Assembly: GCA_012516065.1 (NCBI GenBank)
Contig: JAAYXD010000014.1
Span: 1-39,296, forward strand
Reading direction: 5' to 3'
Source: Clostridiaceae bacterium
GTDB lineage: Bacteria; Bacillota; Clostridia; DSM-8532
Length of the DNA stretch: 39,296 bases
Shown here: positions 1 through 39,296 of the stretch, in pieces
Layout of the letters: every line of letters begins with the position of its first letter
Position numbering within the stretch: position 1 is the first letter of the stretch
The notes under the pieces: generated by a model
What the model saw: the letters and a program-made list of their open reading frames with translations, nothing else
Told to the model about the DNA's origin: nothing
The model's database searches: none
Position numbers and translations under genes: made by a program

Positions 1-100
1 GAAAAAACTGTGTTTTGGGAAATTACCATTAAAAGGAATCAAATTAAGTATCATTAATTATTTCAGGTTAAAACTTTGTTAAAAAACAGACAAATTCTAG

Positions 101-129
101 TTGACTTCCTTGAAAATTTATAATAGTAT
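101..129 (+). promoter_or_regulatory. Predicted sigma-A promoter of the response-regulator gene
   Basis: A -35 box TTGACT (101-106) and a -10 box TAGTAT (124-129) are separated by 17 bp. Transcription from here would give a leader of about 220 nt before the start codon at 360. The leader contains a 7-bp inverted repeat, CTGTTCC (165-171) with GGAACAG (190-196). Just upstream (67-85) two TTAAAA hexamers lie 11 bp apart, a spacing typical of OmpR-family binding sites. No coding sequence is seen in 1-359. Confidence 0.55.
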
Positions 130-359
130 TAACTATGGCAATGATAAATATTTAACAATCGCCCCTGTTCCCGAATTTCATCCCTGGAAGGAACAGACAG
201 GCCGATTTGATTGTTCTGGTACAGTTCGAAGCTTATTATTTTGCGGTATGGGCTGCAGTGTCCTGCTTGCGTTTTTGCGGTGCAAAAGAGCCGGTTAAAA
301 CTTATCGGGTAGAATTAACGCAGCCAGGACAAATATACGGCAAATGTGAGGTGCATCCT

Positions 360-1055
360 GTGAATATACGGATTATGGTTGCAGACGGTGACGAACATAC
401 AAGGGACGACTTAAGAAAAGTCCTTGCGCAGGAAGGCTACGAAGTGGATCCGGTATCGGACGGTATTACGGCGATCAAGCATTTCAGAAGATATGATTAT
501 GATTTGGTGTTATTGGAAGACGAGCTTCCCGAACTGGACGGAAAAAGCGTAAGCCGGCAGCTTCGTAAAATGTCGGGCATCCCGTTCGTATTTCTATCCC
601 GGAAAAGTGATGAAGAGTCAAAATTAAAAGGTTTCGAGCTTGGTGCGGAAGACTATATTACAAAACCGTTTTCGGCGAAAGAGGTACTGGCACGCATAAA
701 GGTTATTCTCCGCCGCAGGGCCGGCAAAGAAGATATACCGGTCCGTAACCTTGTTTTTGACGGGCTCAATATTGATACGATGTCCCATACGGTATATGTT
801 GACGGCAGAAGGGTGTTTTTGACCCCGAAAGAATACCAGCTGCTGCTTCTGCTTGCTAAGCATCCGAACCAGGCATTTTCACGCGAAATGATATTGAATG
901 AAATCTGGGGGCATGATTATTACGGAACGGACCGCACTGTCGACACCCATATCAAAACACTGCGGGATTCTTTAAAACCTCGCGATAATTATATAGAAAC
1001 CGTAAGAGGTTTCGGTTACAAGTTTGTTGAAGTTTATGACGAAGCCGTAAAATAA
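360..1055 (+). CDS. OmpR/PhoB-family response regulator with atypical receiver
   Basis: This is a 231-aa DNA-binding response regulator. Residues 1-120 form a receiver domain and residues about 130-228 an OmpR-type winged helix (RTVDTHIKTLR and RGFGYKF motifs). GTG at 360 is chosen as start because GAGGTG sits 6 bp upstream; the frame stays open back to 207 but has no ribosome site there. The receiver is odd. The position that normally holds the phosphorylated Asp, in the LxLLDxxLP context, is Glu53, followed by Asp54. The acidic pair near the N-terminus reads Asp9-Gly10 instead of Asp-Asp. The switch Ser (FLS) and the Lys of ITKPF are kept. It may therefore act without phosphorylation or use Asp54. 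No histidine kinase gene is adjacent, so no partner is apparent. It converges on hydA. Confidence 0.88.
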   Translation: MNIRIMVADGDEHTRDDLRKVLAQEGYEVDPVSDGITAIKHFRRYDYDLVLLEDELPELDGKSVSRQLRKMSGIPFVFLSRKSDEESKLKGFELGAEDYITKPFSAKEVLARIKVILRRRAGKEDIPVRNLVFDGLNIDTMSHTVYVDGRRVFLTPKEYQLLLLLAKHPNQAFSREMILNEIWGHDYYGTDRTVDTHIKTLRDSLKPRDNYIETVRGFGYKFVEVYDEAVK

Positions 1056-1062
1056 AATGAAA

Positions 1063-1098
1063 AGCAATAACCGCGTTTCCGCGGTTATTGCTTTTTTT
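1063..1098. terminator. Bidirectional terminator between response regulator and hydA
   Basis: A perfect 13-bp stem (1063-1075 with 1080-1092) has a 4-nt loop. It is followed on the plus strand by seven T. On the minus strand a T-rich tract lies beyond the hairpin (revcomp of 1051-1062). It serves both converging genes. Confidence 0.9.
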
Positions 1099-1129
1099 GA
1101 GGCAGTAGCCATTTACGTTTATTTTCAGA

Positions 1130-3148
1130 TTATTTGCCCTGCTGTACATAATCCGCGATAACGCGCTTAAGTATGTCGACCGTTTCAAGCGTGTCTTCAA
1201 GTTCTCTTTTAAGTCTTTTGTTCTCGGCCTCAAGGTTTAGTATCGTGACGGATTCCAATTCCTCGCGCGAGCGTACTTTTACGGTTTCGGGCATTTCCTG
1301 CGGTTCTGCGGCTTTGACCGTTCTTATGCTGCGTTTTTCGGGTTTTGGAACATCAAGCACAAAGGTTTCCGTTGTATGTTCGTTGTATTTCCCTCTTTTG
1401 ACATAATGGGTATGAAGCAGTTCGTGGGCGAGGTGGCTGTTCGGCTCGCCGAGAAATTCCTTATAGAATGATATGATATAAGGATTTTCATGCGATTTCC
1501 TGATCGTTTTGCTTTCATCTTCATCATACAGGTTTTTAAGCCTCTTCTCGCGAACCTCGGGATCTGCGCTTCTCGGCTGCCCGCCGCCGGTTATGCATCC
1601 TCCCGGACATCCCATAACCTCGATGAAATGATATGGCGATTCACCCCTTGCAATCTGCTCCATAAGTATCCTTGCGCCTTTTAATCCGCTTGTGACGGCT
1701 ACCTTTACTTCCAGACCGTCAAGATATGAATACTGTTCAAGCGGATTCTCTATTTTTATCGTCGCTTCTTTAATTCTTTCGAGGCCGACAATGGGGGTGA
1801 CATGCAGTTTGTCAAAAGGAAGCTCGCGTCCCGTTACAAGCTCGTAAACCGTACGCAGCGCCGCTTCCATAACGCCTCCGGTAATTCCGAAAATATCCGC
1901 CGCTCCTGAAGACATGCCGAGGGGAACGTCAAACTCACGATCAGGAAGATTTACGAAATCTATACCGGCTTCCTTAATCATATCTGCGAGCTCGCGGCAC
2001 GTAAGTACGGCATCGACATTCGGAACGCCGTTATTCTTCATTTCGCTGCGCACTATTTCGGATTTCTTCGCGGTGCACGGCATTATCGAAACAACGAACA
2101 TGTCTTCGGGCCTGATCCCGAGCTTAGCCGCGTAATACGATTTAACAACGGCTCCCATCATCATATGCGGTGATTTGCAGGTAGACAAATGCGCTACCTG
2201 ATCGGGGAATGTATGTTCAATAAACTTGATCCAGCCAGGGCTGCAGCTTGTAATCATCGGCAGTACGCTTTTTCTGCCCGTCAGCGCGTTCTTCACGCGG
2301 TTCAGGAATTCGGTGCCTTCTTCGATTATTGTCAAATCGGCTGCCCAGTTTGTATCGAAAATGTCGTCAAATCCAAGGTAGGAAAGAGCGCTAGCAAGTT
2401 TGCCCGTAACGCGTGTACCGGCGGGCAGGCCGAATTCTTCTCCTATCGCTACCCTGATTGCCGGCGCAACCTGCACAACGACGCGTTTCGATTTATCATT
2501 TATTGCCGCCCATACCTTTTCGACCGACGATGTTTCCTTAAGAGCTCCGACGGGGCATACTACCGTACACTGGCCGCAGAACGAGCAGTTCACCGAACCT
2601 AACGGAAGATCCATACCGGGGCCGATAACCGTTTCAAACCCGCGGTTCTGCGCGTTTAGTATGCCGACACCCTGGATCTCGTTGCATACCGTGATACAAC
2701 GGCGGCACAGGACGCATTTTGACAGGTCCCTCGTAATAGATACGGAAACATCAAGCGGGGAAGATGATTGTTCGCCTTCAAACCGCGATTGTTCTACGCC
2801 GAGCATTTTACCGAGTTCCTGGAGTTCGCACGTGGTGTTCCGCTTGCAGTTCAGGCAGTCATCGTTATGATCGGACATAAGCAGTTCATATAGCACCTTC
2901 CGGGCTTTCTGCACCCTTTCGCTGTTTGTTTCGATGACCATGCCGTCAACGGCTTTTGTAATGCACGCCGCCTGGAGTGTTCTCGCGCCTTCGACTTCAA
3001 CAACGCATATGCGGCATGAGCCGATCGAATGTATATTATCAAGATGGCACAGAGTCGGGATTTTGATATGGTTATATTTTGCGGCTTCGAGTATCGTGCT
3101 GCCTTCAGGGGCAGTAACCGCTTTTCCGTTGATCGTTAAATTTAACAT
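1130..3148 (-). CDS. hydA: [FeFe] hydrogenase catalytic subunit of NAD-linked trimeric hydrogenase (HydA/HndD)
   Basis: This 672-aa cytoplasmic catalytic subunit interconverts H+ and H2 using electrons from ferredoxin and NADH. Domains in order are an N-terminal plant-type [2Fe-2S] domain (Cys near 33, 44, 47, 61), a His-Cys3 [4Fe-4S] domain (about 92-107), two CxxCxxCxxxC [4Fe-4S] motifs (about 144-197) and the H-cluster domain. The three H-cluster motifs are TSCSPGW near 300, MPCTAKKSE near 356, and EVMGCPGGCITGGGQP near 509. The first has Ser where monomeric enzymes such as CpI have a second, proton-transfer Cys. After the small-subunit-like part, the last ~84 residues are an extra tail ending in a predicted coiled coil (NLEAENKRLKRELEDTL). 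ATG 3148 is preferred: AGGAGG lies 12 bp upstream and an AGGTGA lies 5 bp upstream. An in-frame GTG at 3157 abuts the hydB stop but is only 3 bp from the AGGAGG. It is the last gene of the operon. Confidence 0.95.
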   Translation of the reverse strand: MLNLTINGKAVTAPEGSTILEAAKYNHIKIPTLCHLDNIHSIGSCRICVVEVEGARTLQAACITKAVDGMVIETNSERVQKARKVLYELLMSDHNDDCLNCKRNTTCELQELGKMLGVEQSRFEGEQSSSPLDVSVSITRDLSKCVLCRRCITVCNEIQGVGILNAQNRGFETVIGPGMDLPLGSVNCSFCGQCTVVCPVGALKETSSVEKVWAAINDKSKRVVVQVAPAIRVAIGEEFGLPAGTRVTGKLASALSYLGFDDIFDTNWAADLTIIEEGTEFLNRVKNALTGRKSVLPMITSCSPGWIKFIEHTFPDQVAHLSTCKSPHMMMGAVVKSYYAAKLGIRPEDMFVVSIMPCTAKKSEIVRSEMKNNGVPNVDAVLTCRELADMIKEAGIDFVNLPDREFDVPLGMSSGAADIFGITGGVMEAALRTVYELVTGRELPFDKLHVTPIVGLERIKEATIKIENPLEQYSYLDGLEVKVAVTSGLKGARILMEQIARGESPYHFIEVMGCPGGCITGGGQPRSADPEVREKRLKNLYDEDESKTIRKSHENPYIISFYKEFLGEPNSHLAHELLHTHYVKRGKYNEHTTETFVLDVPKPEKRSIRTVKAAEPQEMPETVKVRSREELESVTILNLEAENKRLKRELEDTLETVDILKRVIADYVQQGK

Positions 3149-3157
3149 AGCTTTCAC

Positions 3158-6100
3158 CTACCTCCTGTCACAATGCAGACAACGCATTGCTTCCGCTATT
3201 GCGTTGAGCTTATGGTATCCGAGCACAACCTCATCGAAGGATTTGACGCGCCGCTCAAGCGGCAGCATTTCCATCGGGAACCGTTCATGCGATACGATTT
3301 CGTCTTCATCGATTATTTGCGGTATATCTATTTTTTCGCCTTTATTTAATATACCTTTGCCATTAAGGTACAGATCAATTGAGCGTGCGGCATTCTTGCC
3401 GTCCGCGATTGCCCTGATCACTTCGTCAGGACCCCTTGCGACATCGCCGCCGGCAAATACGCCGGGCATTTTAGTCATCTGAGTTTCACTGTCGACAATG
3501 AACGTACCCCACGGTGTTACGCCTATGTCATCCTTCGGTACGAACGGAAGATCCGAATACTGGCTCACCGCGACAATTACCGTGTCTACATCGATAAAGA
3601 AGTTTGATCCTTCGATATGGCTTGTATTCCTTCTGCCTTTGTTGTCGAAATTGCTGAGGCGCCTTTTCACGCATTCTATTTTTGCGACATGTCCGTACTT
3701 GTCACCGATAAAACGGACGGGTGACACGAGCTCAATAAGCTCGATACCCTCATGGAGCGCTTCTTCAATCTCGATGTCATACGCCGGCATCATGTCGCGC
3801 GTTCTGCGGTACAGGATCATGACTTTTTTCGCGCCAAGCCGCAGCGCCGTGCGCGCGGAGTCGATAGCCGTGTTCCCGCCGCCGATAACGGCAACAACAT
3901 GATCGGTAAGGTCCACGCTGTTATACAGTTTTACGTCTTTCAGGAAGTTGATTCCGGGCAGAACGCCTTTCAGATCTTCGCCGGGTACGTTTACCTTCTG
4001 CGGAATCTGCGTACCCGTAGCGATATATATCGCGTCGTACATAGCGCGCAGTTCTTTAAAACCTATGTCTTTTCCGACTTCGGTATTCAGTATGATATTA
4101 ACGCCTGATCTGCGTATCAGGTTTATTTCATGCTGCAGAATATCCGAAGGCAGGCGGTATTCAGGTATGCCGTAAGCAAGAACGCCTCCGGCGACGGATT
4201 CGCGTTCATAGATGTCAACTTCGTATCCTGTTCTCGCGAGATAATAACCGCATGTAAGACCCGAAGCTCCCGCGCCTATTATTGCGACCTTATGCCCATT
4301 TTTCGAGCAGACAATGTCATGGAAGTATGTGTCTTCATGTTTCATTGCATAATCCGAAACGAACCTTTTCAGCGCGCATATCGCAACGGGTTCGTCAACG
4401 GTACCACGCCGGCAGCGCCGTTCGCACGGATGCGTGCATATCCTTCCGCATATTGCGGGCAGCGGGTTTTCCTGGCGGACCAGATTATAAGCGTCGATAA
4501 ACCTTCCTGCTGCAATTAAGCTCAAATAGCCGGGGATATTGACATTCGCGGGGCACGAGTTCTCGCAAGGGGATATGAACAGATCGCTGCAGACACCGGC
4601 CCGGCAGTATTTTTTGCGGATGTGTTCCTCATACTCATCACGGAAATATTTTATCGTGCTAAGTACGGGATTCGGAGCTGTCTGCCCGAGGCCGCACATG
4701 GCACTGTCCTTAATGACGGCGCCGAGTTCCTCCAGCAGTTCAATATCGCCTTCTTCGCCTTCACCGCGCGTTATGCGTTCAAGGATTTCAAGCATCCTTT
4801 TTGTTCCGACGCGGCACGCGACACATTTGCCGCAGCTTTCATCCTGGATGAAGTCCATGAAATACCGGGCGGTATCGACCATGCACGTGTCTTCGTTCAT
4901 CGCGATGAGGCCGCCTGAACCCATGATCGCTCCGAGCATCGTAAGGGATTCGTAATCGGTCGGGACATTCAGATTCTCCTGTGTTACGCAGCCGCCGGAA
5001 GGACCTCCGATTTGAGCCGCTTTAAATGCCTTCTTGTCAAGCATTCCTCCGCCGATTCTGAAGATTATCTCTCCAAGCGGCATTCCAATCGGCACTTCAA
5101 TAATTCCCGTATTGACAATATCGCCTGCAAGCGCGAAAACCTTTGTCCCGTGAGCTTTTTCCGTACCATACTGCGTATACCATTTACCGCCTTTTTCGAT
5201 AATTACCGGCACACTCGCAAAAGTTTCCACATTATTAATAATGGTAGGTTTTTCGAACAAGCCCTTTTCAAACGGGAACGGCGGTTTCTGGCGCGGCTCG
5301 CCGCGCTTCCCTTCAATCGAAGCCATAAGAGATGTTTCCTCGCCGCATACGAAAGCGCCCGCGCCGATTCTTATTTCAAGGTCAAAATTAAACCCGCTTC
5401 CGAATATATTCTCGCCCAGGAGGCCGTATTCCCTGGCCTGTTCTATAGCGGCGGCGAGACGTTCGACGGCAAGCGGGTACTCAGCTCTTATATATACATA
5501 ACCTTTGTTTGCTCCTATCGCATATCCGCCTATCATCATTCCTTCAATAAGCGTATGCGGGTCACCTTCTATAATGCTGCGGTCCATGAATGCGCCGGGA
5601 TCACCTTCGTCTGCGTTGCAGACTATGTACTTTATATCGCTTTCGGCCCTGCGCCCGGCTTCCCATTTGATTCCTGTCGGGAATCCGGCTCCGCCGCGGC
5701 CTCTTAAGCCTGATGCTTTAATCTCGTCAACGACTTCCTTCGGGGACATGCTTGTGAATGCCTTTGCGGCCGCTTCATAACCCCCGGCGGCGATATATGC
5801 TTCTATGCTCTTATATTCGAGGATACCGCAGTTGCGCAGTGCTATGCGTACCTGCTCCTTAAAAAAGTTTATATCGTCTATTTTCGGTATGTGTTTTTTC
5901 AGTGCGTGATCGAAGAATGTATACTCTTCGAGGATTTCATTATCGACAATATGCGCTTTTACAATCTTTTGCGCGGTTTCGGCGGTAAGTTTCGTGTAAA
6001 AAATACGATCCGGCAGAATAAGCATAACCGGACCGACGGCGCACGTACCGATACACCCTGTCTCATAGACCCTTACGCTGTCCTCGAGCGATAAGGCTTT

Positions 6101-6259
6101 AATCTGTTCCAGAACAGCGTCGCGCACGGTGTAGCAGTCGGATGATACGCAGCCTGCTCCCGCGCATATAAGGATCTGGTATTTATATTTTCCGTTCTGT
6201 TCCTGGTATGTATTCTTTATTGTCTTAAGATCGTCTTTGTGCTTTACCCGAACACTCAT
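3158..6259 (-). CDS. hydB: NuoF-like hydrogenase subunit HydB fused to a GltD/NfnB-like FAD/NAD(P)H oxidoreductase
   Basis: This 1033-aa protein contains the diaphorase of the hydrogenase. Residues 25-90 are a thioredoxin-like [2Fe-2S] domain (C32, C37, C69, C73). Residues about 120-540 are the NuoF FMN/NADH domain, with the glycine-rich GRGGAGFPTG loop, CNADEGDPGAF and GAFVCGEETSL motifs. Its [4Fe-4S] ligands are C476, C479, C482 and C522. Ordinary HydB then ends in a 2x[4Fe-4S] ferredoxin domain. Here residues 552-1033 instead form a GltD-type module: a Cys-rich Fer4_20 domain (552-635), an FAD site GAGASG (662-667), and an NAD(P)H site GGGNTA (793-798) followed by YRR. It ends soon after CLHC (1027-1030). 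The start overlaps the hydC stop by 4 bp (ATGA), which suggests translational coupling. A second FAD and pyridine-nucleotide site is inferred, possibly for NADPH or bifurcation. Confidence 0.93.
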   Translation of the reverse strand: MSVRVKHKDDLKTIKNTYQEQNGKYKYQILICAGAGCVSSDCYTVRDAVLEQIKALSLEDSVRVYETGCIGTCAVGPVMLILPDRIFYTKLTAETAQKIVKAHIVDNEILEEYTFFDHALKKHIPKIDDINFFKEQVRIALRNCGILEYKSIEAYIAAGGYEAAAKAFTSMSPKEVVDEIKASGLRGRGGAGFPTGIKWEAGRRAESDIKYIVCNADEGDPGAFMDRSIIEGDPHTLIEGMMIGGYAIGANKGYVYIRAEYPLAVERLAAAIEQAREYGLLGENIFGSGFNFDLEIRIGAGAFVCGEETSLMASIEGKRGEPRQKPPFPFEKGLFEKPTIINNVETFASVPVIIEKGGKWYTQYGTEKAHGTKVFALAGDIVNTGIIEVPIGMPLGEIIFRIGGGMLDKKAFKAAQIGGPSGGCVTQENLNVPTDYESLTMLGAIMGSGGLIAMNEDTCMVDTARYFMDFIQDESCGKCVACRVGTKRMLEILERITRGEGEEGDIELLEELGAVIKDSAMCGLGQTAPNPVLSTIKYFRDEYEEHIRKKYCRAGVCSDLFISPCENSCPANVNIPGYLSLIAAGRFIDAYNLVRQENPLPAICGRICTHPCERRCRRGTVDEPVAICALKRFVSDYAMKHEDTYFHDIVCSKNGHKVAIIGAGASGLTCGYYLARTGYEVDIYERESVAGGVLAYGIPEYRLPSDILQHEINLIRRSGVNIILNTEVGKDIGFKELRAMYDAIYIATGTQIPQKVNVPGEDLKGVLPGINFLKDVKLYNSVDLTDHVVAVIGGGNTAIDSARTALRLGAKKVMILYRRTRDMMPAYDIEIEEALHEGIELIELVSPVRFIGDKYGHVAKIECVKRRLSNFDNKGRRNTSHIEGSNFFIDVDTVIVAVSQYSDLPFVPKDDIGVTPWGTFIVDSETQMTKMPGVFAGGDVARGPDEVIRAIADGKNAARSIDLYLNGKGILNKGEKIDIPQIIDEDEIVSHERFPMEMLPLERRVKSFDEVVLGYHKLNAIAEAMRCLHCDRR

Positions 6260-6774
6260 TTCTCACCACCCCTTTCGTAGAATTTAGCCAGTAATGAGTC
6301 AAGTTTTGTCGGTGTCATCTGCTTGTAGACAACGTCGTCGATCATGATAGCGGGAGCGAGTCCGCAGGCTCCGATACAGCGGGCAACTTCAAAAGTGAAT
6401 TTGCCGTCTGATGTAGTACCGCCAAGCTCCACGTCCAGTGTTTTCTGGATATGCTCTACGAGTTTTTTGCCGCCGCGTACGTAGCATGCCGTACCGAGGC
6501 AAACGCGAATTGTGTGTTCTCCTCTCGGCTTAACGGAGAAGAACGAATAAAAAGATACTACGCCTGAGACCTCGGAAAAAGGTATGTTGAGAGCATCGGC
6601 TATGAACCGCTGCAATTCGAGGGGAAGGTAACCGTAAATCTTCTGTGCCGCATGCAGAACCTGAATTAAACAGCCTTCCTTGCCCCTGTAAAGATCAATG
6701 ATATTCCGGATCTCGTCATACTTCTTTTGTTCTTCACTGTCTTCCCTGCATTTGCATAAAACGTTACTGTCCAT
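6256..6774 (-). CDS. hydC: NuoE-like [2Fe-2S] subunit of trimeric hydrogenase (HydC)
   Basis: This 172-aa subunit belongs to the NuoE/24-kDa family. It has an N-terminal helical part (LIQVLHAAQ, GYLP) and a C-terminal thioredoxin-like fold binding one [2Fe-2S] cluster through CLGTAC and CIGAC pairs. In known HydABC enzymes this subunit sits against HydB and carries electrons near the flavin. It is first in the operon, and its end overlaps hydB by 4 bp. The start has a good AGGAGG 6 bp upstream. Its length is normal for the family. Confidence 0.94.
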   Translation of the reverse strand: MDSNVLCKCREDSEEQKKYDEIRNIIDLYRGKEGCLIQVLHAAQKIYGYLPLELQRFIADALNIPFSEVSGVVSFYSFFSVKPRGEHTIRVCLGTACYVRGGKKLVEHIQKTLDVELGGTTSDGKFTFEVARCIGACGLAPAIMIDDVVYKQMTPTKLDSLLAKFYERGGEK

Positions 6775-6858
6775 ACTCGCCCTCCTTTGCCCGACATTGA
6801 TAAAAATTTTCGTAAACTGCGGCAGATTTCCCCTCTCGAAGGGACGGGAGAACTACCA

Positions 6859-6981
6859 ATTATAATGTTACAGGAGATATGTTAAGATTTGATGAAGTCC
6901 TGTTTTTCGAAAGGCGAAAATTTAAGATTATTTTAAGATAAAACCGAAAATTTGGAAAATTGTTTTAACAAAATCTTAACA
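6859..6981 (-). promoter_or_regulatory. Promoter region of the hydCBA operon with 11-bp-spaced repeats
   Basis: Read on the minus strand, a consensus TATAAT lies at 6864-6859, about 85 bp before hydC. The -35 is weak: TTAACA at 6885-6880 with only a 15-bp spacer, so an activator may be needed. Farther upstream are hexamer pairs 11 bp apart. On the plus strand these are TTAAGA at 6922 and 6933 (a third copy at 6882) and TTAACA at 6965 and 6976. Their spacing resembles binding sites of PhoB/PhoP-type regulators. Function is inferred. Confidence 0.45.
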
Positions 6982-6982
6982 A

Positions 6983-7016
6983 TAATAAAACCCCCGCCTC
7001 TTTCCGAAACGGGGGT
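6983..7016 (-). terminator. Terminator of hppA
   Basis: On the minus strand the stem ACCCCCG (7016-7010) pairs with CGGGGGT (6996-6990), followed by TTTATTATT. It lies just beyond the hppA stop and separates hppA from the hyd operon. Confidence 0.8.
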
Positions 7017-7057
7017 CATTTAAAACCGTTATTTTATCAGCCTTTTAAGTTATCCTG

Positions 7058-9139
7058 TTAAAATATCGAGAAAGTCAGGAACAGTACCGAGAACAGGGAA
7101 GATACAAGCGATACGACCGTAATCTGCGTGTTGATCGACGGACCCGCCGTATCCTTGAAAGGATCTCCTACCGTATCCCCGACAACCGCGGCTTTGTGCG
7201 TGTCGGAACCCTTGCCGCCTTCGTTTCCGGCTTCAACATACTTTTTAGAATTGTCCCACAGGCCGCCCGCGTTAGACATAAACAGCGCGAACAAAAGCCC
7301 GCTGACGATGTTTCCGGCCAGGAAGCCGCCTATCGCCTGGACCCCTCCTATGAAACCGACAAGAAGCGTGAATCCGATCGCCATAAGACCGGCGGGTATG
7401 AGCTCTTTAATCGCACCCGAGGTGGCAATCTCGATACATTTTTCGTATTCGGGCTTAACGCCTTCCTTGCCTTCTTTAAGACCTTCGATTTCATTAAACT
7501 GCCTATGGATTTCCCCGACCATCCTCTGGGCATTCCTGTCAACGCCAAGCATAAGCATTGATGAGAACACGAGCGGTATTGCGGCTCCGACAAGCAGACC
7601 GAAGAATACAAGAGGGTTCATTATATCAAAACCTTTAAGGCCTTCAACGCCAAGCTCGGCCGCGGCGCTGTTAACTTCGCTTATGAAAGCGCCCAAAAGC
7701 GCGATAACGGTCAAACCGGCCGCCGCGATCGCGAACCCTTTTGTAATCGCTTTTACGGTATTTCCCGCGCTGTCAAGTTCGTCGGTAACTTTAAGCACAT
7801 CGTCGCCGAGATTGCCCATTTCGGCAAGTCCTCTCGCGTTATCGACAATCGGACCGTAAGCGTCGTTTGAAATTACCATTCCGACTATCGAAAGCATTCC
7901 CACCGCGGACATTGATATGCCGAACATAGCATAACCTTCGCCTATCGGAGCGCAAAGCTTATAGGCGATCAACGACGCGAACGCTATTCCTATCATCGAT
8001 GGAAGTACACTGAGCAGCGCATATGATATTCCTGACAGTATCGTAAAGGCCGGTCCGGATTTTGAAGCCCGCGCCACATACTGAACGGGTTTTCTTACAT
8101 CGTTTGTGAAATAATCGCTTGCTATTCCGATGATAACGCCTGTGAGGAGTCCTGCCATGCAGGCGCCCCAGATACGCCATTCGAAACGGAAAACTATTGT
8201 GGCCAGCAGCGTTAATACGGCATATATGCCGGTAGTTACATATGTGCTGTTATTAAGGGCTTTCGTAGGATCCCCGTTTTTGCCTATGCGGGCCATCGAT
8301 ATGCCGATAATCGAGGATAAAAGCCCAAGCGCAGCATAACACAGTACCATGCTTGCGTTGGCAGCGCCTCCGCTTACCCTGTCGAGGGCGACTGCTATAA
8401 CGAGAGCGGCGGCCATTGAAGCTACATGAGAGTCAAACAGATCAGCTCCCATTCCGGCTACATCGCCGACATTGTCTCCTACATTATCGGCTATGACCGC
8501 AGGGTTTCTCGGGTCATCTTCCGGGATGCCAAGTTCCACCTTACCGACGAGGTCGGCGCTGATATCGGCCGTTTTCGTAAAAATACCTCCGCCGGCTTTT
8601 GCAAACAGCGCAAGTGAACTGGCCCCGAAGCTGAAACCTAAAAGAGCCGTCGTATTGTTTGTCGCCAGCAAAATTGCCGTAACGCCGAACAGGCTTGAGC
8701 CCACGACAGCCATGCCCATAACGGCTCCTCCGCGGAACCCGGTCATAAATGACGGCTTAATGCCTTTCGTGGCAGCTTCCGCAGCTTTAGTATTTGCGAT
8801 AGTTGCGATACTCATACCTATTTTCCCGGCAGTAGCCGAAAAAATGGTTCCGGCTATATATGCTATCGCCATAATAATGTTTTTTGAAACGTTACCCGTC
8901 CATACAGGACTTGGAAGAAAAATGAATATAAGAATCGCCGCTGCGCCTGCAAACCGGGCAAGTACACGATACTCCTTATTTAAAAATGTAGCGGCGCCAT
9001 TTCGAATTAATTCCCCGACTTCAATTATCCTTTTGTTTGTTGACGGCTGTTTCCGGACCCACCAATAAAGCCATGCCGCAAAAAGAAAAGCGAGAATGGA
9101 CACAACAATAGCCATAATACCGAAAATAGTTACGTTCAT
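7058..9139 (-). CDS. hppA: K+-independent-type H+-translocating membrane pyrophosphatase
   Basis: This 693-aa integral membrane pump hydrolyses PPi to move protons across the membrane. About 15-16 transmembrane segments are expected. The substrate-binding motifs are clear: DLVGKVE, EDDPRNPAVIADNVGDNVGD, GADLFDS and, near the C-terminus, DNSKKYVE and DTVGDPFKDT. The diagnostic site reads GNTVKAIT, with Lys where K+-dependent enzymes have Ala and Thr three residues later. This places it in the K+-independent class, whose characterised members pump H+. ATG at 9139 is chosen because GAGGG lies just upstream. An in-frame start 90 bp earlier would fall inside the promoter. Single-gene transcript. 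Confidence 0.95.
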   Translation of the reverse strand: MNVTIFGIMAIVVSILAFLFAAWLYWWVRKQPSTNKRIIEVGELIRNGAATFLNKEYRVLARFAGAAAILIFIFLPSPVWTGNVSKNIIMAIAYIAGTIFSATAGKIGMSIATIANTKAAEAATKGIKPSFMTGFRGGAVMGMAVVGSSLFGVTAILLATNNTTALLGFSFGASSLALFAKAGGGIFTKTADISADLVGKVELGIPEDDPRNPAVIADNVGDNVGDVAGMGADLFDSHVASMAAALVIAVALDRVSGGAANASMVLCYAALGLLSSIIGISMARIGKNGDPTKALNNSTYVTTGIYAVLTLLATIVFRFEWRIWGACMAGLLTGVIIGIASDYFTNDVRKPVQYVARASKSGPAFTILSGISYALLSVLPSMIGIAFASLIAYKLCAPIGEGYAMFGISMSAVGMLSIVGMVISNDAYGPIVDNARGLAEMGNLGDDVLKVTDELDSAGNTVKAITKGFAIAAAGLTVIALLGAFISEVNSAAAELGVEGLKGFDIMNPLVFFGLLVGAAIPLVFSSMLMLGVDRNAQRMVGEIHRQFNEIEGLKEGKEGVKPEYEKCIEIATSGAIKELIPAGLMAIGFTLLVGFIGGVQAIGGFLAGNIVSGLLFALFMSNAGGLWDNSKKYVEAGNEGGKGSDTHKAAVVGDTVGDPFKDTAGPSINTQITVVSLVSSLFSVLFLTFSIF

Positions 9140-9197
9140 ATAAACACACCCTCTTAACGCTTTTATTATCAGCTGCAACGAAGGTTGAACAGGATCT

Positions 9198-9226
9198 ATC
9201 ATAACATTATACGGTATAGATTTCAA
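9198..9226 (-). promoter_or_regulatory. Predicted sigma-A promoter of hppA
   Basis: On the minus strand, TTGAAA (9226-9221) and TATGAT (9203-9198) are 17 bp apart, 59 bp upstream of the hppA ATG. This supports the shorter hppA start. Confidence 0.7.
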
Positions 9227-9229
9227 CAA

Positions 9230-9527
9230 ATGACATAAAATTAATTTGAAAGTGGAATATGGAAATGATATACTTTTTCTGGATTGTTATGATGTGATAT
9301 TTATTGCTCATGATTTGCCTAAGGCTTGGAATATTCTTCATTAATGACGGCATCATAAATAATTCGTTTTTATCCGGTTATCTGTGCGTTGTTATTTCGG
9401 ATCAGGGTACGGCTTAATTACCGGGGTTGGTCAGGCATACCGAACACATGCGGCATATGGCACGATTAACTAAACTCCCGGTAAAACGCCTGGTCCTGCT
9501 ATTTTATAGAAAAGGGGTTGAAAGGTA
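9230..9527. other. Intergenic region between hppA and the AIM24-family gene
   Basis: No gene is seen. The hppA promoter lies at its left edge. The first half is AT-rich. A convincing promoter for the plus-strand gene could not be picked out, though TATTTT near 9500 is a possible -10. Confidence 0.5.
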
Positions 9528-10352
9528 ATGTTTTGTCAAAATTGTGGAAAACAGCTTGATGCTGGTACAAAGTTCTGTACTTCGTGCGGAAAGCCGGTAA
9601 ACAGCGCCGGCACTAATACCGGAAGTGCCGGGCCGGAGCGTCCCGCCGCGCAGTATGCGGCTGCTGAACCGCTTGAATACAGGATATTCGGCGACAACCT
9701 GCCTGCGGTTTCAATCCGCCTTAAGGCCGGCCAGAGTATTTATACGCAGTCCGGAGGCATGACATGGATGGACAGCGGCATAACCATGCAGACGAATATG
9801 CAGGGAGGCTTCATGAAAGGACTTGGCAGAATGATTTCCGGTGAATCGTTGTTCATGGCTACATACACCGCTACCGTTCCTGATCAGGAGATTGTAATCG
9901 CGAGCACATTTCCGGGGCACATTGTCGCGGTTGATGTTGGTAAATGCCCGATAATCGCGCAGAAAAGCGCTTTCCTCTGCGCCCAGCCGAGCGTTACTTT
10001 AAGCGCTTATGTAACAAGAGGCCTTAAGGCCGGATTTTTTGGAGGGGAAGGCTTTATTATGCAGCGTTTGTCCGGGACGGGCATAGTATTCTTTGAAGTG
10101 GACGGAAGCCTTGTCGAGAGGACGTTGGCTCCGGGAGAAACAATAAAGGTGGATACGGGTAATGTTGCGGCTTTTGAAGAAACCGTGCAGTATTCGGCCG
10201 AAATGGTTAAAGGCTTTAAAAACATACTGTTCGGCGGAGAAGGTTTGTTCCTTACAACATTAACGGGTCCGGGGAAAGTATGGCTGCAGACGATGAGCAT
10301 GGCCGAATTCGCGAAAGGATTAATTCCGTTTTTACCTACCGGTTCCCGCTAA
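9528..10352 (+). CDS. Zinc-ribbon protein with AIM24/TIGR00266 domain
   Basis: This is a 274-aa protein. Residues 3-20 form a short zinc ribbon (C3, C6, C17, C20). A low-complexity Ala/Gly/Pro linker to about residue 48 joins it to a TIGR00266/AIM24-type beta-rich domain with the family's glycine-rich repeats (AGQSIYTQSGGMTWM, FGGEGFIMQRLSGTG, FGGEGLFLTTLTGPG). The family's molecular role in bacteria is not settled. No signal peptide or membrane segment is evident, so it is probably cytoplasmic. The ATG has an AAGGGG purine tract about 10 bp upstream and a second AAAGG closer. It stands alone and converges on the FAD/Rieske gene. Confidence 0.88.
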   Translation: MFCQNCGKQLDAGTKFCTSCGKPVNSAGTNTGSAGPERPAAQYAAAEPLEYRIFGDNLPAVSIRLKAGQSIYTQSGGMTWMDSGITMQTNMQGGFMKGLGRMISGESLFMATYTATVPDQEIVIASTFPGHIVAVDVGKCPIIAQKSAFLCAQPSVTLSAYVTRGLKAGFFGGEGFIMQRLSGTGIVFFEVDGSLVERTLAPGETIKVDTGNVAAFEETVQYSAEMVKGFKNILFGGEGLFLTTLTGPGKVWLQTMSMAEFAKGLIPFLPTGSR

Positions 10353-10400
10353 ACGGCTTAACACTTGTGAATCCTTGTACAGGAGATGTTTATATAACTT

Positions 10401-10446
10401 AAAAAGGCATTATTCGAAAAACGCGAATGAATGCCTTTTTTCTTTA
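10401..10446. terminator. Bidirectional terminator
   Basis: A long stem of about 16 bp with one bulge joins 10401-10416 and 10424-10440. It has A5 on the left and T6 on the right, so it can stop transcription from both converging genes. Confidence 0.88.
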
Positions 10447-10468
10447 AATATAGAAATTAAAACTGCCG

Positions 10469-12037
10469 CTAAAATTGATCTTTTGTTAATCTTTCAAGAA
10501 GGCTTGTATCCGTTTCTTTTGTCAACGGCCTGACAGCCGGTCCTTCTATAATATCACCGGAAACAGTAAACCTGGAGCCGTGACATGGGCAGTCCCACGA
10601 TTTCTCGGCGGAGTTCCAGTTCAGCTCACAGCCCATATGCGTGCATGTCGTGTTAACGATATGAAGTTCGCCGTTCTCGTCGCGGTATACTCCGGCCCTG
10701 CCGCCGTCCGATTCGATAATATCCGCTTCCCCGGGCCTGATATCGATATTTTCCGATACGGGTTTTATTTTCCCGCTTATAAAGTGTTTCGCGACATCGA
10801 GATTTTCAACGACAAAATTCTTAACCGATCCGGCAATATTCATCCTTGACGGATCGAATACCTCCTGCCACGGGCTTTCACCTTTTGATATCAGGTCCTT
10901 TATTATCAGTGCGCTCACGACGCTGCTTGTCATACCCCATTTCTGAAAGCCTGTCGCTATATAAAGGCTGGGTGTGTCGGAGGCATACCTGCCTATATAC
11001 GGAATACCGTCAAGGGGCATGCAGTCCTGCGCAGACCATCTGTAAGGAGTATCGTCAACCGTAAAAATACCGCTCGCAAACTCCGCGAGAGCCCGGTAAT
11101 GTTTGTTCAAATCCTTACCCTGACCTGTTTTATGGCTTTCGCCGGCGATAAGCACTAATTCGTCCGAATCGTTATCTAAACCCCTTAATGAGCGGGAAGG
11201 GTCTTCGGCGTTGATGTACATTCCACCGGGGTACTTTTCCCGAGCTTTTACGGCGATAATATACGCTCGTTCGCAGTAAAGCCTTGCAAAGTACATACCT
11301 TTCTTTTGATAAAACGGGTAATGGGATGCAATTATGACTTTTTTCGCGTTAATCTTTTTTTCATTTTCCGTTATAAGGACAAAATGCCCGTTATTCTCGT
11401 CAATATCGATTACCCGGCTTTGTTCAAATATCCTTACGCCTTTTTTGCTCATTTTTTCCGCAAGCGGAACAAGGAATTTTCTCGGGTGGAACATAGCCTG
11501 GCCGTCAAACCTGACCGCGGCTTTTATGGGGATCGGAAGCGGTATTTCATCAACGAACGACGCTTTAATACCGAGATCTGAAGCCGTCCTCGCTTCATTC
11601 TCGACAGCTTCTATGTTTTTATCCTTCTGCGTGTAAACATACGCGGCTTCTTCGGTATAATCGCATTTGATGCTGTTATCTTTAGCAATTTTCAGAATTT
11701 CGCGTATCGCGGTTTCGTTCGCGTCGGCATATTGCTTTGCAAGTTCGCGTCCCCTCTGGTTCTTTATTTTGTCGTAAATTAAGCCGTGCTGTGAAGTGAT
11801 TTTCGCTGTTGTATGTCCCGATGTACGCTCGACGATCCTGCCCGCATCGACAACCACCGTATCGATGCCTTCGCCGCCGATATAATAGGCGCATAATAAA
11901 CCGGCCATACCTCCGCCGACAATTACACAGTCGGCATTAATGTCTTCGGTCAGCTGTGGGTAATCTGTCTGAGCGGTTGTCGAAAGCCAGTAAGAACAGG
12001 GCTGTCCGGTAAAATCAAAAAATTTGTCGTTTTCCAT
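10469..12037 (-). CDS. FAD-dependent oxidoreductase with C-terminal Rieske [2Fe-2S] domain
   Basis: This 522-aa enzyme has a DAO-type FAD domain in residues 35-400. Its Rossmann motif is VIVGGGMAGLLCAYY, and the family's RTSGHTTAKIT segment lies just after. A Rieske domain fills the last ~90 residues. The cluster ligands and disulfide cysteines are visible in CTHMGC and CPCHGS, matching the C-x-H...C-x2-H pattern. This is the same architecture as Bacillus YhfW. The substrate is unknown, and the Rieske centre presumably passes electrons from the flavin. No signal peptide is seen, so it is probably cytoplasmic. GGAGG lies 7 bp before the ATG. The divergent LysR gene is a candidate regulator. 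Confidence 0.9.
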   Translation of the reverse strand: MENDKFFDFTGQPCSYWLSTTAQTDYPQLTEDINADCVIVGGGMAGLLCAYYIGGEGIDTVVVDAGRIVERTSGHTTAKITSQHGLIYDKIKNQRGRELAKQYADANETAIREILKIAKDNSIKCDYTEEAAYVYTQKDKNIEAVENEARTASDLGIKASFVDEIPLPIPIKAAVRFDGQAMFHPRKFLVPLAEKMSKKGVRIFEQSRVIDIDENNGHFVLITENEKKINAKKVIIASHYPFYQKKGMYFARLYCERAYIIAVKAREKYPGGMYINAEDPSRSLRGLDNDSDELVLIAGESHKTGQGKDLNKHYRALAEFASGIFTVDDTPYRWSAQDCMPLDGIPYIGRYASDTPSLYIATGFQKWGMTSSVVSALIIKDLISKGESPWQEVFDPSRMNIAGSVKNFVVENLDVAKHFISGKIKPVSENIDIRPGEADIIESDGGRAGVYRDENGELHIVNTTCTHMGCELNWNSAEKSWDCPCHGSRFTVSGDIIEGPAVRPLTKETDTSLLERLTKDQF

Positions 12038-12088
12038 GTCGGTTCCTCCGTTATTTTGTTTTTTTCCGAACGTACGGTTAAAACCCGG

Positions 12089-12155
12089 TCTATATTTTTT
12101 GTCCTTCAGGTTATCAAGGCTGCGGTATCCGGAAAGAGTTTCCGCAAAGCCTTGA
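12089..12155 (-). promoter_or_regulatory. Promoter of the FAD/Rieske gene with an overlapping inverted repeat
   Basis: On the minus strand, TTGATA (12117-12112) and TATAGA (12094-12089) are 17 bp apart. A nested inverted repeat overlaps the -35 box. Its outer arms are TCAAGGCT (12114-12121) with AGCCTTGA (12148-12155), and its inner arms CGGAAA (12130-12135) with TTTCCG (12139-12144). It is a candidate operator for the neighbouring LysR protein or another regulator. Confidence 0.55.
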
Positions 12156-12243
12156 GCTTGCCGTAAAAAAGCGGCTTTACAGGATATTAGTATTTATCGC
12201 GGCAAGAAAAATATCCACAGCCGGATAAAAATATTGTTTAGAC

Positions 12244-12272
12244 TTTATACTGCTATAAATTAATTGTATAAT
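12244..12272 (+). promoter_or_regulatory. Predicted promoter of the LysR gene
   Basis: TTTATA (12244-12249) and a consensus TATAAT (12267-12272) are 17 bp apart, 28 bp before the ATG. The -35 is weak. Confidence 0.5.
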
Positions 12273-12300
12273 GAATGTAAAAGATATAAGGTGATTTTAT

Positions 12301-13188
12301 ATGCTGGTTAAACTGGACGCTTACAGGATATTTTACGAGGTGGCAAAGCACCGCAGTTTTTCAAAAGCCGCAAGATCGTTATACATGACACAGCCCGCGG
12401 TAAGCCAGGCGATTATGAATATGGAAAGGGAGCTTGGCACGCGCCTGTTCACGAGGACTTCAAAAGGCGTTAACCTGACGAATGACGGCCGGCTGCTTTA
12501 TGAATATTTAAGCTCGGCTATAAACCTTATCAGTGTAGGTGAAAGGAAACTGGCAGAATCAAGGGACGTTTTGACCGGAGAGATGAAAATAGGAGTCGGC
12601 GATACGATATCAAGGTATTACCTGCTTCCTTATCTCGAAATTTTTCACAACAGTTCCCCGAATATAAATCTTAAAATAATTAACCGCACTACGATGGAAT
12701 TATGCGCAATGCTTAAATCGGGAGAAATCGACTTAGCCGTATGCAACCTGCCCGTAAAGGATTCGGCGCTTTCTGTCAGGAAGTGTATTGACATACACGA
12801 TATATTCGTTTGCGGCGAAAAGTACAAATATCTGTGTTCCTCGCCAGTTGAGCTTGAAGAGCTTGCGAAGCTGCCGCTCATTTTTTTGGAACGCAAATCG
12901 AATTCGAGGCAGTATGTTGAAAGATTTCTCGCATCAAAGGGGATTAAAATACAGCCCGAAATCGAATTAGGGTCCCATGACCTGCTTTTGGAGTTCGCAA
13001 AATACAACTTCGGTATTTCCTGCGTTATCGAGGAGTTTTCCACCGAATACGTTAACAGCGGTCAGCTGTATAAAATAGAGTTAACCGAAGAAATCCCGAA
13101 AAGAGCCATAGGGTTTTGCTATCTAAAAAGCGTATCGCTGTCGAACGCGGCACGCAGGTTTGTCAGCATAACTCAGGGAGAGCTCTGA
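12301..13188 (+). CDS. LysR-family transcriptional regulator
   Basis: This 295-aa protein has the standard LysR layout. An N-terminal winged helix-turn-helix (residues 4-63; RSFSKAARSLYMTQPAVSQ, then LGTRLFTRTSKGV) is followed by a linker helix and a two-lobed effector domain (about 92-290). AAGGTGA lies 6 bp before the ATG. It is divergent from the FAD/Rieske gene, the usual arrangement for a LysR target, and converges on the MATE gene with a 16-bp overlap of the two 3' ends. The effector cannot be read from sequence. Confidence 0.92.
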   Translation: MLVKLDAYRIFYEVAKHRSFSKAARSLYMTQPAVSQAIMNMERELGTRLFTRTSKGVNLTNDGRLLYEYLSSAINLISVGERKLAESRDVLTGEMKIGVGDTISRYYLLPYLEIFHNSSPNINLKIINRTTMELCAMLKSGEIDLAVCNLPVKDSALSVRKCIDIHDIFVCGEKYKYLCSSPVELEELAKLPLIFLERKSNSRQYVERFLASKGIKIQPEIELGSHDLLLEFAKYNFGISCVIEEFSTEYVNSGQLYKIELTEEIPKRAIGFCYLKSVSLSNAARRFVSITQGEL

Positions 13189-14582
13189 ACGGATTGCGCC
13201 GCGGACTGCGGTTCGTCAGTAATGTTTGTTTTTACGACAGGATTTGCTTTCCATTTCCCCGATAAATAATAGACGAGTACTATTATCATTGCGGCAAGAC
13301 TCGCAATAGGAGCTGCAAACCCGAGCCCGCGCATTCCCTTGTCAAGGACAATTCCGAACAATACTGCCATCGGTATCCTGAACCCGACGGATGACATTAT
13401 CCCGGTGATTGAAGAGACTATCGTATGTCCGGAGCCTGTAATCAGCCCGTTCAGACAGAATACCGCGGGTACGATCAGGTAATCGAGTGAAAAGGTCCTT
13501 ATATAGTCCACTCCGCTGGCAATCATCTCCGGATCATCGCCGAAGAGCCTGAGAATCTGCTCGGGGAATAAGTTTGTGATAACATATACGATGAACGATA
13601 CCGAAAAAGCGAGCAGAATCCCCGTATGGAGCGTTTTTTTCACCCGGTCGATCTTGCCCGCGCCCATATTCTGGGCTACCATGGCCGAAACGGAGGAACC
13701 CACCGCCATAGCCGGAAGTATTGCAAATCCGTTGTATTTTCCGACTATCCCCAAAGCTGCCGACGCGCTTACGCCCATACTGTTTGAAATTGCAGTAAGA
13801 ACAAGGAAAGAGAAATTAACTATAACGTTCTGGATTGATATCGGTATTCCCAGACGCATCAGCATAAAGAAGCGCTTCTTGTTGAACCTGAAAGAGCTTG
13901 GTTTAAAATCGAAACTGAAATTGCTTCTTTTCAGATAGACTATGCAGCATATCATGCTGACTGCCTGCGAGATAACGGTTGCAAGCGCGGCGCCTCTCGC
14001 TTCCATACGGAACGCTCCTACGAATAAAAGGTCCAGGAAAACATTGAGTGCGCACGCTATCGAAACGAAAACAAGCGGGCGCTTGCTGTCGCCCAGGCCG
14101 CGCAGGATCGCGGCAAACGCGTTATATCCGAATATGAAGATTGTTCCCGATAAAGTGATATTCAAATAGTCCTTTGCCTGTTTGTACGATTCGGCGGGTG
14201 TCTGGATAATGCGAAGAATAACATCGGAAAGAAGCATCATCACGACGGTAAGGGAAACGGCCGCAGCGAGCAGAAAGGTAAGCAGCGTCGCAATTGTTTC
14301 ATTCATGCTTTTCCTGTCTCCAGAACCGAGATACTGTGCGATAACGACGGTACCGCCGACAGTTAGTCCGATTACTATATTTGTCAATAAAAAAGTAACC
14401 TGCCCGCCGATATTAACGCCCGATATACCGACTGAACCCATATAATTTCCGACAATTAACATATCGGCAACGCTGTAAAGCGTTTGGATTAAGTTTGAAA
14501 GCATAAAGGGCAGCGAGAAAAGAATAAGCTGCTTAATTACATCGCCTTCCGTAAGATTTTTTTCTATTGCAGGTTTCTCCAT
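13173..14582 (-). CDS. MATE-family multidrug/Na+ or H+ antiporter
   Basis: This 469-aa inner-membrane protein has 12 expected transmembrane segments in two MatE repeats. The first starts near residue 15 (LILFSLPFMLSNLIQTLYSVAD) and the second near 240 (LMRLGIPISIQNVIVNFSF). The order VGNYMGSVG...VGGTVVIAQYLGSG is typical of the MATE group. Members export cationic drugs or metabolites using a cation gradient; the substrate here is unknown. GAGGG lies 6 bp before the ATG. It lies 75 bp downstream of the MFS gene on the same strand, so the two may be cotranscribed. Confidence 0.92.
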   Translation of the reverse strand: MEKPAIEKNLTEGDVIKQLILFSLPFMLSNLIQTLYSVADMLIVGNYMGSVGISGVNIGGQVTFLLTNIVIGLTVGGTVVIAQYLGSGDRKSMNETIATLLTFLLAAAVSLTVVMMLLSDVILRIIQTPAESYKQAKDYLNITLSGTIFIFGYNAFAAILRGLGDSKRPLVFVSIACALNVFLDLLFVGAFRMEARGAALATVISQAVSMICCIVYLKRSNFSFDFKPSSFRFNKKRFFMLMRLGIPISIQNVIVNFSFLVLTAISNSMGVSASAALGIVGKYNGFAILPAMAVGSSVSAMVAQNMGAGKIDRVKKTLHTGILLAFSVSFIVYVITNLFPEQILRLFGDDPEMIASGVDYIRTFSLDYLIVPAVFCLNGLITGSGHTIVSSITGIMSSVGFRIPMAVLFGIVLDKGMRGLGFAAPIASLAAMIIVLVYYLSGKWKANPVVKTNITDEPQSAAQSVQSSP

Positions 14583-14657
14583 ATGTATCCCTCACAAGAA
14601 TTCCGTTATGTTATAATTCGGCGAAAATAAACAAGACTTTATCCAGTATAACACTTT

Positions 14658-15899
14658 TTATTCAATAATGGTAGATTTGGAAGAGGCGATTTTTCCTATC
14701 CCAATCCACAGGACAACGGGAAAAATCACCGCAAACAGGAGTCCCGTTCTAAGTCCGGTTCCGGTGGCGTCCGTACCGGAAAACAAGCCGGACGTAAAAA
14801 TGTGCGGCGCTTTCTGAACCGCGTTTGAAGTAAGACCAACGAAACCGGGACCAAAAGAACAACCGACGTCGCCCGCTAAAGCCAATATAGCGAACAAAGC
14901 CGTCCCACCCCGGCGAAACTGTTTTGCCGCAAGGCTGAGTGTACCTGGCCACATCATTCCTACGGACAAACCGCATAACGCGCAGCCGATAAGTGATATC
15001 ACGGGGAGAGGCGAGAAAACCGTAATAAGGTAGCTCGAGATGCAGAGGATACTGCTGAACGATAAGGCCTTATGCAGGTTTATCTTTGAGCCTTTGATCC
15101 CGTAAAATGTCCTTGATAAACCCATTAGTGCCGCGAACGCGCACGGGCCGAGCAGATCGCCTGCGGTTTTCGAAACGCCGAGGCCTATTTCGGCAAAAAG
15201 CGAAGACCACTGCGACATAGCGAGTTCAGCGGAACCTGCGCATATCATCAGAACAATAAAAAGCCGGAAGTACTTCTCACGGAAAAGTTCGCGAAGCGGT
15301 ATTTTCTGCTCATCATCAACTATTTTCCTGAGCGGTACCGTTGAAAACAGGAATATATTAGCAGCGGGTACAAAAGACCAGATTATGGGAAGCCAGTACC
15401 AGCGGTTTATTCCGGCAAGCACAAAATACAGCGTCGAAAGCAGAACGACCGCGACATGCCCCCAGCAGTAAAAAGAATGAAGGAGGCTCATAGCCGACGC
15501 TTTTTCATCACCGGGCAGCGATTCTACAATCGGGCTTATCAGAACTTCGAGCAGACCGCCTCCGATTCCGTTCAGAATAACAGCCGCAAGCAGCCCCGCA
15601 TATCCGTTAGTAAAGACAAACGGAATCAGTCCCATGAGCAGCAGCCCGGATACGCATAAAACATGGGCAAGCACCGCGCAGAAGCGGTAGCCTAATTTAT
15701 CGGCATATTTTGCGGAAACGGTATCAATAAATATCTGAACGCCGAAATTCAGCGAGATAAGAAAACCTATCTGTTCGAGCGACAAATCAAATTCTCTCTG
15801 GAATGTAACGAACAAAAGCGGCGCGAGGTTGTTTATTATGGCCAGCGTTATGAAACCAATGTAGCTTGCGTACAAAGTATGCTTGTAGGTTAATTTCAT
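14658..15899 (-). CDS. Major facilitator superfamily transporter
   Basis: This 413-aa membrane protein has 12 predicted segments. It carries a motif A-like DKLGYR between segments 2 and 3 and the SLEQIGFLISLNFGVQ segment common in MFS proteins near FucP-like sugar transporters. The substrate is not assignable. GGGAAGG lies 7 bp before the ATG. The MATE gene follows on the same strand. Confidence 0.88.
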   Translation of the reverse strand: MKLTYKHTLYASYIGFITLAIINNLAPLLFVTFQREFDLSLEQIGFLISLNFGVQIFIDTVSAKYADKLGYRFCAVLAHVLCVSGLLLMGLIPFVFTNGYAGLLAAVILNGIGGGLLEVLISPIVESLPGDEKASAMSLLHSFYCWGHVAVVLLSTLYFVLAGINRWYWLPIIWSFVPAANIFLFSTVPLRKIVDDEQKIPLRELFREKYFRLFIVLMICAGSAELAMSQWSSLFAEIGLGVSKTAGDLLGPCAFAALMGLSRTFYGIKGSKINLHKALSFSSILCISSYLITVFSPLPVISLIGCALCGLSVGMMWPGTLSLAAKQFRRGGTALFAILALAGDVGCSFGPGFVGLTSNAVQKAPHIFTSGLFSGTDATGTGLRTGLLFAVIFPVVLWIGIGKIASSKSTIIE

Positions 15900-16031
15900 G
15901 CCGAATCCTTCCCTGTTTTCTATCAGATATCATACCATATCAGAGCGCTTCCGGCAATCAATGAAGACATCGGGTGCGAAAACAGTGAAAAAACCCTCTT
16001 TAAATGGTTACGTGCAAGTAATGGATTATTT

Positions 16032-16040
16032 TGTTATAAT
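16032..16040 (+). promoter_or_regulatory. Extended -10 promoter upstream of the yesN-type gene
   Basis: TGTTATAAT forms an extended -10 (TGn plus consensus TATAAT). No good -35 is seen at 17 bp. It lies 100 bp before the start codon of the response-regulator operon. Confidence 0.55.
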
Positions 16041-16139
16041 ATAACTGGCTCCTGGAAGACTTCTTTTTTCACCGGAATTCAACAGATAAATATAAAAAAC
16101 GCTTGCAGGTCATTCAATCTGCCACCGTGGGAGGGTAAA

Positions 16140-17780
16140 ATGTATAAATTACTTATCGTTGAGGATGAAGCGGAAGTACGGAACGGGATCAGAAACAACA
16201 TTGACTGGCAAAGTCTGGGTTTTAAAGTTATGGCGGAAGCGGGGAACGGCAGGGAAGCGCTCGACCTGATAGAAAACTCAAAGCCCGATGTCGTGATAAC
16301 AGATATAACGATGCCGATAATGGATGGCCTTGAATTATCCTGCATCCTTAGAAAAGAGTATCCGACGGTACGAATAATAATTCTGACCGGGTATGACGAT
16401 TTCAAATTCGCCCAGCGGGCAATAAAATACGGTGTTTCGGATTACCTCTTAAAACCAGTCCTCCCTGATGATTTAAGCAAGATCATGCTGAAGATAAAGG
16501 CAGAGATAGACGCTGAAATAGCCGAAAAAGAGGATATTCAAAAACTTCGCATGTATTACCAGCAGAGTCTTCCGGTGATAAGAGATAAATTTCTTACTTC
16601 CCTTATAACCTCCGAAATTGATAGCAAAGAGATTGAAAACAGAAAAACATCATTGGGGCTTGATCTTGAAGGCGAAAGTTTTGCCGCCGCGGCGGCCGGC
16701 ATCGATTCGGAATCGGCCGGCAATTGGGCCAACGACGGGGATGATTCCGAGCTTTTAAAATTCGCGATATTGAACATAGCCCGGGAGATAATTAACAAAT
16801 ACGCAATGGGCGAGGTTTTTTTCCATGTGAATAATCTCGTTTTCATTATTAAATTCGACAAGTTCGATATTGAAGGCAATTATCAAAGCGCTTATACGCT
16901 GCTCGAAGAGATAAGGCAGTCGGTTGAGAAATACCTGAAGGTGACTGTTACGATAGGTGTCGGAAATATCTGCAATTCCCTTCAAAAAATTAACGAGTCT
17001 TACAAATCCGCGGTAACGGCTCTTGATTACAAATTAATCATGGGAGGCAACAGGGTCATATATATAGGCGATATTGAGCCACAGACACCGTATAACCTTG
17101 TATATGACGAGATAAAGGAACGGAACCTGGTTAACAGCATTAAGTTCGGTACGAAGAAAGATGTGTCGAAAGCGGTGGAAGCGTTATTCAACGAAATAGG
17201 AACATGTGCCGCGTCTTTGAAGGAATGCCAGCTTTACCTGCTTGAGATACTCGCGTCCATAGCGAAATTGTCAAGAAGTTTTCAGCTCGACACCGATGAC
17301 ATCATAAAAATAGATCACAATTTGTTTATTGAAATATTCAGTTTCGATAACATCTGCGATATAAAAAACCGGATCGAGGAAATCTGCCTTAACGTAATGG
17401 AAAGGATTCAGTCAAACAGGAAAACAAACACCGAAAAAATTATGGAGCAGGCGAAAGCTTACATAGAAAAAAATTACGGGGACTATGATCTGACCATTCA
17501 GAAGATCAGCAATTATCTGCATATAAGTCCGAGCTATTTCAGCATGATATTCAAAAAAGAAGCGGGCGAAACATTCCTGAACTACCTTATCGGGATCAGG
17601 ATTAATGCCGCGAAAGAGCTCATGCAGGACCCCGACTTAAAGATTTTCGAGATTGCCGAAAGGGTCGGGTATCCGGATCTGAACTACTTCAGCTATTTCT
17701 TTAAGAAGAATACGGGGATGTCACCGAGAGAGTACAGGAACAGATATGTTCTGAACAGGGAGAGGAAAGTTGAAGCGTAA
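16140..17780 (+). CDS. YesN-type AraC-family response regulator
   Basis: This 546-aa regulator has a receiver domain (1-120) with acidic residues E8-D9, phospho-acceptor D55 (VVITDITMP) and the conserved K of LLKP. The middle region (about 150-400) resembles the non-catalytic central domain of YesN proteins. The C-terminal AraC double helix-turn-helix spans about 440-540 (ISNYLHISPSYFSMIFKKE, then VGYPDLNYFSYFFKKNTGMS). GGGAGGG lies 4 bp before the ATG. Its 3' end overlaps the kinase gene by 11 bp, so the two form one unit. Relatives of this type control sugar uptake or degradation genes. Confidence 0.94.
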   Translation: MYKLLIVEDEAEVRNGIRNNIDWQSLGFKVMAEAGNGREALDLIENSKPDVVITDITMPIMDGLELSCILRKEYPTVRIIILTGYDDFKFAQRAIKYGVSDYLLKPVLPDDLSKIMLKIKAEIDAEIAEKEDIQKLRMYYQQSLPVIRDKFLTSLITSEIDSKEIENRKTSLGLDLEGESFAAAAAGIDSESAGNWANDGDDSELLKFAILNIAREIINKYAMGEVFFHVNNLVFIIKFDKFDIEGNYQSAYTLLEEIRQSVEKYLKVTVTIGVGNICNSLQKINESYKSAVTALDYKLIMGGNRVIYIGDIEPQTPYNLVYDEIKERNLVNSIKFGTKKDVSKAVEALFNEIGTCAASLKECQLYLLEILASIAKLSRSFQLDTDDIIKIDHNLFIEIFSFDNICDIKNRIEEICLNVMERIQSNRKTNTEKIMEQAKAYIEKNYGDYDLTIQKISNYLHISPSYFSMIFKKEAGETFLNYLIGIRINAAKELMQDPDLKIFEIAERVGYPDLNYFSYFFKKNTGMSPREYRNRYVLNRERKVEA

Positions 17781-19533
17781 ACTGTTATTCTTCAAAGGGA
17801 TATATAAAGCAATACGCAACACATTCAGGATAAACAGCATCCAGTCGGTAATCAGCCTTGCTTTTACCGCAGTTACGGTATTTGCGCTCGTTTTTGTCAG
17901 TGTAACGCTGTACAGCGTTTTTTCAAAGACCGCGGAGAGGAATGCCGCTTCAAGCACACAGCAGATAATCGAACAGGTAAACATTAATCTGGACAACTAC
18001 CTGATGGAAATGATGGAAGTGTCAAATCTTATTTCGAATAACCTCAGTATCGACAATTTAGACGACCTGTCGAACATACTCAGTGTAACAACGGGAATAA
18101 GGAAGGATATCGTAACCCTCGCAGTTTTTGACGCTGACGGGGATATCGTCGTATGCAATCCGGAAGGTGAATACGATAAGAACTATAAGGTAAGCGAACA
18201 AAAATGGTTCCAGGACTCTTTAAATAACATAGGGGAGTATAACTTCATTTCACCGCATGTGCAGAGGCTGTTTGTAGGCATGCGTCCGTGGGTCGTTTCA
18301 TTGTGCAGGGGAACGAAAGTGCAGGGAAGCCCGGAAACGTGGGTCGTAATGGTCGACATGAATTTCAGCGTTATGGAACAGCTCTGCAAGAAGGTCAGCC
18401 TCGGAAAACGGGGATATATCTACGTGATTGATCAATACGGCGATATCGTTTATCACCCGCAGCAGCAGCTTATCTATGTCGGGCTGAAGCATGAGGACAT
18501 TAAATTCGCGCTTGAAAAGGAAGACGGCTCCTACTATTACGATTTAATGGGCGAAAGAAGAATAATTACAATTAACACGGTCAACTACACGAACTGGAAG
18601 ATAATAGGGATAAGCTACCTCGACGAAATAGTGGAGAACAGGAAAAGCCTCAGCACCCTTGTAATTTTCATATCGATATTCAGCCTGCTGTTTGTTATAG
18701 CGGCATCCCTGTTTGTTTCCGCAAAGATCTCGGAACCTATTAAAAAACTCGAACGAGAGATGAAAAAAGTGGAAAGCGGAAACTTTGACATTGATATTGA
18801 CATTGACGATCAGGGCGAAGATGAAGTCAAAAGTCTCTCAAGGGCTTTCAATATGATGGTTAAGAGGATTCGCAACCTGATGGAGCAGATTATAAGCGAA
18901 CAGGAAGCAAAGCGCAAGAGCGAGTTAAAAGCGCTTCAGGCCCAGATAAATCCGCATTTTCTTTACAATACGCTTGATTCAATAGTATGGATGAACGAGA
19001 ATAAGGATTATGCCGGCGTAACGACAATGGTTGCCGCATTGTCCCAATTTTTCCGTATAAGCATAAGCAGGGGCAAGGAGCTCATTCCCGTAAGCGACGA
19101 ACTGGAGCACATTAAAAGCTATCTTACAATTCAGAAAATAAGGTATAAAAACAAGTTTACCTTCAGTATTGACGCACAGACGGAAGCTTTGGAATACAAA
19201 ACGCTTAAACTTATCCTGCAGCCGATTGTGGAAAATGCGATATATCACGGAGTCGAGCAGCTTTACGATGAAGGAATTATCAATATTAAGGTTTCAGTTG
19301 AAGGTAAAACGGTCCTGTTCCAGGTGACGGACAACGGGTATGGGATAAAGCCCGATATATTGAAAAACATACTTAACAGGAAAGAAGACGGGAAGGCCGG
19401 TCAAGGCGGCGTAGGGCTTAAAAATGTGGATGAAAGGATAAAACTTTTCTTCGGCGAGCAATACGGCATAGAAATTTTCAGTACACTGGATGTCGGCACA
19501 ACGGTAAATATCAGGATTCCGGTTATCGAATAA
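17770..19533 (+). CDS. YesM-type sensor histidine kinase
   Basis: This 587-aa membrane kinase has a first membrane segment at about 28-50 and an extracellular dCache-like sensor domain (about 55-295). A second membrane segment (LVIFISIFSLLFVIAASLF) and a HAMP domain follow. The His_kinase domain has the phospho-acceptor in QAQINPHFLYNTLDS. The HATPase domain has N and G boxes (VENAIYHG, DNGYGI, GGVGLKNVDERI). A TTG start at 17770 inside the preceding gene is used; a GAGAGGAAAG tract lies directly upstream. The partner is the overlapping YesN-type regulator. The signal may be delivered by the binding lipoprotein encoded next. Confidence 0.93.
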   Translation: MKRKLLFFKGIYKAIRNTFRINSIQSVISLAFTAVTVFALVFVSVTLYSVFSKTAERNAASSTQQIIEQVNINLDNYLMEMMEVSNLISNNLSIDNLDDLSNILSVTTGIRKDIVTLAVFDADGDIVVCNPEGEYDKNYKVSEQKWFQDSLNNIGEYNFISPHVQRLFVGMRPWVVSLCRGTKVQGSPETWVVMVDMNFSVMEQLCKKVSLGKRGYIYVIDQYGDIVYHPQQQLIYVGLKHEDIKFALEKEDGSYYYDLMGERRIITINTVNYTNWKIIGISYLDEIVENRKSLSTLVIFISIFSLLFVIAASLFVSAKISEPIKKLEREMKKVESGNFDIDIDIDDQGEDEVKSLSRAFNMMVKRIRNLMEQIISEQEAKRKSELKALQAQINPHFLYNTLDSIVWMNENKDYAGVTTMVAALSQFFRISISRGKELIPVSDELEHIKSYLTIQKIRYKNKFTFSIDAQTEALEYKTLKLILQPIVENAIYHGVEQLYDEGIINIKVSVEGKTVLFQVTDNGYGIKPDILKNILNRKEDGKAGQGGVGLKNVDERIKLFFGEQYGIEIFSTLDVGTTVNIRIPVIE

Positions 19534-19579
19534 ATGTCGGTGGGCTTAAGAATTGAATGCGCTGAGATAATGGGTTGAA

Positions 19580-19616
19580 AACCGTATGGAAATATGCCGG
19601 AAGGCAGGATACGGTT
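19580..19616 (+). other. Intercistronic hairpin
   Basis: AACCGTAT (19580-19587) and ATACGGTT (19609-19616) form an 8-bp stem with a small inner GCC/GGC pairing. There is no T tract, so it is unlikely to be a terminator. It may protect the downstream mRNA or set relative expression of the binding protein. Confidence 0.45.
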
Positions 19617-19635
19617 CATAAGGGGTGGTTTTCCG

Positions 19636-20619
19636 ATGAAATTTAAGGTGCTGCCTGTTATTCTGTTTATAGGGCTTTTGCTGCTTGCGCTGCCGATCGG
19701 ATGCATCGACAATAATAACAACCTTTCGGTGTCGGAACAGAAAAAGACGGTAAAAATAATAGCGAAGAGGAAGAAATCGGAGTTCTGGGATGTAGTCCGG
19801 ATGGGGGCGGAAGCCGCCGGAAAAGAATTTAATGTCAATGTTGAGTTCTGGGGACCTACGAATGAACTTGAAATTGATAAGCAAATTGAGATGGTTAGAG
19901 AGGTAATTAATGAAAAAGTGGATGCGCTTGTTCTTGCCGCCTGCGATTACGTAAAGCTTGTTGAGCCGACAGAGGAGGTTATAGCGGCAAAAATACCGGT
20001 AATTGTCATTGACTCGGACCTTAAGTCCGATAAAGTTAAAAGTTTTATCGGGACGGATAATGTCGGCGCTGGTTATATGGTTGGTAAGACACTGGTTGAT
20101 ATTATAGGCGAAAACGGCAATGTGGCGGTTATGAGCTTTATAAAGGGCGCGGCATCGGCTGATCAAAGGGAAGAAGGTTTTTTTAAAGCGATAAAGGATC
20201 ATCCCGGAATTAATATAGTCACAACCGAGTATTGCAGTTCCAATATTGATTTGTCGGAATTCTTAACATATAAAATACTTAACGAGCATGAGGGACTTGA
20301 CGCGATTGCCGCCCTGAATGCCGATTCGACGGTCGGCGTGGCGCGTGCGGTCGAAAAGAGGGGACTTGCCGGGAAAATACGCATCGTCGGTTTTGACAGC
20401 ACGCCTGATGAGATAGAATTTCTCGAGCGCGATGTAATTGATGCGCTTATTATACAAAACCCGTTCAGCATGGGTTACCTCGGCGTGAAATACGCGGTTG
20501 ACACAATGAATGGAAAGCCGGTTCCCAAAATAGTTGACACCGGTTCAAGGGTTATAAACAAGGACAATATGTATCTGCCCGAAAACCAGAAACTTCTTTT
20601 CCCGTTAACCGATGAATAA
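19636..20619 (+). CDS. Lipoprotein sugar-type binding protein (Peripla_BP_4) next to YesMN
   Basis: This 327-aa protein has a lipoprotein signal peptide (lipobox LPIGC near residue 22) and a type I periplasmic-binding fold like those of ribose or xylose binders. Visible landmarks are EFWDVVRMGAEAA, VDALVLAACDY, IVIDSDL, FIGTDNVGAG and RIVGFDSTPDE. ATG 19636 is chosen because AAGGGGTGG lies just upstream; an earlier ATG at 19594 has no ribosome site. No ABC ATPase or permease genes follow. It probably feeds ligand information to the YesM-type kinase, as XylFII does for LytS/YesN in Clostridium beijerinckii, rather than serving import. Confidence 0.88.
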   Translation: MKFKVLPVILFIGLLLLALPIGCIDNNNNLSVSEQKKTVKIIAKRKKSEFWDVVRMGAEAAGKEFNVNVEFWGPTNELEIDKQIEMVREVINEKVDALVLAACDYVKLVEPTEEVIAAKIPVIVIDSDLKSDKVKSFIGTDNVGAGYMVGKTLVDIIGENGNVAVMSFIKGAASADQREEGFFKAIKDHPGINIVTTEYCSSNIDLSEFLTYKILNEHEGLDAIAALNADSTVGVARAVEKRGLAGKIRIVGFDSTPDEIEFLERDVIDALIIQNPFSMGYLGVKYAVDTMNGKPVPKIVDTGSRVINKDNMYLPENQKLLFPLTDE

Positions 20620-20694
20620 TTCCGGTCTTCGCTTTTTGATATTGAAAGAGTATAATATAGGAAAAACGATTAAGCTCGCTCAGGAGGGGTATAA

Positions 20695-21507
20695 ATGCAA
20701 ACCGATGTGATTTTATCTGCTTTTGGATTAACGTTGTTTGCCGGATTGTCAACAGGCATCGGAAGTCTTATGGCGCTGTTCGCGAAGAAAACAAGCACAG
20801 GCTTTTTATCTGCTGCCCTCGGCTTTTCCGCAGGAGTAATGATCTATGTTTCAATGATAGATATTTTTTTCAAGGCACAGTCTTCCCTTGTAACGGCTTT
20901 CGGCGCCAAAAACGGGCAGTGGCTGACCGTTGCGGCTTTTTTTGCGGGCATGCTGCTGATCGGTGTTATTGACAGGCTGATCCCTTCAAGCGATAACCCT
21001 CATGAAGTTAAAAAAATCGAAACGATGGATGAAACGGGTTCGGCCGGCAAAGAATCAAAGCTTGCAAAGATGGGTCTTCTTTCCGCAATAGCAATTGCTA
21101 TACATAATTTTCCGGAAGGCATTGCGACTTTTGCCGCGACACTTAAAGATCCGAAGCTTGGCATAGCAATTGCCATTGCTGTAGCGATACATAATATCCC
21201 CGAGGGGATAGCGGTATCAATACCGGTATATTATGCTACCGGAAGCCGGAAGAAAGCGTTCTTCCTGTCATTCCTGTCCGGGTTGTCAGAACCGGTCGGC
21301 GCCGTTTTGGGTTATTTGATTCTTATGCCGTTTATAAGCGATGCCGCGTTGGGAATTCTGTTCGCCGCGGTTTCCGGCATTATGGTTTTCATTTCACTCG
21401 ATGAATTGCTGCCGACCTCAAGAGAATACGGAAGAGCACACCTGTCGATCTACGGACTTGTCGCAGGCATGATGGTAATGGCCGTAAGCCTGCTGTTGTT
21501 CGTATAA
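20695..21507 (+). CDS. ZIP-family metal transporter (ZupT-like)
   Basis: This 270-aa membrane protein has about 8 segments. The two ZIP metal-site helices are clear: [12 protein letters not shown] and [12 protein letters not shown]. Both have the His-Asn-x-Pro-Glu-Gly core that binds divalent metals. Between segments 3 and 4 is a charged loop (about 95-120), short and poor in His. Family members import Zn2+, Fe2+ or Mn2+; specificity is not readable. AGGAGGGG lies 5 bp before the ATG. A TATAAT at 20651-20656 is a likely -10, but no -35 is clear. Confidence 0.92.
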
Positions 21508-21529
21508 CCGGGCAGGTACAGTCCGTCGA

Positions 21530-21560
21530 ATAAGCAGGGTGCTCAATAACACACGCTTAT
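21530..21560. terminator. Possible hairpin terminator between converging genes
   Basis: ATAAGC (21530-21535) pairs with GCTTAT (21555-21560), with inner GTG/CAC pairs. The T tract is poor on both strands, so termination is uncertain. Confidence 0.35.
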
Positions 21561-21583
21561 GAATATGTTTATAAGCCCGTTTC

Positions 21584-22747
21584 TCAATTATCCGGGAAAT
21601 CGCCCTGACCGGTCAGGAAATCGTGTGATTCCTTAAGTTTTTGTATTATCGGTATATTCTGAGGACATGCGCTTTCGCACTGCCCGCATTCGACGCATTT
21701 TGACGCGTCACGCCCTTCGTTTATGAAAAATTGCCTGTAATGGTTTTGCGAATCTCTCCTGCTCGAATACATAAAAGCGGAATTAACGTGATCAAAAACA
21801 CCCGGTATTGAAACGCCCTGCGGGCACGGCAGGCAGTATTCACACCCGGTGCAGGGTATTTTTATCTTTTTCAGGTACGCCTGTCTTACCTGTTCGATTA
21901 TTGCCAGTTCTTCCTCATCCATGCAGTTTGCCTTCGCGTTCTCAAATATGCGCAGGTTGTCCTCTAATTGTTCCATTGAGCTGACACCGCTTAATATAAC
22001 GGCAACCTGCGGGAAATTGTACAGCCACCGGAAAGCCCATTCGACCGGGGTTCTTTTAGTCTTTGCATTTTCGTATATCCGCTTTACTTCATCGGGAATA
22101 TTATTTGCGAGTTTTCCTCCCTTCAGCGGTTCCATTATAACCACCGGGATATTTTTATCTCCCGCGTATTTTAAGCCTTCGACGGTAGCCTGTTCGTCTC
22201 TGTCCATTATATTCATCTGTATCTGGCACATATCCCAGTCATATGCGTCGATAATTTCTTTAAAGGTTTTATAACCGTCATGGAATGAAAAGCATATGTA
22301 CTTGATTTTCCCGCTCGTTTTTGCCTTTTCCATGAAATCGAGAACATCGAGCTTCATAAGGGAATCCCATCTGCTTTTGTTCAATGCGTGCAACAGGTAA
22401 AAATCGATACAGTCCGTTTGCAGTTTTTTTAGCTGTTCGTCAAGAAAACGTTCCATATCGTCATACTTTTTAACATTCCAGACAGGTAACTTCGTCGCAA
22501 GGTATGTCCTCTCACGGTAACCGTCTTTCAACGCTTTCCCGACTATCAGCTCGCTTTCGCCGTTATGGTATGGGTAGGCGGTGTCGATATAGTTCACGCC
22601 GTGATCAATGCCGTACCGGATCATTTGAATTGATTTTTCCACATCAACAACGGTTCCGTTGTCCGTTTGAACCATGGGAAGGCGCATACAGCCGATACCG
22701 AATAAAGATACGGGTTTATCGAATTTGCTGAATTTCCGATATTCCAT
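21584..22747 (-). CDS. Aldo/keto reductase with C-terminal ferredoxin-type [4Fe-4S] domain
   Basis: This is a 387-aa cytoplasmic enzyme. An AKR barrel (residues 1-290) carries the catalytic set Asp-Tyr (DTAYPYHNGESE), Lys (ATKLP) and His (LLHAL). The C-terminal region (about 300-375) has two cysteine clusters, CTGCEYCLPCPQG and CVECGQCESACPQN, which should each hold a [4Fe-4S] centre. This AKR-ferredoxin fusion is common in anaerobes; the substrate is unknown. AGGAGG lies 6-7 bp before the ATG. Monocistronic as far as can be seen. Confidence 0.92.
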   Translation of the reverse strand: MEYRKFSKFDKPVSLFGIGCMRLPMVQTDNGTVVDVEKSIQMIRYGIDHGVNYIDTAYPYHNGESELIVGKALKDGYRERTYLATKLPVWNVKKYDDMERFLDEQLKKLQTDCIDFYLLHALNKSRWDSLMKLDVLDFMEKAKTSGKIKYICFSFHDGYKTFKEIIDAYDWDMCQIQMNIMDRDEQATVEGLKYAGDKNIPVVIMEPLKGGKLANNIPDEVKRIYENAKTKRTPVEWAFRWLYNFPQVAVILSGVSSMEQLEDNLRIFENAKANCMDEEELAIIEQVRQAYLKKIKIPCTGCEYCLPCPQGVSIPGVFDHVNSAFMYSSRRDSQNHYRQFFINEGRDASKCVECGQCESACPQNIPIIQKLKESHDFLTGQGDFPDN

Positions 22748-22900
22748 TTGCTAACCTCCTGGGTGATTTTAGTTACATCTCAGTATACCATGTACCGGCA
22801 CAAATTTTAAAGTCCTTTATAATAAATTATAAATTAAAACGGAATATCCGTTTATATCCGGATGCGCCTTATGAACAAATATGATGTTCTGCCCGTTATT

Positions 22901-23230
22901 ACCGAAAGCACCCAAGCCAGAGTCGTGTACCAACCGGAACGCGACAGCAATGCCTCGACCTGTTAACCACCCGCTGAGTTATTGCATTATTTCCGCGGGT
23001 CCTGGCCCGGGTGTTTCGTTTCCTCGGGCTACAAAGCACATACCAATAACACGCTTCCGATCCTGTACTGTTTTCACACAGCGGTCTCCATATCCCGGGT
23101 CGCTCATTAACCCGCTCCACAGTTGCCGGTACACAGCATGGCGCTGAAGCATGTCGCCCATCGTCACCGAAAGCACCCGAGCCACCCGCTGAGTTATTGC
23201 ATTATTTCCGCGGGTCCTGGCCCGGGTGTT
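22901..23230. repeat. Structured non-coding region with a 49-bp direct repeat
   Basis: A 49-bp sequence at 22967-23015 recurs at 23182-23230, 215 bp apart, with no mismatch seen by eye. Its ends carry CACCCG and CGGGTG, so each copy can fold back. A 19-bp box (22901-22919) recurs at 23166-23184 with one mismatch. In the second copy the box runs straight into the 49-bp unit; in the first, 47 bp lie between them. Short hairpin-forming pairs fill the 166 bp between copies. Reading frames here are poor and overlap each other, so no gene is called. It may be a structured RNA or a decayed element; identity unknown. Confidence 0.75.
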
Positions 23231-23264
23231 CCGTTTTTTCGTAAGATAAATTTTAATATAACAA

Positions 23265-23317
23265 TTGCATATTTATTTGATATGTGCTATTATTACATAA
23301 AAGTAAACAGAGGTTTA
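23265..23317 (+). promoter_or_regulatory. tetR promoter and operator 1
   Basis: TTGCAT (23265-23270) and TATTAT (23288-23293, with TGC in front) are 17 bp apart. The palindrome TAAAC-N4-GTTTA (23304-23317) covers the expected start of transcription and lies just before the regulator's ATG. The same palindrome occurs before the RND operon. Confidence 0.75.
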
Positions 23318-23322
23318 TTATT

Positions 23323-23925
23323 ATGCAGGTATTAAAAGAGGAAGTAAGGCAAAATATCCTATCCTCGGCCAAGAAGCTGTTTTATGAAAAAGGATACTCG
23401 AATGCCACCATTCGCGACATTGCGAAGCTTTCGGGAATAACGGTCGGGAATGTGTACAGGTATTTTAAAAACAAGGAAAACGTATTGGAGGGGATCGTAG
23501 AGCCCGTTCATAAAAAGATACTTGATATCCTGTCCTTTTTTGAAAAATTGGTTGAGGAAGGGACAAATAAGTCCTTTACGGATTTCAGAAACGTAATAAA
23601 CGAGTTTATTATCAATATATCGAAAGAATACCGCCTGGAACTGTTGATATTGTGTACGAGAACACGCGGGACAAAATACGAATCAATACGCGACGATTTA
23701 GTGTCGCTTATTGAAAGCAGGATACGCCAGGGGTTGTTCCGAAAGAGCACGCTTGATAATAAAGAAGCTGATTTTCTTTCAAAGATAGTGGCTCATGCGT
23801 TCCTGGACAGCCTGCTGATGATTATTTCCGGAAAATATGAGAACGATGAATTGGAAAAAATGATATACATACTTAACGATTTTTATTTTAATCATGTTGA
23901 AGAGAGGTTTGAATCAGGTAAATAA
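23323..23925 (+). CDS. TetR-family transcriptional repressor
   Basis: This 200-aa protein has an N-terminal TetR helix-turn-helix (about residues 8-54; ATIRDIAKLSGITVGNVYRYF) followed by a helical ligand-binding domain. ATG 23323 is used: AGAGG lies 9 bp upstream. An open frame reaches back to 23284, but that would run through the promoter. It probably represses itself and the RND operon that starts 68 bp downstream, because identical palindromes precede both. The ligand is likely a toxic compound exported by the pump (inference). Confidence 0.92.
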   Translation: MQVLKEEVRQNILSSAKKLFYEKGYSNATIRDIAKLSGITVGNVYRYFKNKENVLEGIVEPVHKKILDILSFFEKLVEEGTNKSFTDFRNVINEFIINISKEYRLELLILCTRTRGTKYESIRDDLVSLIESRIRQGLFRKSTLDNKEADFLSKIVAHAFLDSLLMIISGKYENDELEKMIYILNDFYFNHVEERFESGK

Positions 23926-23945
23926 TATTTTTTTTACCGCAAAAG

Positions 23946-23972
23946 TAAACATTTGTTTATTTATGATATATT
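23946..23972 (+). promoter_or_regulatory. Operator 2 and promoter of the RND operon
   Basis: TAAAC-ATTT-GTTTA (23946-23959), preceded by AAAAG, matches the tetR operator in both arms and left flank. TATATT (23967-23972) is a likely -10, which would place the palindrome in the -35/-10 region. No good -35 is seen. Confidence 0.7.
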
Positions 23973-23993
23973 ATTCAGAACAGGGTGATTGTT

Positions 23994-25190
23994 ATGAAGT
24001 ACGCAGTAGTATTGTTGATACTGGCAATTTTGCTTACGGCATCAGGATGTGAAACAGTTCCTGAAAACCAGGAGTCTGAAAGGGCAGTACCTGTTGAAGT
24101 TCTGCGTGTAGTTGAGGAAACAAGGCCGAGAAAATCTTCATTTATAGGAACGGTACAGCCGGACATGACGGTCCAGCTTTCGTTCAAAACAGGAGGAAAA
24201 ATAAATGAAATACGTGTTAAAAAAGGTGACAAGGTAAAAAAGGGCGATGTACTTGCTTCACTTGAAAAAACCGACCTTGAATACGCGGAAAGCCTGGCAA
24301 AAGCGCAGCTCGAAATGGCAAAAGCCCAGTATGAAAAGGCTTTAAACGGCGCAACGAGCGAAGATATTGAACAGGCAAGGCTTAACGTCGCAAAAGCTGA
24401 GGATGTTTACAGGTATGCCGTGGAACAGTTTGAGGAAATTGAACGGCTGTATCTCCAGGGAACGGCTTCAAAACAGGTTTATGATCAGGCCAGGCTTGAG
24501 CGCGATATCAGGGAGTCCGATTTGAAACTGGCAAGGGAAATGGAAGCCCAGGTATTGAAAGGAGCCAGGCATGAAGAGATAAAGGCGCTGGAAGCCCAGC
24601 TTGAAAGCGCTCAGACCGAGTATAACTACCGAAAATCGATGCTTGATAATGCCGTCCTGGTATCGGGCATAGACGGTGTTGTAATGGAGGTCCTCGCTGA
24701 AAAGGGTGAAATTACGGCTGCCGGATACCCCGTTGTCGTCCTTCGCAGTGATGAAAAAATTGTTTATGCGGGCGTGCCTGAAAAAGAGCTTAGGAAAATC
24801 ACACCGGAAACCAATGTGATTGTCGAATATGAAGACATGCGGGCCGAATCCGAAATTATCCGTATTTCCGAGGTTCCCGATACACTAACGGGACTTTACA
24901 AAATCGAGGTAAAAGCCGGTGGGCTAAATATTCCTTTAGGCGCAAGCGTAACCGTTTCCTTTTTGTACGGAGAGGACAAGGGTATTTTTATTCCGATAAC
25001 GGCAGTTCACAGGGGCATAGAGGATTACGTGTATATTGTTTCGGATGGCCGAGCTGATCGCAGACCGGTAAAAATAGAAGGCGTTGACAATTTTGATGTC
25101 AGGGTTACGGGAATCCGGGAAGGTGAATATGTCATTACTTCAGGAACGGGACGAATCTCCGCGGGCAATGCGGTTACAGTGAAGGAGTGA
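23994..25190 (+). CDS. RND efflux membrane-fusion (adaptor) lipoprotein
   Basis: This is a 398-aa protein. A lipoprotein signal with lipobox TASGC lies near residue 20. The lipoyl/barrel-sandwich half-motif (VQLSFKTGGKINEIRVKKGD) comes next, then a long coiled-coil hairpin rich in Ala, Glu and Lys (about 90-215), and the returning half (VLVSGIDGVVMEV). Beta-barrel and membrane-proximal domains end the protein. GGGTGA lies 5 bp before ATG 23994. The permease gene begins 4 bp after its stop. In a monoderm cell it would be lipid-anchored outside the membrane. Confidence 0.93.
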   Translation: MKYAVVLLILAILLTASGCETVPENQESERAVPVEVLRVVEETRPRKSSFIGTVQPDMTVQLSFKTGGKINEIRVKKGDKVKKGDVLASLEKTDLEYAESLAKAQLEMAKAQYEKALNGATSEDIEQARLNVAKAEDVYRYAVEQFEEIERLYLQGTASKQVYDQARLERDIRESDLKLAREMEAQVLKGARHEEIKALEAQLESAQTEYNYRKSMLDNAVLVSGIDGVVMEVLAEKGEITAAGYPVVVLRSDEKIVYAGVPEKELRKITPETNVIVEYEDMRAESEIIRISEVPDTLTGLYKIEVKAGGLNIPLGASVTVSFLYGEDKGIFIPITAVHRGIEDYVYIVSDGRADRRPVKIEGVDNFDVRVTGIREGEYVITSGTGRISAGNAVTVKE

Positions 25191-25194
25191 GTTT

Positions 25195-28100
25195 ATGGTC
25201 AGACTTATTGAAGCTACAATCCGCAACCGCAGGATTACGCTCTTTGCGATTATTTTGGCTTTCATTTTCGGGATTTACAGCTATTATGTGATGCCAAAGC
25301 AGGAAACACCCGATATAAGCGTAACGGTGGCGCTTATAACTACGGTATATCCGGGTGCGTCCGCACAGGATGTTGAAAGCCTTGTAACGCGTAAAATAGA
25401 AGATAAGGTTACCGAAGTTGAAGGATTCTGGAAAGTCAGTTCAAGCTCCCGGAATAATCTGTCCGTGGTGCTGCTGGAATTGGAAACGGGAACTGATGTT
25501 GACAAGGCATGGAACCAGCTGAGGCAAAAAATGGACGAACTGCAGAGCGATCTGCCCGAAGAATGTGAAGAAATTGATATAAATACCGATTTATACAAAA
25601 CTGCAGGAATGATATTAAGTTTTTCCGGCAAAGGCTATTCATATGAAGAACTGGCTGATTATGCCGAAGAACTGAAGGATGAGCTGATCGGAATCGACGG
25701 GGTTTCGAGAATAGATATATCCGGAAAACAGGAAATGGAGATCTGCGTGGAGGTTGATACGGTACAGCTTAACAGGCTCCCTTTATCGCTTGAAGATGTA
25801 ACAAACATAATAAAAGCCCAGGGAGTAGAAATTCCTGTCGGAACGCTTGACAGCGAAAACGGAAAACTCACGGTTAAGACGCAAAGCAGCTATAAAACAA
25901 TATGGGATATAGAAAACATTATTCTGCTTACATCCGAGGAGACCGGAAGCGTTGTGCGCCTGAAGGATATTGCCGATGTATATTACCGGCTGCAGGATTC
26001 AAGCAATATAATAAAGCGGAATGATCAAAACGCGGTTTTATTAACAGGTTATTTCAAGGAAAACCGTAATATTATACATATTGGCAGGGAGCTTGACAAA
26101 AAGATTGAAAGTTTTAAAAAAAGACTGCCCGAGGATGTTGCCCTCGATAAAATTCTCTACCAGCCAGGTGATGTTGGTAAAGCCGTAAATGAGTTCGTAA
26201 TAAACCTTCTCGAAGGGATTCTGTTTGTAATCGCTGTTGTTTTTATTGGTATGGGCATTCGAAATGCCGTCATAGTATCGACTTCGATTCCGCTGTCCAT
26301 TCTTCTTACATTAATAGGAATGCGCGTGCTGAACATATATATCCACCAGATTTCGATTGCGGCTTTAATAATTGCTTTGGGTATGCTTGTCGACAACGCG
26401 GTTGTTGTAAGTGACGCGATCCAGGTAAGGATAGACAGCGGCCAGGAAAAACTGCGCGCCTGTGTGGAAGGTGCGAGGGAGGTTGCAATTCCGGTCCTGG
26501 CATCGACGCTGACCACGGTAGGGGCATTTATACCTCTTTTGCTGCTTCCGGGTATGGCAGGGGAATTTGTCCGCAGTATTCCGCAGATAATTATTATATC
26601 GCTGTCGGCTTCATACATTGTAGCGATCTTTGTTTCGCCTGTCCTGGCATATATCTTTTTCAAACCTTCAAAGCATGCACAGAGGAAGCATAGGATACGG
26701 GCGTTTTTCGGAACACTTTTGAAGATGGCGCTGAAAAGGAAAAAACTGACGATTGCCGCACTGCTGCCTGTAATAGCTCTCTGCGTGTGGATGACAAGCC
26801 TGTTATACCTGCAGTTTTTTCCAAGGGCCGATATAAATATGATTATAATCGATATTGAACATGAATATGCGAATGATATTGCCCAGACCGAAATACTCGC
26901 GAACCAGGTTACCGATATCTTAAAGCGGCAGGAAGAGGTAACGGGATATACGGTATCGGTAGGAGAAGGCCTGCCAAAGCTGTATTACTCGATGGCGCCG
27001 CCGTCAAAAGCTCAAAACTATGCACAGGTTATGTTTACCGTCGATTTGAAGAAAACAAACCGGTTTAAAAATAACGAAGAGTTCTCAAACTATCTGCAGG
27101 ATATTATTGACGGTGAAATCGCGCAGGGTACGGCTGCGGTGAAACTTCTCGAGCAGGGAGAACCGATAGGCGCTCCTGTCCGGCTGAGGGTAGTCGGCAA
27201 GCGTGATTTAACCGCCCAGGCTTCGGAGCGTATTATGGATGTGCTGAAAACAATACCCGGAGCGTATAATGTCAGGGATAATTACGTGGACGATTCATAC
27301 AGCTTTACACTCGACATTAATGCCGACGAAGCGCTGCGCCTCGGCGTTACGCAGTATGATGTCCAAAAAGAGTTCAATATAGCGCTTATGGGCGCGAAAG
27401 CAGGATATTTGAATGAGAGTGAACGTGATGGTAACAAGAGTACACAAATCCCGATACGCGTTGTGTCCGATATAAAAAAGCCGGATGATATGGGCCTGTT
27501 TGCGGTAAAATCTTCCGCCACCGGAAGAAAGGTATTGCTCGGACAAATAGCCGATATCGGTATTGAGTCAGGGATTTCGAACATCCAGAAATACAACAGG
27601 GTTAATTCAATAACAATTTACGCGGACGTACGGCAGGGATTCAGTTCGACGGACATTCAAAAACAACTTGAAAATAGGCTGAAAGAAATTGATCTTGGTG
27701 ATGTTGAAGTTGTTTTTGACGGGGAGCGCGAATCAATTATAAAGTATTTCGGAGATATAGGAATCCTGGCCATATTTGCCGTATTTGTAGTTTATTTGAT
27801 TCTTCTGATCCAATTCCGCTCGTTTGCGCAGCCCTTTATCGTAATGGCGACAATACCGCTGTCGCTTATAGGTTCCGTTATCGGCCTGTATTTGTTCCGC
27901 CAGCCGCTGTCGTTTACATCGCTGTTCGGAGTTGTCAGCCTGTTCGGGATTGTTGTTAACAATGCGATCGTCCTGGTGGACTTTATCAATTCTAAAAAGG
28001 CTGAAGGGGTTACCGCGGAAGAAGCCTGTATTGATTCGGTCGAAAAACGCTTCAGGCCGGTAATGCTTACAACAATAACAACGGTTGTAGGGCTTATTCC

Positions 28101-28266
28101 ATTGATTTTTTCAGACAGCAACCTGTTCAGGCCGATGTCGATATCCCTTGCTTCAGGACTGTCATTATCCACATTTTTAACCCTGATTATAATACCCGTC
28201 GTATACGCGATTGTGGATCGGGGGAAAGAAATTGTTGCTGTTCAAACGAACAATAATAACGGTTAA
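25195..28266 (+). CDS. RND-family efflux permease (AcrB/HAE type)
   Basis: This 1023-aa permease has the two-fold RND layout: segment 1 near residue 15, a large external loop, segments 2-6 (about 330-475), segment 7 near 515, a second loop, and segments 8-12 (about 850-1010). The proton-relay Asp is in GMLVDNAVVVSDAI (segment 4); the next residue is Asn, not the second Asp of AcrB. The segment-10 motif GIVVNNAIVLVDF is present. The ribosome site GGAGTGA overlaps the adaptor stop. The substrate is unknown; TetR control points to drugs or amphiphiles. No outer-membrane channel gene is nearby. Confidence 0.94.
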   Translation: MVRLIEATIRNRRITLFAIILAFIFGIYSYYVMPKQETPDISVTVALITTVYPGASAQDVESLVTRKIEDKVTEVEGFWKVSSSSRNNLSVVLLELETGTDVDKAWNQLRQKMDELQSDLPEECEEIDINTDLYKTAGMILSFSGKGYSYEELADYAEELKDELIGIDGVSRIDISGKQEMEICVEVDTVQLNRLPLSLEDVTNIIKAQGVEIPVGTLDSENGKLTVKTQSSYKTIWDIENIILLTSEETGSVVRLKDIADVYYRLQDSSNIIKRNDQNAVLLTGYFKENRNIIHIGRELDKKIESFKKRLPEDVALDKILYQPGDVGKAVNEFVINLLEGILFVIAVVFIGMGIRNAVIVSTSIPLSILLTLIGMRVLNIYIHQISIAALIIALGMLVDNAVVVSDAIQVRIDSGQEKLRACVEGAREVAIPVLASTLTTVGAFIPLLLLPGMAGEFVRSIPQIIIISLSASYIVAIFVSPVLAYIFFKPSKHAQRKHRIRAFFGTLLKMALKRKKLTIAALLPVIALCVWMTSLLYLQFFPRADINMIIIDIEHEYANDIAQTEILANQVTDILKRQEEVTGYTVSVGEGLPKLYYSMAPPSKAQNYAQVMFTVDLKKTNRFKNNEEFSNYLQDIIDGEIAQGTAAVKLLEQGEPIGAPVRLRVVGKRDLTAQASERIMDVLKTIPGAYNVRDNYVDDSYSFTLDINADEALRLGVTQYDVQKEFNIALMGAKAGYLNESERDGNKSTQIPIRVVSDIKKPDDMGLFAVKSSATGRKVLLGQIADIGIESGISNIQKYNRVNSITIYADVRQGFSSTDIQKQLENRLKEIDLGDVEVVFDGERESIIKYFGDIGILAIFAVFVVYLILLIQFRSFAQPFIVMATIPLSLIGSVIGLYLFRQPLSFTSLFGVVSLFGIVVNNAIVLVDFINSKKAEGVTAEEACIDSVEKRFRPVMLTTITTVVGLIPLIFSDSNLFRPMSISLASGLSLSTFLTLIIIPVVYAIVDRGKEIVAVQTNNNNG

Positions 28267-28280
28267 TTTTTGTCAGGGGG

Positions 28281-28316
28281 ATGGTTCCCTTAATACATTC
28301 GGGAACCATTCCTTTT
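28281..28316 (+). terminator. Terminator of the RND operon
   Basis: ATGGTTCCC (28281-28289) pairs perfectly with GGGAACCAT (28301-28309), then CCTTTT. Confidence 0.82.
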
Positions 28317-28410
28317 ACACTTTATCAGAAGAATGATCCCCTTGATACCTGTACAATATTTCCCATATGTACTATATTTAAGCTGTAATTAACATCGCCG
28401 GAGGGATTTT

Positions 28411-28808
28411 TTGAGCAATCTGGTCCGAAAAGTACAGGAAACAATCGGGGGAAATTATACCGATAAACTATTGCCGGCGTGCCGGTCAAGTTTGACGAAG
28501 GCTATCCGGAATCGCCCAATGAATACGGAACAGCGTATGCCTATTATGTTTATGATACCGAATCCGCCACGGTTCATGCATTGTTCAAGTTAACGCAGGA
28601 CAGCGCGCAAAGAGCCGCCCAACGAATACAGTAATGTTGCTAAGGATTTTCAGTTTGAACTTGATTTTTTAAAGGACAGGGATTCTTTTATCAATGAATT
28701 TCCCCCCTTTACATTTTGGGGAAAACGGAGTATTATGGAAAAGGATTTGAAGTTCCGGCGAAGTTTTACCGGCTGGATATTCTTATAATTAACAATTTGA
28801 AAACCTGA
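28411..28808 (+). pseudogene. Frameshifted gene remnant of unknown function
   Basis: A start-like TTG at 28411 has GGAGGG 5 bp upstream. Its frame gives a plausible N-terminus (about 21 codons). Coding-like sequence then continues in other frames. One reads PVKFDEGYPESPNEYG onward and stops near 28633. Another, starting near 28615, reads PPNEYSNVAKDFQFELDF. A third ends KFYRLDILIINNLKT with a stop at 28806. At least three frame changes are needed, so the gene is broken. No family was recognised. Confidence 0.55.
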
Positions 28809-28841
28809 TATTAGGGGTTTCATTCGGAAGGGGGTTGTTAC

Positions 28842-28940
28842 GTGATGACGCGTTCATATTGGTTTGATTTTAAACTTTATTTTTCTGCATGCGTATATTA
28901 TGATAACAACCTGCAACCGGAGAAAAATCGATCCTTTTAG
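28842..28940 (+). CDS. Leader peptide of the ABC exporter attenuator
   Basis: A short frame of 32 codons starts at GTG 28842, or 31 from the adjacent ATG 28845, and ends at TAG 28938. GGAAGGGGG (28826-28834) lies 7 or 10 bp upstream. The peptide is rich in aromatic residues (RSYWFDFKLYF in its first half, then VYY). The codons for Asn-Leu-Gln near its end form one arm of a predicted antiterminator. Translation or ribosome stalling here could therefore decide whether the terminator at 28957-28990 forms. It resembles the role of bmrB upstream of bmrCD in Bacillus subtilis, although no sequence similarity is claimed. Confidence 0.6.
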   Translation: MMTRSYWFDFKLYFSACVYYDNNLQPEKNRSF

Positions 28941-28997
28941 CCCAAAATTTGCCATAAAAGGCTGCAGGTTCTTTGGAAACTGCAGCCTTTATTTAAT
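28908..28997 (+). promoter_or_regulatory. Transcription attenuator of the ABC exporter operon
   Basis: The terminator stem is 11 bp, AAAGGCTGCAG (28957-28967) with CTGCAGCCTTT (28980-28990), followed by ATTT. The alternative pairing is AACCTGCA (28908-28915, inside the leader peptide frame) with TGCAGGTT (28963-28970), 8 bp perfect. It uses the left arm of the terminator, so the two structures exclude each other. The first exporter gene starts 91 bp after the terminator. No confident promoter was found; TATAAT at 28784-28789 is a possible -10. Confidence 0.6.
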
Positions 28998-29080
28998 GCC
29001 TGTTTTTTCGAACAACCTATACGCCGGGTTTTATGAAACAGGAAAAGCGGACCGTTTCTGCTTTTTCCGGGGAGGTTATT

Positions 29081-30862
29081 ATGAAAAGGATAAAAGTGCT
29101 TAAGCAGTTCATGAGAAAAAACCTGCTGAGATATTTTTCTGCAATCCTTTTTTCAGGAATTTCGGTATTGTTTTCTGTTGTCAGCCCTATGGTGGTCAGT
29201 TTTGCGATTGACTCGGTAATCGGCTCCGAGCCGATGGATCTGCCGGCCTGGCTCATGAGGATGGTGGAAAATTACGGCGGAAGGGAAGCTCTCAGGGAAA
29301 AATTATGGCTGCTTGGCTTGATTTTTTTAGTTTTGCAGCTGCTGGCGGGAGTTTTCCAATATTTAAGAGGGCGATGGATTGCGATAAGTACCGAGAACAC
29401 GGCAAAAAACATAAGGGATACCTTGTATGATCATCTCCAGCATATGGAGTATTACGAGCATGTAAAATCCCAGACCGGAGACCTGACACAGCGATGCACA
29501 GCGGACGTTGAAACCACGCGAAATTTCCTCTCAGGGCAGCTTCCCCAGGTCGGAGAGATCCTGATGAATGTTACGCTTACGCTTATAGCAATGCTGAGCA
29601 TCAATGTGGGACTCACATTATATTCGCTTTGCGTTGTTCCGTTTATATTTATCGCGTCGGCCGTCTTTTTCACAAAGGTAAGAAAAGTTTTCAAACAGGT
29701 AGAGCAAAGCGATTCCGAACTGCATACCACGCTGCAGGAGAATTTAACCGGCGTTCGCGTTGTAAAGGCTTTCGGAAGGCAAAGCTATGAAATAAACAAG
29801 TTCAGTGAAAAGAACAGCAGACACAGGGGCAATGTCAAAAGATTAATCGATACGATGTCCTGGTACTGGTCGGTGTCGGATTTGCTCTGCATGGCGCAGG
29901 CGGCGCTTGTGTTGTTTATTGCGGTAAGCTGGGCTGCGTCCGGGCGAATAACTCTCGGAACGGTACTTCTGTTTACCGTATATATACGAAACCTGATATG
30001 GCCTATCCGGCATCTCGGCCGTGTAATATCGGATATGGGGCAGGCGTTTGTCGCGTTCGACCGCATTATTGAGATACTTGATAAACCTGCTGAGCCGAAG
30101 GATATCAGCGGCTTAAAGCCGGAAATAAAAGGAAATATTGTGTTTAAAAATGTTAGTTTCCAATATCCCGACGGAACAAGCCCATTAAAGGATATCAGCT
30201 TTGAAGTTAAACAGGGACAGACGGTCGGGATCATAGGACCTACGGGATGCGGCAAATCTTCGCTTATGCACCTTCTGGTGAGGCTTTTTGATTACAATGA
30301 AGGATCAATACTGATTGACGGTTACGAATTGAAAGAGATCGACAAAAAATGGCTTAGAAGCCATATCGGTATTGTCCTGCAGGAGCCGTTCCTGTTTTCA
30401 AAAACAGTTCTTGAAAACATAAAAATAGCGAACCCGAAAGCAACACGGCATGACATTGAAAACGCCGCAAGAACCGCTGCGATACATGACTCGATAATGT
30501 CTTTTGAAAAAGGCTATGACACGCTGGTCGGAGAAAGAGGCGTAACGCTTTCGGGCGGACAGGTGCAGCGCGTAGCCATAGCGCGGACTGTTCTGAAAGA
30601 TCACCCGATACTTATATTTGACGATTCGTTAAGCGCGGTCGATATGGAAACGGATCTGATGATCCGTGAAGCGCTGAAGGAAAAAAGCAGGGGAGTGACG
30701 ACGTTCATAATATCGCACCGCATCAGTACTTTGGCGCAGGCGGATCAGATTATAGTCATCGATAAAGGGCGCATTATTCAAAGAGGGACTCATGACGAAT
30801 TGATCCGCGAACCGGGTATGTATGCGCGGATATGGGCTGCGCAGAGCGAGGAAGAAATATAA
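29081..30862 (+). CDS. Heterodimeric ABC exporter half with degenerate nucleotide site (BmrC/TM287-like)
   Basis: This 593-aa half-transporter has a six-segment exporter membrane domain (about 1-320) and a nucleotide-binding domain (about 345-590). The NBD has Walker A GPTGCGKSS, signature LSGGQVQR and Walker B ILIFDDSLSAVD. Asp replaces the catalytic Glu after Walker B, as in the non-canonical partner of heterodimeric exporters. ATG 29081 has GGGGAGG 5 bp upstream; an in-frame ATG at 29033 lacks this. The second half starts 15 bp after its stop. The pair likely exports drugs or lipids. Confidence 0.94.
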   Translation: MKRIKVLKQFMRKNLLRYFSAILFSGISVLFSVVSPMVVSFAIDSVIGSEPMDLPAWLMRMVENYGGREALREKLWLLGLIFLVLQLLAGVFQYLRGRWIAISTENTAKNIRDTLYDHLQHMEYYEHVKSQTGDLTQRCTADVETTRNFLSGQLPQVGEILMNVTLTLIAMLSINVGLTLYSLCVVPFIFIASAVFFTKVRKVFKQVEQSDSELHTTLQENLTGVRVVKAFGRQSYEINKFSEKNSRHRGNVKRLIDTMSWYWSVSDLLCMAQAALVLFIAVSWAASGRITLGTVLLFTVYIRNLIWPIRHLGRVISDMGQAFVAFDRIIEILDKPAEPKDISGLKPEIKGNIVFKNVSFQYPDGTSPLKDISFEVKQGQTVGIIGPTGCGKSSLMHLLVRLFDYNEGSILIDGYELKEIDKKWLRSHIGIVLQEPFLFSKTVLENIKIANPKATRHDIENAARTAAIHDSIMSFEKGYDTLVGERGVTLSGGQVQRVAIARTVLKDHPILIFDDSLSAVDMETDLMIREALKEKSRGVTTFIISHRISTLAQADQIIVIDKGRIIQRGTHDELIREPGMYARIWAAQSEEEI

Positions 30863-30877
30863 AAGAGGTAGAGCTGT

Positions 30878-32680
30878 ATGGATAAATTTCAGGAAGAAGT
30901 ATTCAGTAAAGGTTTTAAATTAGACCTGTGGAAAAAATTAATCCGTTACGCAAAACCGTATAAGAACAGGCTTATTGTCTTAAGCATATATATGGCGATC
31001 CTTGCCGTTTTTGACGCCGTGATACCGTTGATGCAAAGGTATGCGATAGATAATTACATAATCACAAAAAACACCCGCGGATTATTGGCCTTTTTTATAA
31101 TATATACGTTGATTATGATTATACAGGCCGTAGTTGTAAAACTGATGATTTCATCGGCAGGTGTTGTTGAAACGGGCGTTTGCCACGATATACGAAAAGA
31201 CGGGTTTGAGCATCTTCAGGCCCTGTCGCTTTCCTATTATGATAATACCCCGGTTGGATGGATGATGTCGAGGCTTACATCGGACATATGGAGACTTGGA
31301 AATGTACTGTCATGGGGGCTTGTCGATTTTTCATGGGGATTTTTCATGATGGTGGTTACAACGGTCGTAATGCTTGTTCTGGATTGGAAGCTGGCGCTTC
31401 TTACGTTCACAGTCATTCCTGTGCTTTTTGTTGTGACAATCTATTTCCAGAGGAGGATTCTGTTCAACCACAGGGATATTCGGAAAAACAATTCCCTTAT
31501 TACCGCTGCGTTTAATGAGGGGATTCAGGGAGTAAAGACCACAAAAACGCTTGTCCGGGAAGAAGAGAACCTTAAAGAGTTCAGGGTACTGACAGGCGAA
31601 ATGAACAGAAAATGCATAAGCGCCGCCACATTTGCGTCTGTTTACATGCCGATTGTGACACTTCTGGGCAGCATCGGCGCAGGCCTTGTACTGTGGCGCG
31701 GTGGAAACGGGGTTATTGCGGGCCGGGTAAGCTATGGAACGATGGCTGTATTTATAATGTTTGCCGTCCAGTTTTTCTTCCCGATACGCGACATGGCAAG
31801 AATCTTTACTGATTTGCAGTCGGCACAGGCATCGGCGGAAAGAATCCTGTCGCTTTTGGAAACAAAGCCCGATATCAAAGATGACGATGAGGTTATAAAC
31901 AAATATGGAACAGATAAGGGAAAATGGCCGAAAATAACCGGGAATATCGAGTTCAGGAATGTCAGTTTTACTTATAAAACCGGTGAAAAGGTTCTTGAAG
32001 ATTTCAACCTCACGGTAAAACCCGGCGAAACGATTGCTCTTGTAGGAGAAACCGGCGCCGGGAAAAGCACGATTGTCAACCTTGCTTGCAGGTTCTATGA
32101 ACCAACCGAAGGGCAAATATTTATCGACGGCTATGATTACACGCGTATGCCGATGCTGTGGCTGCACTCCAATCTCGGGTATGTGCTTCAGAATCCTCAT
32201 TTGTTCAGCGGGACCATAAGGGAAAACATTATGTACGGGAAGCTTGACGCTACGGAGGAAGAGATGATTAGAGCCAGCAAACTTGTTAACCTTCACCCGA
32301 TAGTAGAGAGGATGGAAAAGGGGTATGATACCCAGGTCGGTGAAGGAGGCTCGCTCTTGTCCACAGGCGAAAAACAGCTTGTTTCGTTCGCCCGCGCAAT
32401 AATATCGGATCCGGCGATATTTGTTCTTGATGAAGCTACGTCATCCGTTGACACGGAAACGGAATACCTGATACAGCAAGCGATTAAAAACATTCTCAAA
32501 AACAGAACAAGCTTTATTATAGCGCACAGGCTGTCAACAATCCGTTCCGCCGACAGGATACTTGTAATCAGGGACGGCAGGATACTGGAGGAAGGGACCC
32601 ACAGTTATCTTCTGTCGCAAAAAGGATATTACGCAAGGCTTTACAGGAACCAGTTCATTGTTACAGCGGAGAACAGTTAA
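30878..32680 (+). CDS. Heterodimeric ABC exporter half with catalytic Glu (BmrD/TM288-like)
   Basis: This 600-aa half-transporter has an exporter membrane domain (about 20-330) and an NBD with Walker A GETGAGKST and Walker B IFVLDEATSSVD, including the catalytic Glu. Its signature is altered to LSTGEKQ (LSGGQ expected). In the dimer this signature faces the Asp-type site of the preceding protein. So one ATP site is canonical and one degenerate, as in BmrCD and TM287/288. AAGAGG precedes the ATG. Same operon as the preceding gene. Confidence 0.94.
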   Translation: MDKFQEEVFSKGFKLDLWKKLIRYAKPYKNRLIVLSIYMAILAVFDAVIPLMQRYAIDNYIITKNTRGLLAFFIIYTLIMIIQAVVVKLMISSAGVVETGVCHDIRKDGFEHLQALSLSYYDNTPVGWMMSRLTSDIWRLGNVLSWGLVDFSWGFFMMVVTTVVMLVLDWKLALLTFTVIPVLFVVTIYFQRRILFNHRDIRKNNSLITAAFNEGIQGVKTTKTLVREEENLKEFRVLTGEMNRKCISAATFASVYMPIVTLLGSIGAGLVLWRGGNGVIAGRVSYGTMAVFIMFAVQFFFPIRDMARIFTDLQSAQASAERILSLLETKPDIKDDDEVINKYGTDKGKWPKITGNIEFRNVSFTYKTGEKVLEDFNLTVKPGETIALVGETGAGKSTIVNLACRFYEPTEGQIFIDGYDYTRMPMLWLHSNLGYVLQNPHLFSGTIRENIMYGKLDATEEEMIRASKLVNLHPIVERMEKGYDTQVGEGGSLLSTGEKQLVSFARAIISDPAIFVLDEATSSVDTETEYLIQQAIKNILKNRTSFIIAHRLSTIRSADRILVIRDGRILEEGTHSYLLSQKGYYARLYRNQFIVTAENS

Positions 32681-32777
32681 TGCATTTGGGGCAATTTCCG
32701 TTCTAAATTGCATAAAATCAAATTACGGTCAACTATCATAAAATGAAATAAGCATTAATAAAAAGGAAGTTGATTTT

Positions 32778-33416
32778 ATGCAATACGTAATGCCCGGGAT
32801 GCACCGGCTTCCGCCTTTGCCTTACCCTTACAATGCGCTGGAGCCGGTAATAAGCGAGGAGACACTGAGGATACACCATGACAGGCACCACAAGAGCTAT
32901 GTCGACGGCCTTAACAGGGCTGAACTGTACCTTGTAGAGGCCCGAAAGACCAATGACATCGAATATATAAAATACTGGGAAAACGAGCTGGCTTTCAACG
33001 GATCGGGACATATCCTGCACAGCATATACTGGACAGTTATGGCTCCGCTTTCTTCGGGCGGCAGCCCGGGAGAGAAAACCGTTTATCAGGTAAACCGGTA
33101 TTTCGGAAGCATGGACGCTATGAAATCACAGTTTATTGACGCGACACAGCAGGTTGAGGCATCGGGCTGGGGAATCCTTGCATGGAATCCCGCATGGTGG
33201 CGCATGGAAATTTTACAGGCCGGCAAGCATCAGAACCTGACCCAGTGGAGCGCGATACCGCTGCTTGTCTGCGATGTGTGGGAACACGCATATTACCTGG
33301 ATTACAGGAACAGAAGAGACGAGTATGTCAATGCGTGGTGGAACCTGATCAACTGGAACGAGGTTGAGAGAAGGCTTGAACTTGCGATGAAGGGACAGGT
33401 ACCGCTTGTCGGATAA
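32778..33416 (+). CDS. Fe/Mn-family superoxide dismutase, Mn-like signature
   Basis: This 212-aa enzyme disproportionates superoxide. Metal ligands are His in RIHHDRHH, His in ILHSIYW, and Asp and His in DVWEHAYYLDY. The second-sphere Gln appears in the KHQN segment, where Mn enzymes carry it, and a Gly sits where Fe enzymes have their Gln. This hints at Mn, though metal use cannot be proven from sequence. The gateway Tyr (KSY) is present. AGGAAG lies 8 bp before the ATG. It lies 97 bp after the ABC operon and ends at a strong terminator. No signal peptide. Confidence 0.93.
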   Translation: MQYVMPGMHRLPPLPYPYNALEPVISEETLRIHHDRHHKSYVDGLNRAELYLVEARKTNDIEYIKYWENELAFNGSGHILHSIYWTVMAPLSSGGSPGEKTVYQVNRYFGSMDAMKSQFIDATQQVEASGWGILAWNPAWWRMEILQAGKHQNLTQWSAIPLLVCDVWEHAYYLDYRNRRDEYVNAWWNLINWNEVERRLELAMKGQVPLVG

Positions 33417-33428
33417 ACTAAAATCAAA

Positions 33429-33454
33429 AAGGAGAGCTTTTGCTCTCCTTATTG
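33429..33454. terminator. Bidirectional terminator shared by sod and the zinc-ribbon gene
   Basis: AAGGAGAGC (33429-33437) and GCTCTCCTT (33442-33450) form a 9-bp stem with a TTTT loop. On the minus strand it is followed by TTTTTGATTT; on the plus strand by a weaker T-rich tract. Confidence 0.85.
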
Positions 33455-33455
33455 T

Positions 33456-33635
33456 TTACCAGTTTCCACCCTGATTGCGGCTTCTGTTATAACGCTGCTG
33501 CTTCTTTGCTCTTCTGCAATCTGCGCATCTCTGCGGTTCATTTTCGAAACCTTTTTCCTTGTAGAATTGCTGTTCACCTTCGGTAAACGTAAACTCCGTT
33601 CCGCAATCTTTGCAAACTATGATCTTATCAGCCAT
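33456..33635 (-). CDS. Small zinc-ribbon protein (59 aa)
   Basis: This is a 59-residue protein starting MADKIIVCKDC. Two CxxC pairs, VCKDCG near residue 8 and RCADCR near residue 37, should bind one zinc. The end is basic and rich in Arg, Gln and Asn. It matches the short 'zinc-ribbon domain' proteins widespread in Clostridia, whose function is unknown. AAGGAGGT lies 7 bp before the ATG. It is separate from neighbouring genes and shares a terminator with sod. A nucleic-acid-binding role is only a guess. Confidence 0.88.
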   Translation of the reverse strand: MADKIIVCKDCGTEFTFTEGEQQFYKEKGFENEPQRCADCRRAKKQQRYNRSRNQGGNW

Positions 33636-34077
33636 TTCATATACCTCCTTAATTTTTTTGGATTAAAGTACTTCCTGACCCAATGCTCCCAACAAATTAA
33701 AGAGGCTTGTTCAATGAAATAGCTTTTAATCCAATTTTTTAATGACTTTAATGTATCATAACATGCGCGAAATAAAAAAACAAGGGTTTTTGCAAAATTT
33801 ATTTCAGAACTCCCCGCAGTATAAAGCTGAAAAAACATGGAAATAAAGGTGCCCGATGTATTGAACGACCCAAATATTTATACTATAATAAATTGAACTG
33901 CCAATTATTGTGCGATATACGGGCACATGGGAGGCATGTGAGGAAAACAGTTTTTTTCAGCGTAATAATAAAAAAGATTTCTTTGCGGATTGATATTTCC
34001 CTGGAAAACTTTTTACAGACTGATTGACAAAGAGCCGGCATGTTTTTGTTTTGAAAATAACCGGGAGGTATAATTAT
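33636..34077. other. Intergenic region holding two divergent leaders
   Basis: No gene is seen. It holds the upstream region of the zinc-ribbon gene on the left and, from 33861, the promoter and a ~180-nt leader of the acyl-CoA ligase gene. No known riboswitch was recognised in that leader. Confidence 0.5.
33861..33889 (+). promoter_or_regulatory. Predicted sigma-A promoter of the acyl-CoA ligase gene
   Basis: TTGAAC (33861-33866) and a consensus TATAAT (33884-33889) are 17 bp apart. The transcript would have a leader of about 180 nt before the ATG at 34078. Confidence 0.72.
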
Positions 34078-35805
34078 ATGAAAAACATTCCATTGTATGA
34101 AGTCAGGCATATTGAAACACTTAAGGATATGCTTAACGGCAGTGCCGAGTTGTTCGGCAGTGAAACGGCATTCCTTATAAAGACGGAAGAAGGGGGACCG
34201 TATAAGCCGGTAACTTTTACACAGTTCAGGGACGACGTTAACGCTTTGGGCACAGCCCTTATTGATCTTGGCCTTTCCGGCAGGAGAATAGCAATAATCA
34301 GCGAAAACCGTTACGAATGGGCTGTCGCGTATCTGGCGGCCGTTAACGGGACGGGGATAGTGGTCCCGCTTGATAAAGAGCTGCCCGTTTCGGAAATAAA
34401 AAGCCTTCTCCTGAGATCAAAATCCGATGCGGTTTTTTATTCGGAGGCAAAAAGGGCAGATGTGGAATCTATTGCCGAAGAAGTTCCCAGCCTTAAATAT
34501 CTGATTTCAATGGATGCCGGCAAAACAACCGAACAGGTTTATTCATACTGCGATCTTCTGGCAAAAGGATATACGCTTATAAAAGAAGGAAACAGAAGTT
34601 TTCTGGATGCGGAAATTGATAAGGAAGCAATGAGCATTCTTTTATTCACATCGGGAACGACGGATACGTCAAAAGCCGTTATGCTGTCGCACAGGAATAT
34701 ATGTTCAAATCTTATGGATATGTGCTCAATGCTGTATATTGACAAGAATGATGTTTTTCTTATGCTGCTCCCGATGCATCACACGTATGCGTGCACATGC
34801 GGTTTTTTGTGCCAGATATACCGCGGCTGTACAATCGCTTTCTGCGAAGGGTTGAGGCATATCGTCAAAAACCTCAGGGAATCGAAAACAACTGTTCTTA
34901 TCGCGGTTCCGCTGCTGCTTGAATCAATGTATAAACGGATATGGGATCAGGCGTCAAAAGATCCCAAAACGCTGAAAAAATTGAAAACAGGCCTTAAGCT
35001 CAGCAAGTTTTTATTGGCAATCGGAATAGATGTGAGAAAAAAACTGTTTAAACCGATTCACGATAATTTCGGAGGCTCTATACGCTTGTTTATAAGCGGG
35101 GGAGCGGCTATAGATCCGCAGGTTATTCAGGGTTTTCAGGACTTTGGAATCCATTGCGTTCAGGGCTACGGTTTGACTGAGTGTTCGCCTATCATTGCGC
35201 TGAACCGTGACTGCGACTATAAAAACAGTTCTGCCGGCCTGCCGCTGCCGAACGTCCGGATAAAAATAGATAACCCCAATGAAGAGGGCATTGGTGAGAT
35301 TGTAGCAAAGGGTCCGAATATAATGATCGGATATTATGAGAACGAAGAAGCCACTAAAGAGGCAATTGTCGACGGGTGGTTCCATACCGGGGATCTCGGT
35401 TATATCGATGAGGATGGTTTTGTATATATAACCGGCAGAAAGAAGAATGTAATTGTCACTAAAAACGGCAAAAACATATACCCCGAGGAGATTGAAACGC
35501 TGCTCGGAAGGAGCCCGTTTATTTCAGAATGCCTTGTTTACGGGAAAGAGGGCGAAGGCACAGGTGACATAGAAGTCGCTGCGGAAATTCATCCCGATAT
35601 GGAAAAGATACGTGAAGCACTGAAAACGGAGAACCCGACAGAAGAGCAGGTCCGCAGGCTTATTGATGATGAAGTCCATAAAGTGAATAAATCACTGGTG
35701 CTTTATAAGTACATCAGGCATTTTACAATTCGACATATCGAATTTGAAAAAACAACAACTAAAAAAATAAAACGCCAGTACAATGATAATCATTCTGTTA
35801 ACTGA
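34078..35805 (+). CDS. AMP-forming acyl-CoA synthetase-like enzyme
   Basis: This 575-aa ANL-superfamily enzyme would activate a carboxylic acid, probably a fatty acid, by adenylation and then thioesterification. The motifs are the P-loop FTSGTTDTSKAV (near 200), GYGLTECSPI, DGWFHTGDLGYID and GRKKNVIV, with a C-terminal Lys-rich KTTTKKIKR. The P-loop is unusual: TSGTTG-x-PKG is expected, and here Gly becomes Asp and Pro becomes Ser, though the Lys is kept. CGGGAGG lies before ATG 34078; an open frame reaches 34024 but has no ribosome site. Monocistronic, between its own promoter and terminator. The exact substrate is unknown. Confidence 0.9.
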   Translation: MKNIPLYEVRHIETLKDMLNGSAELFGSETAFLIKTEEGGPYKPVTFTQFRDDVNALGTALIDLGLSGRRIAIISENRYEWAVAYLAAVNGTGIVVPLDKELPVSEIKSLLLRSKSDAVFYSEAKRADVESIAEEVPSLKYLISMDAGKTTEQVYSYCDLLAKGYTLIKEGNRSFLDAEIDKEAMSILLFTSGTTDTSKAVMLSHRNICSNLMDMCSMLYIDKNDVFLMLLPMHHTYACTCGFLCQIYRGCTIAFCEGLRHIVKNLRESKTTVLIAVPLLLESMYKRIWDQASKDPKTLKKLKTGLKLSKFLLAIGIDVRKKLFKPIHDNFGGSIRLFISGGAAIDPQVIQGFQDFGIHCVQGYGLTECSPIIALNRDCDYKNSSAGLPLPNVRIKIDNPNEEGIGEIVAKGPNIMIGYYENEEATKEAIVDGWFHTGDLGYIDEDGFVYITGRKKNVIVTKNGKNIYPEEIETLLGRSPFISECLVYGKEGEGTGDIEVAAEIHPDMEKIREALKTENPTEEQVRRLIDDEVHKVNKSLVLYKYIRHFTIRHIEFEKTTTKKIKRQYNDNHSVN

Positions 35806-35851
35806 TGGCAACATATTCTTGCCCCATATGTTCTGAAATTAAGATAAAATC

Positions 35852-35890
35852 AAAAACGCCGGGTTAACTCCAAATCCGGCGTTTTTCTCT
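35852..35890 (+). terminator. Terminator of the acyl-CoA ligase gene
   Basis: AAAAACGCCGG (35852-35862) pairs with CCGGCGTTTTT (35876-35886), an 11-bp stem running into T5. Confidence 0.9.
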
Positions 35891-35904
35891 GCAAAAAATC
35901 TTAA

Positions 35905-36387
35905 TGGGATGATAAAGCATTTGACAGTTACATGAGAAAATTTGAACTCCCATATGACAAAAAGATAAAGGAATTATCAAAGGGGATGGCTTTGGGCTCT
36001 TTGATATATTTCATTCTGGAGCTTGTACTGCGCAGCACGGGTTTTTCTTTTATCAAAACATATCCTGTAACAATAGAGTCTTTTACCGGAGCGGTTTTCG
36101 CGGTTTCTATAATGCATTCCCTTTGTTTGCCGATAATTTTCAAGTTCGGGTACACAAAATCAAAGGTAATTAATTTTGTCATTTTTTTCGCATTCTTCAT
36201 CGGGGCTTCTCAACTGGCAAACTATATTTATGCTAAAAGGAATACAGGCTTTGCAGGAAAAGCATTTGCTTTTTTTGAAAACAGGCCCGATTATTTGATA
36301 GCATTGGCGGTAATTGCCGCGGCTGCCCTTCTTGTGCTGATATCATTTATGATTTCGTTAAGGGTTTATAAAAAGAGAGAATTCTAA
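35905..36387 (+). pseudogene. 5'-truncated ABC-2-type permease fragment
   Basis: The open frame from ATG 35932 encodes 151 aa with about four membrane segments. Its end SLRVYKKREF and the FKFGYTKSKVI segment resemble the C-terminal two-thirds of ABC-2 family permeases (PF13346 type, about 210 aa). There is no ribosome site before the ATG. Coding-like sequence continues in frame upstream (WDDKAFDSYMRKFELP) to a stop at 35902, matching the segment that follows helix 2 in the family. The first ~60 residues are missing, and no ATPase gene is adjacent. It is most likely a remnant; alternatively, it is a small membrane protein expressed from ATG 35932. Confidence 0.55.
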
Positions 36388-36412
36388 GATAACGGGGGAA
36401 ATAATTTCCTGT

Positions 36413-37507
36413 TCAGACGTTAAACCTGAACAGAGTTACATCCCCGTCTTTCATTACATAGTCTTTCCCTTCCGAACGCACAAGGCCGTGTTCTTTTGCA
36501 GCATTGTACGAGCCTGCTTTTATAAGATCGTCATATGAAACTACTTCGGCTCGTATAAAGCCGCGTTCGAAATCGCTGTGGATTTTCCCGGCAGCCTGCG
36601 GGGCTTTTGTTCCGTTTACTATTGTCCACGCGCGGACTTCTTTTTCTCCTGCGGTAAAGAAGCTGATGAGCCCCAGGAGTTTATAGCTTTTTTTGATAAG
36701 CCGTTCAAGTCCTGATTCGTTAATTCCCAACTCGGAAAGGAACAATTCCTTCTCATCATCGTCAAGCTGTACGATTTCCTCTTCGATTTTTGCGCAGATT
36801 ACCATTACTTCAGCGTGCTCTCTTTCGGCATAAGCTTCCAGTTCTTTTAAGTACCGGTTGCCGGCCGTATCCGACAAATCTTTTTCGGATATGTTCGCAC
36901 AGTAAAGAAGAGGTTTCGATGTCAACAAAAACAAACCTTCGAAATATTTTTTCCATTCAGGGTCTATAGACATCGAGCGGGCCGGCTGGTTGGATTCAAG
37001 ATGACGGAGAACGCCGTTTAGAAACTCAAGCTCTTCAAGGTATTTTTTCTCACCGGATTTCGCCAGTTTCTTTACCTTTTCTATCCTTTTTTCGACCATT
37101 TCAATATCGGCAAAAATAAGTTCAAGGTTGATTGTTTCAATATCGCGGATAGGGTCTATCGAACCGTCGACATGGGTAACGTTCGGATCGTCAAAACAGC
37201 GTACAACATGTATTATCGCGTCCACTTCGCGGATATGGGACAAAAACTTGTTCCCAAGGCCTTCTCCTTTGCTGGCTCCTCTGACTAGGCCGGCAATATC
37301 GACAAATTCTATCGTAGTATGCGTAACCTTCTTCGGGTTATACATTTCGGCGAGCCGTTCAAGGCGCTCGTCGGGCACACTGACGATTCCGACGTTTGGT
37401 TCTATCGTGCAGAAAGGATAGTTCGCGCTTTCGGCGCCTGCCTTTGTAATTGCGTTGAATAAAGTGCTTTTTCCTACATTCGGAAGTCCAATTATACCAA
37501 GTTTCAT
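36413..37507 (-). CDS. ychF: Ribosome-associated ATPase YchF (Obg family)
   Basis: This 364-aa P-loop NTPase has G1 GLPNVGKST, the G3 region [17 protein letters not shown] and a non-standard G4 (NISE in place of NKxD), which gives the family its ATP preference. A coiled-coil insertion spans about 130-175. The C-terminal TGS domain begins near [12 protein letters not shown]. YchF binds ribosomes and is linked to stress control. ATG 37507 has GGAGGAG about 5 bp upstream; an upstream in-frame ATG at 37531 lacks one. It lies 37 bp downstream of the beta-propeller gene on the same strand, so cotranscription is likely. Confidence 0.96.
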
Positions 37508-37544
37508 TTTTACTCCTCCAAAAATGCCCAAAGATGCCTTCCTG

Positions 37545-39296
37545 TCATTTAATCCTTACACCGTATATTTTTTTTGCGTATGTTCCGACTACTATCATAT
37601 CGTCAAATATCGCAGGAGAAGCTTCAACATTAAGCCCTACCGATATGGTATCGAGTATTTCGCCGTTTTTCGGATCGATGAGGTGCATATCTCCTGCGAA
37701 ATCACAGAATATCATATAGGTTTTCCCGTCGTCGGACAGGAAATCTACGGGCGAGCTCCAGCTATAATTTTCAAGATCTTTTACCCAGACTTCATTACCG
37801 GTTTTTTTATCAAGAGCGACCATTTTGCCTCTTTTCGCGTCACCTGTTTTCGCGATGTTAAATATTACGAGATCGGAAATATCGTTTTTTCCGACCACGG
37901 GGGTGGACAGCAGCCCGCCGTTCACACCCGACTGGTATATGCAGCTGTATTCCCTTTGCCATATCAGTTCCCCGGTAAGGGCATTGAATTTCCTGAGCTG
38001 GCAGTTCGCAGACGGAATTTGCCCGTTATTGCAGCGTATATCGGCTTCATTTCCCGTATAAAGGAAAACCCCTTCATCAGTTTCTTCAATGACTATCGTG
38101 CTGTCCGTATCATCCTCAACATTGGCTATCCAGACAGGCTCAAGGGTATTGATGTTAATGCACTGGAGCATTCCTCCGTTGTCGGCAAGATACAGGTAGT
38201 TCCTGTATACGGCCGGGGAATTCTCATAACCGATATTTATATCGAATACGGGTTTGTATCTGAACTTCGTTACTTCAGGATCGATCGTGAGCGTTCCGTT
38301 TTTGATGTCAAAGTTGGTATTCAGTTTAATCCTGTAAAGCAGCCCGTTTTCGCCCGGCTGAATCAGCGTGTCGGTATTTTTGTCTATAATGCCCGACGGA
38401 TCAAATGCGCCCCACAGCCTGAATGCTTCGGGGGTTGTTCCTTTTATTGAATAAATGAGTTTTTGATCTATCAGACTGAATATCCTGTATTCATGGTATG
38501 CCGCATTATCCCCGTTCTGGTTAAGACCCTGCCCGGTGTAAAGTATCGGGTAACCCCTCGGATCTATTGTTGCCGTACCTTTTGTCGAGTAGCCTATATT
38601 AATCGGATCGCGCGTCGGCTTGCCGTTTTCAAGGTTCAGAAAATATATGTTGCCGTCAAGCGTCGGATATATGACCTCAACGAGGTTGGTCTGTTTAAGG
38701 GCGGGATCGATATTCATCAGTTTTCTTACGTCTTCATCCCAGCGGACGATAAGCGGCTGGCCGGTCCAGCCCACTCCGGGCCAGTAGGTATTTCCGTAAC
38801 TGATCGATCCGATATCCTTCGTCCAGACAAGTTCAAGTTTTTTTTCGGATACGAGCCGTGAACCGTATGCCGCGCTGTTTCGGTAGTGGTTTCCCCTGAA
38901 CGTCGTTATACCTTCCACATTGGTATATTCTTCGGGAGAACCGAAAAAGATACCGGGATTTTCAACATCAGAAGTTATTATGTCGGAACCCAGAAAATGC
39001 CAGTACGTAAACTCGATGCCATTGAGTGCTTTTGTTTTCGCGTATTCGGGAAAAGAATTTTCTCCGTTAAAAACCGGAGGAATATCGGGATTTATGTTTT
39101 TCGGTTCAAGCGTTATTTCAGGCAGTTGAACCGGAACGGTTTCCATCGATGGTTCGGCCGGTGGTTCGGTAATTTGTCCGGCAGCGGTTTCCTGACCCGA
39201 AGCGGGCTGATTTGATTCGGCGCGTTCTGTCGGGGAGGGCGGGGCCGGATTGTCACCTGCCGTTTTGTTCGTCGTATCCCTTGACGTGAGTAATAA
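37545..39296 (-). CDS. PQQ-like beta-propeller repeat protein, partial at window edge
   Basis: The frame is open from the stop at 37545 to the right edge of the window with no stop, so the start lies beyond 39296. At least 583 aa are visible. The first ~60 visible residues are a Pro/Thr/Ser/Glu-rich linker, typical of the stretch between a membrane anchor or signal and an extracellular domain. The rest is a WD/PQQ-type propeller with repeated blades (YPTLDGNIYFLNLENGKP, LYLADNGGMLQCININ, MVALDKKTGNEVWVKDL, MHLIDPKNGEIL). Catalytic residues of quinoprotein dehydrogenases are not evident, so a binding or scaffold role outside the cell is more likely (inference). ATG 39146 is internal, not the start. 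Confidence 0.85.
   Translation of the reverse strand, partial: LLLTSRDTTNKTAGDNPAPPSPTERAESNQPASGQETAAGQITEPPAEPSMETVPVQLPEITLEPKNINPDIPPVFNGENSFPEYAKTKALNGIEFTYWHFLGSDIITSDVENPGIFFGSPEEYTNVEGITTFRGNHYRNSAAYGSRLVSEKKLELVWTKDIGSISYGNTYWPGVGWTGQPLIVRWDEDVRKLMNIDPALKQTNLVEVIYPTLDGNIYFLNLENGKPTRDPINIGYSTKGTATIDPRGYPILYTGQGLNQNGDNAAYHEYRIFSLIDQKLIYSIKGTTPEAFRLWGAFDPSGIIDKNTDTLIQPGENGLLYRIKLNTNFDIKNGTLTIDPEVTKFRYKPVFDINIGYENSPAVYRNYLYLADNGGMLQCININTLEPVWIANVEDDTDSTIVIEETDEGVFLYTGNEADIRCNNGQIPSANCQLRKFNALTGELIWQREYSCIYQSGVNGGLLSTPVVGKNDISDLVIFNIAKTGDAKRGKMVALDKKTGNEVWVKDLENYSWSSPVDFLSDDGKTYMIFCDFAGDMHLIDPKNGEILDTISVGLNVEASPAIFDDMIVVGTYAKKIYGVRIK

Follow-up and report, generated by a model that had tools for sequence, protein, structure and literature searches.

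The spacer between an aldo/keto reductase gene and a divergent tetR gene in the window, by which we mean the whole stretch of 39,296 nucleotides from a Clostridiaceae bacterium analysed here, raises the question of what a compact block of repeated, hairpin-capable DNA represents at this place. The initial annotation had described a 49-bp direct repeat and a 19-bp box that both occur twice, a 47-bp spacer that separates box and unit in one copy only, an elevated G+C content, hairpin-capable pairs and the lack of a credible gene, and our analyses confirmed each of these points. The 49-bp repeat is exact (22967-23015 and 23182-23230) and extends to a 60-nt pair of 95% identity with a start-to-start spacing of 215; the two boxes (22901-22919 and 23166-23184) show a single difference (A/G) and extend to a 29-nt pair of 83% identity. 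The second box overlaps its 49-bp unit by 3 bp, and the spacer lies at 22920-22966 between the first box and its unit. The true extent of the element is about 22885 to 23241, slightly past the ends first assigned to it (22901-23230). The G+C content is 56.7% in 22901-23230 versus 45.4% in the whole window, and the intergenic flanks have 33.1% (22748-22880) and 17.3% (23242-23322). The stretch 22990-23192 folds more strongly than shuffled sequences on either strand, with z about -2.6 (+ strand as RNA: z -2.62, 1 of 200 shuffles as good; - strand as DNA: z -2.57, 3 of 200 shuffles as good). The sole ORF of at least 80 aa over the element (22881-23147, 88 aa) has no Pfam hit, on which ground a protein-coding reading was rejected, and aligned copies of the element carry indels that are not multiples of three, as judged by eye. 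From left to right, the site consists of a truncated core end, box A, module S, a loop, B, a core, A, a loop, and B (Table 1).

Table 1. Parts of the repeat element and neighbouring features, in window coordinates.
Feature	Position	Strand	Evidence or remark
Left neighbour, divergent: aldo/keto reductase with 4Fe-4S domain	21584-22747	-	Pfam
Leftover 3' end of another, truncated core on the left side	22885-22900	+	Resembles module C2 (by eye); repeat pair D2 (29 nt) begins at 22891
Box A, 5' arm of hairpin 1	22901-22919	+	Repeat pair, module maps
Optional 47-bp module S, an extension of the hairpin 1 5' arm that forms a small hairpin of its own (by eye)	22920-22966	+	Module maps
Base of the stem, loop (about 22975-22991) and B, the 3' arm of hairpin 1, which doubles as the core's left arm	22967-23018	+	
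Complete core, model positions 1-200	22992-23191	+	Covariance model match, E 4.5e-59, 227.7 bits
Left outer arm of core	22995-23018	+	Pairs with 23168-23189, covariation; coordinates by eye
Left inner arm of core (helix 3)	23026-23033	+	Pairs with 23152-23159; G-C 52 / A-T 8 at one pair; coordinates by eye
Strongly conserved core block, source of the 24-base search pattern	23083-23106	+	Core alignment
Right inner arm of core	23152-23159	+	Covariation
Hairpin 2 (box A, loop, B), lacking module S; its loop matches the hairpin 1 loop exactly	23166-23241	+	
Right outer arm of core, overlaps second box A	23168-23189	+	Covariation
Possible tetR promoter (TTGCAT, 17 nt, TATTAT), between element and gene	23265-23293	+	By eye
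Right neighbour: TetR-family regulator	23323-23925	+	Pfam
AcrB-type efflux gene, after tetR	25195-28266		Pfam

No Pfam or Rfam family matches the element. The Rfam covariance search, proposed as a check for a known element, gave no match at the gathering threshold in the window, and a search of 541 bases with E values up to 10 returned four chance-level matches, the best with E 5.1. The suggested decayed intron end does not hold on present evidence, as the only traces of reverse transcriptase in the incomplete assemblies were two pieces of 46 aa that contain a stop, both from the window's own genome (G000); two other genomes of the genus (G015 and G016) had none. A group II intron or another element borne by reverse transcriptase was rejected, as there is no Rfam intron match and no intact reverse transcriptase in G000, and so was a CRISPR array, since the units measure about 215-265 bp and the intervening sequence is repeated, not unique.

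The answer came from the BLASTN comparison that the initial annotation had proposed: the repeat is not unique, and copies lie elsewhere in its own genome and in related genomes. In G000 (3.07 Mb, 328 contigs), at least 70 BLAST pieces match 22860-23260, the window site included, with 40 of 85 first-look candidates scored, so that the count may be low; this number excludes chance. A covariance model was built from 63 of 73 complete cores, the other ten having been left out before alignment because their right end runs into S or is altered. With the best 75 of 277-1006 candidates scored per genome, so that counts may be low, the model matched at least 46 times in G000, 60 times in G015 and 49 times in G016, and outside the genus at least 21 times in G025, five times in G018 and three times each in G017 and G014. 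The core repeat was thus found in 7 of 33 genomes of the order, and among the best 75 of 277-1006 candidates in each of the other 26 there was no match at E 0.001. Three of the four genomes in the genus of G025, the single-contig G026 among them, are without the core repeat. An exact search with the 24-base pattern, possibly not covering the own genome, found 45 stretches, all in four metagenome-assembled Clostridia (DTU069, AS06rmzACSIP_332, AS09scLD_248 and AS20ysBPTH_8); the genome names DTU069 and AS20ysBPTH occur in two biogas-metagenome papers (PMC4736482, PMC7038595). The same exact pattern had no match in the viral contigs of IMG/VR, and blastn had none in PLSDB plasmids and GenBank phages. 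In the portions of the literature that our search on similar small repeats covered, no description of this family was found. The 330-bp stretch is therefore one copy of a dispersed, non-coding, fold-back repeat family of a few uncultured clostridia.

In module maps of the fetched loci, two units alternate, a hairpin of about 60 bp and a core of about 200 bp. The hairpin consists of box A, a loop of about 17-20 bases, and B, which is complementary to A, and the core begins with B of one hairpin and ends with A of the following one. The core ends pair around a conserved middle, parts of which are conserved between genera. The family grows and shrinks in tandem by these modules: the arrangements include A-B, A-S-B, A-B-C-A-B and longer arrays, coreless hairpins at L041 and L049, and up to three tandem cores at L006. 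The 47-bp spacer corresponds to module S, an optional arm extension that occurs in many copies, with + orientation where it follows A and - orientation where it lies within B, as judged at loci fetched for carrying the element; both orientations are expected if hairpins invert. Of the proposed tandem duplication with a deletion scar, the duplication therefore stands, as the hairpin-core unit is duplicated in tandem as a modular repeat. The scar does not, since S is optional throughout the family and was not simply lost from one copy by deletion. Loops within a locus are only modestly more alike (mean identity 0.74) than loops between loci (0.61; 14 cores).

The core arms form 28 pairs in three helices, and pairing is kept in 93.5% of 1758 cells of the 63-sequence alignment. 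Changes on both sides of a pair were seen in 53 cells, compared with a shuffled mean of 16.4 and with 3-23 in slid controls, where the shuffles do not control for the relatedness of the copies; the observed nine pairs changed on both sides were reached by 3 of 500 shuffles, and the observed number of pair types by 75 of 500. The strongest covarying pair is T-A in 31 and C-G in 25 of the 63 sequences. Pairing inside the helices is not uniform, as columns 15-199 are unpaired in 33 sequences, and 38-175 and 39-174 in 13 and 17. Covariation of this kind would be compatible with arms that pair in an RNA and with arms that fold back in DNA.

Sites common to two species gave the most direct view of how the family changes. 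A comparison of flanks identified ten sites at which G000 and G015 each have a core; at seven of these the flank alignments end at most 8 bases from the G000 element on both sides, and at L017, L028 and L029 they end at most 45 bases from it. These ten were drawn from loci selected because the element is present there, and the share of sites in common is therefore biased upward; at L138, the closer of two G015 cores was taken for the ten-site comparison. The core has the same orientation at six sites (L003, L005, L007, L022, L026 and L038) and the opposite one at four, by BLAST at L017/L066, L020/L155 and L029/L070, and from strands and sequence at L028/L159. Positional partners are clearly orthologous at L026 (core identity 0.979) and L007 (0.944); L007/L102 has two cores in G000 and one in G015, and the second G000 core is also closest to this same G015 core (0.877, rank 1 of 35). 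At the other eight sites, partner identity is 0.785-0.841, and the mean of 0.8130 compares with 0.8135 for shuffled partners, 58% of 10000 shuffles being at least as high. The same cores have within-species identities of 0.839 in G000 and 0.875 in G015. At these eight sites, core identity by position has thus been lost, while cores within a species resemble each other. Similarly, the partners of L015 and L029 in G016 rank only 7 and 10 of 16, and a tree of 93 cores, from which 15 of 108 hits had been left out as shorter, groups mostly by species. The nearest neighbour comes from the same genome for 24 of 32 cores in G000, 28 of 35 in G015 and 13 of 16 in G016, counts that retain two G000 arrays fetched under several locus ids, which may add a few.

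Loss of cores was seen where sites were searched directly. None of three G000 sites (the window, L018 and L013) has a full core in G015: the L018 site (C70) shows a hairpin with S and no core, the L013 site (C27) combines a hairpin carrying S with a scrap of a B end and with a second repeat, one of about 222 bp, and the window's own site has a core remnant of about 40 bases beside a DUF421 gene. In G016, the window's site has no element, and it offers no clean insertion comparison with either relative. Conversely, L044 in G000, the counterpart of L076 in G015, has A, S and a diverged piece of B without a core, and opposite the array of three cores at L006, G016 has only 164 bp that resemble the element. 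The site of L099 in G015 has its flanks on different contigs in G000, and only one flank was found in G016. At L034 of G025, the element is absent from the same site in G023 and G026, as read by eye from BLAST coordinates, the multiple alignment being poor. The suggestion of a mobile element is thereby borne out in kind, as the repeat is dispersed and one G025 site is free of it in two other species of the G025 genus. The opposite orientations, the partners that are no closer to each other than to cores elsewhere and the missing full cores at common sites indicate that cores are lost, swapped and flipped, and homogenised within species.

The element is dispersed mostly in intergenic spacers, with placements at L006, L060 and L073 overlapping long ORFs. 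Among 82 placements with both neighbours called, the spacers were co-directional in 51, divergent in 27 and convergent in 4, compared with 55, 19 and 6 of 80 spacers without the element, and an avoidance of convergent spacers (4 of 82 versus 6 of 80) was therefore dropped. In the co-directional spacers, 37 cores run along the two genes and 14 run against them, counts that include orthologous sites and are not independent; removal of one double-counted array gives 36:14 (binomial p 0.0026). G016 alone, with 0 sense and 3 antisense cores, runs contrary to the overall ratio. If the downstream gene alone is considered, core and gene share their direction in 71 of the 92 placements where such a gene was called. 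A replication-strand cause of this bias was not supported: at 12 divergent loci with sufficient flanking sequence, the local coding strand and the G-C skew agree with the core in 7 each, and replication direction thus does not explain the bias in this small sample. Promoter-like sites were found between element and gene at 29 of 65 loci versus 3 of 65 on the opposite strand. The scan covered co-directional downstream genes at 70-520 bp and took sites matched by at most 10% of 60 Markov-randomised sequences, and the 65 loci include a few sites fetched twice as well as orthologous ones. The element therefore often lies upstream of the promoter and outside the leader. At the window, the scan listed no significant site (p 0.65) and did not pick the candidate tetR promoter at 23265-23293, because it stopped at an ORF start further upstream (23284). 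Of 64 listed downstream proteins, 30 were scanned, and the 28 with Pfam hits belong to unrelated families; a riboswitch-like regulon was rejected, as the 30 have no common theme.

The window probably carries a site of a non-autonomous, MITE-like mosaic repeat family, in which palindromic hairpins alternate with a core of about 200 bp that has long imperfect terminal arms, and which is reshuffled by recombination through these hairpins. As expected of a MITE, the element is short, has terminal inverted repeats and no coding capacity, and occurs in multiple dispersed copies with insertion polymorphism, one site being without it in two related genomes. No target-site duplication was seen by eye in the flanks, among which there is no clean single-element empty site, and no transposase between element-like ends was noticed in the module maps of the fetched loci, whose neighbouring genes are partly identified. 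Y1 transposase (PF01797) had no match in G000 and G016 and one in G015, and serine recombinase had none in G016, G017 and G025, all incomplete assemblies; Y1 transposase, reverse transcriptase and serine recombinase were rejected as mobilisers, as none is common to all seven carriers. Since the hairpins are near-palindromes, any pair of them that brackets a core is both a direct and an inverted repeat. If the flanking hairpins recombined with each other, the core would be deleted, leaving a lone hairpin, or be duplicated or inverted, and recombination between sites would exchange cores. The near-palindromy of the hairpins alone would thus explain why some hairpins stand without a core, why tandem arrays form, why cores flip and why they are alike within a species. 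The first spread presumably occurred via a transposase acting in trans. By default, we regard the element as selfish or neutral DNA that, often lying upstream of promoters, may modulate them. Besides the negative results on target-site duplication and transposase, two observations count against this picture: the core middle is partly conserved between genera, where a decaying MITE is expected to drift, and the 37:14 orientation of cores along genes is not predicted by simple neutrality.

Independent insertion at the same sites in each species, by a mobile element that targets its own copies, is the alternative to an exchange between resident copies. We consider such re-insertion into resident hairpins unlikely, and yet a serious rival to recombination. 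It agrees with the clustering of cores by species rather than by site, with tandem arrays that suggest resident hairpins as targets, with the second repeat of about 222 bp that is also found in the hairpin loop at many sites, and with sites at which one species has a full core and the other a hairpin that lacks it. However, the outer edges and, by eye, some unusual letters of the outer arms are common to the species, so that the sites themselves look inherited, and two sites keep clearly orthologous cores. In a further reading, the hairpins would act as exchange sites of a genome-wide cassette system, in which cores are continually excised, inverted and swapped between fixed sites upstream of promoters by a dedicated recombinase or via single-strand hairpins, with promoters retuned by core orientation. 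We hold this to be improbable; if it were true, each species would carry its own homogenised set of cores at inherited addresses.

The orientation data bear on two further readings. The core could be transcribed as a structured RNA, with the paired arms as closing stem and the conserved middle as a binding or catalytic part, and the family would then comprise multicopy small RNAs or leaders. The compensatory changes in the arms, the middle common to genera and the co-directionality with the downstream gene are in favour of an RNA, and the initial annotation had listed this option. What remains of it is the covariation of the arms, which is set against arm mismatches of 21 G/T versus 36 A/C that do not favour the + strand and so do not single it out as an RNA, promoter-like sites that often lie between element and gene, the lack of an Rfam match and of a theme common to the scanned downstream proteins, cores inverted at sites common to species, and a patchy occurrence among species of one genus. 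An RNA family thus appears doubtful at best. Inverted arms, opposite core orientations at four of ten common sites, module S in both orientations and positions upstream of promoter-like sites would also be compatible with an invertible switch, in which the arms are recombinase sites and the core is flipped in front of promoters, in the manner of phase-variable promoters. Flips between species need not be frequent within a population, though, and serine recombinase is not common to the carriers, with no match in G016, G017 or G025, which makes a switch very improbable. We therefore favour the recombining, MITE-like mosaic.

Most descriptions of small palindromic repeats concern a few well-studied bacteria. 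ERIC (IRU) elements from enterobacteria, another phylum, are 127 bp long and intergenic and form an imperfect palindrome over their whole length with a conserved centre; to our knowledge, they have no alternating second hairpin module. The clostridial family is likewise palindromic and mostly intergenic, with a conserved centre and many copies, and differs by exactly such a module. ERIC copies number tens to hundreds (PMC10969869). Correia elements (CREE/NEMIS) of Neisseria (PMC2649163, PMC2229807, PMC10969869) are non-coding and about 100-160 bp long, with inverted-repeat ends around a conserved core, an optional internal piece of about 50 bp, a location often 5' of genes and no encoded mobiliser; 120 of 123 positions are common to two gonococcal strains, and inversion has been reported. 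The inverted ends, the conserved core, the optional piece of about 50 bp and the frequent location 5' of genes recur in the clostridial family. This family differs in its longer, G+C-rich arms, in the separate hairpin module between cores and in its tandem arrays; we also saw no target-site duplication, in contrast to CREE, which duplicates its target (PMC2649163). BOX elements of Streptococcus pneumoniae, also a Firmicute, consist of boxA, tandem boxB and boxC, with a length that varies by module number and predicted stem-loop folding (PMC3049150). The clostridial family is equally composite, modular and variable in length, but its modules are others: its unit is hairpin-core, and its arrays end in hairpins or truncations of the same modules. 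Like the REP/BIME repeats, which are palindrome mosaics in arrays (PMC2817692), the clostridial copies form such mosaics, but with units far longer than the 20-40 bp of REPs (PMC3733652), and, unlike REP/RAYT systems with their Y1 transposases, without a Y1 transposase match in the own genome. Since its architecture and habits resemble those of Correia and BOX elements, we would file it as a new family within the class of small repeats to which BOX, Correia and ERIC belong, a comparison by architecture only and from descriptions.

The most interesting trait of the family is its swap-and-flip behaviour at inherited sites. An uncultured clostridial genus offers a case in which the addresses of a repeat are inherited while their contents turn over and flip, and the question of how repeats without an enzyme of their own stay alike within a genome can thereby be tested on three or more related species. 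Should the repeats act on neighbouring promoters, they would be a source of heritable expression differences between species.

Other repeats and genes accompany the family. The second dispersed repeat of about 222 bp has palindromic ends of the GAACTATTGTACAATAG type, as at L003:1798-2040 (G000:C181:2468-2710), and sits in the hairpin loop of the core family at many sites; its end motif is absent from the window. It has 26, 50 and 44 matching pieces in G000, G015 and G016, and is probably younger, because the long pieces are mostly 88-94% identical to the query. G023, which has no core repeat, contains about 30 matches to a relative of this repeat, and two G023 stretches (L190 and L191) are arrays with GATATCGTGCAATGC-like ends. 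A third repeat, of the GGGGGACGGTTC type, flanks the window's counterpart site in relatives, and its motif GGGGACGGTTC is absent from the window. At that counterpart site in G016 (L148, C83), a DUF421/YetF gene lies between the aldo/keto reductase gene and tetR, and in G015 (L149, C97; L150, C85) it adjoins the aldo/keto reductase gene at the end of the contig; in the window, a gene of this type is absent from that place. Finally, similar AAAAGTAAACA...GTTTAT motifs precede tetR (23299-23320) and the genes that follow tetR (23941-23962), as seen by eye, and are likely a pair of TetR operators.
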